A stretch of 55,647 nucleotides of DNA from a virus. The notes below the pieces were generated by a model. It saw only the letters and a program-made list of their open reading frames with translations, had not been told where the DNA came from and did not search any database. The DNA is taken from positions 1 to 55,647 of the IMG/VR virus record IMGVR_UViG_3300044838_000023, one strand, 5' to 3'. This document shows, in pieces, positions 1 to 55,647 of the stretch. Positions within the stretch are counted from its first letter, which is position 1; each line of letters begins with the position of its first letter. The position numbers and the translations under genes were made by a program.

Positions 1-126
1 AGGTCGATATTTCAAGAGCAACATGGAGAAGCTCCGCTCGGTCCAGAACGACATGAACTCGCAGGTGATCGAGATCGGGCAGGCCACGTTGGATGATCTG
101 TACGCATCGCTGAACTTGAAGGCAAC
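1..126. repeat. terminal overlap, copy 1 (contig circularises)
   Basis: The first 126 bases are repeated exactly at 55521-55646; base 127 differs (c here, a at 55647). The overlap lies inside one open frame that continues properly across the join. The simplest reading is an assembly overlap of a circular or circularly permuted genome, so the unique length is about 55,520 bp. A true short terminal repeat cannot be excluded from sequence alone. Confidence 0.9.
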
Positions 127-295
127 CCCGTACGCCAGTGAGCTTGGCTGGACGACGGACAAGCTGCTCGATATTCAGTTCAGTGCAGTATTGACCACCG
201 ACAACCAGCCCTGCATTTCGATCGACTACCACGTGGAGCCGGTTCGCGGAGCCGCCGGGTTTCACAAGGGGTGCAGCGCTGACCCCGACTTCTGA
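2..295 (+). CDS. DUF6353-like phage membrane protein, C-terminal part
   Basis: This is the last 97 codons of a gene that starts at GTG 54991 near the other end of the window. Joined across the overlap it is about 274 residues. An ATG at 23 is in frame but has no ribosome site and lies mid-domain, so it is not the start. The C-terminal block (QATLDDLYASLNL followed by a GW pair and beta-strand-like sequence) resembles the ends of the proteins at 1676-2353 (ATVADLYELVGI...YGW) and 2498-3373. Family assignment comes from similarity to the 2498 gene and general knowledge of phage DUF6353 proteins. Function is unknown. Confidence 0.8.
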   Translation, partial: GRYFKSNMEKLRSVQNDMNSQVIEIGQATLDDLYASLNLKATPYASELGWTTDKLLDIQFSAVLTTDNQPCISIDYHVEPVRGAAGFHKGCSADPDF

Positions 296-364
296 CGAAT
301 ACCTCAACCAATTCATATTCGGGCTCATGATTGAGCCATGGCAGTATTCGTAGGAAGGATCTAA

Positions 365-685
365 GTGGACGCCAATACATTTAACAAGGTGTTCGCTGAG
401 ACGGTGCAAAAGTCGTCCGACGTACTTGTCAGTAAGGCCGGCGAGTACGCGGACGACTTTGACCGTCTCAGGAATTTCAAGACCGCCGCAGCTTTAAAGG
501 ACGAGACCGCTATCAAGGCACTCAGTGGGATGTTGGCTAAGCACACGGTGTCAATCTATGAGCTTATGGGTCGTAACAAAGTGCCGCCACTCGCCCTTTG
601 GGATGAGAAGATCATCGATCACATCAACTATCTAATTCTGCTGCGAGCCGTCGTAGTGGAAACTCTCGAAGAAGGAGACAACTAA
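365..685 (+). CDS. conserved phage protein, possibly Nmad1/DUF1599-like
   Basis: A 106-residue soluble protein starting at GTG 365 after GGAAGGATC. It is rich in helices and contains EYADDFDRLRNF, GMLAKHTVSIYEL and WDEKIIDHINYL, a pattern seen in small phage proteins related to DUF1599/Nmad1 domains, which are linked to nucleotide modification. That link is recalled family resemblance, not a demonstrated match. The next gene starts three bases after the stop, so the two are probably co-translated. A small inverted repeat (GGCTCA TGAT TGAGCC, 322-337) lies in the gap upstream and has no T-tract. Confidence 0.75.
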   Translation: MDANTFNKVFAETVQKSSDVLVSKAGEYADDFDRLRNFKTAAALKDETAIKALSGMLAKHTVSIYELMGRNKVPPLALWDEKIIDHINYLILLRAVVVETLEEGDN

Positions 686-687
686 GC

Positions 688-1281
688 ATGCTCAAGGAAA
701 CTGTCAAATACGAGAACTTCGACGGAGTTGAGAAGGAGGAGACCCTCTACTTCAACCTGACGAAGACCGAGATGATCGACATGCTCGACCTGCAGCCTCG
801 CCTCGAGGCCTGGGCGAAGGCCACTGCCGGTGTAGATCGTGACCTCACCACGTCTGAGATCACCGACATGATTGAGATCATTAAGCTCCTGATCGAGAAG
901 TCCTATGGTGTTCGCACCGAAGACGGCAACCATTTCCGCAAATCGCCGGAGTTGTACGCGAACTTCAAGGACTCGGCCACCTACGACGCGTTTGTGTTCG
1001 GGCTATTCATGGATCCGGAGCATGGTGTCGCGTTCATGATGGGAATTCTGCCGAAGGGTATCGAAGAGATCGCTGAGCGAATTTCGAAGGCAAACACCAA
1101 CAAGACGGAGCTGGCAAGTCTTCCGGATATTCCAGCTACCTCAAGCGAAACCATCACGGCAGTCGATGAAGAGGTGCCGGCCTGGATCCGTGAGGACCGG
1201 GATCCGACATCGAAGGAGCTTCAGGAAGCTTCGCCCGAGGAAATGCGTCTCGCGTTCAAAAGGAAGATGGCCAAGAACTAA
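688..1281 (+). CDS. conserved phage protein, tail-assembly-chaperone-like N-terminus
   Basis: A 197-residue acidic soluble protein with RBS GAAGGAGA just upstream of ATG 688. The N-terminus (TVKYENFDGVEKEETLYFNL) and the later SPELYANFKDSATYDAF resemble proteins annotated as tail assembly chaperones or hypothetical structural proteins in many siphoviruses. Here it lies far from the tail genes, in the early region, next to the 365-685 gene. The real chaperone position is filled by 40928-41470, so the chaperone role is doubtful. The C-terminus is charged and probably disordered. Confidence 0.75.
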   Translation: MLKETVKYENFDGVEKEETLYFNLTKTEMIDMLDLQPRLEAWAKATAGVDRDLTTSEITDMIEIIKLLIEKSYGVRTEDGNHFRKSPELYANFKDSATYDAFVFGLFMDPEHGVAFMMGILPKGIEEIAERISKANTNKTELASLPDIPATSSETITAVDEEVPAWIREDRDPTSKELQEASPEEMRLAFKRKMAKN

Positions 1282-1291
1282 CCAATCTGGT

Positions 1292-1317
1292 CTCGCGTGT
1301 GAAACACGGATTATAAT
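1292..1317 (+). promoter_or_regulatory. cassette promoter, CTCGCG-N14-TATAAT
   Basis: CTCGCG at 1292-1297, fourteen bases, then a perfect TATAAT at 1312-1317, followed by GAGACCCCTAC. The same arrangement recurs nine or more times in the window. It is flanked by GGTCTC and GAGACC, which are inverted copies of each other. Confidence 0.75.
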
Positions 1318-1348
1318 GAGACCCCTACTATCCCAAAAGGAAGCCGCC

Positions 1349-1615
1349 ATGAATAAGCTCGACGCCACCAAGCTCGTTGTTGAATTTGTCGTTGGCACAG
1401 GCGTCGCTAAGATCACCAGTGACATCATCGCCAATAACATCAATGACCCCGAAAAGATTACCTCCAAGGTAAGCACTATCGCGGGCGCTGTTGTTCTCGG
1501 AATGATGGCAAAGGACGCATCGAAGCGTTACGTCAGTGTCAAGATCGATTCGACCATCGAAAGCTTGAAGAAGTCCAAGCAGAAGATCGCCGAAGCCAAG
1601 AAGGAAGAGTCGTAA
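1349..1615 (+). CDS. small membrane protein (cassette gene)
   Basis: An 88-residue protein starting at ATG 1349 behind AAAAGGAAG, directly downstream of the cassette promoter. A longer in-frame extension to 1166 runs through the promoter and the preceding gene and is rejected. It has a hydrophobic stretch (TIAGAVVLGMMA, about residues 43-54) and a lysine/glutamate-rich helical tail (LKKSKQKIAEAKKEES). This fits the pattern of the 51-55 kb cassette genes: a tiny protein with one possible membrane span, own promoter and own terminator. Function is unknown. Confidence 0.75.
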   Translation: MNKLDATKLVVEFVVGTGVAKITSDIIANNINDPEKITSKVSTIAGAVVLGMMAKDASKRYVSVKIDSTIESLKKSKQKIAEAKKEES

Positions 1616-1622
1616 CTCTCAG

Positions 1623-1656
1623 AACTTAGATCACATTAACATGTGGTTTAAGTTTT
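1623..1656 (+). terminator. cassette terminator hairpin
   Basis: AACTTAGATCACAT (1623-1636), loop TAAC, ATGTGGTTTAAGTT (1641-1654), giving a 14-bp stem with two G-U pairs followed by TT. The 3' arm matches the GTGGTTTAGGTT arm of the 51-55 kb terminators. Confidence 0.75.
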
Positions 1657-1675
1657 CATATTTGAAAGAGGAAAC

Positions 1676-2353
1676 ATGGACGAATTCCCGAGTAATAGCC
1701 ACACGGGTCAAGAAAAAGAAGGTCCTAAGCGCCAAGGGCCAGCACCAAAAGGCAAGCTGCCAAAGGAAGTCAAGCAGGTTGTCACTGGTAAGGTAGTTCG
1801 TCGAAAGAAGCCTTTGGGGACACGATTCAAGGAGACCTTCTTCAGTGGAGACGGAACACGAGGCGTCTGGGGGTATGTCATGGGCGAAGTGCTCGTGCCA
1901 GCAGCCAAGGATATGATCGTAGATGCCACTAGAAATGGTGTCGAACGAGCAGTCTTCGGCGAATCCCAGCGAGGTCCTCGTGGTTGGCGGCCAGGCAACA
2001 GCCCCAGCGGCCACACTCGCTACGACGGATATTCTCGTCCGAGCAATACACCTCCGTGGCGTGGTAGTCAGCCAGCTCAGCGAGAGATCAGCAGTCGGGG
2101 TCGATCGCAGCATAACTTTGATGAGATCATCCTGGATTCACGGGGGGAAGCCGAGCAGGTGATCGACGTACTCATCGATATTGTGAATGAGTATGGTCAA
2201 GCAACCGTCGCAGATCTCTACGAGTTGGTCGGCATCACAAGTGCCTACACGGATCCTAAGTACGGCTGGACCAGCATGCAGGGTGCCGGCGTACAGCATA
2301 TTCGTGGAGGTCAATACCTTCTCAATCTACCGAAGCCACAGCCACTCGACTAG
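1676..2353 (+). CDS. phage protein with basic low-complexity N-terminus and DUF6353-type C-terminal block
   Basis: A 225-residue protein, RBS AAAGAGGAAAC before ATG 1676. Residues 1-50 are strongly basic (KGKLPKEVKQVV, VVRRKKPLG), about 60-95 include a possible amphipathic helix, and 95-145 are rich in Gly, Pro, Ser and Arg and probably disordered. The last 75 residues contain ATVADLYELVGI...DPKYGW, resembling the ends of the 2-295 and 2498-3373 proteins. The sharing suggests a common fold or partner. No enzyme motif is seen. It ends with TAG touching the AGGAGG of the next gene. Confidence 0.75.
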   Translation: MDEFPSNSHTGQEKEGPKRQGPAPKGKLPKEVKQVVTGKVVRRKKPLGTRFKETFFSGDGTRGVWGYVMGEVLVPAAKDMIVDATRNGVERAVFGESQRGPRGWRPGNSPSGHTRYDGYSRPSNTPPWRGSQPAQREISSRGRSQHNFDEIILDSRGEAEQVIDVLIDIVNEYGQATVADLYELVGITSAYTDPKYGWTSMQGAGVQHIRGGQYLLNLPKPQPLD

Positions 2354-2363
2354 GAGGTCGGTC

Positions 2364-2501
2364 GTGTCACAAAGTGCGGAACGTATGGCGGTCTACAACG
2401 CATATTCCGGTAAGGAATGGCACGACCGCGTCAATAAGATGTCTGATTCACAGATCGTCGCCATCTACATGCGACTCAAATTGCAAGGGAGAATCAAGTG
2501 A
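2364..2501 (+). CDS. small hypothetical protein
   Basis: A 45-residue protein from GTG 2364, with RBS TAGGAGGTCG overlapping the stop of the previous gene. It is basic and helical (MSDSQIVAIYMRLKLQGR) with no membrane span. Its TGA overlaps the GTG of the next gene (GTGA), so the three genes 1676-3373 form a translationally coupled set. In-frame extensions further upstream have no ribosome site. Confidence 0.65.
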   Translation: MSQSAERMAVYNAYSGKEWHDRVNKMSDSQIVAIYMRLKLQGRIK

Positions 2502-3373
2502 AGTTCGTTCCGAATGCGGTCAGCGTAGCTGCCGCTCGTTCAATTCTCACCAGCCAGAAGCACAGCCCAAAGACGCTCTTCCTCGCCGGCATCGTCGGAA
2601 TGGGGGCGACGGTATATTTGTCATGCAAAGCAACCCTCAAGGTCGAAGCAGTTCTCGATGAACACGAGAAGGAAAACGCAATCCTTGCTGAGACCAGCAC
2701 TGGGATTGTCAATAACACGGCGTTCCACAACCGCGAGATGGCTAAGGCCAAGCTGAACCTCGCGCTCGATCTCGGCAAGCTCTACGGTCCGGCAATTCTC
2801 TGCGGAGCAGTTTCCGTGGCGGCACTGGCCGGCTCGCACAACATCCTTTCCAAGCGCAATGCAGCTCTCGCGGCGGCATATGGTGCAGTCGAGAAGGCCT
2901 TCGGCGAGTATCGTGGTCGGGTTCGTGAGGCCTACGGCGAGGAGAAGGAGCAGGAGATCTACAACGATGTCCAGGTCTGCGAGATCGAGGACCCGGAGAC
3001 CGGCAAGAAGAGCAAGGCCAAGAAGGGTCAGGGCGGCGGGCCATATTCGTTCTTGTTCGACGAGTTCAACAAGAACTGGGAGCCTCAGCCCGAGTACAAC
3101 TTCATGTTCCTCAAGCTTCAGCAGCAGTACGCTAACGATCGTTTGCAGGCTCGTGGGCATCTCTTCCTGAATGAGATCCTGGATGCTCTCGGTCTCGAGC
3201 ACACCAAGGCCGGCGCAGTCACTGGCTGGATCAAGGGTAAGGGCGACGACTATGTCGACTTCGGCATATTCGAGGGCCGCAACGAAGAGAAGATCGTCGA
3301 GTTCATGATCGGCCGGGAGAAGTCGATCTGGCTGAACTTCAACGTCGACGGCACCATCTACGACAAGATCTGA
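2498..3373 (+). CDS. DUF6353-like phage membrane protein
   Basis: A 291-residue protein from GTG 2498 (coupled GTGA). Two hydrophobic segments (about residues 28-45, LFLAGIVGMGATVYLS, and about 87-110, GPAILCGAVSVAALAG) flank a KATLKVEAVLDEHEKE helix, followed by the block SKRNAALAAAYGAVEKAFGEYRG. That block and the first membrane segment closely match the protein encoded across the window ends (STKRAAALAAAYSLSEKAYSEYRE; VKATLKASPKIEAE), so the two are paralogues. The C-terminal half is soluble and ends in a domain with a conserved GW. DUF6353 membership is recalled from family knowledge; no function is established. Confidence 0.85.
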   Translation: MKFVPNAVSVAAARSILTSQKHSPKTLFLAGIVGMGATVYLSCKATLKVEAVLDEHEKENAILAETSTGIVNNTAFHNREMAKAKLNLALDLGKLYGPAILCGAVSVAALAGSHNILSKRNAALAAAYGAVEKAFGEYRGRVREAYGEEKEQEIYNDVQVCEIEDPETGKKSKAKKGQGGGPYSFLFDEFNKNWEPQPEYNFMFLKLQQQYANDRLQARGHLFLNEILDALGLEHTKAGAVTGWIKGKGDDYVDFGIFEGRNEEKIVEFMIGREKSIWLNFNVDGTIYDKI

Positions 3374-3383
3374 GGAGGACATC

Positions 3384-4250
3384 ATGGTTGCGAAAGATAC
3401 AGCAGTAGTCCTTGCAGAGGCGTCAGAGGTTGTCGAAGACGCCGTCGATATTCTGGAGGACCGAGTCTCATGGCTGGTCAAGAATCCGAAGGCTCTGATC
3501 GGTATTGCCCTGCTGACTGGTGTCGTAGTCGGCTCAGCTGCTACCTATTTGGTTGTGCGGCAGAAGTTGACCTCAAGGCTTCAAGCCGAGGCCGACGAGC
3601 AGATCCAGGACGTCAAGGATCATTACGCAATCCTCAACAAGACAGGTCCGAACGGTGATCTCGCAGCATTGGCCTCGGTATATTCCGATGAGGAGCGTGC
3701 TGAGGGCAAGCAGATCGTCGAGCGGGAGGGCTACATGGCCTATGACAAGGTCCGCCCGTCCACTGAGAAGGTAATTGAGGTGGTAGAAGAAATAACCGTT
3801 ACGCAGGCAATCGTCGAGGCAACTCTGCCTATCGAGCGAAATGTCTTTGAGAGCGACAATGCGGATGATTACTTCATATTCGCGGAGGAGCTGGAGAAGC
3901 GTGCGGAGAAGCCTGATGAACCGTTCGTCATCACCAAAGAAGAGTGGGATGCCAACGAGACCGATTACGATCAGGCAGAGCTGACCTACTACGAAGGTGA
4001 CGATGTCTTGACGGATTCGAAGGAGAAGCCGGTCGAGGACACCGATGGAGTGGTGGGCAACGAGAATCTCCTGAGGTTTGGGCATGGATCGGGCGACCCC
4101 AAGGTCGTCTATATTCGTAACAACAACCTGAGTCTCGACTTCGAGATGTCTCACAGCTCTGGCAAGTTCGCCAAGGAGGTCCTCGGCTTCGATGACGAAC
4201 TGACTCATTCTGACCGGCGCCCACGGAAGTTTCGTGCGTCCGATGAGTGA
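3384..4250 (+). CDS. conserved phage protein with one membrane span and acidic soluble domain
   Basis: A 288-residue protein, RBS GAGGAGGAC before ATG 3384. A single strong membrane segment (ALIGIALLTGVVVGSAATYLV, about residues 36-56) is followed by a helical acidic middle and a conserved-looking C-terminal domain with ITKEEWDANETDYDQAELTYY, GDDVL, LLRFGHGSGDPKVVYIRN and DFEM. I recognise this C-terminal pattern as a widespread phage family of unknown function. It likely sits at the membrane with its bulk in the cytoplasm, as for the DUF6353-like neighbour ten bases upstream. Confidence 0.8.
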   Translation: MVAKDTAVVLAEASEVVEDAVDILEDRVSWLVKNPKALIGIALLTGVVVGSAATYLVVRQKLTSRLQAEADEQIQDVKDHYAILNKTGPNGDLAALASVYSDEERAEGKQIVEREGYMAYDKVRPSTEKVIEVVEEITVTQAIVEATLPIERNVFESDNADDYFIFAEELEKRAEKPDEPFVITKEEWDANETDYDQAELTYYEGDDVLTDSKEKPVEDTDGVVGNENLLRFGHGSGDPKVVYIRNNNLSLDFEMSHSSGKFAKEVLGFDDELTHSDRRPRKFRASDE

Positions 4251-4777
4251 TGGACGAACTGCTCGATGAGCAATATCTGACCTGGCTCTACGCGAGGATC
4301 GGCTCTGTCAAGGAGACTCGAAAAGAGCTCACCTATTGGCATCTGTTCAAACTACTCTACACAAAAGAGTTTGTTTGGCTGATTCCGAACGATGATAACC
4401 GAGTAGAAGACGGTAGATATTTGCGTTATGAGTTCCTGGACGAGGTAGATGTGTCCGGGAACGTAGACCCGAACTGGATGGGACTGGGGTGTTCCGTGCT
4501 AGAGATGCTGATGGGTGTGGCCAACCGGCTTGCATTCGAGGCAGACAAGACACCCCAGTTGTGGTTCTGGGAACTACTGACCAATCTAGGCCTGAGCGGA
4601 TACACAGACAGGAGTGTTGACGAACGAGCAATCGAAGACATAGTAGATAGGCTGATCTGGAGAACCTACAAGCCGAACGGTGAAGGCGGGTTATTTCCTT
4701 TGCGTCATCCCGAAGAAGACCAACGGCATGTTGAGATCTGGTATCAGCTGAGTCTCTATATTCAAGAACGGCACTAG
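4247..4777 (+). CDS. conserved phage protein, function unknown
   Basis: A 176-residue soluble protein; GTG 4247 or ATG 4250, overlapping the previous stop. It contains WMGLGCSVLEMLMGVANRLAFE and WFWELLTNLGL, tryptophan-rich helical motifs recurring in phage proteins next to the 3384-4250 type gene in other siphoviruses (recalled). There is no membrane span or catalytic signature. The conserved pairing suggests the two proteins act together. Confidence 0.75.
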   Translation: MMDELLDEQYLTWLYARIGSVKETRKELTYWHLFKLLYTKEFVWLIPNDDNRVEDGRYLRYEFLDEVDVSGNVDPNWMGLGCSVLEMLMGVANRLAFEADKTPQLWFWELLTNLGLSGYTDRSVDERAIEDIVDRLIWRTYKPNGEGGLFPLRHPEEDQRHVEIWYQLSLYIQERH

Positions 4778-4793
4778 CGGGAGGGGAGGGTAG

Positions 4794-7700
4794 ATGGATT
4801 TCTTTGTAACTCGAGTGAAGGAATTAAAGAATGGAGCACTCGAGATCTATCCGGATTTCACGATCGGGCGTTCTAAAGATCTGATGGTCCGTGGTCGTGC
4901 ATTCTATGCCATTTGGGATGAAGCTATCGGACTCTGGTCCACAGATGAGTACGACGTTCAGCGTCTGGTTGACGAGGAACTGTACGCAGAAAGGGACCGG
5001 CTCTACTCAGAACGCCAGTGCCACGTGAAGGATCTTCGATCGTTCGACAGCAACTCCTGGAATCAGTTCAAGCGATTCGTGCAGCAAGTCAGTGACAGCA
5101 GCCACCCGCTGGACATGAAGCTGACGTTTGCGAATACCGACGTCAAGAAGTCGGACTATGTGAGTAAGAGACTCCCGTACAGTTTGTCCCCCGGGGAAAT
5201 CCCCGCGTGGAATGAGCTGATCGGAACTCTATATTCCGTCGAAGAGAGAGCGAAAATCGAATGGGCCATCGGCGCAGTCGTAGCAGGAGATTCAGCGAAG
5301 ATTCAGAAGTTCTTAGTGCTCTACGGGCCGGCTGGTACGGGGAAATCCACGATCCTAAATATTGTGGACACCCTCTTTGCCGGTTATACGACATCATTCG
5401 AAGCGAAAGCCCTAGGCGGGAACAACAACCAGTTCGCCACTGAGGTATTCAAGAACAATCCGTTGGTTGCGATCCAACACGACGGTGACTTGAGTCGTAT
5501 CGAGGACAACACAAAACTGAACAGCATCATATCTCACGAAGAGATGACCATGAACGAGAAGTACAAGCCGAGCTACACGAGCAAGGTGAATGCTTTCTTA
5601 TTCATGGGTACAAACCAGCCCGTTAAGATCAGCGACGCGAAGTCGGGCATCATTCGTCGTCTGATCGACGTACAACCTACGGGTGTTAAGATCCCAGCGA
5701 ACCACTACCACACCCTGATGGGTCAGGTGGACTTCGAGCTCGGTGCCATAGCACAGCACTGTCTCAACGTATATCGTGCGCTGGGTAAGAATCACTACAA
5801 CGCCTACCGCCCCACTGAGATGATGTTCCAGACAGATGTGTTCTTCAACTTCATCGAGGCCCACTTCGACATATTTAAGAATCAAGATGGAGTGAGTCTC
5901 AAGCAGGCGTATGTGCTTTACAAGGAATTCTGTGCCGATACAGGTATCGATCGAATGTTACCTCAGCACAAGTTCCGGACTGAATTGCGAAACTACTTCG
6001 ACAACTACAAAGAGCGAGAGACCATCGGGGATATTCACGTTCGATCGTGGTACTCCGGGTTCAACGCAAACAAGTTCAAGCAACCAACGAAGGAAGTCAA
6101 CACATTCAGTTTGGTAATCGAGGAGACCGAGTCGCTTCTCGACGTGGAGCTAGCAGACATGCCAGCTCAGGGAGCAACAGCAAATGAGACTCCGAAGGGT
6201 AAGTGGGAGAAAGTCAAGACCAAGCTTTCTGACATTGACACTTCAGAGTTGCATTTTGTGAAGGTGCCCGCGAATCATATCGTGATCGACTTCGACCTTA
6301 AGGACCAAGATGGAATCAAATCGCTGGAGAGGAATCTTGAGGCTGCTTCGACTTGGCCTGCGACTTATGCAGAGCTCAGTAAGAGTGGAGCCGGAGTTCA
6401 TCTGCACTATAACTACACCGAAGACGTTAATCGACTCTCAGGGGTATATTCTGAAGGAATCGAAGTCAAGGTGTACACCGGAGATGCGTCATTGCGTCGG
6501 CGTTTATCCAAGTGCAACAGTGTGCCAATTTCGGATCTCGCCTCAGGACTTCCACTAAAGGAGAAGAAGATGCTCCAAACTCAAACTATCCAGAGTGAGA
6601 AGGGCCTTCGGGAAATGATCACTCGTAATCTGCGGAAGGAGATCCATCCTGGAACCAAGCCATCAGTAGACTTCATCAAGCATATTCTCGATGAGGCGTA
6701 TGACGACGGTATGACCTATGACGTTAGCGACATGCGTTCGAAGATCATGGCCTTTGCCAACAACTCATCTAATCAATCCTTGAACAGTCTCAAGGTTGTC
6801 ACACAGATGAAGTTCCAGGGACGTGACGTAACTAAGGACAACGACGCTCCAGGGCCAGCTAAGCCCGATGACGTCAAGGTCAAAGACGCTCGCATCGTCC
6901 TCTTCGACGTGGAGGTATATCCTAACCTTTTCGTCTTGTGCTGGAAGTATGAGGGTGATAGCAATGTGGTTCGGATGATAAATCCGTCTGCGCAGGACGT
7001 AGAGGGTCTCTTCAAGCTCAAGTTGATGGGATTCTTCAATCGTCACTACGACAACCATATTGTGTACGCCAGGTTCCTAGGTTACAACAACCAGGAGCTT
7101 TATGAGCTCTCGCAAAAGCTCATCGATAACGAGCGGCATGCAGAGTTCGGCGAAGCGTACAACATTTCTTATGGTGACATCCACGATTTCAGTTCAATCA
7201 AGCAGAGCCTGAAGAAATTCGAGCTGGACCTTGGTATCCTGCACATGGAACTCGATATTCCGTGGAACGAACCAGTACCTGAAGAGCTCTGGGACAAGGT
7301 CGTTGAGTACTGCGTCAACGATGTGGAAGCCACTGACGCTGTGCTCCAAGATCGACGGCAGGACTTCGTAGCGAGGCAGATTCTTGCTGAGCTGTCTGGT
7401 CTGAGTGTCAATGACACCACAGCCAAGCACACCGCGAAGATTCTGTTTGGCAACGATCGTCATCCACAAGAGCAATTCATCTACACCGATCTCAGCAAAG
7501 AATTCCCTGGCTATATCTTTGAAGGCGGTAAATCTAGTTATCGTGATGAAGACCCAAGCGAAGGGGGCTACATATACGCTGAGACCGGTTACCACGAGAA
7601 TGTCGCTCTTCTGGACATTGCTTCAATGCATCCCACGACCATCGAGGTGCTTAATCTCTTTGGTAAGGAGTTCACCAAGAAGTTCTCCGAACTGAAGGAA

Positions 7701-8615
7701 GCTCGTGTTGCAATCAAGCGCAAGAAGTACGACAAGGCTCGCAAGATGCTGGACGGTAAACTAGTACCATATCTTGTGGACGAGTCGCAGGCCGACAAGC
7801 TGGCCTATGCGCTAAAGATTGTGATCAACATCGTCTACGGTCTCACCTCGGCGAAGTTCAGCAATCCGTTCCGGGATCATCGCAACGTCGACAACATCGT
7901 GGCGAAGCGTGGTGCTCTGTTCATGATCGAGCTTAAGAATGCTGTTCAGGAGAAGGGATATACCGTTGCCCATATCAAAACCGACTCCATCAAAATCCCT
8001 GACGCTACACCAGATATCATTCAGTTCGTCACCGAATTTGGGGCCAAGTACGGGTATGATTTTGAGCATGAAGCCACTTACAACAAGTTGGTTCTCGTCA
8101 ACGATGCTGTATACGTTGCTCAGAAAGTCGAGGGCGAAGCGAAAGCCCAGTACACGTGTGTAGGTGCGCAGTTCCAGCATCCATATGTCTACAAGACGCT
8201 GTTCACGGGAGACTCGATCGAGTTCGACGATCTTGTCGAAGCTAAGTCGGTGATCAAGGGTGCGATGTACCTGGATCCAAAGTATGAGCGAAAAGTAGGT
8301 AAGGCTTCTAATGCGGCCGACTATCTGAGCGACATGCACTTCATCGGTCGTTCAGGTCGGTTTGTTCCAGTGCGCGAAGGCGTCAATGGTGGTGGTCGAC
8401 TCTATCGAATCAACGACGAGAAGGCCTACGCTGTTGCTGGCACCAAGAACTATATCTGGATGGAAGCCACCATGGCTCGCCATTTGGAGGCCGAAGGTCT
8501 GATTGATATGGATTACTTCGACGGTCTTGCTGAAGAAGCCAAACTCACCATCGAGAAGTTCACGGGGTTCGAGGCCTTCGTTCGTAATAACAAGGTCGCG
8601 GAGCCCCCTTTCTAG
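4794..8615 (+). CDS. fused SF3 helicase / AEP primase / exonuclease / family B DNA polymerase
   Basis: A 1273-residue replication protein, RBS GGGAGGGGAGGG before ATG 4794. Domains in order: a D5/SF3-type helicase (Walker A GPAGTGKS 178-185, motif B LVAIQHDGD 224-232, motif C MGTNQP 271-276); an archaeo-eukaryotic primase-like domain (DxD in IDFDLKD 498-504, SGAGVHLHY 531-539, EVKVY 557-561); a DEDDy 3'-5' exonuclease (FDVEVYPN 704-711, HYDNHIVY 751-758, YCVNDVEAT 839-847); a family B polymerase palm (motif A DIASMHP 941-947, motif B KIVINIVYG 1008-1016, motif C KTDSIKI 1062-1068). All key catalytic residues appear present. The order is unusual, since primase normally precedes SF3 helicase. 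I see no frame break, so one protein may provide unwinding, priming, synthesis and proofreading. It is expected to copy the phage genome in the cytoplasm. Confidence 0.93.
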   Translation: MDFFVTRVKELKNGALEIYPDFTIGRSKDLMVRGRAFYAIWDEAIGLWSTDEYDVQRLVDEELYAERDRLYSERQCHVKDLRSFDSNSWNQFKRFVQQVSDSSHPLDMKLTFANTDVKKSDYVSKRLPYSLSPGEIPAWNELIGTLYSVEERAKIEWAIGAVVAGDSAKIQKFLVLYGPAGTGKSTILNIVDTLFAGYTTSFEAKALGGNNNQFATEVFKNNPLVAIQHDGDLSRIEDNTKLNSIISHEEMTMNEKYKPSYTSKVNAFLFMGTNQPVKISDAKSGIIRRLIDVQPTGVKIPANHYHTLMGQVDFELGAIAQHCLNVYRALGKNHYNAYRPTEMMFQTDVFFNFIEAHFDIFKNQDGVSLKQAYVLYKEFCADTGIDRMLPQHKFRTELRNYFDNYKERETIGDIHVRSWYSGFNANKFKQPTKEVNTFSLVIEETESLLDVELADMPAQGATANETPKGKWEKVKTKLSDIDTSELHFVKVPANHIVIDFDLKDQDGIKSLERNLEAASTWPATYAELSKSGAGVHLHYNYTEDVNRLSGVYSEGIEVKVYTGDASLRRRLSKCNSVPISDLASGLPLKEKKMLQTQTIQSEKGLREMITRNLRKEIHPGTKPSVDFIKHILDEAYDDGMTYDVSDMRSKIMAFANNSSNQSLNSLKVVTQMKFQGRDVTKDNDAPGPAKPDDVKVKDARIVLFDVEVYPNLFVLCWKYEGDSNVVRMINPSAQDVEGLFKLKLMGFFNRHYDNHIVYARFLGYNNQELYELSQKLIDNERHAEFGEAYNISYGDIHDFSSIKQSLKKFELDLGILHMELDIPWNEPVPEELWDKVVEYCVNDVEATDAVLQDRRQDFVARQILAELSGLSVNDTTAKHTAKILFGNDRHPQEQFIYTDLSKEFPGYIFEGGKSSYRDEDPSEGGYIYAETGYHENVALLDIASMHPTTIEVLNLFGKEFTKKFSELKEARVAIKRKKYDKARKMLDGKLVPYLVDESQADKLAYALKIVINIVYGLTSAKFSNPFRDHRNVDNIVAKRGALFMIELKNAVQEKGYTVAHIKTDSIKIPDATPDIIQFVTEFGAKYGYDFEHEATYNKLVLVNDAVYVAQKVEGEAKAQYTCVGAQFQHPYVYKTLFTGDSIEFDDLVEAKSVIKGAMYLDPKYERKVGKASNAADYLSDMHFIGRSGRFVPVREGVNGGGRLYRINDEKAYAVAGTKNYIWMEATMARHLEAEGLIDMDYFDGLAEEAKLTIEKFTGFEAFVRNNKVAEPPF

Positions 8616-8628
8616 ACGAGGATTGGGA

Positions 8629-8742
8629 ATGGGATTATTGCTCCTGATCCTCGCCATAATTCTGATGCTGCTGGGGGTTGTGACTTACTTCGGTCATGGC
8701 CCCCTCGTGGCTCTAATGAAACGGCGGGACAGATGGTACTAA
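8629..8742 (+). CDS. tiny single-span membrane protein
   Basis: A 37-residue protein from ATG 8629 with GAGGATT upstream. Residues 2-23 (GLLLLILAIILMLLGVVTYFG) form a membrane span, and the end is basic (MKRRDRWY). It is the first of three overlapping tiny genes directly after the polymerase. Function is unknown; holin-like or envelope-modifying roles are possible but unsupported. Confidence 0.6.
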   Translation: MGLLLLILAIILMLLGVVTYFGHGPLVALMKRRDRWY

Positions 8743-8843
8743 ATGTTGTAGCGATTGCTCTTAGCTCGTTTGGATTGGGCTGGACTCTGAGCGATGGTGC
8801 GCACCGATATTTCGAAAGAAGGCGGCGCAATGAAGATCGATAA
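8733..8843 (+). CDS. tiny hypothetical protein
   Basis: A 36-residue frame from ATG 8733 (GGCGGGAC upstream), overlapping the previous gene by 10 bases and the next by 14. It has a weakly hydrophobic start (VLNVVAIALSSFGLGWTL) and a very basic end (RYFERRRRNEDR). The tight overlap on both sides is the main support. Confidence 0.5.
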   Translation: MVLNVVAIALSSFGLGWTLSDGAHRYFERRRRNEDR

Positions 8844-8946
8844 GATCGGGCAGTTCTTTGGCTGGCTCGTAGTCATCATGCTCTGCATCCTCTTCATCTC
8901 GCTTCTGGCTTTCGGGATCGTCTCGATCTGGGAAGCCATATTCTAA
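8830..8946 (+). CDS. tiny single-span membrane protein
   Basis: A 38-residue protein from ATG 8830 behind AAAGAAGGCGG. Residues 11-33 (GWLVVIMLCILFISLLAFG) are a clear membrane span. It is the last of three overlapping mini-genes, 50 bases before the sortase-signal protein, so the group may act at the envelope together. Function is unknown. Confidence 0.6.
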   Translation: MKIDKIGQFFGWLVVIMLCILFISLLAFGIVSIWEAIF

Positions 8947-8996
8947 CCGGAGACTGACACAAGTTAGTCTCTATCAATTTTAGGGAGGGCAACAAA

Positions 8997-9926
8997 ATGA
9001 ACAAGAAAGTAATCGCTCTGCTGACGGCCTTGTTGGTCGCAGTGATCGGCTTCATCATCTTCGTCGTGGCTCCAAACTCGGATGCGCACGATGCTCCGCC
9101 GCAGGGAAGCGCGGTCTGCCAGACTACTGGTGCGAATGCCACCTGGAAGGTCGATAACGGCTCGGCAACTACCGAGAACACCGGCGGCGTGGATGTCGTC
9201 GTCACCATCACGTCTACTGCCGGCGTTGTCGCGCAGTCCAACGGAGCAGTCAAGGGAGACGGCAAGGTCATCACATTCACGGTGACTGATATTCCAGTCG
9301 ATGTCTCCAGCGTTACCGTTAACGCCAAAACTACATGGTATAAGAATGGCGAAGACAACCATCACGTGACCATCAACAAGCCGGCGAACAACTGCGCAGG
9401 AGTCGTCGATATTCCCTCGGCTCCGCTACCGAATCCTCCGACGTGTGATGCTCCTGGGTCGGTCGTCATCCCGGAGAACGTTCTGCCGCTGAAGTGGACT
9501 GCGGGTCCTGGTGTCAACGACGTGACCGTGCATATTGCTGGCGGATCGAACGTCACGTTCTCGGATGGGTCGACTCACCAGACCTTCACTGAGGATGTGC
9601 TTCCGCAGAAGACCGGCAAGGAATGCGACACCAGTACTCCTACGCCTACCCCGACCAGCTCAACGCCGGCACCGCCTACCAGTTCCACAGCGGTTCCTCC
9701 GACGTCATCTGCTCCGGTCACGAGTGCTTCTATCAGCAAGACCCCAGTGAAGTCGTCAGCCAGTTCCTCGATCGGTACTGGTGTGGCTGTCTCGCGGGCT
9801 GCCGTGCATCAGCCGTTGGCCTCGACCGGATCACGGACTGGTGCTCTTCTTGCGGTGAGTGCTGCTCTTCTAATGAGTGGTTTGGTTCTTCTGTTCTTTA
9901 CCGCGAGAACAGGAAAGCGTACCTAG
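8997..9926 (+). CDS. cell-wall surface protein with LASTG sorting signal
   Basis: A 309-residue protein, RBS GGGAGGG before ATG 8997. N-terminal signal peptide (MNKK, then ALLTALLVAVIGFIIFVV), two beta-rich extracellular segments with paired cysteines, a Pro/Thr/Ser linker (about 210-255), then LASTG at 274-278, a hydrophobic span (GALLAVSAALLMSGLVLLFF) and a basic tail (TARTGKRT). This is the standard layout of a sortase substrate, and LAxTG is the class E sortase motif of actinobacteria. It is predicted to be exported during infection and covalently linked to host peptidoglycan by the host sortase. A role such as blocking adsorption of other phages is inference only. A structural virion protein is less likely, given its position among early genes. 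Confidence 0.85.
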   Translation: MNKKVIALLTALLVAVIGFIIFVVAPNSDAHDAPPQGSAVCQTTGANATWKVDNGSATTENTGGVDVVVTITSTAGVVAQSNGAVKGDGKVITFTVTDIPVDVSSVTVNAKTTWYKNGEDNHHVTINKPANNCAGVVDIPSAPLPNPPTCDAPGSVVIPENVLPLKWTAGPGVNDVTVHIAGGSNVTFSDGSTHQTFTEDVLPQKTGKECDTSTPTPTPTSSTPAPPTSSTAVPPTSSAPVTSASISKTPVKSSASSSIGTGVAVSRAAVHQPLASTGSRTGALLAVSAALLMSGLVLLFFTARTGKRT

Positions 9927-10035
9927 CAATCCAAGTCGGGTCCATGAACGGATGCTTCCCCCCACCCAAGTATCCAATCCGATCAATTTGGGCGAACATG
10001 GATACAACAGCCCATTCATACTTAAGGAGGTTCGC

Positions 10036-10110
10036 ATGTATATCGGAGGCGGAACAATCCTGGTGATCCTGATCATCGTGATTATTGTGCTACTCGTTCG
10101 GCGACCATAG
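10036..10110 (+). CDS. 24-residue membrane peptide
   Basis: ATG 10036 with a strong RBS (TAAGGAGG). The peptide is almost entirely one membrane span (GTILVILIIVIIVLLV) ending RRP. The good Shine-Dalgarno sequence and immediate junction with the next GTG support it. Function is unknown. Confidence 0.6.
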   Translation: MYIGGGTILVILIIVIIVLLVRRP

Positions 10111-10281
10111 GTGGTACAAGAGTACATCTGTCCAATCGACAGACAAACGCTTGAGTGGCATCTGAAAATCCATACCGAGCATCAAGACGGACGCAAGATC
10201 TATTTCGGTGACAAATTGGGGTGCGGATTCATATCCCCAATCGATCGTCTGCAGCACGAGCAACCGAAAGATCATTACTGA
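10111..10281 (+). CDS. small Cys/His protein
   Basis: A 56-residue protein from GTG 10111, directly after the stop of the previous gene. It contains C..D...LEWHLKIHTEH..., later GCGF, so one Cys, spaced His residues and a second Cys could bind zinc. It belongs to the string of short coupled genes leading to thyX. Function is unknown. Confidence 0.55.
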   Translation: MVQEYICPIDRQTLEWHLKIHTEHQDGRKIYFGDKLGCGFISPIDRLQHEQPKDHY

Positions 10282-10326
10282 ATGTCGATGGGGCCCCAAT
10301 AACCACAAAATCTCCGGAGGAACAAA

Positions 10327-10551
10327 TTGGCAGGCGAGGAAGTAGAGATATTCACCCGCTTTGGTGGGACAGTCGACTCGGTGCATGATGCATTCGCTTT
10401 CATTATGGAGCACATGGACAAGGTCGGTGCGTTCCCAGCAATCGAGGTGACTCCATGTTGGGTCGATGAGGAGATGAGGGAGTTCCAGCACTATCACGTT
10501 GCTGTGTTTGGTGCTGTGAACGCTCAGCCGACTCATAATCGCCATGGGTGA
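10327..10551 (+). CDS. small hypothetical protein
   Basis: A 74-residue soluble protein. The start chosen is TTG 10327 because a strong RBS (CCGGAGGAAC) lies eight bases before it; the first internal ATG (10405) has none. The acidic sequence contains HDAFAFIMEHMDKVGAFPAIEV and paired HYHV. It overlaps the next ATG by eight bases. No family recognised. Confidence 0.6.
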   Translation: MAGEEVEIFTRFGGTVDSVHDAFAFIMEHMDKVGAFPAIEVTPCWVDEEMREFQHYHVAVFGAVNAQPTHNRHG

Positions 10552-10681
10552 ATCCAAGAAGCAGAAGAAAGCTCAACGAGTTCGTCAGAAGATGCTTGAG
10601 CGTCAGCCATCCAAGGCATCGCAGATCAAAGATCTGATGAGGAGACTCGATAAAATGTATCCTGAAACTAAGGGGAAGTAA
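10544..10681 (+). CDS. small basic hypothetical protein
   Basis: A 45-residue, lysine/arginine/glutamine-rich helical protein from ATG 10544, with its stop adjacent to the GTG of thyX (TAAGTG). It could bind nucleic acid by charge alone; no motif is recognised. Coupled translation with thyX is likely. Confidence 0.6.
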   Translation: MGESKKQKKAQRVRQKMLERQPSKASQIKDLMRRLDKMYPETKGK

Positions 10682-11389
10682 GTGAAGAAGATCAGGTTAC
10701 GTAGTGACTTCGATGTTGACCTTGTCCAGTGGGCAGGAGATGACGAGTTCATCTGCAAGGCGGCGCGGGTATCCACGCTTGGTGCAGCCTCGATTGACTC
10801 CAAGGAGTCTGAGGGTCTGCTCATGTTCCTGATGCGTAATCGTCACGGCTCACCATTCGAGCATGGGCTGATGACGTTCAGGATCACCGGGCCCATATTC
10901 ATGTGGCGAGAGTTCATGCGGCATCGCATCGGCTTCAGCTACAACGAGGAGTCGGGTCGCTACAAGATCTTGGACGGTGTCTTCTACCTTCCGAGTGCGC
11001 GTCGCAAACTGATCCAGGTCGGCAAGGCCGGAGAGTATGAGTTCCGGGAAGGATCAGCAGAGCAGTACGACATCATGCGCGAGAACAAGATCAAGAGTTA
11101 CAAGCGGGCTTGGAAGAGCTACAACATCCAGCTCGAGGCCGGCATTGCCAAGGAGGTTGCGCGGATGGAACTTCCTGTTGCGACATATTCCACGGCATAT
11201 GTGACATGCAATCCCCGGAGCTTGATGAGCTTCTTGGGTCTGCGGACTTACGGGAACTACAGCAATCTCTTCAAGTCAACACCGCAGTGGGAGATCAGCA
11301 ACGTTGCTGATCAGATGGAAACTCACTTCGCCAAGCTCTATCCCATCACGCAGGCCATATTCGACAACAACGGTCGAGTAGCTCCGTAA
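10682..11389 (+). CDS. thyX: flavin-dependent thymidylate synthase ThyX
   Basis: A 235-residue protein starting at GTG 10682 behind AAGGGGAAG. It carries the ThyX signature RHRIGFSYNEESGRY (about residues 80-94), plus HGSPFEHGLMTF upstream and R..L..FL.LR (about 177-190) near the end, where the substrate-binding Arg lies. The enzyme makes dTMP from dUMP using methylene-tetrahydrofolate and FAD/NADPH, supplying thymidine for phage DNA synthesis. The length is normal for the family. Confidence 0.95.
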   Translation: MKKIRLRSDFDVDLVQWAGDDEFICKAARVSTLGAASIDSKESEGLLMFLMRNRHGSPFEHGLMTFRITGPIFMWREFMRHRIGFSYNEESGRYKILDGVFYLPSARRKLIQVGKAGEYEFREGSAEQYDIMRENKIKSYKRAWKSYNIQLEAGIAKEVARMELPVATYSTAYVTCNPRSLMSFLGLRTYGNYSNLFKSTPQWEISNVADQMETHFAKLYPITQAIFDNNGRVAP

Positions 11390-11412
11390 CACCCAAACTG
11401 AAAGGAGAACGG

Positions 11413-11610
11413 ATGTCGACAATTTTGGAACGGGATCTTCGCACACTTCTGCGTGATATCAATGGACAGATTGCCGTTGTTAATAGGTTTGCTGAGGCTC
11501 AGAAAGTCGAGGCCAAGTACATGCAAACCCCGAACGGTAATTATGTAATGATCCCACTCTTGTTCGCGAAGTCCAACATCCTTCTAGCCCTATCTAATCT
11601 GGAGAAATAA
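11413..11610 (+). CDS. small hypothetical protein
   Basis: A 65-residue helical protein, RBS GAAAGGAGAAC before ATG 11413. It contains LLRDINGQIAVVNRFAEAQ and ends FAKSNILLALSNLEK. The next gene begins one base after its stop. No family recognised. Confidence 0.65.
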   Translation: MSTILERDLRTLLRDINGQIAVVNRFAEAQKVEAKYMQTPNGNYVMIPLLFAKSNILLALSNLEK

Positions 11611-11611
11611 C

Positions 11612-11881
11612 ATGACCACCAAGAAGCAGCGCCGCGAGCAGACTGCGGCCAAGACCGAAGAGCGTCGTCAGGCTCTTGCCGCCGAGAATCTGGCAGTACT
11701 ACAGCGCAGCCGGGATAAGCAGGAGCAGGCTCGCTGGGAACGTGAGCGTGCGGCTAACCAGAAGAAGGCAAAGGATCAAATCAAGGCCGTCGCCAAGGCT
11801 AATAAGACGGAAGTAATCCCCGATAACCTTCAGGAGTCAATGGGCTTCATGATGGTTGCATCATTAGAGCAGGATGCATGA
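11612..11881 (+). CDS. highly charged coiled-coil protein
   Basis: An 89-residue protein starting at ATG 11612. Residues 1-70 are an uninterrupted Lys/Arg/Glu/Gln/Ala helix (REQTAAKTEERRQALAAE, RDKQEQARWERERAANQ), likely coiled coil or nucleic-acid binding; the last 20 residues are less charged. It overlaps the next ATG (ATGACAAA at 11878). Confidence 0.65.
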   Translation: MTTKKQRREQTAAKTEERRQALAAENLAVLQRSRDKQEQARWERERAANQKKAKDQIKAVAKANKTEVIPDNLQESMGFMMVASLEQDA

Positions 11882-12018
11882 CAAAAGCGCAAATGCTCAC
11901 ATTGATGGCTGAGCGGACCGGCCTTGAACGAAACACCATCAAGGATCTGATGAAAAAGGGTTGGATCTACGACGATGGTCTCGGCATTTTTACCGCGCCG
12001 AAGAGGTCTAATGCCTGA
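11878..12018 (+). CDS. small helix-turn-helix-like protein
   Basis: A 46-residue protein from ATG 11878: MTKAQMLTLMAERTGL, then ERNTIKDLMKKGWIYDDG. The helix-turn-helix-like spacing could indicate a small DNA-binding or regulatory peptide, but it is too short to be sure. It overlaps genes on both sides by a few bases. Confidence 0.6.
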   Translation: MTKAQMLTLMAERTGLERNTIKDLMKKGWIYDDGLGIFTAPKRSNA

Positions 12019-12199
12019 GTCAATTGGTAGCACGCTCACAACCAGCATGACAATGACTCTCAGGCCAAACACCAAAGAGGAGAAGATCGCTGCGGTACAG
12101 GTTGTCTGTGGTGCTGAAGCATGCCAAGGCAAAGAGGATGCGATTGTGATCCTCGAAGCTCTTGGTTTGATTAAGCCGAAGGGAACATCTCATGTCTAG
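12011..12199 (+). CDS. small hypothetical protein
   Basis: A 62-residue protein from ATG 12011, overlapping the previous stop. N-terminal half Thr/Met-rich, C-terminal half KEEKIAAVQVVCGAEACQGKEDAIVILEALGLI. The two cysteines are six residues apart. No family recognised. Confidence 0.55.
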   Translation: MPESIGSTLTTSMTMTLRPNTKEEKIAAVQVVCGAEACQGKEDAIVILEALGLIKPKGTSHV

Positions 12200-12371
12200 A
12201 TATTTGGTCACGCAGACGCAAGAAATCACAGTCGAAGCACCATCGGCAGCAGTGGCTCGGACAATTGCTGCCGCAGGTTTCCAACAGAAACTCAGCCCCA
12301 AGAATATTCAGGCTGGGATGTCCATATCCAACATCCAAAACGTCAAACTGCACGTAGAAAAGGTGAGCTGA
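12192..12371 (+). CDS. small hypothetical protein
   Basis: A 59-residue protein from ATG 12192 (overlap of eight bases with the previous gene), compatible with a small alpha/beta fold: RYLVTQTQEITVEAPSAAVA, then NIQNVKLHVEKV. Its stop abuts the ATG of the putative SSB gene (TGAATG). Confidence 0.6.
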   Translation: MSRYLVTQTQEITVEAPSAAVARTIAAAGFQQKLSPKNIQAGMSISNIQNVKLHVEKVS

Positions 12372-12884
12372 ATGCCCCAGAATGATGAAAGCGTACTGCT
12401 CGAGAACGTCAAGATCATCTACCGGAACTTCACTGGTCGTGAGACTGACTACAACCAGAAGGGCAGCCGTAACTTCGGCGTCCTCCTCACCCCGGAGATG
12501 GCTGACGGGTTGGCGTCTGATGGCTACAACGTCAAGACCACAAAGGAGCGGGAGCTCGATGAGGGCGAGATGACCGGCGGGGAGCCCTGGTTGCCGGTTG
12601 CCGTTGGCTACAACGTTCGTCCGCCGCAGATCTGGATGATCACGAAGCGTGGTCGTACCTTGCTCGAAGAGGGGATGCTCATGCTGCTGGACGAGGCTGA
12701 GATCACTCACGTCGACATGTACGTCCGACCGTACGACTGGGAGCTGAAGACCGGAGCCAAGGGCCGTAAGGCATATCTCAAGACGCTGTTCATCACCATC
12801 CAGGAGAACGAGCTCGACGAAAAGTATGGAGACATTCCGATCGCTGGTGCTCGCGTGAGTTCGTCGTCTAGCGACGAAGACTGA
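12372..12884 (+). CDS. putative single-stranded DNA-binding protein
   Basis: A 170-residue protein. The beta-rich core contains NVKIIYRNFTGRETDYNQ, YNVRPPQIWMIT, THVDMYVRPYDWEL and AYLKTLFITIQENEL, and it ends in a serine run followed by DED, the acidic tail typical of phage SSBs such as T7 gp2.5. Aromatic and basic residues are spread through the strands. The place between replication genes and nucleases fits. The assignment rests on general features rather than a signature motif; a recombination mediator is an alternative. Confidence 0.5.
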   Translation: MPQNDESVLLENVKIIYRNFTGRETDYNQKGSRNFGVLLTPEMADGLASDGYNVKTTKERELDEGEMTGGEPWLPVAVGYNVRPPQIWMITKRGRTLLEEGMLMLLDEAEITHVDMYVRPYDWELKTGAKGRKAYLKTLFITIQENELDEKYGDIPIAGARVSSSSSDED

Positions 12885-12975
12885 CCTACCTCCATATCTA
12901 AGGGCCCTCGCATAGTTATGTCTGCGTAGGTATAAAAGACAGCATAGTGCGCCCTCATAAAATGAAAGGAAAGCT
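12885..12975 (+). promoter_or_regulatory. intergenic region with candidate promoter
   Basis: A 91-base gap holding CTCGCA, CTGCG, TATAAA (12933 region) and CATAGT, and a partial inverted repeat (TATGTCT ... AGACA.CATA). It resembles the CTCGCG cassette promoters but does not keep their exact 14-base spacing, so activity is uncertain. Confidence 0.35.
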
Positions 12976-13209
12976 ATGTTTGAATTCTTGTTGGGTCTGC
13001 GTCGTTTCCGTAAGGCTCTCGCAAAAACCAAACTGGCCAAAGTGCTGAGTTTGGAAAATGGAAACGAGATCGTCCGGAACGCGATGGCTTACGCGTATGA
13101 GGTTGGTAGTGGATCTGGCTTATTTGAGCAGGTCCACACCAGCGCGGAGAATCCCTTCCTCGACCATAACTGGCGTGTCAACATTATTCCCGGAGAGGAA
13201 TGTCAATGA
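12976..13209 (+). CDS. small hypothetical protein
   Basis: A 77-residue protein from ATG 12976, RBS GAAAGGAAAG. Basic first 35 residues (LLGLRRFRKALAKTKLAK), acidic remainder, no membrane span. Its TGA overlaps the ATG at 13206. No family recognised. Confidence 0.65.
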   Translation: MFEFLLGLRRFRKALAKTKLAKVLSLENGNEIVRNAMAYAYEVGSGSGLFEQVHTSAENPFLDHNWRVNIIPGEECQ

Positions 13210-13676
13210 GTGACGAGCGACCGAAACCCGGTTTCACAAAGCAACGACAAGATCGAGACGTTTCTGAGAAGGTCAGCCGTTCCCGAGCCAGCATCTCCAA
13301 CGAGGTGATGAACATTGATCATCCCGGCATGTTTGCTTCGGCAGACAAACTCGTTATCAACTGGGACGGCGAGCAGTACTACAAGAGCTGCGGGGCGTTC
13401 GTCTCTAAGGTTGGAGATGGCGGCGAGTCAAGTTGCGTGAAGCGGGAGGGACACCCCGGAACCGTTCACGAAGACTTCGACGGACGAACTAAGGATGAAT
13501 GGGACTTCGGTTTCGGTATCCTTAGTCTTGAAGAGGCAGTCGGCCAAGCTGTTGGTGCTGCATCGGCGTGCTGGGATAATCTTGAAGGAGCTGGTGTGTT
13601 CCAGTCGACAAGAGCCAAGGCTATCGTCGAGCAACTGATGGACCGTATCAAGATGTCTTGGCCTGCTGATGACTGA
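13206..13676 (+). CDS. conserved phage protein, function unknown
   Basis: A 156-residue protein. ATG 13206 is preferred to ATG 13200 because it leaves normal spacing from GGAGAGGA. It contains DGEQYYKSCGAFVSK, then CVKREGHPGTVHEDF, a Cys/His grouping that may bind zinc, and a C-terminal helix LEEAVGQAVGAASACWDNL. It overlaps the next gene by eight bases. Confidence 0.65.
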   Translation: MSDERPKPGFTKQRQDRDVSEKVSRSRASISNEVMNIDHPGMFASADKLVINWDGEQYYKSCGAFVSKVGDGGESSCVKREGHPGTVHEDFDGRTKDEWDFGFGILSLEEAVGQAVGAASACWDNLEGAGVFQSTRAKAIVEQLMDRIKMSWPADD

Positions 13677-14082
13677 GGAACCGATCTATCCGTCAGAGGG
13701 CGCATTTGTTCTAAAGCAGCAGACCATATGGGCTATGTGTTTTGATGGTTCCAGAGCGAATGGACACGAGATCATAGCGTTTGTGTTTCGCCGAAACGGT
13801 TCTGGGACTTTCGTCACCAACAACGACAACCTTCAACGAGGATTCTTTCTATATATCGAAGGGATCTCCGGAGCCGTTCCCGAAGGAAGCTGGGTCGTTT
13901 ACGTCCGTGATAATGAGTTCGTTTGCATGACTGACCAATACTTCAAAACGATATACGAGCCTGCTAACATGCCGGCCTATCGAGGTAGTGGTCCAGGTGG
14001 GCCCGGTGGAATAGCCGGTATTTATGAGGGTGGTGACAGTGGCCGCTATCGTTCATCCCCCATGGCCGGAACCGGGCAGTAA
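13669..14082 (+). CDS. small beta-domain protein (paralogue 1 of 3)
   Basis: A 137-residue protein from ATG 13669. The core (TIWAMCFDGS...HEIIAFVFRRNGSGTFVT...GSWVVYVRDNEFVCMTDQYFKTIY) matches the layout of the 14191 and 14723 proteins and of the widespread phage family with a Lys-Pro-Val, ...GDWI, ...F...Y pattern (PGDYG-like). The glycine-rich tail (about 108-137) is disordered. Function is unknown. Confidence 0.65.
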   Translation: MTEEPIYPSEGAFVLKQQTIWAMCFDGSRANGHEIIAFVFRRNGSGTFVTNNDNLQRGFFLYIEGISGAVPEGSWVVYVRDNEFVCMTDQYFKTIYEPANMPAYRGSGPGGPGGIAGIYEGGDSGRYRSSPMAGTGQ

Positions 14083-14191
14083 GAAAGGCGATCATCTCTT
14101 CGGTCCCTGGTTCGCCAAGGACAAGCGCCACAAATACCGAGCCTGCGTCCACCCGGATTGCAAGGAAGTCGAGATTGAGGAAGTGAAGTAA
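14033..14191 (+). CDS. small Cys/His-rich protein, overlapping gene
   Basis: A 52-residue frame starting at GTG 14033 behind GAGGG, overlapping the previous gene by 50 bases and the next by one (TAATG). Its C-terminal part HKYRACVHPDCKEVEIEEV looks like a real small zinc-knuckle-type phage protein (C...C). The start is uncertain, and a later start is possible. Confidence 0.5.
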   Translation: MTVAAIVHPPWPEPGSKKGDHLFGPWFAKDKRHKYRACVHPDCKEVEIEEVK

Positions 14192-14445
14192 TGGCTGACA
14201 AATACATTCTGAACCAGAGTCCGGTTGAGGCAATGCAGCATGATGGGACAACGGCTCGGGCCTACGAGATTCTTGCGTGGGTCTACCGTAACAACGGGAC
14301 CGGATCGTTCCAGGCTACCGAGCTCAAGGTTGCTCCGATCGATGACCCCATCGCTGGGAATGAGTGGGTAGTGCTGATTTCCAACCAGGGGTTCGCCAGT
14401 TTCACCAATGATGCTTTCGTCTCCACATACGTGCCGGCTTACTGA
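14191..14445 (+). CDS. small beta-domain protein (paralogue 2 of 3)
   Basis: An 84-residue protein from ATG 14191. VEAMQHDGTTARAYEI, LAWVYRNNGTGSF, NEWVVLISNQGF and FVSTYVPAY align by eye with the 13669 and 14723 proteins. It is the shortest copy and has no tail. It is coupled to neighbours by TAATG and TGATG overlaps. Confidence 0.65.
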   Translation: MADKYILNQSPVEAMQHDGTTARAYEILAWVYRNNGTGSFQATELKVAPIDDPIAGNEWVVLISNQGFASFTNDAFVSTYVPAY

Positions 14446-14669
14446 TGGTTGCTGTCACTGAACCACCACCGTTCATCGCGGGCCGAAGCGAACGTCCTCC
14501 AGCACCACCAACTCGTAGCGGTTCGGTAAGTCCAGACGAGAGGCGTCGTGAAACAGCGCTGGGCTTTGCGGTACAGACCTTCCAATCTGCTCAGGGTCTC
14601 GACACCAGCCACACCAGTAGTATCCTCGAGCGTGCCAAGATCTTTGAGGACTATATCGCTGGGGGTTAG
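14445..14669 (+). CDS. small disordered/helical protein
   Basis: A 74-residue protein from ATG 14445 (TGATG overlap). The first half is Pro/Arg/Ser-rich (PPPFIAGRSERPPAPPTRSG) and the second half is helical (ETALGFAVQTFQSAQGL). No family recognised. Confidence 0.55.
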   Translation: MVAVTEPPPFIAGRSERPPAPPTRSGSVSPDERRRETALGFAVQTFQSAQGLDTSHTSSILERAKIFEDYIAGG

Positions 14670-14726
14670 ATGCTCTGGTTCTTCTGGTCGCTCTTCACAC
14701 ATCTAAAGAAAAGGAAGTTAAAGTGA
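14670..14726 (+). CDS. possible 18-residue hydrophobic peptide
   Basis: ATG 14670 directly after a TAG, reading MLWFFWSLFTHLKKRKLK and stopping within the next start (GTGA at 14723). It may only serve to couple translation to the following gene. No proper RBS is seen. Confidence 0.25.
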   Translation: MLWFFWSLFTHLKKRKLK

Positions 14727-15115
14727 CTCTCGATATTGAGAAGTTCATTCGAAAGTCGTTCCCGGTGGATGCCGTTCGGGTCACCGTCGACAACCTCGAG
14801 GAAGTAGCCAAGTGGTGTAGCGGTGAGATCCGTGAAGACACCACCGAGGACAATCCCAGCGGTCACTCGAAGATGATTTGGGTAATGGTGCAGTACCCGA
14901 TGAACGACCGACAGTCCAAGGCGTACGTCGGCGACTGGGTACTCTACTCGGGTAGGGGATACAAGGTCTACACCGACCGAGGATTTCGCAAGGTCTTCGA
15001 TGAGAAGGTTGCGGAGCAGAATGTCTTCGAGTCTGGCGTGACGAGCCACGGTGGTATTCCTGGAATCTCCCCGGCCAGTAGTAACCCCGGGGGTAGCACA
15101 CACAAGCTCGGGTAG
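14723..15115 (+). CDS. small beta-domain protein (paralogue 3 of 3)
   Basis: A 130-residue protein from GTG 14723, RBS AAAGGAAG. Residues 12-95 (FPVDAVRVTVDNLEEVAKWC, then GDWVLYSGRGYKVYTDRGFRKVF) follow the same strand order as the 13669 and 14191 proteins. The Ser/Gly tail is disordered. Function is unknown. Confidence 0.65.
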   Translation: MTLDIEKFIRKSFPVDAVRVTVDNLEEVAKWCSGEIREDTTEDNPSGHSKMIWVMVQYPMNDRQSKAYVGDWVLYSGRGYKVYTDRGFRKVFDEKVAEQNVFESGVTSHGGIPGISPASSNPGGSTHKLG

Positions 15116-15159
15116 TTATTGCAGGTTGGTCAGGTATTCGTAGGGGGTACCTGGCCTTC

Positions 15160-15179
15160 CTGGAGGAACTCACCTCCAG
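15160..15179 (+). promoter_or_regulatory. hairpin in 5' leader
   Basis: CTGGAGG, AACTCA, CCTCCAG form a 7-bp hairpin with no T-tract, 18 bases before ATG 15197. The left arm contains a GGAGG, so it could mask or mimic a ribosome site. Confidence 0.45.
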
Positions 15180-15196
15180 AGAGAAAGGAATCAATC

Positions 15197-15496
15197 ATGC
15201 CCGAAGATGACACGTGGCCGTCTGATCCGGCTGCCGCGCAGACCGCCGACCTTACGGAGCCGGAGTCGAAGGAGGACACGCCGGTGGAAGAGGAAGCGGT
15301 GGTCACCAGTCCGGCCGGGGAATCGGACGTCGAAGGCGTTAAGGTCGGCGGTCTCGAGTACACCGAGAACCCCGATGGTACTCGGCACTACCCGGAGCAG
15401 GAGCCGGTTGAGACCACTGGGGACCCGACGCCCACGCCGCAGATCATCACGGACGCCCAGCCGCCGCAGAACACCAGCGACTCGGTCGGGCAGTAG
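15197..15496 (+). CDS. acidic, Pro/Thr/Glu-rich disordered protein
   Basis: A 99-residue protein from ATG 15197, RBS GAGAAAGGAA. Very rich in Glu, Asp, Pro, Thr and Ser (SKEDTPVEEEAVV, GDPTPTPQI) with few hydrophobics, so likely disordered throughout. A DNA-mimic or inhibitor role is conceivable from the charge but unsupported. Confidence 0.65.
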   Translation: MPEDDTWPSDPAAAQTADLTEPESKEDTPVEEEAVVTSPAGESDVEGVKVGGLEYTENPDGTRHYPEQEPVETTGDPTPTPQIITDAQPPQNTSDSVGQ

Positions 15497-15609
15497 TACC
15501 CAAGGTTCGCAGCTGATTAGTTGCGAGTGAGGCATGACGATATCGTAGGGGAATCGTTGTGCCTTGCTCGGAGGAATCAGCCAAATCCCTACACACATTA
15601 AGGATTCAA
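15497..15609 (+). promoter_or_regulatory. intergenic region with possible promoter
   Basis: The 113-base gap before the RHH gene has GTTGCG ... TATCGT at almost the cassette spacing (one base longer) and a leader CCCTAC...TAAGGATTC, nearly the same as the cassette leader at 52389-52404. It may be a diverged cassette promoter. Confidence 0.35.
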
Positions 15610-15771
15610 ATGCGACCTAAACAGGTTAACTTTCAAGTAGACAAAGAACTGCTCGAGGACATCAAAGTCTTAGCACATCGTCGGAGCAAAACTGTTTCTG
15701 AATTGATTCGTCTGCTTATTCAAGACGAACTTGAAAGAGAAGCAGAGAAGCATATAGTGTTCAATAATTAA
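15610..15771 (+). CDS. ribbon-helix-helix DNA-binding protein
   Basis: A 53-residue protein. ATG 15610 is chosen because the domain begins there (VNFQVDKELLEDIKVLAHRR, then SKTVSELIRLLIQDELEREAEK): one beta strand and two helices, the Arc/MetJ/CopG fold. It would bind DNA as a dimer. It is one of the few regulator candidates in the genome. Possible targets are the repeated promoters, which carry an inverted GGTCTC/GAGACC; this is inference. Confidence 0.8.
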   Translation: MRPKQVNFQVDKELLEDIKVLAHRRSKTVSELIRLLIQDELEREAEKHIVFNN

Positions 15772-15807
15772 CTCACACAAAACCCAAATTGAGAGGAAGT
15801 GTTTCAA

Positions 15808-16392
15808 ATGAAGAAGCTCTTTGTTCTATTGCTCGCATTTGTTATCGTAATACCGGTGGTTATGGCTGGTTCTGCAAACGCCAAGGCCCGCCCAACCGGT
15901 GCGGGAAACATCCCGTGGAACTCAGCAGATTGGAGTCATACCGTTGGGCATTTCTCAACCATCTACGTTGAGGACCACACAAAGGCCTGGCCTGTTGCTA
16001 AGGCAGTCAAAGCCTGGGGATCGGGTCTACACTACACACGAAAGTGCCCAGTTGGAGCTAACTGTGTGCGGGTATATTCGATCCTGGATGTCGGAATGCA
16101 CACCATGGAGGGTGGTACCACAGTTGTTGATCATCACTGGGTTGGCAACATCGACTACCGTAAGAGTGTCCGCATTGAGCTTAACCGATTCTGGACTACA
16201 GGGACTCGTAATCCTCACCAGAAGCCGTTGGCTGCTCTGAGTATTGTAACTCATGAGCTCGGTCATGCTCTTGATCTAAATCACGACAACCGTGGTGCTG
16301 GTGGCGTGATGTATCCCTACATGGATCTGCATCACAACAAGATCTCGGCCTATGAGCGCAATGCTCTGAAGCGATTATACGGTATCAAGTAG
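15808..16392 (+). CDS. secreted metzincin-like zinc protease
   Basis: A 194-residue protein, RBS GAGAGGAAG before ATG 15808 (an in-frame codon nine bases upstream overlaps the RBS region). Signal peptide: MKKLFVLLLAFVIVIPVVMA followed by GSANA. The active site HELGHALDLNHD begins near residue 149 (His149, Glu150, His153, His159) with Met-turn GVMYP near 168. The glycine normally seven residues after the first His is Asp here. Reprolysin/matrixin-like proteases use this site for zinc-dependent peptide hydrolysis. It is predicted to be exported by the host Sec system. The substrate could be host surface proteins or the sortase-anchored phage protein. A strong terminator follows, so this closes a transcription unit. 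Confidence 0.85.
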   Translation: MKKLFVLLLAFVIVIPVVMAGSANAKARPTGAGNIPWNSADWSHTVGHFSTIYVEDHTKAWPVAKAVKAWGSGLHYTRKCPVGANCVRVYSILDVGMHTMEGGTTVVDHHWVGNIDYRKSVRIELNRFWTTGTRNPHQKPLAALSIVTHELGHALDLNHDNRGAGGVMYPYMDLHHNKISAYERNALKRLYGIK

Positions 16393-16396
16393 TTGG

Positions 16397-16438
16397 TTAG
16401 TTGGGGGCTTCGGCCCCTATACTAAGGTTTTCATTTTT
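16397..16438 (+). terminator. rho-independent terminator
   Basis: TTAGT TGGGGGC TTCG GCCCCTA TACTAA, a long stem with a stable TTCG tetraloop, followed by GGTTTTCATTTTT. It ends the metzincin transcript. Confidence 0.9.
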
Positions 16439-16471
16439 CGACTTAATATCGGGTGATTAAAAGGAGCTCTT

Positions 16472-17047
16472 GTGAAACTGTACACATTCCCTACTCAGGA
16501 AGATCTGGCTCGACTAGAGCGAACCACTGAGGAATACATGCATCCCAACCGTGTCCCCTTCGCTGTAGTGGCTGAGGGGCTAATCCACCCCGACGAGTGT
16601 CAGAAGATTGTCATGGATCTGAATCCAATTGCAGGGTTCGAGCATGGTCATTGTGGGGCATTCACTCGAGAGGTCGGTCATCGTCCAGTGCTCGAGAACA
16701 TCAGACTCTTCGGACACCGAGTCAATCAGACGTTCTGGGACTATGAACTCGACGAAGATACCATGACGTGGATGCAGACCTACGAGGCCGGCAGTGAATA
16801 CCAACTACACACTGACATGTCACCTGGTCAGATGCGGAAGATGACAGCCGTGGTGTTCCTGACTGACCCAGACAACTATGTCGGTGGCAACCTCGAGATA
16901 TTCTTCCACCCACAGTCGGTTGTTATTCCTCGAACCCAGGGAACCGTCGTGTTCTTCCAGCCCTGGATCCTTCACAAAGTGTATGGGATTGTCTATGGGA
17001 TCCGACAGACCCTGAACATGTCGTTCTGGGGACCGAACTTCCGATGA
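16472..17047 (+). CDS. 2-oxoglutarate/Fe(II)-dependent oxygenase
   Basis: A 191-residue protein from GTG 16472, RBS AAAAGGAG. It has the iron-binding HTD (about residues 113-115), GGNLEIFF (about 138-145), the distal His in PWILHKVYG (about 168) and the 2OG-binding Arg in GIRQTLNMSFWG (about 178), the prolyl-4-hydroxylase/PKHD arrangement. The N-terminal half includes VAEGLIHPDECQKIV, typical of these hydroxylases. The substrate is not evident: a host protein, a phage protein or a nucleobase. It follows a terminator, so it likely starts a new transcript (ACTTAATATCGGG just upstream may include its promoter). Confidence 0.85.
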   Translation: MKLYTFPTQEDLARLERTTEEYMHPNRVPFAVVAEGLIHPDECQKIVMDLNPIAGFEHGHCGAFTREVGHRPVLENIRLFGHRVNQTFWDYELDEDTMTWMQTYEAGSEYQLHTDMSPGQMRKMTAVVFLTDPDNYVGGNLEIFFHPQSVVIPRTQGTVVFFQPWILHKVYGIVYGIRQTLNMSFWGPNFR

Positions 17048-17277
17048 ACATCAACTTATTCATCGAGAGACTTCGTGAGGATGAGCAGGCAGATCTCTTA
17101 TTCATGGAACTAGTGGAGATTGAGAAGCGAGAGATTGAGCAGAGCTGCCTCTTCAGAGAGCTGTGCACGTCCACCTGCTGCAACAAAGACCTAAAAGCCT
17201 ATGAGATGCTCGTGGCTTACATCGAGAGCAAACTGAGGAGGACGTATGTCCCAGATAGGCGTAACTTATGGGGTTGA
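17044..17277 (+). CDS. small Cys-containing helical protein
   Basis: A 77-residue protein from ATG 17044, overlapping the oxygenase stop (ATGA). Acidic helices, then CLFRELCTSTCCNKDLKAYEML with four close cysteines that may bind metal. First of a run of Cys/His-rich mini-proteins. Confidence 0.6.
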   Translation: MNINLFIERLREDEQADLLFMELVEIEKREIEQSCLFRELCTSTCCNKDLKAYEMLVAYIESKLRRTYVPDRRNLWG

Positions 17278-17470
17278 TGAGTTCAAGTTTGAGGTTGATG
17301 ATTGGCATTACTTTATCGGTGATGCTGACGATGGACAGCATGTTGTAAATCACGTCTTGTGCTGGTCGCTTGACAACGAGCTGGCATCTAAGCGAGGTGG
17401 GACCATCAACGTCACACTTCTACCAGAGAATGTTACCTGTCAACAATGTCTGGAGTGGTTACATGCCTAA
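17246..17470 (+). CDS. small Cys/His-rich protein
   Basis: A 74-residue protein from ATG 17246 behind GAGGAGG, overlapping the previous gene by 32 bases. H..NHVLCW, then LPENVTCQQCLEWL, gives a plausible H/C + CxxC zinc site. The C-terminal segment resembles LEKDEVTCRFCLKLF in the next protein. Confidence 0.65.
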   Translation: MSQIGVTYGVDEFKFEVDDWHYFIGDADDGQHVVNHVLCWSLDNELASKRGGTINVTLLPENVTCQQCLEWLHA

Positions 17471-17618
17471 GCTTGTTATTCACTATACGAGAATGATAGA
17501 CGGTGGGCCACTCTGCTGTCCGACTGAAGGTTACTTAGATAAACACGTGACTCTTGAGAAGGATGAAGTGACCTGTCGATTCTGTCTTAAACTATTTAAG
17601 GAGGAAGACGATGGCTGA
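17463..17618 (+). CDS. small Cys/His-rich protein
   Basis: A 51-residue protein from ATG 17463, coupled to the previous gene. VIHY...PLCC...HVTLEKDEVTCRFCLKLF again has the H/C + CxxC arrangement, so the two adjacent genes look like duplicates. Stop overlaps the next ATG. Confidence 0.65.
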   Translation: MPKLVIHYTRMIDGGPLCCPTEGYLDKHVTLEKDEVTCRFCLKLFKEEDDG

Positions 17619-17823
17619 CTCGGTGCCTTGTGGGAATACTGAAACACATATGTTCCACAAACATACTAAAGAAGTAGAGGTGGAATGCTCCGGCAGATCT
17701 CGTTGTAATGCTTGGGCTCATTCGCCACATACATTCTCGGAGAAGCAGGAGTTGTGGTGTGACGGCGTCTGTAAGTGTGGAATGTTCTCTCGAGGACCAC
17801 ATGGGCCTGGAGCTCATAAGTAA
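17611..17823 (+). CDS. Cys/His-rich small protein
   Basis: A 70-residue protein from ATG 17611, RBS AAGGAGG. It contains six cysteines and nine histidines in 70 residues (PCGNTETHMFHKH, VECSGRSRCNAWAHSPH, WCDGVCKCGMF), suggesting one or two zinc sites. No named family is recognised. Confidence 0.65.
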   Translation: MADSVPCGNTETHMFHKHTKEVEVECSGRSRCNAWAHSPHTFSEKQELWCDGVCKCGMFSRGPHGPGAHK

Positions 17824-17858
17824 TACTTTGCTAAACCCAAAAACTGAGAGGATCTAAA

Positions 17859-18107
17859 ATGCATTGGTATCCGTTTATCACCGGCGGTCTCGTTGCGCTG
17901 GGCTACTACCTTGGTAAGTGGGTTAAGGGTCGTGAGATGCGAGAGAACTTGTGGGTGTGGGCCTGCCCTGAGAAAGGCTGTGGTTTCAGTGTCAAGGGAT
18001 CCTATAAGTCTGGGGTTCTCGATCTTGGTAGTTTCCATCAAAAGACGAGTCATCCAAAGTCGCTCAACAAATGGATGACTGTCGAAGCTAAGCGGATCAA
18101 GGAGTAG
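17859..18107 (+). CDS. membrane-anchored zinc-finger-like protein
   Basis: An 82-residue protein from ATG 17859, RBS GAGAGGATC. A short N-terminal hydrophobic segment (PFITGGLVALGYYLG) precedes a C2H2-like pattern (WACPEKGCGFSV, then FHQKTSHPKS). Confidence 0.65.
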   Translation: MHWYPFITGGLVALGYYLGKWVKGREMRENLWVWACPEKGCGFSVKGSYKSGVLDLGSFHQKTSHPKSLNKWMTVEAKRIKE

Positions 18108-18109
18108 TC

Positions 18110-18322
18110 ATGCCATTCACACATCTAGTGACCAATCACAAGTGCTCACTACCAAATGTTAGAGACGATAGCTCAGCTTTAGTTATTGGTGATAGGTGGC
18201 GATGTGATGGACCGAGACAAATCATCTACCTCGGCATTACCAAAGAGGTTCCTTGCAATAGGGAATACCAGTGGGTCAACGACCAACGCGAAGGAAACTA
18301 CTGGAAGCCAATCAACCTATGA
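18110..18322 (+). CDS. small Cys/His protein
   Basis: A 70-residue protein from ATG 18110, starting two bases after the previous stop. HLVTNHKCSLP, DRWRCDGP and VPCNREY provide scattered Cys/His ligands. Overlaps the next start. Confidence 0.6.
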   Translation: MPFTHLVTNHKCSLPNVRDDSSALVIGDRWRCDGPRQIIYLGITKEVPCNREYQWVNDQREGNYWKPINL

Positions 18323-18459
18323 TGACCCATATCTCCGACGACACACCATATGTGATTCTTAAGCGGGTTTGCGAGCTGGTGGGCCACGATTGGGACAAGG
18401 AGACGTCTCGCAATAGGTGGCGTTGCCGGCGCTGTAGCAAACGTAGGAGGGCTAAATGA
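18319..18459 (+). CDS. small basic CxxC protein
   Basis: A 46-residue protein from ATG 18319 or 18322. C.LVGHDWD, then RWRCRRCSKRRRAK: a single C/H + CxxC finger with a very basic tail, compatible with nucleic-acid binding. Immediately precedes the helicase. Confidence 0.6.
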   Translation: MMTHISDDTPYVILKRVCELVGHDWDKETSRNRWRCRRCSKRRRAK

Positions 18460-18460
18460 T

Positions 18461-20194
18461 ATGCAGCAGGTTGAACTGGCACCCCACCAACATAAAGCCG
18501 TAGAGAGGCTCCACAACGGTAGTATTTTGTGTGGTGGTGTGGGGACAGGTAAGAGTCGTGTAGCCATGCAATACTACAAAGAGAAAGAGGCACCACGTAA
18601 TGTTGTTGTCATCACTACAGCCAAGAAACGCGATAGCCTCGATTGGGAGAGTGAAGCGGTCCTACATGGAGTGGGAACGAGCGCTGACTCGACTCTCTCG
18701 GGCGTTCTTACGGTCGACTCATGGAACAATCTCTGGAAATACGTCGACGTTAGTGACGCCTTCTTCATCTTCGACGAGCAGCGACTCGTAGGGAGTGGCG
18801 CATGGGTGGGCGTATTCCAGAAGATCGCCAAGAAGAATCATTGGATCCTGTTGAGTGCAACGCCTGGCGATACATGGCTGGATTACATTCCGGTATTTGT
18901 CGCCAATGGATTCTACAAGAACAAGACGGAGTTCTTGAGGGAGCATGTCGTCTACTCAAGATTCTCCAAGTTCCCCAAGGTGGATCGGTATATCGCTGCA
19001 GGCCGACTGGTCCGCCACCGAAATGCCCTTCTGGTCGACATGCCTTACGAGAGGCACACTACAAGAGTACTTAACACTATTGATGTTGAGTACAACAAAA
19101 CCCTATTTGATAAGGTGGTGAAAGATAGATGGCATGCTTACGAGAACAGACCCTTGCGGGACGTAGCGGAGTTGTATCGTGTGATGAGGAAGGTTGTCAA
19201 TTCGGACCCTTCTCGCTTGGACTCAATCCGCATGCTGATGGAGCAACACCCAAAGCTGATTGTGTTCTACAACTTCGACTACGAGCTGGAGATACTCCGA
19301 AGTCTGGCCGAACCGATCTCGCTCGACTCCTCATCAACGCTGGATACGAGCTCAGCGAGTGGGAAGAGCAACTCCTCGAAGTTGTCGACAAAATCCCGAG
19401 CGGACACAGTGTCGACATCGAAGCTGGACGAATTACCGTCTTGTTATCTAAGCGGACTGTCCTGCCATTGCGTGATGAAGGAACAGACGTGGTGCAGTTT
19501 CAGCGAGAGCACGAAGGGAGATGGACCAGTACGGAGTCAGAGCTATCTGAGGCAGCTGGAGAGGATCGGTTCGATAGAAACAAATACGCCGTCCTCATTA
19601 CTGATCCGCGAATCCAAGATCCAGAAGGATGGATGCGCGGAGACTATGACGATCGACCAGGATACGAGTACCTCCGAGACGAAGTCCTCGAACGAAAGCG
19701 AGGAGACGACGTCTGGAGTCATTGGTGCGAAGCCAAAGACAGGATCTTCTACCACGACGTTGAGAGAGTTTCCTGTCCCTTGTGTGGGGTCTTCAATACA
19801 GGACCAGCAACTTGGGCGTGGATCCACCAGTGCGGAGACGAAATCAAACTCCAGCATTGCTTCACTGAGAGATGTAGCAGTTGCGGAGTGGAACGGCCAC
19901 AAGCACGAGGAGATTCCAAAGACTGATCGTTGGGTCTATCTTGTGCAAAGCAATAGTGGTTCTGAGGGATGGAACTGTATCGAAACAGACACTGTGGTCT
20001 TCTACAGCCTTAACTATTCATACCGGACATTTGAGCAGTGTCAGGGACGGATTGATCGGCTGAATACGATGTTCACAACTCTGAATTACTACATTCTTCG
20101 ATCTGATTCTTTGATAGACAAACTGATTTGGAAGGCACTTAGTGTGAAGCAAAACTTCAATGAGCGAAAATCGGAGGCAAAATTCACGACTTAA
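18461..20194 (+). CDS. SNF2-like DNA helicase, interrupted
   Basis: A 577-codon open frame from ATG 18461. Walker A GGVGTGKS (about 25-32), motif II FDEQR (about 104-108), motif III SATP (132-135), then FYNFDYELEIL, and after a long interruption VYLVQ...GSEGWNC and QGRIDRLNT (motif VI) before the end. Codons from about 19310 to 19885 give an odd Ser/Thr-rich stretch that does not look like helicase, while the same DNA reads as a well-formed protein in the -1 frame. The flanks alone would make a helicase of about 385 residues, near the usual size. The gene may hold an inserted segment, an intron-like element, or sequence errors. Confidence 0.75.
   Translation: MQQVELAPHQHKAVERLHNGSILCGGVGTGKSRVAMQYYKEKEAPRNVVVITTAKKRDSLDWESEAVLHGVGTSADSTLSGVLTVDSWNNLWKYVDVSDAFFIFDEQRLVGSGAWVGVFQKIAKKNHWILLSATPGDTWLDYIPVFVANGFYKNKTEFLREHVVYSRFSKFPKVDRYIAAGRLVRHRNALLVDMPYERHTTRVLNTIDVEYNKTLFDKVVKDRWHAYENRPLRDVAELYRVMRKVVNSDPSRLDSIRMLMEQHPKLIVFYNFDYELEILRSLAEPISLDSSSTLDTSSASGKSNSSKLSTKSRADTVSTSKLDELPSCYLSGLSCHCVMKEQTWCSFSESTKGDGPVRSQSYLRQLERIGSIETNTPSSLLIRESKIQKDGCAETMTIDQDTSTSETKSSNESEETTSGVIGAKPKTGSSTTTLREFPVPCVGSSIQDQQLGRGSTSAETKSNSSIASLRDVAVAEWNGHKHEEIPKTDRWVYLVQSNSGSEGWNCIETDTVVFYSLNYSYRTFEQCQGRIDRLNTMFTTLNYYILRSDSLIDKLIWKALSVKQNFNERKSEAKFTT
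19310..19926 (+). other. embedded -1-frame coding segment inside the helicase gene
   Basis: In the -1 frame this stretch reads LINAGYELSEWEEQLLEVV, IPSGHSVDIEAGRITVLL, RFDRNKYAVLITDPRIQ and WSHWCEAKDRIFYH, then two CxxC pairs (CPLCG, CSSCG) with further Cys/His, before TGA at 19924. Codon choice looks natural. No ATG lies near the start, the next being mid-segment, so expression would need a frameshift, splicing or an alternative start. It overlaps the resumed helicase by about 45 bases. I cannot name its family. Confidence 0.5.
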
Positions 20195-20268
20195 CATTGT
20201 GACATAGCAATACTCTGAAGGGCAATCGCGACATAATCTCTGCCACTTATGAAGCCTTGTACTAACCC

Positions 20269-20294
20269 CTCGCGAGTTGACTTTAATATATGAT
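20269..20294 (+). promoter_or_regulatory. CTCGCG-type promoter with TTGACT
   Basis: CTCGCG (20269-20274), fourteen bases, TATGAT (20289-20294), the cassette promoter spacing. TTGACT at 20277 with TACTAT at 20299 could also act as an ordinary -35/-10 pair. It lies in the 172-base gap after the helicase. Confidence 0.5.
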
Positions 20295-20366
20295 CCTATA
20301 CTATATGTGAATCCCCAGGGGTTTTGCGAAGCTCACCAAAGTGGCATTTTCGGCAGAGGAAGGAGA

Positions 20367-20912
20367 ATGATGGCGCGAAGCGTCGATCAAGGTTATCGAG
20401 TCCGTGGTGAGTGGGTTGAGATGCACGAGTATCCCAACTACGCAATCAGCAATCTCGGACAGGTGATGAATGTAACCACTGGCCAGATCAAGAACCACTC
20501 AAAGAACCAGCAGAACATCGCGATGGTTAATCTGTCGATTCTCGGACAGCAAAATATTCGATCGGTTGCCGTCATGGTTGCTGAAGCATTTCTGGATCGT
20601 AGCGAGGTCCCAGACTACTTCAACACGCCTATTCATCTCGACGGTGACAAGATGAACTGCTCAGCTGGAAATCTGGCATGGCGACCACGTTGGTTTGCTG
20701 TTAAGTATCACCAACAGTTCAGTCCGTGGGAGCGGGCTAACCGGTATGGCTTCGTGTGTCCAGTTGAGCTCATCGACACAGGTGAGGTGTTTCCGACATC
20801 ATGGGAGGCAGCGGTCAAGTATGGGATGCTGGATCGAGAGATCTTCATCGCTACACAAAATCGTACCTACGTTTTCCCACACATGTTCACCTTCCGTGAA
20901 GTAGAGCTTTGA
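20367..20912 (+). CDS. NUMOD4/HNH homing-endonuclease-like protein
   Basis: A 181-residue protein from ATG 20367 (RBS GAGGAAGGAG). Residues 13-45 (GEWVEMHEYPNYAISNLGQVMN) form a NUMOD4 motif; HLDGDKMNCSAGNLAW is the HNH-like core. Such enzymes cut DNA at specific sites and spread by homing. The nuclease core has fewer obvious ligands than typical HNH proteins, so activity is uncertain. Its place just after the interrupted helicase may be relevant to that interruption. Confidence 0.75.
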   Translation: MMARSVDQGYRVRGEWVEMHEYPNYAISNLGQVMNVTTGQIKNHSKNQQNIAMVNLSILGQQNIRSVAVMVAEAFLDRSEVPDYFNTPIHLDGDKMNCSAGNLAWRPRWFAVKYHQQFSPWERANRYGFVCPVELIDTGEVFPTSWEAAVKYGMLDREIFIATQNRTYVFPHMFTFREVEL

Positions 20913-20937
20913 CACGTCAAGATCCACACTATATTAA

Positions 20938-20963
20938 CACGCGTGTAATTCGTGGATTATAAT
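20938..20963 (+). promoter_or_regulatory. CACGCG-N14-TATAAT promoter
   Basis: CACGCG (20938-20943), fourteen bases ending GTGGAT, TATAAT (20958-20963). The same layout as at 1292-1317, which also ends GGAT TATAAT. It drives the nuclease/exonuclease/RNA-polymerase-like operon. Confidence 0.7.
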
Positions 20964-21021
20964 AGAAGGGGAAGGATAAAGCCTCTTACTTAGCCTTTTA
21001 TTTTTGTGAAAGGAGTGACAG

Positions 21022-21342
21022 ATGTTGGAATCCAAGTATCAAGCAGAGCTAATCAAACGTCTTGAAGCCCGTTTCGAAGGATGTATAATTCTGAAGAACG
21101 ATAGCGGCTACAAGCAAGGAATCCCGGATCTGTTAGTTCTCCACAAACGTCGATGGGCTCTGTTGGAGGTTAAAGCGTCTGCGGATTCACCACAACAGCC
21201 AAACCAGGATTACTATATTGACCTGGGACGGCGGTTGTCTTTCGCAGCGTTCATCTACCCCGAAAATGAGGAAGAGGTATTGGATGAACTTCAACACTCA
21301 CTCGAACCTCGTAGGGCGTCACGCGTTTCTCAGCGCGTCTAA
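21022..21342 (+). CDS. VRR-NUC domain nuclease
   Basis: A 106-residue protein from ATG 21022, RBS AAAGGAGTG. KNDSGYKQGIPDLLVL, then WALLEVKAS, is the PD-(D/E)XK core of VRR-NUC nucleases (Asp in GIPD, Glu and Lys in EVK). These are small Holliday-junction or flap nucleases in phage genomes. Likely acts in recombination or in maturing replicated DNA. Overlaps the next gene by 59 bases. Confidence 0.85.
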   Translation: MLESKYQAELIKRLEARFEGCIILKNDSGYKQGIPDLLVLHKRRWALLEVKASADSPQQPNQDYYIDLGRRLSFAAFIYPENEEEVLDELQHSLEPRRASRVSQRV

Positions 21343-21844
21343 CTATCATTGGGTCAACTACACCGAGGAAGATCTCGATGGTCGGTTTGTCTCAGCGATG
21401 GCTGCTCAACGTGGTACTGCTTTGCATGATCTGGCACGTGACCTTATTACCTTAGGTGTTAAGTTGCCGAAGACTCGTACAACTTTAAACCTCTACGTGA
21501 ACGATGCGATTGGTTATCGTATGAGTCCTGAGCAGCCTCTGTATGTTTCAGAGAACTGTTTCGGTACAGCCGATGCTGTTTCGTTCCGTCGTAACCTACT
21601 TCGAATTCACGATCTAAAGACAGGCGTCACGCCGGTCAAGATCACACAACTCGAGGTCTATGCCGCAATGTTCTGCATGGAGTACCGATTCAAACCTTTC
21701 GACATCGACATCGAACTCCGTCTTTACCAGAACGACGACATGGTTGCGTATGAGGCAGATAACAATGTCATCATGCACATCATTGATAAGATTCAAACCT
21801 TCGACAAGCGGATTACCGATTTGAAGATGGAGGCACTGTCGTGA
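21284..21844 (+). CDS. Cas4/RecB-like PD-(D/E)XK exonuclease
   Basis: A 186-residue protein; ATG 21284 has GAGGT upstream and is chosen over the longer frame. It has AAQRGTALHDLARDL (RecB-like helix), GTADAVSFRRNLLRIHDLKTG (Asp, then Asp-x-Lys active site) and QLEVYAAMFCMEY (Q...Y motif). This is the Cas4/RecB nuclease family without an obvious iron-sulphur cysteine set. Probable role is end resection for recombination. Confidence 0.85.
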   Translation: MNFNTHSNLVGRHAFLSASNYHWVNYTEEDLDGRFVSAMAAQRGTALHDLARDLITLGVKLPKTRTTLNLYVNDAIGYRMSPEQPLYVSENCFGTADAVSFRRNLLRIHDLKTGVTPVKITQLEVYAAMFCMEYRFKPFDIDIELRLYQNDDMVAYEADNNVIMHIIDKIQTFDKRITDLKMEALS

Positions 21845-24561
21845 TTATCGAAGAGGAAGTCTATCTCGCGCATTATGGCATCCTCCGGAAGTCAGGACGG
21901 TATCCGTGGGGTAGTGGCGAAGATCAGCACACTCGCAACAAGTCGTTTCTCGATACCGTAGAAGGTCTGCGGAAAGACGGCATGTCTGAGCCCGACATCG
22001 CTCGTGGTTTCGGTATGAAGGTTACCGAGCTCCGGGCCCTCAAGTCAATTGCAGGAAATCAGCAGAAGTTGGCTAACATCTCTCAGGCCCAGAAACTTCA
22101 CGACAAAGGTCTGTCAAATGTTGCCATTGGTAAGCAGATGGGTCTAAATGAATCATCTGTTCGTAATCTCTTGGCACCTGGTGCTTCTGAGAGAGCGGAT
22201 ATTCTGCAAAACACTGCTAACATGCTTCGACGCGAGGTCGACGCAAAGGGCTACATCGACATCGGTGCTGGAGTCGGCAATCAGTTGGGTCTCAGCGAGA
22301 CTCGATTGAAAACAGCTGTTGCCATTCTCGAAGAAGAGGGTTATCGAACCTACTATCCAAAAGTTCCACAAGTGGGTACGATTCACGAGACCTCTCTCAA
22401 GGTTCTCGGTCGTGGCGACGTCACTCCTAAAGAAGCTTATGCTGCTATGAAGGAAGACGGTGGTATTAAGCAGATTCAGGAGCACACCGATGATGCTGGT
22501 CGTGGTTGGGGTGGAAATCAGCCTCCGATAAACATCGATTCAGGTCGCATTGGAATTAACTACAAAGAGAATGGCGGAGACAAGGCTGACGGCGTGATCT
22601 ACGTTCGTCCGAATGTCGAAGACGTCTCTATCGGAAAAGCCCGTTACGCACAAGTTCGTATCTCAGTTGATGGGACTCACTATCTAAAGGGTATGGCCGT
22701 CTACAAGGATGACCTTCCTGATGGTGTGGATCTTGTCTTCAATACGAATAAGTCGTCTACAGGTAACAAGCTCGATGCAATGAAGCCGTTAAAGCGAGTT
22801 GCACTTCCGGGAGATGCAAAGGATAAGCCAACTGGGCCTGTCGATGACGAAAATCCATTTGGCGCTATTACTCGTCAACTTCCAAAACTCGACGAACACG
22901 GGAATGCAATAAAGAATACCGTTCGTTCTTCGATGAACATTGTCAATGACGAAGGTAAATGGGATGATTGGTCAAGAAACCTTTCAACTCAGTTCTTGTC
23001 AAAACAGAGTCCGACCCTAGCTCAAGAACAACTCGATATGACGTATGAGCGAAAGCGTCAAGAACTAGACGACATCAAGGCGCTTACAAATCCAGCTGTA
23101 AAACGAAAGATGTTGGATTCCTACGCCGATGATGCTGATTCATCAGCAGTACATCTTAAAGCACAAGCTTTACCACGTCAACGTTCTCAGGTCATTCTCC
23201 CAATTACGTCTCTCAAGGAGAATGAGATCTATGCGCCGAACTTCCAAAACGGTGAACGTGTTGTCTTAGTACGTCACCCTCATGGTGGAACATTCGAGAT
23301 TCCTGAGTTGACAGTAAACAACAGAAATAAAGAAGGTAAAGCCACCCTTGGTGAGAACGCTAAGGATGCAGTCGGAATTAACCATAAGACAGCAGCACGT
23401 CTATCTGGTGCCGACTTTGACGGTGACACCGTTCTTGTGATTCCGAACAATGCAGGAAAGGTGAAAACCGAACGCGCTCTGGAAGGCCTAAAGGACTTCG
23501 ATCCTCAGGCGCTATACAAGCTTCCAGATGAAGCGCCACACATGTCGTCTCAGACTAAGCAGACTCAGATGGGTCTGGTGTCTAATCTCATTACCGACAT
23601 GACCATTAAAGGCGCAAACAACAACGAGCTTGCTGCAGCAGTTCGTCATTCAATGGTTGTGATCGATGCTGAGAAGCATCACTTGGACTACAAGAAGTCT
23701 GCTATTGAGAATGGCATACCGGCTCTCATGAAGAAGTATCAGGGTCGCTCACAGGGTGGTGCATCTACGTTAGTCTCACGTGCTAAGAGTGAGGCTACTG
23801 TTGCTAAGCGTAAAGGTAGGTCAGCTGCAGAAGGCGGTGCTATTGATCGTGCAACAGGTAAGAAGGTGTTTACCCCTACAGGCGAGAGCTTTGTCAGTAA
23901 GAAGACAGGCGAGGTTGTTGTTAAGACAGAGAAGGTTAAGAAGATCCTTGAGGCCAACTCAGCACGTGAGTTGTCTTCTGATACACGCATTGAGAACATC
24001 TATGCGGATCACTCTGATCGTCTACAACAGTTAGCCAATGAGGCACGTAAAGAGTTTGTCAACACCAAGCCCATTCCTATGTCGGAGTCGGCTAAGGCTG
24101 TTTACGCCCCCCAGGTCAAGTCGCTGACACATAAGTTGAATGTGGCTTTGCAGAACGCACCCCGTGAGAGACAGGCCCAGGTAGTAGCCAACACCATCGT
24201 TGCTACTAAGAAACAGAACTACCCTGACATGGAGAAGTCGGATCTGAAGAAGATCAAAGCTCAAGCATTGGCTGAAGCACGCATTCGTACAGGCGCTAAG
24301 AAGGAACGCGTTGACATCACTGATGATGAGTGGAATGCCATCCAAGCTGGGGCAATCAGCAATCACAAGCTCGAACAGATCCTCAGCAATGCAAACCTTG
24401 AGCAAGTGAAGACGCTGGCCACACCACGAACACCAACAGTGATGACTACAGCTAAGCAGGCACGAGCTAAGTCTATGCTCGCTTCTGGCTACACACAGGC
24501 TGAAGTTGCTACCGCCCTAGGTGTCGCACTGTCGACACTCAAGTCAAGCGTAATCGAGTGA
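21841..24561 (+). CDS. two-barrel RNA polymerase-like protein (YonO-like, DFDGD)
   Basis: A 906-residue protein from GTG 21841, coupled to the exonuclease stop. N-terminus: AHYGILRKSGRYPWGSGE, a degenerate form of the H.G..G..WG.R tag of the phage structural proteins, then two helix-turn-helix-like segments (about 35-60 and 75-100). Residues 455-535 contain FQNGERVVLVRHPH and LSGADFDGDTVLVIP with D525, D527 and D529, the metal-binding DbDGD signature of multisubunit RNA polymerases and of single-chain YonO/QDE-1 enzymes. YonO of phage SPbeta is of nearly identical length. The C-terminus ends with another HTH-like segment. Probably transcribes late phage genes; the tag may direct it into virions. 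Fewer ATATT motifs and more A/T-ending codons than neighbours suggest a separate origin. Confidence 0.75.
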   Translation: MIIEEEVYLAHYGILRKSGRYPWGSGEDQHTRNKSFLDTVEGLRKDGMSEPDIARGFGMKVTELRALKSIAGNQQKLANISQAQKLHDKGLSNVAIGKQMGLNESSVRNLLAPGASERADILQNTANMLRREVDAKGYIDIGAGVGNQLGLSETRLKTAVAILEEEGYRTYYPKVPQVGTIHETSLKVLGRGDVTPKEAYAAMKEDGGIKQIQEHTDDAGRGWGGNQPPINIDSGRIGINYKENGGDKADGVIYVRPNVEDVSIGKARYAQVRISVDGTHYLKGMAVYKDDLPDGVDLVFNTNKSSTGNKLDAMKPLKRVALPGDAKDKPTGPVDDENPFGAITRQLPKLDEHGNAIKNTVRSSMNIVNDEGKWDDWSRNLSTQFLSKQSPTLAQEQLDMTYERKRQELDDIKALTNPAVKRKMLDSYADDADSSAVHLKAQALPRQRSQVILPITSLKENEIYAPNFQNGERVVLVRHPHGGTFEIPELTVNNRNKEGKATLGENAKDAVGINHKTAARLSGADFDGDTVLVIPNNAGKVKTERALEGLKDFDPQALYKLPDEAPHMSSQTKQTQMGLVSNLITDMTIKGANNNELAAAVRHSMVVIDAEKHHLDYKKSAIENGIPALMKKYQGRSQGGASTLVSRAKSEATVAKRKGRSAAEGGAIDRATGKKVFTPTGESFVSKKTGEVVVKTEKVKKILEANSARELSSDTRIENIYADHSDRLQQLANEARKEFVNTKPIPMSESAKAVYAPQVKSLTHKLNVALQNAPRERQAQVVANTIVATKKQNYPDMEKSDLKKIKAQALAEARIRTGAKKERVDITDDEWNAIQAGAISNHKLEQILSNANLEQVKTLATPRTPTVMTTAKQARAKSMLASGYTQAEVATALGVALSTLKSSVIE

Positions 24562-24574
24562 GGTGATGAGAACG

Positions 24575-24823
24575 ATGGCCGACGTGGAGTACATGCTAAC
24601 AACGATCGACAATCCGTTTGATCCTTTCACTCAATACGACGACTGGTTTGCTTGGGACTTTCGTGCCGGGTACCACACACCTGGTGCCCTAGCCAGGCAA
24701 GTCATTAGTTCAGACGACTTGAGTGATGCAGACCAACGTGACGCTATCAACCAAGCAGTCGACGAGATGGTTGATGAAAATGTTCTTGGTGTGTACAAGA
24801 AAGTTTCACAAACAATTTCATAA
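24575..24823 (+). CDS. conserved phage protein, function unknown
   Basis: An 82-residue protein; ATG 24575 is placed with the GAGGTG upstream as RBS (24563 and 24566 are alternatives). YMLTTIDNPFDPFTQYDDWFAWDFRAGYHTPGAL is the core of a common phage family found between large RNA-polymerase-like or terminase genes in siphoviruses (recalled). No function is established. Confidence 0.75.
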   Translation: MADVEYMLTTIDNPFDPFTQYDDWFAWDFRAGYHTPGALARQVISSDDLSDADQRDAINQAVDEMVDENVLGVYKKVSQTIS

Positions 24824-24981
24824 TAACTTCATAGGATTTAAGAATTAAGAGGTAGGGGGGAGGGGTCTCGCGAATGAGACCCCCCTTCTGCATCGCCGCT
24901 GTCCACAAAAAAGACCCGGAGGGAATTTTCCCGCATTGGTTTCGGTTTCTCGGGGTTTGACGTCGCCGAGAGGAGGTCACG
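24824..24981 (+). promoter_or_regulatory. early/late boundary intergenic region
   Basis: A 158-base gap holding a terminator (24862-24888) and then a second inverted repeat TCTCGG...CCGAGA (24948-24971) next to the small-terminase RBS. No cassette-type CTCGCG-N14-TATAAT promoter is present. If a late promoter for the RNA polymerase-like enzyme exists, this is the likeliest place. Confidence 0.4.
24862..24888 (+). terminator. terminator closing the RNA-polymerase operon
   Basis: GGGGTCTC, GCGAAT, GAGACCCC form a perfect 8-bp stem, followed by CCTTCTG. The arms repeat the GGTCTC(GCG) and GAGACCCC sequences that flank the cassette promoters. Confidence 0.8.
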
Positions 24982-25326
24982 ATGGCTGCAAGAATCAAGG
25001 GAAAGTCACCTGAAACGCCTCGTAGGCCTCCTGGAACTACACCTGAAGCCCGCGAAAACCAGCTCATTCTCGCGGCCGTAGATGCAGCTGAGAAACAGAT
25101 CCTCGCTGGCACTGCGTCGTCTCAGGTGATCACGCATTACCTCAAGCTGGGCTCGACACGAGAGCGTCTGGAGCAGGAACGGCTCCGCAATGAGAACGAC
25201 CTTCTCCGCGTAAAGGTGGAGCAGCTTGCCGAACAGAAGAACATGGGCGAGCTCTACGAGAAGGCACTCAATGCGATGAAGTCTTACTCAGGTCAAGAGG
25301 TCGTTGACGAAGATGTGTTCGACTAG
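24982..25326 (+). CDS. terminase small subunit
   Basis: A 114-residue protein from ATG 24982, RBS GAGAGGAGG. RPPGTTPEARENQLILAAVDAAEKQI, GTASSQVITHYLKLGSTRE and a long C-terminal helix, the usual pattern of small terminase proteins that recognise the packaging site and recruit the large subunit. First gene of the late module. Confidence 0.8.
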   Translation: MAARIKGKSPETPRRPPGTTPEARENQLILAAVDAAEKQILAGTASSQVITHYLKLGSTRERLEQERLRNENDLLRVKVEQLAEQKNMGELYEKALNAMKSYSGQEVVDEDVFD

Positions 25327-25335
25327 GAGGCACCG

Positions 25336-25533
25336 ATGCTTTGGATCGATCTCTTCCGCATCCTCATCGGGTGCGTCTGTGTTGTTTCGCTCTACATCAT
25401 GTCACAAAGCTTCCTGCGTTACAGAGACGAGTGGAATTCAAAGACTCGTGACTACTGGTACGCGCGCGTAGTGTGGACTGTCGTCGGTTTGTCGTCAGCT
25501 ATCGAAGGAATAATTCGAGGCACGCCATTCTGA
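25336..25533 (+). CDS. small two-span membrane protein
   Basis: A 65-residue protein, RBS TAGGAGGCACC. Spans at about 4-22 (IDLFRILIGCVCVVSLYIM) and 44-60 (RVVWTVVGLSSAIEGII). It resembles small conserved membrane proteins near terminase genes in actinophages. A holin-like role is possible. Confidence 0.65.
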   Translation: MLWIDLFRILIGCVCVVSLYIMSQSFLRYRDEWNSKTRDYWYARVVWTVVGLSSAIEGIIRGTPF

Positions 25534-25615
25534 TACACATTAATCTTCATCGCTGCTGCGTCCTTCGCCACGCTCAAAGGTAATTTGCAGAAGGGTAAGT
25601 GGGGAGCTGAGCAAG

Positions 25616-26014
25616 ATGGCTGACTTTTACATTAGCACCGTCCTCGTTGACCTGGTCCAACAGATCACATACAAGCCTAACTGGAAGATCTATGTTGAGC
25701 ACGAAGTTGCAGATGATGGGTCTGGTGGTTGGCATCTGTTTGTCATCTCCCATACGGACAACAGTCTTAACCCGTCCGAATCAATTCGAGTTCGTCATGG
25801 CTTCCTCATCCCGGCTGCTTCATACAACCGTGACACGTGGGCAGCTTGGGTATTCGATCGTCTGCGTGATGTCGAGACACACGAAGCCGGAGAGTTCTAT
25901 AGGATCAACGGACTAAGAGAGTTCGCTCCGCATCATGCCAACGGTGAGAACCCATATCTCGTGTGGCACATCGGTGACTACGAGACAGCATCAAAGCGAT
26001 CTGGTGATGATTAG
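25616..26014 (+). CDS. conserved phage protein, function unknown
   Basis: A 132-residue soluble protein from ATG 25616 (GGGGAGCTGAG upstream). Mixed alpha/beta (WKIYVEHEVADDGSGGWHLFV, SIRVRHGFLIPAASY, TWAAWVFDRLRDVETHEAGEFY). It lies between terminase and HNH genes, a place often taken by a packaging accessory protein. No enzyme motif is seen. Confidence 0.7.
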   Translation: MADFYISTVLVDLVQQITYKPNWKIYVEHEVADDGSGGWHLFVISHTDNSLNPSESIRVRHGFLIPAASYNRDTWAAWVFDRLRDVETHEAGEFYRINGLREFAPHHANGENPYLVWHIGDYETASKRSGDD

Positions 26015-26414
26015 AAAGTATTCAGAGCTCCGGCGGATCGATAACTTCGAAGAGCGTTTTCGTTATCTAGCCCTAAGAGGTCAAGTAGGCGAAGCTACCT
26101 TTGGGTTTGACCGATGGATGAATCAAGAGTTCTACCGATCTCGAGAGTGGCGGCAGATTCGTCACCACGTTATTGCGCGAGACAATGGTTGTGACCTCGG
26201 TGTCGATGGGCACGAGATCCACAGAGGACTTTACATTCATCACATGAATCCGATGACTACTTCTGACATCGCTCAAGGCGACGAGGACATTCTCAATCCG
26301 GAGTTTCTGATCACGACCTGTCATCAAACCCACAACGCGATTCACTACGGTGACGAGCGACTTCTTCCACGGCCTCTCGTTGCCCGCGCTCCGGGTGACA
26401 CCAAGCTTTGGTAA
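26007..26414 (+). CDS. HNH endonuclease
   Basis: A 135-residue protein from ATG 26007 (GTG 26004 also possible). FYRSREWRQIRHHVIARD, then YIHHMNPMT, LNPEFLITTCHQTHNAIHYG, a standard HNH layout (IHH...N...H). HNH proteins beside terminase genes are commonly needed for genome cutting during packaging. It could also be a free-standing homing nuclease. Confidence 0.85.
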   Translation: MIRKYSELRRIDNFEERFRYLALRGQVGEATFGFDRWMNQEFYRSREWRQIRHHVIARDNGCDLGVDGHEIHRGLYIHHMNPMTTSDIAQGDEDILNPEFLITTCHQTHNAIHYGDERLLPRPLVARAPGDTKLW

Positions 26415-26435
26415 ATTCCAAGAAAGGAAACTGAC

Positions 26436-27296
26436 ATGGACGCAGCAACTCTCGCGAAAGTTATGACTGTTGATGGACACAAGGTCACCTACAGCAAGGT
26501 TCTGAACAAGCTGTATTTCGACAAGTCCTACGGCGGCCCGTCCTTCAATGCCAAGACTTGGATGGCTCAGCTCAACCAGGCGCTCGTGCGCGCGAAGTGC
26601 ACCACCGCTGCTCGAGTCGAGATGTTTCTGGCTCAGCTCGGTGCAGAGTCTGGTTCGTTCCGATACACACAAGAGCTTGCCTCCGGTGCGGAGTACAACG
26701 GCCGCTCAGATCTGGGGAACACTCATGCTGGCGACGGCCAACGTTTCAAGGGTCGTACCTACATTCAGATCACCGGTCGACACAACTACACTGCGCTCTC
26801 TGCTTGGGCTTTCTCGAAGAAGTACATCCCGACAAAGACGTACTTCGTTGACCATCCAGAGAAGCTGGCTGCTGTTGAGTACATTTTCCTCGGTCCGGTT
26901 TGGTACTGGACTGTCGCGCGCAACATGAATTCCTACGCCGACAAGAACGATATCCGTGGCGCTACCAAGGCCGTCAACGGCGGCTACAACAATCTGTCCG
27001 GTCGCACTGCGCGATGGAACTACGCCAAGACGTTCGGTAACAAACTTCTTCCAACAGGTGTGACTGCACCGGCAAAGCACGCGACTCCTGCGCCCAAGCC
27101 GGCACCGAAACCTTCACCCAAACCCAAACCAAAGCCTGTGGTGATCAAGACGTACACGGTTCACTCCGGCGATACGTTGACGTCGATCGCTCTCGCGCAT
27201 GGTATGGGCAAGAACGGCTGGAAGACGCTGCAGAATCTCAACAACATCAAGAACGCCAATCTGATCTATGTCGGTCAGAAGCTCAGGATCGGCTGA
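26436..27296 (+). CDS. endolysin: GH19-like muralytic domain plus LysM
   Basis: A 286-residue protein, RBS AGAAAGGAAAC. Residues about 35-205 form a GH19/chitinase-like lysozyme domain (FLAQLGAESGSF with catalytic Glu71, QRFKGRTYIQITGRHNY, NGGYNNLSGR). A Lys/Pro linker (about 215-237) leads to one LysM repeat (YTVHSGDTLTSIALAHGM...NLIYVGQKLRIG). It cleaves host peptidoglycan at lysis. There is no signal peptide, so release depends on the holin immediately downstream. Confidence 0.9.
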   Translation: MDAATLAKVMTVDGHKVTYSKVLNKLYFDKSYGGPSFNAKTWMAQLNQALVRAKCTTAARVEMFLAQLGAESGSFRYTQELASGAEYNGRSDLGNTHAGDGQRFKGRTYIQITGRHNYTALSAWAFSKKYIPTKTYFVDHPEKLAAVEYIFLGPVWYWTVARNMNSYADKNDIRGATKAVNGGYNNLSGRTARWNYAKTFGNKLLPTGVTAPAKHATPAPKPAPKPSPKPKPKPVVIKTYTVHSGDTLTSIALAHGMGKNGWKTLQNLNNIKNANLIYVGQKLRIG

Positions 27297-27308
27297 CAAG
27301 GAGACATC

Positions 27309-27638
27309 ATGGCTACCAACTTTGTGGCATATCTTGCCAATGCCAAGAAAGCGATCATCCAGGTCACAGGTCTCGTGGGCGCACTCTGTGCCCTCGGGAT
27401 TCTTCCGTCGCCTTATTCTGTGTGGGCGGCAACGCTTCTCGGGATCCTGACGACTATCTCGCACTACCTGACGAGCAACGCAGACGCTCCTGGAACTACG
27501 TCGGCTCTCGAAGATTTCGAGCCTCCGGCCGATGATGATCCAGATGAGCCAATCCCGGATGAATTCAAGCCGGCAGTTCTCGTCACCGCAGGACAGGTCG
27601 CAGCCAACAATGAGATTGCGGCTCCACCCACCACGTAA
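27309..27638 (+). CDS. holin
   Basis: A 109-residue protein, RBS AAGGAGAC, 12 bases after the endolysin. Two hydrophobic spans (about 14-35, AIIQVTGLVGALCALGIL, and 40-57, VWAATLLGILTTISHYL), followed by an acidic Pro-rich tail. This layout is common for actinophage holins that permeabilise the membrane to let endolysin out. The topology and neighbour support the call; there is no diagnostic motif. Confidence 0.7.
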   Translation: MATNFVAYLANAKKAIIQVTGLVGALCALGILPSPYSVWAATLLGILTTISHYLTSNADAPGTTSALEDFEPPADDDPDEPIPDEFKPAVLVTAGQVAANNEIAAPPTT

Positions 27639-27652
27639 GGAGGTGACCCCAC

Positions 27653-28069
27653 ATGCCCACAGATACACAAAGTATTCTCACGTCAACCAAGAAGGTGCTC
27701 GGCATCCAGGAGGACTACGAGTACTTTGACGTTGACATCATCTTTCACATCAACTCAGCTTTCTCAACGTTGAACCAGTTGGGTCTAGGTCCAGATGCTG
27801 GGTACATGATCGAAGATAAGACGGCTGTGTGGGGGGATTTCCTCGGTGGAAATCTGCATCTCAATTCTGTCAAGACCTATATCTTTCTAAAATTGAAGAT
27901 CGTCTTTGATCCGCCGCAGACTTCTTTTGTTCTTGCATCGTTGCAGGAGCAGGTCAGGGAGCTCGAGTGGCGTCTCAACGTTGAGCGCGAAAGCACCCAG
28001 TGGATTGATCCTGATCCTCCGGGACGAGTAGAAGACGAAGACCTCGTTATTGATGGAGGTACGATCTGA
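27653..28069 (+). CDS. head-tail connector-like protein
   Basis: A 138-residue protein, RBS AAGGAGGTG. SILTSTKKVLGIQEDY, FDVDIIFHINSAFSTLNQLG and VKTYIFLKLKIVFDPP match the helical gp6-like adaptor family that docks under the portal. The position ahead of the fibre genes and the large terminase is unusual. The C-terminus is acidic. Confidence 0.75.
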   Translation: MPTDTQSILTSTKKVLGIQEDYEYFDVDIIFHINSAFSTLNQLGLGPDAGYMIEDKTAVWGDFLGGNLHLNSVKTYIFLKLKIVFDPPQTSFVLASLQEQVRELEWRLNVERESTQWIDPDPPGRVEDEDLVIDGGTI

Positions 28070-28389
28070 TGGCTGACACTCTTCAGTTTCTACGAGGAAC
28101 CTCTACAAGATGGACCTCGACGAATCATATCCTCAAGGCTGGTGAACCAGGAATCGAGACAGACACCAACCGCTTCAAGATTGGTGACGGTTTCACTTCC
28201 TGGAATGAGCTTGAGTACTACCTGACTGAAGATGGGATCAGTGCCATGATTCAGGAAGCCATCGCTGATTCAGGTGGGGGAGGTTCCGATGGTCTGGCTC
28301 TTACAGCGCATATTAACTCGGCAACCCCCCACCCTGTCTACGACGATGGACCGTCGTTGGCTCTCCTCTACGAGAATGCGAAGGTATAA
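28069..28389 (+). CDS. tail fibre protein with Mtd-like N-terminal domain
   Basis: A 106-residue protein from ATG 28069, overlapping the previous stop. LQFLRGTSTRW...HILKAGEPGIETDTNRFKIGDGFTSWNEL is the repeated-fold domain seen at the N-termini of phage receptor-binding and fibre proteins. It ends TAHINSATPHPVYDDGPSLALLYENAKV, a motif common in actinophage minor tail proteins. Likely part of the host-recognition apparatus. Confidence 0.8.
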   Translation: MADTLQFLRGTSTRWTSTNHILKAGEPGIETDTNRFKIGDGFTSWNELEYYLTEDGISAMIQEAIADSGGGGSDGLALTAHINSATPHPVYDDGPSLALLYENAKV

Positions 28390-28391
28390 GA

Positions 28392-29372
28392 ATGTCCATG
28401 CAGACTCGTCTGAGCGACCTTATTACGGCGGTCGGCACAGACATCAAGCTCCTTCGGACCTATATCACCGGGAGCTCAACTGGTGATCTAACAGGTCTGA
28501 CCACCACAGCAAAGGGCTCGGTTGTAGCCGCGATCAACGAAGTCAAGGCTTCTGCGACTGGATCACCCCCTGCAGCAACTGAGACTCAGGCAGGTGTTGC
28601 AGAGATTGCGACGCAGGCCGAGACGAACACTGGCACCGATGACGCTCGGATGGTTTCGCCGCTGAAGCTTAAAACCTATGGCGATGCTGCATATCAGCCA
28701 CTCGACACAGATCTGACATCCATCGCCGCGATTGCTACGACCTCGTATGGTCGGGCATTTCTCGCTCTCGCAAACCAGGCCGGCCTTCAGGCGCTTCTCG
28801 GTCTTGACACCGACGTTGCTCTGACGGCCAACAGTGACACCAAGATTGCCACGCAGAAGGCGGTCAAGGCTTATGCGGATGGCTTGCTCGACGCCAGCAA
28901 TGCGTTCGTCTACAAGGGTGGTCTGGACTGCTCTACGAGTCCGAACTATCCGGCTGCTAGTGCAGGTTGGACCTATAAGGTCACTGTCGCTGGCAAGATC
29001 GGTGGGGCATCCGGCATCGTCGTCGAAGTAGGCGATACGATCACCTGTTTGGTCGATTCATCTGGTGCAGGTAACCAGGCGACTGTTGGAGCGAACTGGC
29101 TTGTTACGCAGACCAACATCGATGGAGCCATGATTGGTCCGGCTTCTTCCGTCTCCGGCGGTATCCCGACGTTCTCTGGCACTACCGGCAAGGCCGTTAC
29201 AGACTCAGCTGTTCTGATCAGCATCGACGGCACCATGGCGTCCAACGTCGACACGAAGATCCCGACTGAGAAGGCTGTTCGCACATATCTCGGTGCGACG
29301 TACTACACGCAGACTCAGCTCGGTAATTACGACACCGACCTGGCCGCTCTCTACGCCACTGCGAAGGCGTGA
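28392..29372 (+). CDS. tail fibre protein with internal repeats
   Basis: A 326-residue protein from ATG 28392 or 28398. It starts MSMQTRLSDLITAVGTDIKLL, has phage-fibre segments (ATETQAGVAEIATQAETN, DARMVSPLKL), and two copies of a repeat (DTKIATQKAVKAYADG at about 147-162 and DTKIPTEKAVRTYLG near 290-305). It ends DLAALYATAKA, similar to the end of the previous protein. Probably a trimeric fibre. Confidence 0.8.
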   Translation: MSMQTRLSDLITAVGTDIKLLRTYITGSSTGDLTGLTTTAKGSVVAAINEVKASATGSPPAATETQAGVAEIATQAETNTGTDDARMVSPLKLKTYGDAAYQPLDTDLTSIAAIATTSYGRAFLALANQAGLQALLGLDTDVALTANSDTKIATQKAVKAYADGLLDASNAFVYKGGLDCSTSPNYPAASAGWTYKVTVAGKIGGASGIVVEVGDTITCLVDSSGAGNQATVGANWLVTQTNIDGAMIGPASSVSGGIPTFSGTTGKAVTDSAVLISIDGTMASNVDTKIPTEKAVRTYLGATYYTQTQLGNYDTDLAALYATAKA

Positions 29373-29749
29373 GCCTACAAGACCGCCTCGCTTCGCTTAT
29401 TTCCGCTATCGGGGCGGACATCAAAACGGTGATGCCGCTAGTTACGACGACGGCGTCATCTACCACTCCAGCACCAACGGGTAGTGCACTTCGGAATGAG
29501 CTGTATGTGACTGCGTTGGCAGTAGGCGCAACTGTCGCAGCTCCTTCTGGAACTCCTACAAATGGGAACTCGCTTCTCATTCGCATCAAGGATTCTGGAA
29601 CAGCTCGTTCTCTTGCTTGGAATGCCATCTATCGAGCAGTTGGCGTCACATTGCCGACAACGACGGTGGTCAGCAAGAACCTTTATATCGGTGTTAAGTA
29701 CAACTCCACCGACACCAAGTGGGATGTAATCGCTGTCGGACAGGAGTAG
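29369..29749 (+). CDS. tail fibre-associated protein, N-terminal paralogue
   Basis: A 126-residue protein from GTG 29369 (GTGA coupling). The first 20 residues (SLQDRLASLISAIGADIK) repeat the start of the 28392 protein, so it probably docks at the same place. The rest is beta-rich (NSLLIRIKDSGTARSLAW, NLYIGVKYNSTDTKWDVI), a small tip domain. Confidence 0.7.
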   Translation: MSLQDRLASLISAIGADIKTVMPLVTTTASSTTPAPTGSALRNELYVTALAVGATVAAPSGTPTNGNSLLIRIKDSGTARSLAWNAIYRAVGVTLPTTTVVSKNLYIGVKYNSTDTKWDVIAVGQE

Positions 29750-29752
29750 CAA

Positions 29753-30490
29753 ATGTCTGACTGGGCGAATCACGTGGTTATCAAGCTCCCACAGAACGGA
29801 ACTAATCAACACATCGGTGACCCATCCAACGCGACAGGTGGCGGAACAGTCGTTGATGGTTCAGCATTTACACCAACGGCTGGACGTCTTATTGTTATGC
29901 TTGCTTATGGTGGGCAGACGGCAGGAGGTAATACTTCTGTGCCAACGTCACCTCCAAGTGGGTGGACTGGTCCAGCAAACAATCAAGCTGTCGGTAATGG
30001 CGGTCTATACGTGTGGTACAAGACTGCCGCAGGTGGTGATACAGCCAGCCTTCTCCATAACGGAACGAACTACCCAGAGATTCTGGATGTCTATGAGTTT
30101 GGCGCCGGTTCAACCTTCATTGTATCAGCCACACTCACGGGTCAGAATCCATCCGGTGGAGCTGGTCCATCGATTAGTGGTCTCACTGGTACGAACTGGA
30201 TTGCTGGCGTAGTTGGTGGAAACCTGGGACAGGTGACCCGGACAACAGTAGTAAGCACCTGGTCTGCTGGCACCAAGATTGCAGACGCCTTCATGAATGC
30301 TGCCGCCTTTGTCGATGGCTGCACATATTCGCTGTCAGAGTTCAACTCGGATACATCTACAAGTAAGGCTTTGTCTGCGACCACCGTTCCAAACACGGGA
30401 ACAATTGCGACTACGGAACGTCTTGTGTTCGCCATTAAAGTAGTTGCTGTTGTAGCACCCAAAACAAACGGCTTCTTTAACTTTCTCTGA
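29753..30490 (+). CDS. minor tail protein
   Basis: A 245-residue beta-rich, Gly/Thr/Ser-rich protein from ATG 29753 starting three bases after the previous stop. It contains LIVMLAYGGQTAGGNTSVP, PPSGWTGPANNQ and GLYVWYKTAAGGD, typical of jelly-roll appendage proteins on actinophage tails. No enzyme motif. Role inferred from position and composition. Confidence 0.7.
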   Translation: MSDWANHVVIKLPQNGTNQHIGDPSNATGGGTVVDGSAFTPTAGRLIVMLAYGGQTAGGNTSVPTSPPSGWTGPANNQAVGNGGLYVWYKTAAGGDTASLLHNGTNYPEILDVYEFGAGSTFIVSATLTGQNPSGGAGPSISGLTGTNWIAGVVGGNLGQVTRTTVVSTWSAGTKIADAFMNAAAFVDGCTYSLSEFNSDTSTSKALSATTVPNTGTIATTERLVFAIKVVAVVAPKTNGFFNFL

Positions 30491-30502
30491 GAGGAGGTGG
30501 AA

Positions 30503-32035
30503 ATGACATTACCAGATGTAGTTGTCGGCCAACCACACACCGCTGCTCATAACGATGAACGCCACACAATTAATTCTTTGTCGGAAGATCATGTTGGCAA
30601 TACTGATCTTGTTAATTACGCGTTGCCTGCTTTCGGCGGTATGTCCATATTCCTGGCTGGCGACTCAATTAGCCTGAATGGGCATCTGCAAGGACATGGG
30701 TTCGCAGATCTCGTGCACGGGGCCATCTTAATGTCCGATTTGTCCTTTTGTGGTTGGGCACTTCCACAAACTCAGGGTCGTTTCCGTTTCTCAGGTGTCG
30801 CTGCAACTCATGGTTGGACTTCAGCTCAAATTCTCAGTGATCACATTCCTGTTGCGGTCACTTCATCGGCTACTCATGTTCATATCCTCGCGGGTACGAA
30901 CGACAACAACGGCGTGATCACTTTAGCTACCACCAAGGCGAACATCACAGCGATGATTACAGCAGTTGTGGCAGCAGGAAAGATTCCGATCCTCGCTACG
31001 ATTCCTCCGCAGGACGCAAACAACACTGGTGCTGGTCTGTTGTTCATCACGAAGCTGAATTTCTGGATTCGAAGAATGGCTAGCGTAAACAAGCTGCCTC
31101 TCGCTGATTACTGGAAGGAATTGGTCTCATCGACCAATACATATCTTCCCACGTACAGCAGTGATGGCGTTCACCCAACTAACATCGCGGCAAAGGTGAT
31201 GGGTAATGTGTTGGCGGCAACATTGAACCTGACACCGACTTCGCATAAGGGATCGCCTCTTTGGTCATCCTACAACCCGAACCTAATTCTCCCAGATGCC
31301 TGCTTTACTTCAACAACAACTGGTGAAAAGTGGGTTGGTGCAGGTTCGACGACCGCTCTATTCTTCCAGGGGGCTGTTGCTCCTAATGCATTCAAAGGGA
31401 GTTCGTTCGTCGTCACTCGAGGATCAGCTGGTGACTACTCATTAATTGGTCCAACATCAGGAACTACTGCAGTAAACAAATGGACAGCCGGTAACAAGGT
31501 TCGTCTTGGGTTCGCTGTAGATGTTTCTAGAATTGGAACTAATGGTCAATGGTCAGCAATGCTCTATGATAGTACAGATGTCTCAGCTATCTGTGGCTAT
31601 CAGAGTATGGGACTTGGAATGACGAATGGTAGTCTGACGACTCTTGATCTCGCTACTACCAGTGGCAGCAAGACGATCACTTGTGCTTCTGCCCCATTCC
31701 TTCAGTCCCATGTTGGGCTCGATGTTATTGGGCAGAACTCAGCACTGGCATCGATCATTCCAGTGGGAACGACGATCAGGAATATCTCACTCGATGGCAC
31801 GCAGGCATATTTGTCCGCGGCTGCATCTGCGACCGCATCGGCAGCATGTCTTACGATCATCTCACCATATCAGATCATCGCATTTGATATGACATGGCCG
31901 GCAGCGCTTATTGGGCACACGATCGATTTTCGTTTCACTGCTAGTGGTACTGGTGGTGGAGCAAACGGACAGGGCACCACGGTATCTTGTGCTCAAGTGA
32001 CAGTTGCCGATCTAACCGCGCTCGAAGCAGCCTGA
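30503..32035 (+). CDS. tail-associated SGNH hydrolase
   Basis: A 510-residue protein. ATG 30503 is preferred because GAGGAGG overlaps an upstream in-frame GTG. The N-terminal appendage (DVVVGQPHTAAHNDERHTINSL) is a known tail-protein adaptor motif. Residues 48-235 are an SGNH/GDSL esterase domain: FLAGDSISL (Ser near 54), AGTNDNN (Asn near 132) and SDGVHPTN (catalytic Asp/His near 221-224). The C-terminal half is beta-rich and may bind glycans. It could deacylate host cell-envelope polysaccharides during adsorption. Confidence 0.8.
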   Translation: MTLPDVVVGQPHTAAHNDERHTINSLSEDHVGNTDLVNYALPAFGGMSIFLAGDSISLNGHLQGHGFADLVHGAILMSDLSFCGWALPQTQGRFRFSGVAATHGWTSAQILSDHIPVAVTSSATHVHILAGTNDNNGVITLATTKANITAMITAVVAAGKIPILATIPPQDANNTGAGLLFITKLNFWIRRMASVNKLPLADYWKELVSSTNTYLPTYSSDGVHPTNIAAKVMGNVLAATLNLTPTSHKGSPLWSSYNPNLILPDACFTSTTTGEKWVGAGSTTALFFQGAVAPNAFKGSSFVVTRGSAGDYSLIGPTSGTTAVNKWTAGNKVRLGFAVDVSRIGTNGQWSAMLYDSTDVSAICGYQSMGLGMTNGSLTTLDLATTSGSKTITCASAPFLQSHVGLDVIGQNSALASIIPVGTTIRNISLDGTQAYLSAAASATASAACLTIISPYQIIAFDMTWPAALIGHTIDFRFTASGTGGGANGQGTTVSCAQVTVADLTALEAA

Positions 32036-32046
32036 GAGGAGGCATC

Positions 32047-32958
32047 ATGACCGGTGTAGCTATTGTAGCAGTCCCGCCCGAGGACGATTATATCTGGAAG
32101 CTCTCTAGTGAGAAAGTCCCGCACATGACTCTTCTCTTTCTTGGCGAAATGGAGCCGGGTCCAGAGATGGCTCGTATCGAATCATTTCTGCAGCACATTG
32201 TCGACACAAGTCTGAGTCGATTTGGGATGTACGTTGATCATCGTGGAGAACTCGGTCCAATGAACGCCGATGTTCTTTTCTTTAAGAACAAAGAGCACTC
32301 ACAAATCTCAATTGCTCGACGATCGATGCTGACGAATCCTGATATTCGACTGGCCTACGAAACGGCCGATCAGTTTCCAGACTGGACTCCTCATCTCACG
32401 ATGGGTTATCCCGAAACACCGGCGAAGGACGATCCTCGAGATTACCCAGGAACTAGTTGGGTCAATTTCGATCGACTCGCTTTCTGGGTTGATGATTTCG
32501 ACGGTCCAGAATTCGAACTAAAAGAGCAAGAGGAGGTGAGTCTGGCCATGTCGGATGTGTTTGTGACCGATTTCCTCCAGCACCACGGTGTAAAGGGGCA
32601 GAAGTGGGGTGTTCGAAGAGAACGTTCAACATCTGTAACTACGTCTCACACTCCTGGAAAGAAGATCAAGGCAAAGGGCGGCCAAGACCTTCCATCTCAC
32701 GAGGATGCGGTAAAGGCTGCGGTTTCAAAACAGCGTGCAAAGAAGAGCACAACTGACGCGCTTAGTAACAAAGAGCTAAAAGACCTCGTGGAGCGCATGA
32801 ACCTCGAGCAGCAATACAGTCGCCTCTCCGGTAAGGGTAACAAAGGTGAGGGTCAGAAGTTTGTAGAAGAGCAGCTCAAATCCGTCGGTCGACAGAAGAT
32901 CCAAGACGCGCTCAAGAAGACTGCCAAAGCGGCAGCTGTTGGGGCGGTCCTACCGTAA
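32047..32958 (+). CDS. 2H phosphoesterase-like domain fused to virion-tag domain
   Basis: A 303-residue protein, RBS GAGAGGAGG. Residues 1-160 have the two HxT motifs of 2H (LigT-like) phosphoesterases: PHMTLLFLGE (His26) and PHLTMGYPE (His116). Residues 178-191 carry HHGVKGQKWGVRR, a tag also found in the 34716 protein and common in phage structural-region proteins. The C-terminal part is Lys-rich. 2H enzymes cleave 2',3'-cyclic or 2'-5' phosphodiester bonds, and phage members include anti-CBASS Acb1. Packaging of this enzyme in the virion and defence evasion are inference. Confidence 0.75.
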   Translation: MTGVAIVAVPPEDDYIWKLSSEKVPHMTLLFLGEMEPGPEMARIESFLQHIVDTSLSRFGMYVDHRGELGPMNADVLFFKNKEHSQISIARRSMLTNPDIRLAYETADQFPDWTPHLTMGYPETPAKDDPRDYPGTSWVNFDRLAFWVDDFDGPEFELKEQEEVSLAMSDVFVTDFLQHHGVKGQKWGVRRERSTSVTTSHTPGKKIKAKGGQDLPSHEDAVKAAVSKQRAKKSTTDALSNKELKDLVERMNLEQQYSRLSGKGNKGEGQKFVEEQLKSVGRQKIQDALKKTAKAAAVGAVLP

Positions 32959-32973
32959 GAGAGGAGGTCAGCA

Positions 32974-34719
32974 ATGGTGCTCAGTAATAGGGCTACGCCC
33001 ATTTATTACGGTCAATTCCGTGATGTAGTTCTACGTGGCGATATTCCAGTAAATCGGGAGATCTCGCTCGAGATGAACCGCATTGATGCGCTCATTGCTG
33101 ATCCGAACTTCTATTACGACGGGGCAGTAGTTGAGGGCTTTGTTCGTTATTGTGAGAATGAACTCACATTGACCGACGGAGGTGATCTTCATCTACTCGA
33201 CTCATTCAAGCTGTGGGCCGAGGAAATTCTTGGTTGGTACTACTACGTTCAGCGTAGTGTGTATGAGCCAAACCCCGATGGCGGTGATGGGCACTTCGTA
33301 ACGAAGACCATTAAGAAGCGTCTAGTCACCAAACAATACCTGATCGTGGCCAGAGGTGCGGCCAAGTCGATGTATGCGGAATGCTTACAGTCATATTTCC
33401 TCAACGTCGATACCTCAACCACTCACCAGATCACAACGGCTCCGACGATGAAGCAAGCAGAAGAGGTCATGTCGCCGTTTCGTACGGCGATTACGCGTGC
33501 CAAGGGTCCACTCTTTCAGTTCCTGACTGAGGGCTCACTCCAGAACACAACGGGATCGCGTATGAATCGTGTTAAGCTTGCCTCGACGAAGAAAGGCATC
33601 GAGAACTTCCTCACGGGATCCATTCTCGAGATCCGGCCGATGGCCATTACGAAGCTACAGGGGCTTCGACCCAAGGTATCCACAATCGATGAGTGGCTGT
33701 CTGGTGATATCCGTGAGGATGTTGTAGGTGCCATCGAGCAGGGCGCATCGAAGTTGGATGATTACCTGATTGTTGCTATCTCTTCCGAGGGAACGGTTCG
33801 TAATGGCTCCGGCGATACGATCAAGATGGAGTTGCAGAAGATTCTGAAGGGTGAATATTTGGCCCCTCACGTTTCTATCTGGCATTACAAGCTGGATGAG
33901 CTAGAAGAAGTAGGTGATCCGTCCACCTGGGTGAAGGCAAACCCCAATCTTGGGCGTACGGTCTCTTACGAAACGTATCACCTGGATGTCGAGCGTGCAG
34001 AGAAAGCCCCAGCTGCTAGAAACGACATTCTCGCAAAGCGTTTCGGCATCCCAATGGAGGGCTACACCTACTTCTTTACATATGAGGAGACTCTCCCGCA
34101 TCTTAAGGCAGAATTCTGGGAGCTTCCTTGTTCTCTTGGGGCCGACCTATCGCAAGGCGATGATTTCTGCGCATTCACGTTCTTATTCCCGATCGCCAAT
34201 GGCTTCTTTGGGGTAAAGACTCGGAGCTATATTACGTCATTGACGTTAATGAAGCTTCCTGGTGCGATGCGACAGAAGTATGACGAGTTCCTCAACGAAG
34301 GTAGCCTGCATGTGCTCGAGGGTACCGTCCTTGACATGATGCAGGTCTATGAGGACCTTGATCATTTTGTCATCGATTCGAGATTCGATGTTCGGACCTT
34401 GGGATTCGATCCGTATAACGCCAAGGAATTCGTGACTCGATGGGAAGCTGAGAACGGCCCCTTTGGAATTGAAAAAGTCATCCAGGGAGCCAAGACCGAG
34501 TCGGTGCCTCTCGGTGAGATTAAAATCTTAAGTGAGCAACGAATGCTCATTTTCGACCAGGCACTAATGACCTTCGCGATGGGTAATGCGATTACGTTGG
34601 AAGATACAAACGGAAACCGCAAGCTCCTGAAGAAGCGACAAGAAGAAAAGATCGACAATGTGGCGGCCCTCATGGACGCCTACATCGCATACAAGGCTAA
34701 CAAGGAGGCGTTCGAGTGA
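32974..34719 (+). CDS. terL: terminase large subunit
   Basis: A 581-residue protein, RBS GAGAGGAGG. ATPase part: VARGAAKSM (Walker A-like, about 124-132) and VSTIDEW (Walker B, about 233-239). Nuclease part: GADLSQGDD (about 388-396) with further acidic residues downstream (FDPYNAKEF). It powers DNA translocation into the prohead through the portal and cuts concatemers. Note that the small subunit is about 8 kb away, separated by lysis and fibre genes. Confidence 0.92.
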   Translation: MVLSNRATPIYYGQFRDVVLRGDIPVNREISLEMNRIDALIADPNFYYDGAVVEGFVRYCENELTLTDGGDLHLLDSFKLWAEEILGWYYYVQRSVYEPNPDGGDGHFVTKTIKKRLVTKQYLIVARGAAKSMYAECLQSYFLNVDTSTTHQITTAPTMKQAEEVMSPFRTAITRAKGPLFQFLTEGSLQNTTGSRMNRVKLASTKKGIENFLTGSILEIRPMAITKLQGLRPKVSTIDEWLSGDIREDVVGAIEQGASKLDDYLIVAISSEGTVRNGSGDTIKMELQKILKGEYLAPHVSIWHYKLDELEEVGDPSTWVKANPNLGRTVSYETYHLDVERAEKAPAARNDILAKRFGIPMEGYTYFFTYEETLPHLKAEFWELPCSLGADLSQGDDFCAFTFLFPIANGFFGVKTRSYITSLTLMKLPGAMRQKYDEFLNEGSLHVLEGTVLDMMQVYEDLDHFVIDSRFDVRTLGFDPYNAKEFVTRWEAENGPFGIEKVIQGAKTESVPLGEIKILSEQRMLIFDQALMTFAMGNAITLEDTNGNRKLLKKRQEEKIDNVAALMDAYIAYKANKEAFE

Positions 34720-35162
34720 CATTCGAAAATCAAGTCAATCCGCCGATGGACGAGGTCCTCGAGCACCATGGCGTCAAGGGACAGAAGTGGGGTGTGCGTC
34801 GGAAAGATGGCGGGGCTATCCCCAGTAATGTCAAGCGGCATATGGAAAAAGCGGAAACCAAATTCCAAAACAAGCGCTCTGTTGCAAATTCCAAAGTTGC
34901 TCAAGATCGAAAAGTTGGAACTCTCAATCCGAAAAACAACGCCAAGGCTGTGAAATTAAACACACAGAATAAAAAGAACCAGGTCGAACTTCAAAAAGCT
35001 GGACTGGAGATTTTCAAGAAACTTCCGGACGCGGCAAAACAAACGAAGGTTTCAGAACTTAAGAAGACCAAGGCAAGCACCATGTCGAAGGGTGAAAAAG
35101 CTGCGGTTTACTTACTTACTGGGCCGATCATTGGGCATTACATCATCAAAAAGAACAGTTAG
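34716..35162 (+). CDS. small basic protein with virion tag
   Basis: A 148-residue protein from GTG 34716 (coupled GTGA). It begins with acidic VLEHHGVKGQKWGVRR (residues 15-29), then is Lys-rich and helical, and ends with a short hydrophobic piece (AAVYLLTGPIIGHYII). The tag matches that in the 2H protein. Likely an internal head protein or one processed by the prohead protease; function is unknown. Confidence 0.75.
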   Translation: MTFENQVNPPMDEVLEHHGVKGQKWGVRRKDGGAIPSNVKRHMEKAETKFQNKRSVANSKVAQDRKVGTLNPKNNAKAVKLNTQNKKNQVELQKAGLEIFKKLPDAAKQTKVSELKKTKASTMSKGEKAAVYLLTGPIIGHYIIKKNS

Positions 35163-35195
35163 CACCCAAGTGCTCTTAGAGAGAGGAGGTGACAC

Positions 35196-36680
35196 ATGGC
35201 TTCATTCATGGACCGTATGCGGGGCGCTTGGAATGCGTTCACGAGCGAAGAGGAAGATCCATTCCGTCCGGTCTCAGGACAATCGTACGGAGGGTACGTA
35301 AGTACTCGTCCCGATCGAACTCGTTTACGCATCGCTGGCGAGCGCTCCATCATCTCCTCCATCTATACCCGAATGAGCATCGACATCGCGTCAATTGATA
35401 TTCGTCATACCCGACATGACGATTCCGATCGTTATCTGGAAGACATTCAGAGCGGTTTGAACAATTGTCTGACGGTGGAAGCGAACCTCGACCAGGCAGC
35501 TCGAGCCTTTCGTCAGGATATTATTCTGACTGTCTTCGATAAAGGTGTTGCTGCAGTTGTTCCGGTGGATACCACCATCGATCCAAAGATCAGTGGTGGT
35601 TATGACATCCGAACACTTCGAGTCGGCGAGATCTGTCAGTGGTACCCGAATCATGTTCGGGTGAATCTCTACGATGAGCGTGTCGGAATGCGGAAAGAGA
35701 TCGTACTCCCAAAGCAAACCGTTGCAATCATCGAGAACCCGCTGTATTCTGTGATGAATGAACCGAACTCGACTCTTCAGCGCCTTATTCTGAAGCTTTC
35801 GATGTTGGACTCGGTTGATCAAGCTACTAGTTCTGGAAAACTTGACCTTATCATTCAATTGCCCTACGTGATCAAGACGGACGCCCGTAGGCAGCAGGCT
35901 GAACAGCGAGCCAAGGACATCGAATTCCAGCTCAAGAGTAATCAGTATGGGATTGCCTACACTGACGGCACTGAAAAGGTCACCCAGCTGAATCGACCAG
36001 CTGAGAACAATCTTCTTGGCCAGATCGAGAGTCTAAAGACTCAGCTATATTCTGAACTAGGTCTTACGCCAACAGTGATGGATGGCACAGCAAACGAAGC
36101 AACAATGCTGAACTACAACAACCGGACAGTAGAGCCTATGTTGGGCGCAATCACTGAAGCAATGACTCGTGTCTTCCTCACAAGGACAGCGCGTAGTCAG
36201 GGCCAGGCAATCGACTACTTCCGGAATCCGTTCAAGTTGGTTCCGATGTCGGACATGGCCGAAATGGTGGATAAGTTCACTCGTAACGAGGTGCTTACCT
36301 CAAATGAGGTCCGTCAGTACATAGGTGTCAAGCCATCTAAGGACCCGAAGGCAGATCAGCTGATCAATAGCAACATGCCACAGGGTGACACAGGCGTGCC
36401 AATCCCGGGAACCGACGCCAGTGGTTCAGCGACAGCTCCGGTTGTCCAAGACCCACAGGCCGATCCGAACGCTGCGTCTGACACGGCTCCACTCGACAGC
36501 GTGAATGATTCAATCTCGGCCGCGTTCAGTTCTTTCGGTGGAACGCCGCCAACCGACACACCACCACCGCCGCCAACTGGCGATCTCGATCCAGATGTCG
36601 TGCTGTCATCTCTCGATGATCTCGACAAGTCGATCGATTCAATGTTTTCCGGATTGGGGGTCGATGATGAAACTCCCTGA
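35196..36680 (+). CDS. portal protein
   Basis: A 494-residue protein, RBS GAGAGGAGGTG. Features of the portal family: early IISSIYTRMSIDIASIDI, central KQTVAIIENPLYSVM, helix region LKLSMLDSVDQATSSGKLDLIIQ, and LGLTPTVMDGTANEATMLNYNN before the crown helices. C-terminal 90 residues are acidic and Pro-rich. It forms the dodecameric DNA entry/exit ring. Confidence 0.9.
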   Translation: MASFMDRMRGAWNAFTSEEEDPFRPVSGQSYGGYVSTRPDRTRLRIAGERSIISSIYTRMSIDIASIDIRHTRHDDSDRYLEDIQSGLNNCLTVEANLDQAARAFRQDIILTVFDKGVAAVVPVDTTIDPKISGGYDIRTLRVGEICQWYPNHVRVNLYDERVGMRKEIVLPKQTVAIIENPLYSVMNEPNSTLQRLILKLSMLDSVDQATSSGKLDLIIQLPYVIKTDARRQQAEQRAKDIEFQLKSNQYGIAYTDGTEKVTQLNRPAENNLLGQIESLKTQLYSELGLTPTVMDGTANEATMLNYNNRTVEPMLGAITEAMTRVFLTRTARSQGQAIDYFRNPFKLVPMSDMAEMVDKFTRNEVLTSNEVRQYIGVKPSKDPKADQLINSNMPQGDTGVPIPGTDASGSATAPVVQDPQADPNAASDTAPLDSVNDSISAAFSSFGGTPPTDTPPPPPTGDLDPDVVLSSLDDLDKSIDSMFSGLGVDDETP

Positions 36681-37212
36681 CGGGACGATCCTGATGCATG
36701 ACGGCCTCCCATACGATCCGGCGAAGGCCCATGACTACTACGAGAAGCACAAGAAGCTCAAGGGTCGACAGGCCGGCAAGGGGACATTCACGATCAAGAA
36801 TTCCTCTTCCGGAAAGACGTCCAAGATCTCTGCTAAGCAGCTCGAAGAGCAGAAGGTCTATGCGGCGGCACGTACCACCCAGATCAAAAAGAATCTCAGT
36901 GATCTTGGAGTGCTGCTGAAGGACAAGATGGAGAAGGCGAAGGCTGCTGCCGCAAAGGCAGACAAACCACCAACCCTGGCTGAGAAGGCAAAAGCTGCTC
37001 GTGATGCTGAGGCTTATCGAAAGTCTCACAAGCAGTCGATTGCCAACAAAGCCAAGACGGCAGCAAGCTCGTCGTCTTCATCCAGCAGCTCATCCACGGC
37101 CCAGCCCGATACGGTCGACTCACTGAAGAAGGAGATAACGACGACCAAGGCCAGTCTCAAAGCTGCTGTTGCGAAACAGCGGGACCTTGCAACAGCAAAG
37201 AAGAACGGCTAA
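36664..37212 (+). CDS. putative scaffold/head assembly protein
   Basis: A 182-residue, very Lys/Ala-rich helical protein from ATG 36664, overlapping the portal end. DGLPYDPAKAHDYYEKHKKLKGRQ is a motif seen in proteins between portal and capsid genes in related phages. A ten-serine run near residue 138-148 separates two coiled-coil-like segments. Scaffold or minor head function is inferred from position. Confidence 0.65.
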   Translation: MMKLPDGTILMHDGLPYDPAKAHDYYEKHKKLKGRQAGKGTFTIKNSSSGKTSKISAKQLEEQKVYAAARTTQIKKNLSDLGVLLKDKMEKAKAAAAKADKPPTLAEKAKAARDAEAYRKSHKQSIANKAKTAASSSSSSSSSSTAQPDTVDSLKKEITTTKASLKAAVAKQRDLATAKKNG

Positions 37213-37247
37213 TCGGCCGTTACTCACACCGAAAGGAGACAGTCAAA

Positions 37248-39326
37248 ATGGAACCGGATTTCAGCGGTTACGTTACCAAGGCTGGCCTCAAGTGCTCTGA
37301 CGGCCGAACCATCACTGCGGACGCCTTCAAGCACCAGGACAAGATGCGGGTGCCGCTCGTTTGGCAGCACCAGCACAACAGCGCCGAGAATGTTCTCGGT
37401 CACGTTGACCTGGAGGCTCGCGATAACGGGATCTACGGCTACGCTTACTTCAACGATGCTCCTCAGGGAGAGAACGGGAAGAAGCTAGTCGAGCATGGAG
37501 ACATCAACAAGATGTCGATCTACGCCAACGATCTCGTCGAGAAGCTTGTCGGGGGTGCCAAGCAGGTCTTGCACGGAGCAATCCGTGAGGTCAGTTTGGT
37601 GCTCGCTGGTGCAAATCCCGGCGCTCTCATCGACTACATTCGGATCGCGCACGAGGACGGCTCGATCGATGAATCTGAGGATGAGGCCTACATCTACACT
37701 GGCCTCGAGCTTGAGCACGGCGTGACACCTCCAGTCGCCGACAAAGTGGTTGAGGACGAAAACCTCGAGCACGCTGCAGGCGACGACAAGACCGTTCAGG
37801 AAATCTACGACGGGATGTCCCAGGAGGAAAAGGACGTCGTGCACTTCATGGTTGGCACCGCTTTGGAGGGAGCCACCGGCAGCGCGTCGCATTCGGATCT
37901 CGGTCCGGACGCCAAGCCGCAAGAGATCTACGACGCCATGTCGGACGGTGAGAAATCCCTCGTTCACACGATGATCGAGACCGCCGTCGAAGAGGCGAAG
38001 ACCACAGCAGTCGCCGAACACTCGGCTCTCAACAAGGAAGGTAACAACATGAACGTGTTCGAGAACCAGGCCCAGAGTGCGGCGGCTCTGCAGCATGCAG
38101 CGATGATGGATGCCCGCTCAAAGCTCACCCCAGAGCGGATCAAGACCATCATCGCCGACATGGAGCAGATGGGATCCCTGAAGCAGTCGTTCCTCGCGCA
38201 CGCGGGCGACTACGGAATCGACAACATCGATCTGCTCTTCCCGGATGCCACGCTGGACAGCAACGGCATCACGTTCCTCAGCCGGCGCATGGAGTGGGTC
38301 AACGATGTGCTGACCAACACCAAGCACTCGCCGTTCTCGCGGGTAAAGTCGCTCTCCGCTGACATCACCGCCGATGAGGCGCGGGCGAAGGGTTACGTCA
38401 AGGGGAACATGAAGAAGGACGAGGTCATCAAGCTGCTTCGTCGGATCACCACCCCGAAGACGATCTACAAGAAGCAGAAGCTCGACCGTGACGACATCCT
38501 GGACATCACGGAGCTCGACATCGTCGTCTGGCTCAAGGCCGAGATGCGGATCATGCTCGACGAGGAAATCGCTCGTTCGGTCCTGATCGGTGACGGTCGC
38601 CCGGCTGACGACGAGGATAAGATCGACGAAGATCACGTTCGTCCGATCGCTTTCGATGTCGACATGTACACGAGTCGCATCAACTTGGCCAGCGGCATCA
38701 GCACCCTCGACCTGATTGACGCTATCGTCACGGCGTTGAACAAGTACAAGGGCACCGGTACGCCGACCTTCTACACCACTCAGTCCGTCATGACCACGAT
38801 GCTCCTGCTGAAGGACACCCTTAACCGGCGTATCTACTCGACCAAGGCCGATCTGGCTGCGGCGCTGCTGGTCAAGGACATCGTTCCGGTCGAGGCCATG
38901 GAGCAGGAGACCGACCTCGTCGGCGTTCTGGTCAACCTCCAGGACTACCAGATCGGTTCGGACGCTGGCGGAAATGTTTCGATGTTCGACGACTTCGACA
39001 TCGACTTCAACCAGCAGAAGTACCTCATCGAGACGCGGATCTCGGGTGCGCTCATCAAGCCGAAGTCGGCTGTGGCCCTGTTCAAGGACTCGGGTCACAT
39101 CGTCACTCCGACGGCTCCGACCTTCGTCACCTCGACCGGTGTTCTGACGGTTCCGACCGTTACCGGCGTGGTCTACACGAATGAGGACACGGGTGTCACG
39201 CTGAGCCCGGGTGCGCAGACGGCCATCGCGGCCGGAGCCACGGTCGATGTTCTTGCGGTTCCTGCGTCGGGCTACGGCTTCACGCACGACGCCCAGGACG
39301 AGTGGGCCTTCACGCGCGACGCCTGA
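37248..39326 (+). CDS. prohead protease / major capsid protein fusion
   Basis: A 692-residue protein, RBS GAAAGGAGAC. Residues 1-130 form a prohead-protease domain (VPLVWQHQHNSAENVLGH with likely catalytic His, INKMSIYAN with Ser, REVSLVLAGANPGA). About 150-265 is an acidic, repetitive scaffold-like region (two copies around QEIYDGMSQEEKDVV / QEIYDAMSDGEKSLV). About 268-615 is the HK97-type capsid domain. The last 72 residues (PTFVTSTGVLTVPTVTGVVY ... WAFTRDA) repeat the C-terminal domain of the major tail protein. An internal start at 38049 could make capsid alone. Confidence 0.9.
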   Translation: MEPDFSGYVTKAGLKCSDGRTITADAFKHQDKMRVPLVWQHQHNSAENVLGHVDLEARDNGIYGYAYFNDAPQGENGKKLVEHGDINKMSIYANDLVEKLVGGAKQVLHGAIREVSLVLAGANPGALIDYIRIAHEDGSIDESEDEAYIYTGLELEHGVTPPVADKVVEDENLEHAAGDDKTVQEIYDGMSQEEKDVVHFMVGTALEGATGSASHSDLGPDAKPQEIYDAMSDGEKSLVHTMIETAVEEAKTTAVAEHSALNKEGNNMNVFENQAQSAAALQHAAMMDARSKLTPERIKTIIADMEQMGSLKQSFLAHAGDYGIDNIDLLFPDATLDSNGITFLSRRMEWVNDVLTNTKHSPFSRVKSLSADITADEARAKGYVKGNMKKDEVIKLLRRITTPKTIYKKQKLDRDDILDITELDIVVWLKAEMRIMLDEEIARSVLIGDGRPADDEDKIDEDHVRPIAFDVDMYTSRINLASGISTLDLIDAIVTALNKYKGTGTPTFYTTQSVMTTMLLLKDTLNRRIYSTKADLAAALLVKDIVPVEAMEQETDLVGVLVNLQDYQIGSDAGGNVSMFDDFDIDFNQQKYLIETRISGALIKPKSAVALFKDSGHIVTPTAPTFVTSTGVLTVPTVTGVVYTNEDTGVTLSPGAQTAIAAGATVDVLAVPASGYGFTHDAQDEWAFTRDA
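38034..38051 (+). promoter_or_regulatory. internal ribosome site and start for capsid-only product
   Basis: AAGGAAGG (38034-38041), seven bases, ATG (38049) in frame, exactly at the junction between scaffold-like and capsid domains. It would give a 425-residue capsid subunit besides the full fusion. The match to Shine-Dalgarno and the placement support it. Confidence 0.55.
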
Positions 39327-39367
39327 GGAGATCAGCTCACCAGTGATATAGAGGAGCCAATGTAACC

Positions 39368-39700
39368 ATGGCACGGTTCTATGGAGCAGTTGGTTACTCA
39401 GAGGGAACTGTTGAAACCCCCGTTGGGTCTGGCGTGTGGATCGATGTCATCATCGAGAAGACATATTTCGGTGATGTCGTTCGGAACAACCGCCAGCTCA
39501 ACGCTGGGGAGAAAATCAACGATGATCTCTCAGTAAACAACTCAATCAGTATCGTTGCTGATGCGTACGCTTATGAGAACATTCTTGCCATGCGCTATAT
39601 TCGGTGGATGGGGGCTTTGTGGGTCGTATCAACAGTCGATGTACAAAGCCCCCGCCTCTCGTTAACACTGGGGGGTGTATACAATGGGCCGACGGCTTGA
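39368..39700 (+). CDS. head closure / head-tail joining protein
   Basis: A 110-residue beta-rich protein from ATG 39368 (GTGATATAGAGGAGCC upstream). GVWIDVIIEKTYFGDVVRNNRQLNAGEKINDDLSVNNSI is typical of the stopper/head-closure fold, and the position directly after the capsid supports it. Overlaps the next gene by 17 bases. Confidence 0.75.
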   Translation: MARFYGAVGYSEGTVETPVGSGVWIDVIIEKTYFGDVVRNNRQLNAGEKINDDLSVNNSISIVADAYAYENILAMRYIRWMGALWVVSTVDVQSPRLSLTLGGVYNGPTA

Positions 39701-39983
39701 ACTCCACAGCGTGTTCTTGACGATGGTTACCAACGTATATTTCCAGCCGCCAGCGAATGTGCAGATGTTGTATCCCTGTATTGTCTATATGCGAGATGCA
39801 GTCGATACAAAATTCGCGGACGACGGAGCATATCTCGTCACGATACGGTATCAGGTAACGATCATTGATCGAGATCCTGACAGCGTGTTAGTCGACAAGG
39901 TCGCACAGTTGCCCTTGAGCAACTATGTCCAACATTTCGTGACTGAGAATCTTCATCACGATTTGTTCAGTCTCTTCTTCTGA
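39684..39983 (+). CDS. tail terminator-like protein
   Basis: A 99-residue protein; ATG 39684 sits ten bases after GGGGGG, better placed than the GTG at 39675. It has VYFQPPANVQMLYPCIVYMRDAV and YLVTIRYQVTIIDRDPDS, the alpha/beta pattern of tail-terminator (gpU-like) proteins that cap the tube at the neck. Confidence 0.75.
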   Translation: MGRRLELHSVFLTMVTNVYFQPPANVQMLYPCIVYMRDAVDTKFADDGAYLVTIRYQVTIIDRDPDSVLVDKVAQLPLSNYVQHFVTENLHHDLFSLFF

Positions 39984-39993
39984 AAGGAACGCA

Positions 39994-40896
39994 ATGACCC
40001 AGCTTACCTGGGATGCCGTTGGCACTCGTCAGTTCGAAACGGGTGTTGACAAGGGTGTCCTTTTCCTGTCCACGGGTGGCGGGGGTGTTTACGACACTGG
40101 ATACGCTTGGAATGGTCTGACGACCGTCACCGAGTCGCCTGATGGTGCCGAGGCCACTCCTCAGTATGCCGACAACATCATCTATCTGAACCTGATCTCC
40201 GCCGAAACCTTCGGTGGCACGATCGAGGCTTTCACGTATCCGGATCAGTTCGCGGCGTGTGACGGAACTCTGGTTCCATCCGCAGGTATTACCGTTGGAC
40301 AGCAGACACGGAAGGCGTTCGGTCTCGCCTACCGCACAAAGGTTGGCAACGACACCAATCCCGATGCCGGCTACAAGATCCACCTGGTCTACGGGGCCAA
40401 CGCGTCCCCGTCGGAGAAGGCGTTCGCCACGGTCAACGACTCGCCCGAGGCGCTGTCGTTCTCGTGGGACTTCGTAACCACACCGGTCGCCGTGACCACA
40501 GTCATTGGCGGTGTTACCCCTAAGCCGACCGCGATTCTTACGATCGACTCAACCAAGGTGACACCGGCCAACCTGACGACTCTCGAGAATGCCCTCTACG
40601 GAACGGCCGGCTCGAGTCCGCGTCTGCCGCTCCCCGATGAGGTCATTGCAATGTTCGCCGGATCGGTTACGACGGCAACCCCGACGCAGCCGACGTTCGT
40701 TGCGGCTGGTGGCACGATCACCATTCCGACGATCACCGGCGTGCAGTACCGGCGTGCAGACACCAACGCGGTGGTCACAGGTACGGTCGTCATTGCGACG
40801 CCGTCTACCGCACTGATCATCTACGCGCTGCCGCTGGCGGGTTACACCTTCCCGCCGATGACCGACACGGACTGGCAGTTCACTCGCACCACGTGA
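39994..40896 (+). CDS. major tail protein
   Basis: A 300-residue protein, RBS GAAAGGAACG. The core (WDAVGTRQFETGVDKGVLFL, AYRTKVGNDTNPDAGYKIHLVYG, LTIDSTKVTPANL) is the tail-tube fold of actinophage major tail proteins. Residues 229-300 (PTFVAAGGTITIPTITGVQY ... WQFTRTT) form an added domain matching the capsid C-terminus. Tube subunits polymerise around the tape measure. Confidence 0.88.
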   Translation: MTQLTWDAVGTRQFETGVDKGVLFLSTGGGGVYDTGYAWNGLTTVTESPDGAEATPQYADNIIYLNLISAETFGGTIEAFTYPDQFAACDGTLVPSAGITVGQQTRKAFGLAYRTKVGNDTNPDAGYKIHLVYGANASPSEKAFATVNDSPEALSFSWDFVTTPVAVTTVIGGVTPKPTAILTIDSTKVTPANLTTLENALYGTAGSSPRLPLPDEVIAMFAGSVTTATPTQPTFVAAGGTITIPTITGVQYRRADTNAVVTGTVVIATPSTALIIYALPLAGYTFPPMTDTDWQFTRTT

Positions 40897-40927
40897 TCCA
40901 GTTCGTCTGACAGAAGGAGACCAGAGA

Positions 40928-41470
40928 GTGCTCAACATCGTAGTCCTCGGAGAGGAACATTGGGACGAAAAGTCCGAAGAGTTCCATACCGTTGGGGACA
41001 TCACACTTGAGCTTGAGCACTCTCTGGTCTCCCTGTCAAAATGGGAGTCAATTTACGAGAAGCCGTTTCTCGGAGCCGGAGAGAAGTCTGACGAAGAGGT
41101 CATGGACTATGTGCGGTGCATGATTCTTTCCCCCGATTTTCCTCCGGAGGTTTTCTCCAAGTTTACTCAGGCGAACATCGATGCGGTTAACGCTTACATC
41201 AACAAGCCTTCGACAGCTACATGGTTTGCTAGTGATCCGAATGGTCGCAAGTCAGCAGAAGTGATCACCTCCGAGTTGATCTACTACTGGCTGACTGTGT
41301 TTAACATCCCCTTCGAATGTCAGCACTGGCATTTGAATCGCTTGTTCACATTCATTCGAGTATGCAATGTTAAGAACCAGAAACCGAAGAAGCAGACTAG
41401 AGCCGAGATGCTTGCCCAGCGTAACCAGCTAAACGCAGAGCGTAAAGCTCGTTACAAGACCAGCGGATAG
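40928..41470 (+). CDS. tail assembly chaperone
   Basis: A 180-residue protein from GTG 40928, RBS AGAAGGAGACC. LELEHSLVSLSKWESIYEKPFLG, VMDYVRCMIL, ITSELIYYWLTVFNIPFECQHWHLNRLFTFIRVC and a basic tail: the usual chaperone between major tail and tape measure. I see no second frame-shifted chaperone, because the following gene is another tail-tube-like protein. Confidence 0.8.
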   Translation: MLNIVVLGEEHWDEKSEEFHTVGDITLELEHSLVSLSKWESIYEKPFLGAGEKSDEEVMDYVRCMILSPDFPPEVFSKFTQANIDAVNAYINKPSTATWFASDPNGRKSAEVITSELIYYWLTVFNIPFECQHWHLNRLFTFIRVCNVKNQKPKKQTRAEMLAQRNQLNAERKARYKTSG

Positions 41471-41478
41471 GAGGAGCC

Positions 41479-42150
41479 ATGACAGCAGTACTTTGGGACC
41501 AGATAGGATCACGACGTTTTGAAGGTGGATGCGATCGTGGCGTCCTCTATCTTCCCGATGGGACAGCGGTTCCATGGAACGGGCTTACTGCGGTAACGGA
41601 CGATACTACAGATACGACTATTGAGGAGTATTTTCTCGATGGCGTTAAGTATCTGAACCGGCGCATCGTCGGTGACTATTCTGGGACGCTAAAGGCACTC
41701 ACCTATCCGGATGAGTTTCTGGAATTTGATGGCTTTCAAGAGTATGGCCAAGGAATCTTTGTCACTGGTCAACCGGTAGGTAAGACTTTTGGTCTGGTCT
41801 ATCGCACAAAAGTGGGCAATGACACTAGTGGCAATGATTACGGTTACAAACTTCATCTTCTTTACAACCTGACAGCAAAGCCGGACACACGAACATATTC
41901 AACTGAGTCGTCTTCAGTATCTGCAGAGGAATTCAGCTGGACGCTTGCTGGAGTTCCAGTTACAGTTCTTGGGTATCGCCCAATGGTTCATTTAATCATC
42001 GATTCCACTAAAGTTATCGATGGCGCCATGGTCATATTTGAGGACATGGTCTACGGTTCCGATACCACTGACCCATTTCTTCCGCAGCCATCAGATCTGA
42101 TGGCTATACTTGCTGATCTAATCAGCGAACCAATTGACGACTTATTCTAG
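41479..42150 (+). CDS. second major-tail-like protein, lacking the C-terminal domain
   Basis: A 223-residue protein, RBS TAGGAGGAGCC. WDQIGSRRFEGGCDRGVLYL, FGLVYRTKVGNDTSGNDYGYKLHLLYN and HLIIDSTKVIDGAMVIFED align along the whole length of the 39994 tail-tube core but end before its extra C-terminal domain. It could be a minor tube subunit, a tail-tip ring or a spare copy. The genes are separated only by the chaperone, indicating tandem duplication. Confidence 0.8.
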   Translation: MTAVLWDQIGSRRFEGGCDRGVLYLPDGTAVPWNGLTAVTDDTTDTTIEEYFLDGVKYLNRRIVGDYSGTLKALTYPDEFLEFDGFQEYGQGIFVTGQPVGKTFGLVYRTKVGNDTSGNDYGYKLHLLYNLTAKPDTRTYSTESSSVSAEEFSWTLAGVPVTVLGYRPMVHLIIDSTKVIDGAMVIFEDMVYGSDTTDPFLPQPSDLMAILADLISEPIDDLF

Positions 42151-42162
42151 GAGGGGATATTC

Positions 42163-43164
42163 ATGCGTTTACTTTTGCAAGGTCAGGACGACACTATAAT
42201 TACGTTGCCTGATCAGTATTTCCTCTTCTCCGCGTCTGGAAGTTTTGCTATTTCCGCTCTCATTTCCGCTGGATACACCAAGGTCGACGCATATGTGGTT
42301 GGTGGAGGCGGCGGAGGCGGATCTGGCGGTAAGGGATTTTCAAGTGTTACGGCGTCGCAATGTCGCGGCGGAGGCGGCGGAGGCGGCGGAGGCGGATCTA
42401 CACTTCATCAGAAACTTGGGATTCTTCTTGCTTCTCTTTCAGCCTCTAACGCTGTAACCGTTGGCACGGGAGGTGCCGGTGCTTATGGTGTTCAGGGAAC
42501 TCTTGGATTGGCTTCTTCTTTTCCTGGAGTTTCAGCTGTAGGTGGCGGCGCTGGCGGTCTCGGATCAAATGGAAGTAGCTCTGCCTATGGCGGTGGAGGT
42601 GGAGGTGCATCTGGCGCGGGAGTTGCATCGCCTGGGGCTCCTGGTTCGGTCGGTAACGCTATTTCTGGTGCCACTGGTGGAGCAGGTTCTGCCGGTGGTG
42701 GATCTGGTGGCAAAGGTGGTGGTATCCCTAACTTTGGTCTAGACGGTGCGCCTGGTGTCATTGCTCCAAGTGATGTCGATTCATTCGGCGGAGGCGGCGG
42801 AGGCGGCGGAGGCAAAGGCTCCGGACAGGGTGCTTTCACCACGGAAACAAATTTCGTCGTCGCTGGTCGTGGCGGAACTGGTGACGGAAGTTCTGGTGGA
42901 GCAGCCACTCCTGGATTGATCACTGCCATATCTACTGGTGGTTACTATGCTGGTGGCGGTGGCGGTGGCGGTGGCGGTGGCGTTAGTCTTCTGTCATTAA
43001 TTGGGTACGCCGGACTGACAGGCCGAGGTGGTGGTTATGGGACTGACCCGGCTTCCACCCCAGGAGCTGGTGGGCGTGGCGGCTTAGGTGGCACGACTAC
43101 TACCAATAACACTGCCGGTCTTCCTGGCGCTGCGGGATGTGTTCTACTTCGCGTTTATCTGTAG
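42163..43164 (+). CDS. poly-glycine-rich tail protein
   Basis: A 333-residue protein, RBS GGAGGGGAT. N-terminal 45 residues are ordinary (YFLFSASGSFAISALISAGY), then runs of 7-10 glycines separated by short sequences, about a third Gly overall. Long Gly runs can form polyglycine-II bundles as in T-even Gp38 adhesins, and similar glycine-rich domains occur in actinophage tail tips. It lies between tail-tube and tape-measure genes. The GGC/GGA/GGT repeats may vary in length between strains. Confidence 0.75.
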   Translation: MRLLLQGQDDTIITLPDQYFLFSASGSFAISALISAGYTKVDAYVVGGGGGGGSGGKGFSSVTASQCRGGGGGGGGGGSTLHQKLGILLASLSASNAVTVGTGGAGAYGVQGTLGLASSFPGVSAVGGGAGGLGSNGSSSAYGGGGGGASGAGVASPGAPGSVGNAISGATGGAGSAGGGSGGKGGGIPNFGLDGAPGVIAPSDVDSFGGGGGGGGGKGSGQGAFTTETNFVVAGRGGTGDGSSGGAATPGLITAISTGGYYAGGGGGGGGGGVSLLSLIGYAGLTGRGGGYGTDPASTPGAGGRGGLGGTTTTNNTAGLPGAAGCVLLRVYL

Positions 43165-43187
43165 GGGATATTCACTGAGGAGGAGTC

Positions 43188-43565
43188 ATGGGAATTACTG
43201 TTCAAGCCACCGGCTCCTTCGTAAACACGCAGCGATTTCTACAGCGGTTGTCGAAGGGTGATATTTTTAACATCCTTGATAAATATGGGCCGCGGGGTGT
43301 ATCGGCTTTGTCGGCTGCTACACCCACAGATACAGGAGAGACTGCCAACTCCTGGTTTTATGAGGTCAACGTGTTTAAGGGCGCTCATGAAATTGTTTGG
43401 AAGAATAGACATATTGTGAATGGAGCGAACATTGCTCTACTCATTCAGTATGGTCACGGTACTCGAACAGGCGGTTATGTTCCTGGTCGTGACTACATCA
43501 ACCCAGTCATGAAACCCATATTTGAGGCCATCCTTGCCGAGGTACGAAAGGCGGTGACAGCATGA
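43188..43565 (+). CDS. tail completion / HK97 gp10-like protein
   Basis: A 125-residue protein, RBS GAGGAGTC. GPRGVSALSAATPTDTGETANSWFYEV, then IVWKNRHIVNGANIALLIQYGHGTRTGGYVPGRDYI, is the HK97 gp10/neck-protein pattern. Found here just before the tape measure. Its end overlaps the next start by four bases. Confidence 0.8.
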   Translation: MGITVQATGSFVNTQRFLQRLSKGDIFNILDKYGPRGVSALSAATPTDTGETANSWFYEVNVFKGAHEIVWKNRHIVNGANIALLIQYGHGTRTGGYVPGRDYINPVMKPIFEAILAEVRKAVTA

Positions 43566-46500
43566 GCGGATCAGTAGACGATGAAGTTGTGCGGATGCGG
43601 TTCGATAACAACGCATTCGAGCGCGCAGTAGCGGCAACGTTGGGTACGCTCTCTAAGCTGAAGTCCAGCCTGAACTTCACTGGGGCAGATAAGGGTCTCG
43701 ACGGGATCGAAGCGAAGGCTAACAAGTTTAGCCTGCAGGGTATGTCGAATGGTGTAGACGGCATATCTAAGAAGTTCTCCGCACTATCCGTAGTTGGTGT
43801 AACAGCTCTCGCTACCATTGCAAACAAGGCTGTTACAGCTGGTCTAAACATCGCCAAGTCGTTCACAACCGGTCCGATCAAGGCCGGATTCGAAAACTAC
43901 GAGACTCAAATCAACGCGGTCCAGACGATTCTGGCTAACACCGGTCTCAAAGGCGCTCCTGGCCTAGCTGCGGTCAATAAGACTCTTGCTGAGTTGAACA
44001 CCTATGCAAACAAGACGGTGTACAACTTCTCCGAGATGACTAAGAACATCGGTACCTTCACGGCCGCCGGTGTTGCACTTCAGCCTGCCACGGATGCGAT
44101 CAAGGGTATCGCGAACCTTGCGGCGCTCTCGGGGTCCAGTTCTGATCAGGCATCAACCGCGATGTACCAGCTCTCTCAGGCCATTGCGGCCAACAAGGTC
44201 GGTCTGCAGGACTGGAACTCGGTTGTCAATGCCGGTCTTGGCGGTAAGGTTTTCCAGAAGGCACTATTCAACACAGGCAAGTTGCAGGGGACACTTAAGG
44301 GTGTCAAGGCCAATGAGACATTTGATCAGTGGACGAAGGCTGGCAACAGCTTCCGTAACTCACTGCAGTCAGGATGGATTACAGGCAAAGTTCTGACAAG
44401 TACTCTGTCGCAGTTCACTGGTGACCTGACAGACGCTCAGCTGAAGTCTCAAGGCTATAACGCTGAGCAGATCAAGGAGATCCAGGAACTCGCCAAGACG
44501 GCTTCCGGTGCAGCGACGAACATCAAGACGTTCACGCAGCTGACCTCAGCCCTCAAGGAAGAAGTTGCTACCGCATACGGAGCTATATTCAAGACGATCT
44601 TCGGTGACATCAACGGAGCAACGAAGCTGTTCTCCGGTATTCACACAGTCGTTGAGAATGCTCTAACAGTTCCAATCTATGCGTTGAACACTTTGCTCCA
44701 GAAGACCTCGGAATTGGGTGGTCGAGCCAAGGCAATCAAGGCTTTCACCACTGTATTCCACGCCATGGGTGGAGTCTTTGACGCCGTTAAGGACGCATAC
44801 CGATCTATATTCCCAGCAACAACCCCTAAGGGTCTGCTCGATACGATCAACGCATTCGGACATTTCGCCAATCTGTTACAGGGGTTTGTTACCGCGAACA
44901 AGGGATCCATCGAGAATACATTCAAGGGCATATTTGCCGTGTTCGACATTGGCAAGCAAGTTGTCCTTGGAGTAGTCCATGTATTCACCCAATTGTTTAG
45001 TTCAGTTGCCGGAACAGGGTCCAATGGATTCCTAGAGTTCACCGGTCGTGTGGGTTTGATGATTGTTGCCTTCGACAAGGCGCTCAAATCTGGTGGTTTA
45101 CTGACCAACTTCTTCCAGATCGTCGGTAACGTTCTGGCAATTCCAATTCACTTGTTCCAGATCGCTGGGGCAGTTATATCTCAGTTGTTTGCCGGCTTCA
45201 AGCCGAAGAGTGCTGACGGAGTTACTGATTCGGTTACTCGAGCAGGTGACGCTCTTGGCCGACTGGCTGATATTACGGACAATGTCGATGCGTGGTTTAG
45301 CGGTCTGGCTGGAAAGATTCGCCCAGGCGTTCAGGCCGTCATCAATGCGTTTGGAAACATCGGTCATGCTATTGCGTCAGGATTCGACAGCAAGACGTTC
45401 GGCAGCATTCTGAAGACAATTAATACCGGTCTGCTTGCTGGCATTGTTCTTCTCTTGAAGAAATTCCTCAAGGGTGGAATCAATGTCGATGTTGGCGGAG
45501 GCATATTTGGTAAGGTAAGCGAGGCACTCGAGGGTGTTACTGGCAACCTTAAGGCGATGCAGACCGAGCTCAAGGCAAAGGCGCTCCTCGAGATCGCTGC
45601 CGCTCTGGGTATTCTGGTGTTGTCTGTTGTTGCTCTTGCTGCGATCAATCCTCAGAAGTTGCAGGGTGCGCTAAAGGCAATGGCTATTGGTTTCGGTGAG
45701 CTCCTCGGAGCTATGGCAATTCTAACCAAGATCACCGGATCTGCTGGCTTCGTCAAGATTCCGCTTATGGCTGCTTCGTTGGATCTCCTTGCAGGAGCAA
45801 TTCTCATTCTCACCGTTGCTGTTGCGATCCTGTCTCGTATGAGTTGGCAGGAGCTAGAGAAGGGTCTGACAGCAATAGGTATATTGTTGGCTGCTCTTTC
45901 GGCCTCTTCGGTAGTGCTTTCCGCGAATTCTGCGGGAATGGTTCGATCAGGTATCGGCATTACAGCTATGGCTGTGGCACTTAACCTGTTGGCGATAGCC
46001 GTAAAGGTATTCGCTACAATGAGCTGGTCCCAGATGCTGAAGGGCCTCGCGGGCGTAGGTATTGCCCTAGCGGGCATTGCCCTTGCTATGCGTATAATGC
46101 CAAAGGGAATGTTACTACAGGCAGCAGCAATTCTTGTAATTTCGGTAGCTTTGAACGCGTTATATTTGGCGGTCAAGGAATTCGCTACCTTATCTTACGG
46201 CACGATGATCAAGGGTCTCATTGGGATAGCGGGAGCTCTTGTCGGCATAGCCATTGGGATGCAGTTGATGCCAAAGGGAATGTTGCTCCAATCTGTTGCT
46301 CTCATTGCTGTTTCAGTAGCATTGCAGCTCATTGCTAAGGCTGTTGAGTCAATGGCTCAGATGTCTTGGTCTCAAATCGCCAAGGGTCTGACAGCTCTTG
46401 CTGGTGCCATGATTATTCTTGCTGGTGCCTTGCTTCTGATGGATGGATCTCTTGTCGGAGCAGCAGCTCTTCTCATTGTTTCAGAAGCACTTCACATATT

Positions 46501-48112
46501 TGTGCCCGCGCTTATGGCGTTGGGTTCAATGTCGTGGGGCAAGATCCTTAAGGGGCTGGCCGCGCTTGCTGCAGCCTTTGCACTTATAGGAATTGCCGGA
46601 CTTCTGTTGGAGCCAGTCATTCCAGGAATGCTTGGTCTTGGTTTAGCTCTCGGCCTCGTAGGCGTAGCTATGCTGGCGTTTGGTGTTGGAGCATCGCTTC
46701 TCGGTATCGGTTTGACTGCCATTGCAGCATCTGGTGGCGCAGCGATAGCTGTTCTGATCACAGGGCTGAAGGGTCTAATTGATCTTCTTCCGGTGCTGGC
46801 AAAGAATCTAGCAACAGCGCTAGTTAGCTTCATTACGATCATCGGCAAGAACGCTCCAGCCATCATTGGGGCGTTTGTTTCGTTGTTAACGTCGTTGTTA
46901 GAGGCTGTTCCTAAGATTATGCCTAGTCTGATTGCAGCTATTGCGTCAATCGTTCAAGGCATTCTCACGGTGCTGCTTGAGAACACACCAAAGCTCATTG
47001 CAGCAGGCTTGCAGTTACTGATGGATCTGCTCAATGGAATCAAGAACAACATTGGCAGAGTGACGACGACAGTTGTCGACATTATTGTCAACTTCCTGAA
47101 TGCTTTAGCTAGTAACATGCCTCGGATTATCGCGGCAGGAGTAAACCTTCTATTCAAGTTCCTCGAGGGTGTAGCAAAGGCAGCAGGACAGATCCCAGCC
47201 GAGGTCATTAAACTGATAGCTATATTCCTGGGCGCACTGTTCGGGAGTTTGCCGAAGATAGTTTCTGCCGGTACTACATTGGTCAATAAGATGATCACAG
47301 GTATCGGTAAGGCCTTCGGTATGATGACTACAGCTGGTGTTCAGCTTGTTGGTAAATTGATAAAGGCCATTATTGGCCAGACAACCAATCTACTTAAGGC
47401 TGGATACCAACTTATTTCAGATCTTGCTGGTAGAATCGGTGACGCAATCTTTAGCATCGGCCAGTATCTCTGGGATAAGGCAAAAGAAATAGGTGGTGAG
47501 ATTGTCGATGGTATTCTTGAAGGACTTAAGGATCTAGCCAAGAAGGTAAAGGATGTCATTCAGGGTGCCCTTGGCGGCACACTAGACGACATTGAAGACT
47601 TCCTTGGGGCAGGTTCACCATCGATGGTATTTGCTAACCGAATCGGTAAGCCAATCTCTGAGGGTGTTGCTTACGGTATTGACCAGAATGCGGGCCTGGT
47701 AACTGACAGTGTTCGTAGCATGGGCAAGACAAGCATTCTCGAGATGAAGAAGACAATGTCTGGCTTGGCCGAAGCTATATCTGCCGACGATGTGAATTAC
47801 AATCCAACAATTACACCGGTTCTCGATCTCTCGCAGGTCAAGAAGGATGCCGGTTCGATTGGTGGATTACTCACTGCGAATCCAATAAATGCCGCCGTTT
47901 CCTTCGGCCAGGCGAGCGATATTTTGGCTTCGCGTGCTGCGGCAGAGAATGATGCTCTGCAGAACCAGGATGTTAATACTCAACCTGTGCCTACGAGCAT
48001 TAAGATCGAACAGAACAACACCTCACCGAAAGCTTTGTCGACGATCGATATTTATCGTCAGACAAATAACGCGCTTTCATTGGCGAAGAAGGCTCTCGGA
48101 GTATCACCATAA
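43562..48112 (+). CDS. tape measure protein
   Basis: A 1516-residue protein from ATG 43562, the longest gene. N-terminal helical region with NAVQTILANTG, TYANKTVYNFSEMTKNIGTF and SSSDQASTAMYQLSQAIAANKVGLQDWNSVVNAG, the signature of siphoviral tape measures. Many hydrophobic helices at about 670-1080 (e.g. LLEIAAALGILVLSVVALAA) and a C-terminal coiled region GDAIFSIGQYLWDKAKEIG...GAGSPSMVFANRIGKPISEG. By family rule the length corresponds to a tail somewhat over 200 nm. The hydrophobic part may enter the host membrane. Confidence 0.93.
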   Translation: MSGSVDDEVVRMRFDNNAFERAVAATLGTLSKLKSSLNFTGADKGLDGIEAKANKFSLQGMSNGVDGISKKFSALSVVGVTALATIANKAVTAGLNIAKSFTTGPIKAGFENYETQINAVQTILANTGLKGAPGLAAVNKTLAELNTYANKTVYNFSEMTKNIGTFTAAGVALQPATDAIKGIANLAALSGSSSDQASTAMYQLSQAIAANKVGLQDWNSVVNAGLGGKVFQKALFNTGKLQGTLKGVKANETFDQWTKAGNSFRNSLQSGWITGKVLTSTLSQFTGDLTDAQLKSQGYNAEQIKEIQELAKTASGAATNIKTFTQLTSALKEEVATAYGAIFKTIFGDINGATKLFSGIHTVVENALTVPIYALNTLLQKTSELGGRAKAIKAFTTVFHAMGGVFDAVKDAYRSIFPATTPKGLLDTINAFGHFANLLQGFVTANKGSIENTFKGIFAVFDIGKQVVLGVVHVFTQLFSSVAGTGSNGFLEFTGRVGLMIVAFDKALKSGGLLTNFFQIVGNVLAIPIHLFQIAGAVISQLFAGFKPKSADGVTDSVTRAGDALGRLADITDNVDAWFSGLAGKIRPGVQAVINAFGNIGHAIASGFDSKTFGSILKTINTGLLAGIVLLLKKFLKGGINVDVGGGIFGKVSEALEGVTGNLKAMQTELKAKALLEIAAALGILVLSVVALAAINPQKLQGALKAMAIGFGELLGAMAILTKITGSAGFVKIPLMAASLDLLAGAILILTVAVAILSRMSWQELEKGLTAIGILLAALSASSVVLSANSAGMVRSGIGITAMAVALNLLAIAVKVFATMSWSQMLKGLAGVGIALAGIALAMRIMPKGMLLQAAAILVISVALNALYLAVKEFATLSYGTMIKGLIGIAGALVGIAIGMQLMPKGMLLQSVALIAVSVALQLIAKAVESMAQMSWSQIAKGLTALAGAMIILAGALLLMDGSLVGAAALLIVSEALHIFVPALMALGSMSWGKILKGLAALAAAFALIGIAGLLLEPVIPGMLGLGLALGLVGVAMLAFGVGASLLGIGLTAIAASGGAAIAVLITGLKGLIDLLPVLAKNLATALVSFITIIGKNAPAIIGAFVSLLTSLLEAVPKIMPSLIAAIASIVQGILTVLLENTPKLIAAGLQLLMDLLNGIKNNIGRVTTTVVDIIVNFLNALASNMPRIIAAGVNLLFKFLEGVAKAAGQIPAEVIKLIAIFLGALFGSLPKIVSAGTTLVNKMITGIGKAFGMMTTAGVQLVGKLIKAIIGQTTNLLKAGYQLISDLAGRIGDAIFSIGQYLWDKAKEIGGEIVDGILEGLKDLAKKVKDVIQGALGGTLDDIEDFLGAGSPSMVFANRIGKPISEGVAYGIDQNAGLVTDSVRSMGKTSILEMKKTMSGLAEAISADDVNYNPTITPVLDLSQVKKDAGSIGGLLTANPINAAVSFGQASDILASRAAAENDALQNQDVNTQPVPTSIKIEQNNTSPKALSTIDIYRQTNNALSLAKKALGVSP

Positions 48113-48118
48113 TGGACC

Positions 48119-48167
48119 GCAGAGCCGGGTCATAGATCGTCCCCCACTGTCTAGGGCCCGGCTCTGC
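48119..48167 (+). terminator. long hairpin between tape measure and Dit
   Basis: GCAGAGCCGGG (48119-48129) pairs perfectly with CCCGGCTCTGC (48157-48167); the 27-base loop could add CCC/GGG pairing. There is no T-tract, so it may be a weak terminator, an RNA processing site or a transcript stabiliser. Confidence 0.55.
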
Positions 48168-48201
48168 CCACTCATATTCTGGAAGGAGGTTTGCGCAGAC
48201 G

Positions 48202-49056
48202 ATGATTACGCAGATGGAAGTATTCACCTCTGGTGTGACGACACCGCCATTCCCCATTGTGGATCAGGATGTCGGTTTGGATTCAATTCAAATCAAGAAC
48301 ATTGATGGTTTGGGTCCAGTTACGGCAAATGTCAACACGACAGAATACGGGTCGATTGACGGCGAGATCCTAACCGGCACGTCTATACCAAAGCGCAACA
48401 TCGTCATCACGGCCGCGTTGAACCCCAACTGGGCTTTGGGTCAGACTTTTGAGAGCGTACGACAGGTTCTCTACTCATATTTCATGACAGAGAACCAGGT
48501 TCGTTTGCGCTTCACAAGCACACATCTAGCACCACTTGAGATCATTGGTTATGTTGAGTCCTGTGAGCCAGACATGTTCTCCAAGGATCCGATTTACCAG
48601 ATCTCCATCATCTGCCCACAGCCATATTTCATGGCTGTTTCACCAACCTCGATTCAGGGCCTAACGCAAGCCTTCGCAACGCCTGTTGATGTCTTGGTTA
48701 ACTACGAGGGAAACGCAGACGCTGGATTTACCGTTGACGTAACCTTACCTAGTGGCGGAACAGCATTCAGCGGTGAGGCTCGTTTCATCAATGGAACACC
48801 AACAACCAAGATCGGTGTTGTCACTCCAATTGTTGTGTCGACAACATCATTTTTTCGCCTTAGCACCGTTCAAGGCGCAAAATTCGCTAGGCAGTATCCA
48901 ATTCCTACTGGTCTTCCAACGAATGTCTTAGGCAAGTGGGCGACTGGTGGCAGTTGGATTACGCTTCGAAAGGGCGTCAATAAGATCCAGATTCTAACCG
49001 CAACCGCAGGCCTGAGTTGGACGCTGTCATATTACGCACGCTATGGGGGTCTGTAA
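48202..49056 (+). CDS. distal tail protein (Dit-like)
   Basis: A 284-residue protein from ATG 48202, RBS GGAAGGAGG further upstream. DSIQIKNIDGLGPVTANVNTTEYG, GSIDGEILTGTSIPKRNIVITAAL and IQISIICPQPYF-like segments follow the siphoviral Dit pattern: N-terminal ring domain then a galectin-like half. It forms the hub at the tail tip. Stop overlaps the next start. Confidence 0.85.
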   Translation: MITQMEVFTSGVTTPPFPIVDQDVGLDSIQIKNIDGLGPVTANVNTTEYGSIDGEILTGTSIPKRNIVITAALNPNWALGQTFESVRQVLYSYFMTENQVRLRFTSTHLAPLEIIGYVESCEPDMFSKDPIYQISIICPQPYFMAVSPTSIQGLTQAFATPVDVLVNYEGNADAGFTVDVTLPSGGTAFSGEARFINGTPTTKIGVVTPIVVSTTSFFRLSTVQGAKFARQYPIPTGLPTNVLGKWATGGSWITLRKGVNKIQILTATAGLSWTLSYYARYGGL

Positions 49057-50171
49057 TGGATCTTTACGTGTGTGATGCGAACTGGTTGAAGACCGATCTG
49101 GTGGACTCGTTCGACTCGCTTATTTGGACTGATCGATACAATGCGTATGGCGACGTTACACTCACACTTCCGGATACTCCGGCGAATCGTGCTTTGATCA
49201 CCGAGGGCATATTTCTACACATGCCGCTGTCCACAACGATCATGTTGGTTGAAACCATAAGCATCAAGGATAGTGTGATCACCGCTACCGGAACGGATCT
49301 GGTTAACTTCCTGCGGAATCGGTTATTTCGTCTTGGCTGGCAGGGAACAACAGACGTGTGGCAGTCCATAGGAATTGCTGCATACTCTCTCATCAACACG
49401 ATCATGTCGTTGTTAGCGCAGCCTGGTACGTATCTCACTACTGGCCCAATCCTTACGAGCGCGCAGGGCACGAACGAAGTTATCCCACATTTAACGGTGT
49501 CAGCTACCGCACCAGGCTTACCGAACCCAGGCATTAACATCTCGATCCCTTATGGCAATCTCTATGACGCCATAAAATCGGTCGCTGATGCTGACAATCT
49601 GGGTTTCACGATGTATCCGCCAAGCATGACTGACGGAACAGGAAACATCACATTCAAGACGTACCGTGGTTTGGATCGAACAACGTCTCAGAGCACAAAT
49701 CCTCAAGTCATATTTGATCCGGCCCTTGACACGTTAACTGGGACTGAAGAACTACGGGACATCTCAGGTTATAAGAATGTGGCTTGGGTTTGGCCAAATG
49801 GAATCACGGCTCAAACGCAGGTTGGGGTGGCATACGCCCCAGGAGCCAATCTTCTTTCGAGTTGGCAGCGTCGGACCATCATGGTCGAGGCAACAGATGT
49901 AAATGTTCCTGACTACACCACAGCAAACCTTGCGCTAGTATTAACACAGCGTGGGAAGGATGCTTTGGCGAACAATAACTATTCTAGACTGTTGACCGGA
50001 CAGATTGTCCCACAAAATGGTTACTCGTACGGAACCGACTACAATCTAGGTGATATTGTTGAATTGCGGGGGCCGTCGGCAACTGCGCAAAAGGCGCGAA
50101 TCACTGAGTATATTCGTTCTCAGGATCCGACGGGGGAAAACGCATATCCGACACTTTCTGTCGTCGGCTAA
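49056..50171 (+). CDS. ReqiPepy6 Gp37-like tail-tip protein
   Basis: A 371-residue protein. ATG 49056 overlaps the Dit stop (TAATG); a longer frame into Dit is rejected. LIWTDRYNAYGDVTLTLPDT, NRLFRLGWQGTTDVWQ, YGNLYDAIKSVADADNLGFTMY and YNLGDIVELRG are typical of the tail proteins named after Rhodococcus phage ReqiPepy6 Gp37, which serve as the tail hub (Tal-like). Consistent with an actinobacterial host. Confidence 0.88.
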   Translation: MDLYVCDANWLKTDLVDSFDSLIWTDRYNAYGDVTLTLPDTPANRALITEGIFLHMPLSTTIMLVETISIKDSVITATGTDLVNFLRNRLFRLGWQGTTDVWQSIGIAAYSLINTIMSLLAQPGTYLTTGPILTSAQGTNEVIPHLTVSATAPGLPNPGINISIPYGNLYDAIKSVADADNLGFTMYPPSMTDGTGNITFKTYRGLDRTTSQSTNPQVIFDPALDTLTGTEELRDISGYKNVAWVWPNGITAQTQVGVAYAPGANLLSSWQRRTIMVEATDVNVPDYTTANLALVLTQRGKDALANNNYSRLLTGQIVPQNGYSYGTDYNLGDIVELRGPSATAQKARITEYIRSQDPTGENAYPTLSVVG

Positions 50172-50183
50172 AAGGAGGCCCGG

Positions 50184-50459
50184 ATGTTGAAGGAATGGCA
50201 GTTCAATATTCTCTTCTTCATCGGCACCGGAGGGGCTGTGTTCCTGCTGGTTGGTCCAGAATTTGGACTAAGCATCGCGGACAACCCAACGGCGTTGGCT
50301 GGGGTGGGCTCAATCCTGACTTATATTCTCACGCAGAAGAGTGCGCTGACGAAGAACGTCAAGCGGAAGAGCCGGCGTCGGCATGAAGAGGACGACGAGA
50401 ACGAGTCCGATAAGGAACCGTTCAAGAGTCCGTACGGAGAGAGCGGAGATGGAGGGTGA
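50184..50459 (+). CDS. two-span membrane protein, holin-like
   Basis: A 91-residue protein, RBS AAAAGGAGGC. Spans at about 8-28 (NILFFIGTGGAVFLLVGPEFG) and 36-52 (TALAGVGSILTYILTQ), then a highly charged cytoplasmic tail (KRKSRRRHEEDDENESDK). Resembles small phage holins or inner-membrane proteins after tail genes. A second holin is possible. Confidence 0.7.
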   Translation: MLKEWQFNILFFIGTGGAVFLLVGPEFGLSIADNPTALAGVGSILTYILTQKSALTKNVKRKSRRRHEEDDENESDKEPFKSPYGESGDGG

Positions 50460-51049
50460 TGGATACACGTCTTGGCGCACTGCTAGTTGGATGCGTCATC
50501 GGTTTCATACTCGGATACATCGTTCGATCTCTTCGCGAGATCAAAGCAAAGGTGGAAAAGGTGGATGAACACATCATGAATACGAAGCCGCATGGCGATG
50601 ATGGTTTCACCACTCCCGGGTGGCTGCAAAACATCGCGTTATTGGTTGTCGTTGCGATTACTGCTTGGTCGGCTTTCGCGAGCCAGCACAACTCAAATAC
50701 CATCAGTAGCCAGTCTGACTCGATCCAGAGTCAGCAGGATGCTTCTGACAAGCTTGTGGCCTGCAACCAGCAGTACCTTGCAGCTACAATTGCTGCGCTT
50801 AACGCTCGCACGACATTTAGTCAAGAGCAGAGCGCTGCGAATGTGAGCCTGCAGAAGTCGCTCAGTAACCTTGTTACGCTGTCGCTGAGGACGCCACCAC
50901 TAGGACCAGAGGCAGCAAGACAAGTGGTTGTCGGTTTCTCTGACGCGCTTAAGCACTTTCTCGATCTCAGTGCTAAGTCAGCAGACAAGGTAAGTGAGAA
51001 TCCGTATCCAACGGCTACTGGTCTTCTCGATTGCATCCATAAAAAGTAG
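50459..51049 (+). CDS. membrane protein with external coiled domain
   Basis: A 196-residue protein, ATG 50459 overlapping the previous stop, with GGAGG upstream. Span 1 about 6-24 (GALLVGCVIGFILGYIV), span 2 about 60-78 (NIALLVVVAITAWSAFA), then a Ser/Gln-rich coil (SQHNSNTISSQSDSIQSQQ) and a domain with paired cysteines. Likely part of the lysis or envelope group with the previous gene; a spanin-like role is speculative. Confidence 0.65.
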   Translation: MDTRLGALLVGCVIGFILGYIVRSLREIKAKVEKVDEHIMNTKPHGDDGFTTPGWLQNIALLVVVAITAWSAFASQHNSNTISSQSDSIQSQQDASDKLVACNQQYLAATIAALNARTTFSQEQSAANVSLQKSLSNLVTLSLRTPPLGPEAARQVVVGFSDALKHFLDLSAKSADKVSENPYPTATGLLDCIHKK

Positions 51050-51059
51050 GGGGACTAAA

Positions 51060-51284
51060 ATGATCGTGTTTCTAGTTGTCGTCATTGTGCTGATGGGTCT
51101 AACGATCCTCGCTATGGCGGCCAAGATGAGAAAGATCAGTTACCAAGGCGAGATCTTGGTCTTTGAGACCGACGAGAAGAAGACTTTCTCGATTGAACCA
51201 TTCGGTGACATCGACAAGCTGGATCAGCGGACAGACATCCGGTTGAAGGTTGTAAAAGCCTCCACAGGTGGGCCTCGCGAGTAA
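51060..51284 (+). CDS. small single-span membrane protein
   Basis: A 74-residue protein, ATG 51060 behind AGGGGGACT. N-terminal span (VFLVVVIVLMGLTILAMAA) followed by a small beta-like soluble part (SYQGEILVFETDEKKTFSI). The end of the gene overlaps the cassette promoter at 51274. Last gene of the late block. Confidence 0.7.
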   Translation: MIVFLVVVIVLMGLTILAMAAKMRKISYQGEILVFETDEKKTFSIEPFGDIDKLDQRTDIRLKVVKASTGGPRE

Positions 51285-51299
51285 AACGCGGGCTATAGT
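51274..51299 (+). promoter_or_regulatory. cassette promoter, CTCGCG-N14-TATAGT
   Basis: CTCGCG 51274-51279, fourteen bases, TATAGT 51294-51299, then GAGACCCCTACC and AAGGAGAACC before ATG 51323. First promoter of the mini-gene array. Confidence 0.75.
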
Positions 51300-51322
51300 G
51301 AGACCCCTACCTAAGGAGAACC

Positions 51323-51604
51323 ATGTTCAACCGAAAGCCCGTCAACCAGACCGCCTTCGATGAAGCGATCGCTAACGCGCTCCGCGAGCTGGCCGGTCAT
51401 GAAGCCGACACCGAGGCTTACCAGACAATCGTCACCCAACTAACCGCACTGAATGCGATCCAAACCACCAACAAGGATCGCGTCAGTAAGGAAACGCTGG
51501 CTGTCATTGCTTGTAACCTCGCTGGAATCATCATGATCGTCAGCCACGAGCACGTGAACGTCATCACATCGAAGGCTTTTGCACTGATCGGCAAGACACG
51601 CTGA
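51323..51604 (+). CDS. cassette mini-gene 1: small protein with C-terminal hydrophobic span
   Basis: A 93-residue protein, RBS TAAGGAGAACC. Acidic helical N-terminal 55 residues (FDEAIANALRELAGHEADTE), then a hydrophobic stretch (TLAVIACNLAGIIMIVS) and a short polar end. It has its own promoter and a 13-bp terminator downstream. Function is unknown. Confidence 0.75.
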   Translation: MFNRKPVNQTAFDEAIANALRELAGHEADTEAYQTIVTQLTALNAIQTTNKDRVSKETLAVIACNLAGIIMIVSHEHVNVITSKAFALIGKTR

Positions 51605-51636
51605 ACTAGTTACCACAGACTAGAGACCCCAAGAGC

Positions 51637-51679
51637 CAGAGTGCTTGTAGACCTAACCCGTTTACAAGTGCTCTGACTT
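51637..51679 (+). terminator. cassette terminator
   Basis: CAGAGTGCTTGTA (51637-51649), 13-base loop, TACAAGTGCTCTG (51663-51675), then ACTTTT. Thirteen pairs with two G-U. Longer than the others in the array. Confidence 0.8.
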
Positions 51680-51721
51680 TTAGGTTTAAACAGTCAAAAT
51701 GGGAGTGATTTGCTTTGGTCT

Positions 51722-51747
51722 CTCGCGAGAAAAACATGGGTAATAAT
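51722..51747 (+). promoter_or_regulatory. cassette promoter, CTCGCG-N14-AATAAT
   Basis: CTCGCG 51722-51727, AGAAAAACATGGGT, AATAAT 51742-51747, then GAGATCCCTACT. Preceded by GGTCT, the inverted partner of the GAGATCC behind the -10. Confidence 0.75.
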
Positions 51748-51775
51748 GAGATCCCTACTAAACTAAGGAACCATT

Positions 51776-51943
51776 ATGTCTGCCCACAAGACCATCATTG
51801 CCTCCTACGCTCTTATCGGTGCCGCTGTTGCCACCTCGCTCATCTATAACAAGATGCTCGAGCGTGACGCCAAACGGTTCACCAAGAAGATGGCGCAGGA
51901 CATGGATGACCTCAAAGCCAACATTGCCAACCTCGGCAAGTAA
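51776..51943 (+). CDS. cassette mini-gene 2: tiny membrane protein
   Basis: A 55-residue protein, ATG 51776 behind TAAGGAACC. N-terminal span (TIIASYALIGAAVATSLIY, about 6-24) and a charged helical tail (MLERDAKRFTKKMAQDMDDL). Own promoter and terminator. Function is unknown. Confidence 0.75.
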   Translation: MSAHKTIIASYALIGAAVATSLIYNKMLERDAKRFTKKMAQDMDDLKANIANLGK

Positions 51944-51950
51944 CAACTCA

Positions 51951-51983
51951 AACCTCAGCCACAATAACTTGTGGTTTAGGTTT
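51951..51983 (+). terminator. cassette terminator
   Basis: AACCTCAGCCACA (51951-51963), loop, TGTGGTTTAGGTT (51970-51982), one mismatch and one G-U, short T-run. The downstream gap to 52049 also holds a 13-codon frame from GTG 52030 with GGGGGAG before it, ending inside the next promoter; probably not a gene. Confidence 0.7.
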
Positions 51984-52049
51984 CGCAAAATAAACAAGCA
52001 GTATAAAAAATTGCCCGGGGGAGATTTCCGTGAAAAAGTTGATCATGCT

Positions 52050-52075
52050 CTCGCGGGATTTACATGGGTAATAGT
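52050..52075 (+). promoter_or_regulatory. cassette promoter, CTCGCG-N14-AATAGT
   Basis: CTCGCG 52050-52055, GGATTTACATGGGT, AATAGT 52070-52075, then GAGACCCCTACT. Identical over this span to the copy at 52354-52379. Confidence 0.75.
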
Positions 52076-52102
52076 GAGACCCCTACTAACAAAGGAAACG
52101 TC

Positions 52103-52309
52103 ATGCCCCAGAAAACGGTTTACGCAGACGACATTCTCGCTACCGACACCATCGAAATGGGAGGCGCGGAATTCTTCATCACAGACGTTATTATCAACAA
52201 CGCTGTCGATGGAGACGTCCACCTCACCATGCACCCGATCGGTTCAGAGAACTTGAAGTTCTACGCGTACCTGCCAAAACACTGGCCTACTACCATCCGT
52301 CGTAAGTAA
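52103..52309 (+). CDS. cassette mini-gene 3: small acidic soluble protein
   Basis: A 68-residue protein. ATG 52103 (RBS AAAGGAAACG) is the start; the longer frame from 52064 begins inside the promoter. Beta-rich, no membrane span (TIEMGGAEFFITDVIIN, DVHLTMHPIGSENLKFYAYL). The only clearly soluble product of the short promoter-linked cassettes. Function is unknown. Confidence 0.75.
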   Translation: MPQKTVYADDILATDTIEMGGAEFFITDVIINNAVDGDVHLTMHPIGSENLKFYAYLPKHWPTTIRRK

Positions 52310-52319
52310 CTACCTCAAG

Positions 52320-52350
52320 ACCTCGAGCCCCTAACACGGGCTTTAGGTTT
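52320..52350 (+). terminator. cassette terminator
   Basis: ACCTCGAGCCC (52320-52330), loop CTAACAC, GGGCTTTAGGT (52338-52348) with one mismatch and one G-U, then TT. Confidence 0.7.
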
Positions 52351-52353
52351 CAC

Positions 52354-52379
52354 CTCGCGGGATTTACATGGGTAATAGT
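52354..52379 (+). promoter_or_regulatory. cassette promoter, CTCGCG-N14-AATAGT
   Basis: CTCGCG 52354-52359, GGATTTACATGGGT, AATAGT 52374-52379, then GAGACCCCTACT. It begins only four bases after the previous terminator. Confidence 0.75.
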
Positions 52380-52406
52380 GAGACCCCTACTATCTAAGGA
52401 TTCCAA

Positions 52407-52559
52407 ATGAACAACACCCAGAAGCTCGCCGCTTCGACCGCTGTTACTGCCTTCGCCGCTGCTGCTACGTATTTCCATACGAAGAACAAGCGCGCGAAGA
52501 ATCGTAACAACGTTCGTCGCTACGGAGAATGGCTTGCCATCACCGGAACCACCGTCTAG
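52407..52559 (+). CDS. cassette mini-gene 4: tiny basic protein with hydrophobic N-terminus
   Basis: A 50-residue protein, ATG 52407 behind TAAGGATTCC. Alanine-rich hydrophobic stretch (LAASTAVTAFAAAATYF, about 7-23), then a very basic part (HTKNKRAKNRNNVRRYG). Own promoter and terminator. Function is unknown. Confidence 0.7.
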   Translation: MNNTQKLAASTAVTAFAAAATYFHTKNKRAKNRNNVRRYGEWLAITGTTV

Positions 52560-52567
52560 TAATCCTC

Positions 52568-52603
52568 AAAACCTCAGCCACAGAAACATGTGGTTTAGGT
52601 TTT
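52568..52603 (+). terminator. cassette terminator
   Basis: AAAACCTCAGCCACA, loop GAAACA, TGTGGTTTAGGTTTT; one mismatch, good T-run. Near-identical to the hairpin at 51951. Confidence 0.8.
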
Positions 52604-52604
52604 C

Positions 52605-52630
52605 CTCGCGAAAAAAACACGCCGTATAAT
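52605..52630 (+). promoter_or_regulatory. cassette promoter, CTCGCG-N14-TATAAT
   Basis: CTCGCG 52605-52610, seven A, CACGCCG, TATAAT 52625-52630, then GAGACCCCTACC. Perfect -10. Confidence 0.75.
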
Positions 52631-52656
52631 GAGACCCCTACCCGAAAGGAACCATC

Positions 52657-52836
52657 ATGAAGAAGTTCATTGACAACCTGAAGGCTCAAGCCGAAGCCAA
52701 CCCGCTCGCCGCAATGGCCGCCGCCGCCCTACTGTTCACCGCAACAGCCAAGCTGCTGGACGCCAATACCGCGCGCTCGTCCGCCCGGACCCATGCCCTC
52801 GAAGTCAATCGCCGAATCGCGAACTCCAACCGCTAG
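52657..52836 (+). CDS. cassette mini-gene 5: tiny membrane protein
   Basis: A 59-residue protein, ATG 52657 behind GAAAGGAACC. Hydrophobic Ala-rich span (PLAAMAAAALLFTATAKLL, about 16-34), Lys-rich N-terminus and Arg-rich C-terminal helix (ARSSARTHALEVNRRIA). Function is unknown. Confidence 0.75.
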   Translation: MKKFIDNLKAQAEANPLAAMAAAALLFTATAKLLDANTARSSARTHALEVNRRIANSNR

Positions 52837-52843
52837 TCCTCAC

Positions 52844-52871
52844 AACCATATCCTACACGGGGTATGGTTTT
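52844..52871 (+). terminator. cassette terminator
   Basis: AACCATATCC (52844-52853), loop, GGGTATGGTT (52860-52869), then TTT. Ten pairs with one G-U. Confidence 0.75.
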
Positions 52872-52873
52872 CA

Positions 52874-52899
52874 CTCGCGGGAAAAACATGGGTAATAGT
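52874..52899 (+). promoter_or_regulatory. cassette promoter, CTCGCG-N14-AATAGT
   Basis: CTCGCG 52874-52879, GGAAAAACATGGGT, AATAGT 52894-52899, then GAGACCCAAACCCCTAC, a leader with a small duplication. Confidence 0.75.
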
Positions 52900-52929
52900 G
52901 AGACCCAAACCCCTACAAAGGAGCCACAA

Positions 52930-53112
52930 ATGCCCAAGAACCCCGTCAAACCCGTCGCGAAGTTCGTTTCCCGCCACCGCGTTGCCATCGCCGTTGCCGC
53001 CACATTCACTGTGACGGTGATGCTGAATCGCACCGCCCTCAAGCAGCACAACGACTTCCTGAAGGACCACGACCTCTACGAAGCTTTCTACGCCCAGTTT
53101 GAAGAGGAGTAG
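52930..53112 (+). CDS. cassette mini-gene 6: tiny membrane protein
   Basis: A 60-residue protein; ATG 52930 behind AAAGGAGCC is the start (the longer frame from 52864 crosses the promoter). Basic N-terminus, span VAIAVAATFTVTVML (about 18-32), then an acidic helix (NDFLKDHDLYEAFYAQFEEE). Function is unknown. Confidence 0.75.
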   Translation: MPKNPVKPVAKFVSRHRVAIAVAATFTVTVMLNRTALKQHNDFLKDHDLYEAFYAQFEEE

Positions 53113-53119
53113 TCCCAAG

Positions 53120-53148
53120 ACCTAGACCATACACATGGTTTAGGTTTT
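53120..53148 (+). terminator. cassette terminator
   Basis: ACCTAGACCAT (53120-53130), loop ACAC, ATGGTTTAGGT (53135-53145), TTT. Eleven pairs, one G-U. Confidence 0.85.
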
Positions 53149-53173
53149 CATATTTGCCCAAATTGGAGGAACC

Positions 53174-53395
53174 ATGTCGACACTCAAGGAACGACTCGAA
53201 GCAACGCTCGGAGTCATCGACAGCAGCGATATTTCGCTAACAGAGTATGTTGTGCATCTCTACTACTTCTTCTCGTTCGAACGTCAGATCGTCAAGCGGA
53301 ACCGCGCACATCACAAGGCCGAGAAGCTTAAGCAGAAGATCGACGAGAATCTTGAGGTGTTCATCTTCCGCAAGCAGATGAGTGATCACCCATGA
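53174..53395 (+). CDS. small helical protein without own promoter
   Basis: A 73-residue protein, ATG 53174 behind TTGGAGGAACC. Charged helical sequence (SLTEYVVHLYYFFSFERQIVKR, HHKAEKLKQKIDENLEVF). No CTCGCG promoter lies between it and the preceding terminator, so it depends on read-through. Its TGA overlaps the next ATG. Confidence 0.7.
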   Translation: MSTLKERLEATLGVIDSSDISLTEYVVHLYYFFSFERQIVKRNRAHHKAEKLKQKIDENLEVFIFRKQMSDHP

Positions 53396-53673
53396 TGCCA
53401 CTTAACTCTTATGAGACGCACGTTCAATGTGACTGCGGTGGTACTCTTATCGTGATCGCCACACCAGATGACAATCTCCTTGCGCAAAGCCTAGATGACG
53501 AGAACTTCAACGTGTGGAAATACGAAGAAGTGTTGACCTTCAAGCACCGAGGAGAATTCACCAATCGCTGCTTGGAGTTCAAGAACGAAGTTGTAAAACT
53601 CATGCAAGAAGACACGCTGCGGCGAACACAGGGACTTCTGGGCCGGTTCATATCGCGCGAAATACATGGGTAA
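53392..53673 (+). CDS. small soluble protein ending within a promoter
   Basis: A 93-residue protein from ATG 53392 (or 53395), coupled to the previous gene. QCDCGGTLIVIATPDDN, then a helical C-terminal half. It ends ISREIHG, encoded by the promoter at 53652-53677. The other promoters, read in the same frame, give the similar SR(D/E)xHG-stop. Confidence 0.7.
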   Translation: MMPLNSYETHVQCDCGGTLIVIATPDDNLLAQSLDDENFNVWKYEEVLTFKHRGEFTNRCLEFKNEVVKLMQEDTLRRTQGLLGRFISREIHG

Positions 53674-53677
53674 TAGT
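53652..53677 (+). promoter_or_regulatory. cassette promoter, ATCGCG-N14-AATAGT
   Basis: ATCGCG 53652-53657 (one change from CTCGCG), CGAAATACATGGGT, AATAGT 53672-53677, then GAGACCCCTACC. Overlaps the end of the 53392 gene. Confidence 0.7.
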
Positions 53678-53701
53678 GAGACCCCTACCCTAAGGAATGC
53701 C

Positions 53702-53917
53702 ATGTTTAAGAACCGCGCAGCCCAGGTCACATTCGTCAAGACCCCGAAGTCCGACACCGAAACCACCAAGACCACCCGTCGTTACACCGACGCTGAGATC
53801 ACCATGATCAAAAGCGCCGCTAAGAACGTCGGTGTGTACTTGCTGGGTTCGGCCGTCGCACTCAAGTTCACGAGTGCGATCTGCACCATCGCCATCAACG
53901 CCGCACCCAAGAAGTAA
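53702..53917 (+). CDS. cassette mini-gene 7: small membrane protein
   Basis: A 71-residue protein, ATG 53702 behind TAAGGAATGCC. Polar Thr/Lys-rich N-terminal half (KTPKSDTETTKTTRRYTDAE), then a hydrophobic C-terminal span (VGVYLLGSAVALKFTSAICTI). Own promoter and terminator. Function is unknown. Confidence 0.75.
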   Translation: MFKNRAAQVTFVKTPKSDTETTKTTRRYTDAEITMIKSAAKNVGVYLLGSAVALKFTSAICTIAINAAPKK

Positions 53918-53924
53918 TCTCAAC

Positions 53925-53955
53925 ACCTAGACCACAAACACGTGGTTTAGGTTTT
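53925..53955 (+). terminator. cassette terminator
   Basis: ACCTAGACCAC (53925-53935), loop AAACAC, GTGGTTTAGGT (53942-53952), TTT. Same stem sequence as at 53120. Confidence 0.85.
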
Positions 53956-53978
53956 AACTTTAAACTAAGGAGACTAAA

Positions 53979-54359
53979 ATGCTTCGCAATCTGTTCGCTA
54001 CCTATATCATCGCTTCGCTTATGCTCCTGCTCGGAACGCTTCTCCCTTGGGCCAGCCTAATGGGTATATCTGTCGGTGGCTCAGACACCGACGACGGCAA
54101 GCTTATGCTTATTCTAGTGGGAGTTGTCGCAATCGCTGCGGTACTAGCACGTCGTCGCCCCAACGCTGCACAGGTCATTGGCCTCATTGGCTACGCTCTC
54201 GCGTTGGCTATGGGAATCTACGAAATCCACCACATCACCTCTCGGAGCCTTATGGGTATGCATCCGTCGGTGGGCTCGGGCCTTTGGATTGTTGTTGTCG
54301 GCTCAGTCATCGGTCTTGTCGGCAGCTTCCTCCCAACTAGTAAGAAGGTATCTGTTTAA
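53979..54359 (+). CDS. multi-span membrane protein
   Basis: A 126-residue protein, ATG 53979 behind TAAGGAGAC. Four predicted spans (about 7-27, 42-58, 67-83, 101-119) with short loops, e.g. LMLILVGVVAIAAVLA and SGLWIVVVGSVIGLVGSFL. No cassette promoter directly upstream. Similar small tetraspan proteins act in membrane stress or phage exclusion, but I recognise no specific family. Confidence 0.7.
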   Translation: MLRNLFATYIIASLMLLLGTLLPWASLMGISVGGSDTDDGKLMLILVGVVAIAAVLARRRPNAAQVIGLIGYALALAMGIYEIHHITSRSLMGMHPSVGSGLWIVVVGSVIGLVGSFLPTSKKVSV

Positions 54360-54380
54360 TATCCGGTCTACCCAATCTGA

Positions 54381-54406
54381 CTCGCAAGATTTACACGGCT
54401 CTTAAT
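54381..54406 (+). promoter_or_regulatory. diverged cassette promoter, CTCGCA-N14-CTTAAT
   Basis: CTCGCA 54381-54386, AGATTTACACGGCT, CTTAAT 54401-54406, then GAGACCAACTCTCACCCTACC. Same spacing, weaker -10. Confidence 0.6.
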
Positions 54407-54440
54407 GAGACCAACTCTCACCCTACCAAAGGAGATCCAA

Positions 54441-54638
54441 ATGTCCGACACCGAAACCGCAGTTAACACCGCAGGAGACGTCGTCAAGGAGATCGTCAAG
54501 GTCGCTACAATCGGAGCCGCAGTCACTGCCGCCGAGGTTGCTGGTGCCGTTGCGATCCTTCTCGTCGTCGGCCTCGTTGCCAACAAGCTGCAGGAGCGCA
54601 AGGCCAAGAAGAACGCCCTTACCGTAGTCCCCGAGTAG
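54441..54638 (+). CDS. cassette mini-gene 8: tiny membrane protein
   Basis: A 65-residue protein, ATG 54441 behind AAAGGAGATCC. Acidic N-terminus (SDTETAVNTAGDVVKEIV), long hydrophobic Ala/Val span (TIGAAVTAAEVAGAVAILLV, about 23-45) and basic tail (KLQERKAKKNAL). Own promoter and terminator. Function is unknown. Confidence 0.75.
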   Translation: MSDTETAVNTAGDVVKEIVKVATIGAAVTAAEVAGAVAILLVVGLVANKLQERKAKKNALTVVPE

Positions 54639-54647
54639 TCCCAACAG

Positions 54648-54678
54648 CCTAAGCCACATACACGTGGTTTAGGTTTTT
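54648..54678 (+). terminator. cassette terminator
   Basis: CCTAAGCCAC (54648-54657), loop ATACAC, GTGGTTTAGG (54664-54673), TTTTT. Ten pairs with one G-U and a good T-run. Confidence 0.85.
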
Positions 54679-54705
54679 GCCAAACTAACCCTGAAAGGGA
54701 AAACT

Positions 54706-54822
54706 ATGAACAACCGTCACCGCTATGGCTGTCTCAACTTCCTATTCGACTTGCTCATGATCTGCGTCACGGGCGGGTTATGGCTCATCTGGATCTTCTG
54801 CCGGGAGATGCGTAACCGATGA
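54706..54822 (+). CDS. tiny membrane protein
   Basis: A 38-residue protein, ATG 54706 behind GAAAGGGAAA. One span (FLFDLLMICVTGGLWLIWIF, about 12-31) between basic ends. It is followed by an overlapping ATG (ATGA), so it is coupled to the next gene. No cassette promoter directly upstream. Confidence 0.65.
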   Translation: MNNRHRYGCLNFLFDLLMICVTGGLWLIWIFCREMRNR

Positions 54823-55004
54823 GTCAACAACAGCACTACAATTCAGCCACAGCAATCGGATGGGTTCTGCTCATCGTAATGATCGTCATCGCAGTCATAT
54901 TCGTAGGTGAACTGATCCACGATGGCTACAAGAAGTATCGGACTCACAAGAACGACAACAGCATATTCAAAGCTGCCGAGGAGGCACGAAGTGATTTCAG
55001 TTAA
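54819..55004 (+). CDS. small membrane protein
   Basis: A 61-residue protein from ATG 54819. Span about 12-31 (AIGWVLLIVMIVIAVIFVGEL), then a charged helix (KKYRTHKNDNSIFKAAEEAR). It overlaps the next gene by 14 bases; GAGGAGG inside its end is the next gene's RBS. Confidence 0.7.
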   Translation: MSQQQHYNSATAIGWVLLIVMIVIAVIFVGELIHDGYKKYRTHKNDNSIFKAAEEARSDFS

Positions 55005-55647
55005 GGTCCTGGCGAAGCAGGTTGAGAAGTTCACCCTGGATAATTCGCCGGCAATCCTCACAGGGGTGGGAGCATTTGGATCAGTTACGTCTGTGGTGCT
55101 GGCGGTTAAAGCCACACTCAAGGCGAGTCCGAAGATCGAGGCGGAGCGTGAGCGCATATTCCGCGAGAACCCGATCGGCCCCGATGAGATGAAGGATGTT
55201 CACCTGTCGCCGTTCTATACGGTTAAGTTGGTATGGCTGGACTACCTTCCGTCTGCCAGCGCGCTCACAATTAGCGTGGCCAGCATCATCTGCGCGAATC
55301 GTGTGAGTACCAAGCGGGCTGCTGCGCTTGCGGCTGCATATTCGCTTAGTGAGAAGGCTTACAGCGAATACCGTGAGAAGATCGTGGAGAAGTTCAATAC
55401 GAACAAAGAGCGCGGGATCCGGGATGAGATCGCCCAGGATCAGGTTAACGCCAAGCCTCCGACCGATGCCACGATCATCATCACAGGAAACGGAGATGTC
55501 GTCTGTTTCGACAAGCCATCAGGTCGATATTTCAAGAGCAACATGGAGAAGCTCCGCTCGGTCCAGAACGACATGAACTCGCAGGTGATCGAGATCGGGC
55601 AGGCCACGTTGGATGATCTGTACGCATCGCTGAACTTGAAGGCAACA
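54991..55647 (+). CDS. DUF6353-like phage membrane protein, N-terminal part
   Basis: Starts at GTG 54991 behind GAGGAGGC and runs off the window end, continuing at base 2. It has hydrophobic segments TGVGAFGSVTSVVLAV and LPSASALTISVASIICA, KATLKASPKIEAERERIF, and STKRAAALAAAYSLSEKAYSEYREKI, matching the 2498-3373 protein. Full length about 274 residues. It ends the mini-gene array and reads into the 365-685 operon. Confidence 0.82.
   Translation, partial: MISVKVLAKQVEKFTLDNSPAILTGVGAFGSVTSVVLAVKATLKASPKIEAERERIFRENPIGPDEMKDVHLSPFYTVKLVWLDYLPSASALTISVASIICANRVSTKRAAALAAAYSLSEKAYSEYREKIVEKFNTNKERGIRDEIAQDQVNAKPPTDATIIITGNGDVVCFDKPSGRYFKSNMEKLRSVQNDMNSQVIEIGQATLDDLYASLNLKAT
55521..55647. repeat. 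terminal overlap, copy 2
   Basis: Bases 55521-55646 are identical to 1-126; the final base (a) differs from base 127 (c). See copy 1. Confidence 0.9.

Follow-up and report, generated by a model that had tools for sequence, protein, structure and literature searches.

Why should a phage give each of a row of very small genes its own promoter and terminator, and which RNA polymerase reads them? We analyzed all 55,647 nt of IMG/VR record IMGVR_UViG_3300044838_000023 (the window). As far as sequence can tell, the phage genome is circular, its join supported by a terminal repeat (bases 1–126 recur at 55521–55646), and the row of one-gene transcription units is confirmed as genuine. A preliminary description had proposed at least seven repeated units and a further one past the join; we count eight in 51274–54680 and one, with promoter, gene and terminator, at 1292–1656. 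All nine run in the order promoter, leader, ribosome-binding site (RBS), gene and hairpin terminator. The gene sizes (50–93 codons) and strong RBSs agree with that description: the RBSs are AAGGA-type, and the genes start 23–34 nt downstream of the −10 box.

All features named here are on the + strand. Promoter 1 (51274–51299) extends from a TCGC box to the −10 box TATAGT and is followed by the leader GAGACCCCTAC, gene 1 (51323–51604, 93 aa, phrog_5818) and terminator 1 (51637–51683). Unit 2 comprises a promoter at 51722–51747, a gene for a 55-aa protein with a single hydrophobic span (51776–51943) and a terminator at 51950–51983. Unit 3 (promoter 52050–52075, terminator 52318–52350) encodes an apparently soluble 68-aa protein (52103–52309), and unit 4 (promoter 52354–52379, terminator 52568–52603) a 50-aa protein (52407–52559). 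Units 5 and 6 have promoters at 52605–52630 and 52874–52899, genes at 52657–52836 (59 aa, phrog_13500) and 52930–53112 (60 aa, phrog_12653), and terminators at 52844–52869 and 53117–53148. Promoter 7 (53652–53677) has ATCGCG as its first box and overlaps the 3′ end of the ORF at 53392–53673; gene 7 (53702–53917, 71 aa, phrog_6618) and terminator 7 (53925–53955) follow. The weaker promoter 8 (54381–54406, CTCGCA...CTTAAT) precedes gene 8 (54441–54638, 65 aa, phrog_20298) and terminator 8 (54642–54679). Past the join lie promoter 9 (1292–1317), gene 9 (1349–1615, 88 aa, phrog_7539) and terminator 9 (1621–1656). The ORFs starting at 53174, 53392, 53979 and 54706 are in the same stretch and have no promoter of this class.

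Each of the nine terminator hairpins folds at −14 to −24 kcal/mol (z −4.2 to −6.8), and none of 200 shuffles folded as well for any of them. The GTGG-TTTAGG-TTT 3′ arm originally attributed to the hairpins is exact in units 2, 4, 7 and 8; units 1, 3, 5, 6 and 9 carry variant arms, and the stem of unit 1 is a different one, of 16 bp. An Rfam search of the array found nothing.

Most of the encoded proteins had been described as having a hydrophobic span. Six of the nine do exceed a hydropathy cut-off of 1.6, but the product of 52103–52309 looks soluble and those of the genes at 52407 and 1349 are borderline. The bias toward membrane proteins is significant against other small ORFs (6/9 versus 5/33, p = 0.005). 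The preliminary description took the proteins as perhaps acting on the envelope, in host take-over or exclusion. Pfam gave no usable match to the cassette proteins, and PHROGs gave families without function besides weak ‘membrane protein’ and ‘holin’ matches.

The promoter motif is YTCGCR-N3-WWWW-ACA-N5-TATARTGA with rigid spacing. Phage-specific conservation does not stop at the −10 box but includes leader sequence (GAGACCCC). Across 21 genomes, the offset from TCGC to TATA is exactly 19 nt, and the TATARTGA core is present in most of the 175 forward sites; there is one reverse site. A compact form of the motif matches the + strand of the window at exactly the nine unit promoters, compared with a mean of 0.005 matches (maximum 1) in 200 first-order Markov shuffles. 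Loose forms of the CTCGCG-N14-(T/A)ATA(A/G)T pattern first proposed are at chance level (15 matches versus 9.9 expected), which is why we adopted a fixed spacing. Those loose matches are what might suggest AT-rich chance matches over-read as promoters, a reading to which we give practically no credence; it is refuted by the shuffle counts and the strand bias.

Specificity was assessed in larger collections. A scan of viral contigs with the motif alone returned more than 119 stretches, compared with 8 when the spacing was shifted by one base and 4 when ACA was displaced by one base. Among 84,980 bacterial and archaeal genomes, the extended motif occurred in only three contigs (3.4–4.1 kb, one with five copies). 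No mention of the literal motif TATAATGAGACC turned up in the text of 5.39 million papers.

A direct nucleotide search of the region against phage records gave no match. The same promoter class is found in seven complete genomes of related phages (of Streptomyces, Gordonia, Arthrobacter or metagenomic origin), where 47 of 55 sites lie between the tail genes and DNA polymerase and none in late genes. Circum and ReqiPepy6, members of the Arthrobacter cluster AM/AU and Rhodococcus Pepy6/Poco6 groups, both carry the motif; in ReqiPepy6 one copy is 9 nt upstream of a tRNA gene, as a promoter should be. Lactococcus phages of two genera, whose polymerase is 37–38% identical to that of the window, retain ACA-N5-TATARTRG/GA with variant outer boxes. 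A separate promoter before the first late gene was sought by eye and not found.

Units are gained and lost whole, as the preliminary description had surmised. Mudcat differs from Arcadia by the absence of exactly one promoter-to-terminator unit, and homology blocks among Gordonia phages start at promoters. Of 151 cassette proteins, 95 are singletons, whereas the first gene is conserved: a gene 1 homologue stands behind a motif promoter in 19 genomes and is the first cassette gene in nearly all. Homologues of gene 9 follow a motif promoter in nine genomes, where they mostly occupy the distal end of the array.

The proposed reader of these promoters is a YonO-like single-chain RNA polymerase encoded at 21841–24561 (906 aa, with a C-terminal helix-turn-helix (HTH) at about 872–902). 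Its GADFDGD sequence (523–529), a DxDGD-type catalytic motif, is invariant in 47 relatives. A sequence search for a matching solved structure found none. In an AlphaFold2 model (mean pLDDT 79, pTM 0.58), the top 15 structure matches were QDE-1 and RDR2 (E 2e-7 to 2e-4, TM only ~0.3), and the predicted fold is that of the two-barrel (YonO/QDE-1-like) family. The gene belongs to a VRR-nuclease/exonuclease/RNA polymerase operon with a related, weaker promoter at 20938–20963 (CACGCG...TATAAT-AGAAGG), a form that is the same in most actinophage relatives.

Among long viral contigs picked by the motif, 34 of 36 encode a YonO-like polymerase, the co-occurrence of enzyme and dedicated repeated promoter known from the P23-45 and phi14:2 type. 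The two exceptions are both <41 kb and possibly fragments; in the shifted-spacing control, one contig of six had the polymerase. Because the motif is found almost only in phages with this enzyme, it is probably the enzyme's promoter. Co-occurrence does not single out the polymerase, since the lineage has further core genes with the same distribution, DUF6353 among them (251 versus 250 records).

We consider it somewhat probable that the array consists of independent one-gene units with a lineage promoter read by the phage's own YonO-like polymerase; the lineage is defined by that polymerase, so individual control is probably exerted by the phage's own enzyme. The main alternative is that the promoters are host sigma-A promoters of unusual layout, with the TCGC and ACA boxes binding a phage or host activator, in an early region of the SPO1 kind. 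We regard this as possible but rather doubtful. TATAAT/TATAGT is a sigma-A −10 box and intrinsic terminators fit the host enzyme. The promoter of the polymerase's own operon is also related, so another enzyme must read it first, unless the polymerase arrives with the virion. However, although the −10 box of a sigma-70/sigma-A promoter is present, the cassettes lack a TTGACA-like −35 box 16–18 nt before it, and the CTCGCG box, only 14 nt away, is not such a box. TTGACA/TATAAT promoters are not enriched genome-wide (93 forward, 81 reverse, 106 shuffled), and the one sigma-70-like site in 50000–55647 is at no cassette (4.2 in shuffles). The rigid spacing of the phage-specific outer boxes holds across host phyla, cellular genomes are almost without the extended motif, and the same activator would be needed in hosts as distant as Lactococcus and Streptomyces. 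In the SPO1 host-takeover module, many small early genes with strong individual signals are read by host sigma-A polymerase; the window likewise has many small, individually controlled genes, but its promoters do not have the sigma-A layout.

The repeats could instead be mainly operators or start-associated repeats, sites for a phage regulator superimposed on weak promoters. Phage-specific conservation beyond the −10 box would suit such a regulator, but the repeat shows no obvious inverted symmetry, its distance to the TATAAT box is fixed, and in ReqiPepy6 it precedes a tRNA, where translation plays no part; we find this improbable. Such repeats would be comparable to the start-associated sequences known from cluster K mycobacteriophages, a 13-bp repeat abutting start codons; in the window, 23–34 nt separate the −10 box from the start codon.

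A fuller version of the polymerase reading, to which we give a little less than an even chance, is that the motif is the cognate promoter of a virion-borne YonO-like polymerase driving swappable single-gene early units. Already in the main reading, the two-barrel enzyme, rather than host RNA polymerase with sigma A, would read the cassette promoters, and it may be carried in the virion and switch the units on at an early stage of infection. Terminators would insulate the units, giving each its own output and making any of them swappable. The mini-proteins, most of them with a single membrane span, would be early products that are directed at the host and evolve fast around a first member that is conserved. 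The one pointer to a virion location is a database label: in phage 1706, the polymerase homologue bears the deposited name ‘structural protein’. Eleven entries of that record are so labeled, and another 4 are putative genes for portal, capsid and tail proteins (15 together); an LC-MS/MS study of the phage reportedly found 15 proteins. The identity of the TATAAT core with the host −10 consensus counts against the proposal.

Arrays of small membrane-protein genes are listed without function in Arthrobacter cluster AM/AU and Rhodococcus Pepy6/Poco6 phages (Arthrobacter phage study, PMC5513430), and they resemble the window in place (after the tail genes), gene kind and phage lineage. The text of that paper mentions no promoter, RNA polymerase or terminator, and so describes neither the cassette units nor a link to the polymerase. 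In Bacillus phage SP-beta, YonO, a single-chain DNA-dependent RNA polymerase of the same family as the window's, transcribes a single late operon from a promoter whose sequence is reported as undetermined (PMC5467207). The window, unlike that operon, has a repeated promoter before small, probably early genes. This late role counts against the proposal, as does the lack of any convincing motif site upstream of yonK, where we could not locate the mapped start in the sequence record; so does the report that YonO has little tendency to pause (PMC5467207), while the units end in intrinsic terminators. Thermus siphophage P23-45 also has a two-barrel polymerase, the virion protein gp96, and repeated conserved promoters before pre-early genes, which are missing from relatives without the polymerase (PMC10770324). 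gp96 is a fusion with the tape measure protein, whereas the window polymerase is a separate protein with HTH-like segments.

If the proposal is true, the YonO-like family would have a defined promoter, one that phages of Actinobacteria and of Lactococcus have in common in varying form. For about 250 deposited phage records with the enzyme, many of cultured phages, the motif is a precise, mutable promoter candidate; in these records the enzyme carries the misleading name ‘RNA-dependent RNA polymerase’. It also marks transcription units where small genes are often unannotated or mis-started, and the units supply a ready-made list of membrane mini-proteins that are candidates for acting on the host. 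The cassette layout would explain early-gene trading, with repeated promoters serving as short homology for whole-unit exchange.

The window is a circular genome: its first 126 bases recur at 55521-55646 of its 55647 bases. Eight promoter/mini-gene/terminator units (cassettes) occupy 51274-54680, between the tail genes and the DNA polymerase region, and a ninth lies past the circular join at 1292-1656. Each opens with a promoter, CTCGC(G/A)-N14-(T/A)ATA(A/G)T or a near variant, and runs through a leader resembling GAGACCCCTAC and an AAGGA-type RBS to a gene of 50-93 codons, whose start lies 23-34 nt 3' of the -10 box; a hairpin with T after it closes the unit. The compact motif matches the nine unit positions and nowhere else in the window (mean 0.005 in 200 Markov shuffles), and all nine terminator hairpins outscore every one of their own 200 shuffles (z -4.2 to -6.8). 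Terminator and next promoter are 3-5 nt apart in three cases. Four ORFs within the array stretch lack such a promoter. The sequence itself shows this cassette anatomy. Upstream of the NUMOD4 homing-type gene at 20370, the segment 20269-20330 has a hairpin together with a TATACT box and an incomplete TCGCG element.

For the wider lineage, we took sites from 21 genomes or long parts of genomes and built a matrix from 97 seed sites; it found 175 forward sites and one reverse. These sites share the consensus YTCGCR-N3-WWWW-ACA-N5-TATARTGA, after which come GACC-like bases; TCGC and TATA are offset by exactly 19 nt. Seven complete or nearly complete genomes contain 55 sites: 47 between the tail genes and DNA polymerase, eight between the genes for DNA polymerase and RNA polymerase, and not one among the late genes (binomial p = 3e-12 for zero late sites). 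A weaker form, TATAATAGAAGG, precedes the nuclease/exonuclease/RNA polymerase operon in most actinophage relatives and lies at 20938-20963 in the window. Scap1 (L107) has an annotated CDS, 23058-23354, that starts upstream of a promoter at 23101-23125, which suggests that the true start is an ATG shortly 3' of the -10 box; other small genes in related phages may have wrongly annotated starts as well.

In Lactococcus phages CHPC971 and 1706 there are 11-12 copies of a CRCA-N3-TTTTACA-N5-TATAGT-AGAAAG-like element (0-1 on the opposite strand), with essentially no ACA-to-TATA spacing other than 5. Further variants are TTTTACA-N5-TATAAT-GA in Lactococcus phage P078 and TTCGCA-...-TATAAT-GAA in oral phage D_HF5_2C. 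Across these variants the outer boxes drift and the ACA-to-TATA spacing is constant.

In viral contigs, the core motif occurs in more than 119 stretches among the matches listed, many multi-copy; a one-base spacing shift gives eight, with one match apiece. The YonO-like polymerase is encoded in 34 of 36 contigs (at least 38 kb) chosen by motif alone and in one of six shifted-spacing contigs, a weak control because several are short. Across 84,980 bacterial and archaeal species genomes, motif plus GAGACC occurs in only three contigs (3.4-4.1 kb), one with five copies in a row. L268, a 4139-base contig in an Acidobacteria MAG, has five exact and two further copies in a row and is probably a phage contig binned with that MAG.

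From this specificity, the co-occurrence, the parallel divergence and a layout that is not that of sigma-70 promoters, we infer that the phage polymerase reads the cassette promoters. Co-occurrence alone is not decisive, since DUF6353 has practically the polymerase's distribution (251 versus 250 phage records), which also marks it as a core gene of the lineage. The window has two DUF6353-like membrane proteins (2498-3373; 54990-55647 joined to 1-295). The main rival is that host sigma A reads TATAAT with another factor helping, but the promoters lack a sigma-70 layout. The genomes show no enrichment of consensus sigma-70 promoters (93 forward and 81 reverse versus 106 in shuffles). A working precedent for a virion polymerase with its own repeated early promoter is Thermus phage P23-45, whose two-barrel enzyme is paired with a repeated promoter before pre-early genes that is absent in relatives without the polymerase (PMC10770324). 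By position and this precedent, the cassettes would be transcribed early. SP-beta YonO drives late genes from a promoter reported as not determined (PMC5467207); we found no element matching the cassette promoter at those genes. A text search of non-subscription papers found no occurrence of the literal motif and, in related accounts, no mention of the promoter, the cassette structure or the polymerase link.

The polymerase (906 aa, phrog_4291; 21841-24561, + strand) has homologues in 250 phage records, from Arthrobacter, Gordonia, Streptomyces, Rhodococcus, Curtobacterium, Microbacterium, Lactococcus, Faecalibacterium and human samples; GADFDGD is invariant in 47 relatives. Its predicted structure (mean pLDDT 79, pTM 0.58) gave 15 significant matches, all to QDE-1 or plant RDR2, a distant relation as TM is only about 0.3. 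A short C-terminal HTH, weakly similar to sigma region 4 (under the Pfam cut-off), is a possible promoter reader. The phage 1706 homologue was deposited as 'structural protein'; there are 11 labels of this kind, which together with four putative portal, capsid and tail genes add up to 15, reportedly the number of proteins in a virion proteomics study of that phage. A location in the virion is a lead rather than an established finding. In contigs G054 and G064 the polymerase aligns as two segments whose query ranges overlap, possibly the result of an insertion. In the gap that separates the RNA polymerase operon from the first late gene stands a strong G+C hairpin, GGGGTCTCGCGAATGAGACCCC (24858-24890), probably close to the cos site; contigs G012, G016 and G056 have similar sequences at this place.

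In the 19 non-Lactococcus genomes, 151 of 173 promoter sites are followed by a gene no more than 110 nt away (median product 73 aa). A hydrophobic span occurs in 85 of the 151 proteins, and 95 are singletons. Homologues of the first cassette gene (51323-51604, phrog_5818) stand behind the promoter in 19 genomes, and those of the 1349 gene in nine. The other 22 sites have no gene in that range (e.g. 11316 in sequence L263, 25913 in contig G002). In relatives, several of the cassettes seem to yield short structured RNAs or tRNAs, not proteins; ReqiPepy6 has one site 9 nt upstream of a tRNA gene. Leaders such as GAGAAGGAAACTTCTC could form hairpins.

Mudcat and Arcadia are almost identical over the first cassettes, apart from about 325 bp absent from Mudcat; the gap runs from just upstream of one promoter to just upstream of the next, so that precisely one unit is missing. 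Comparison of Gordonia phages Rickmore and Gill shows homology blocks that begin at promoters (Rickmore 3215, 4323, 6944 and 9318, L276 locus coordinates). As read from these genome comparisons, cassettes are gained and lost as whole units, and the near-identical promoter-leader segments within a genome would provide short homology for their exchange.
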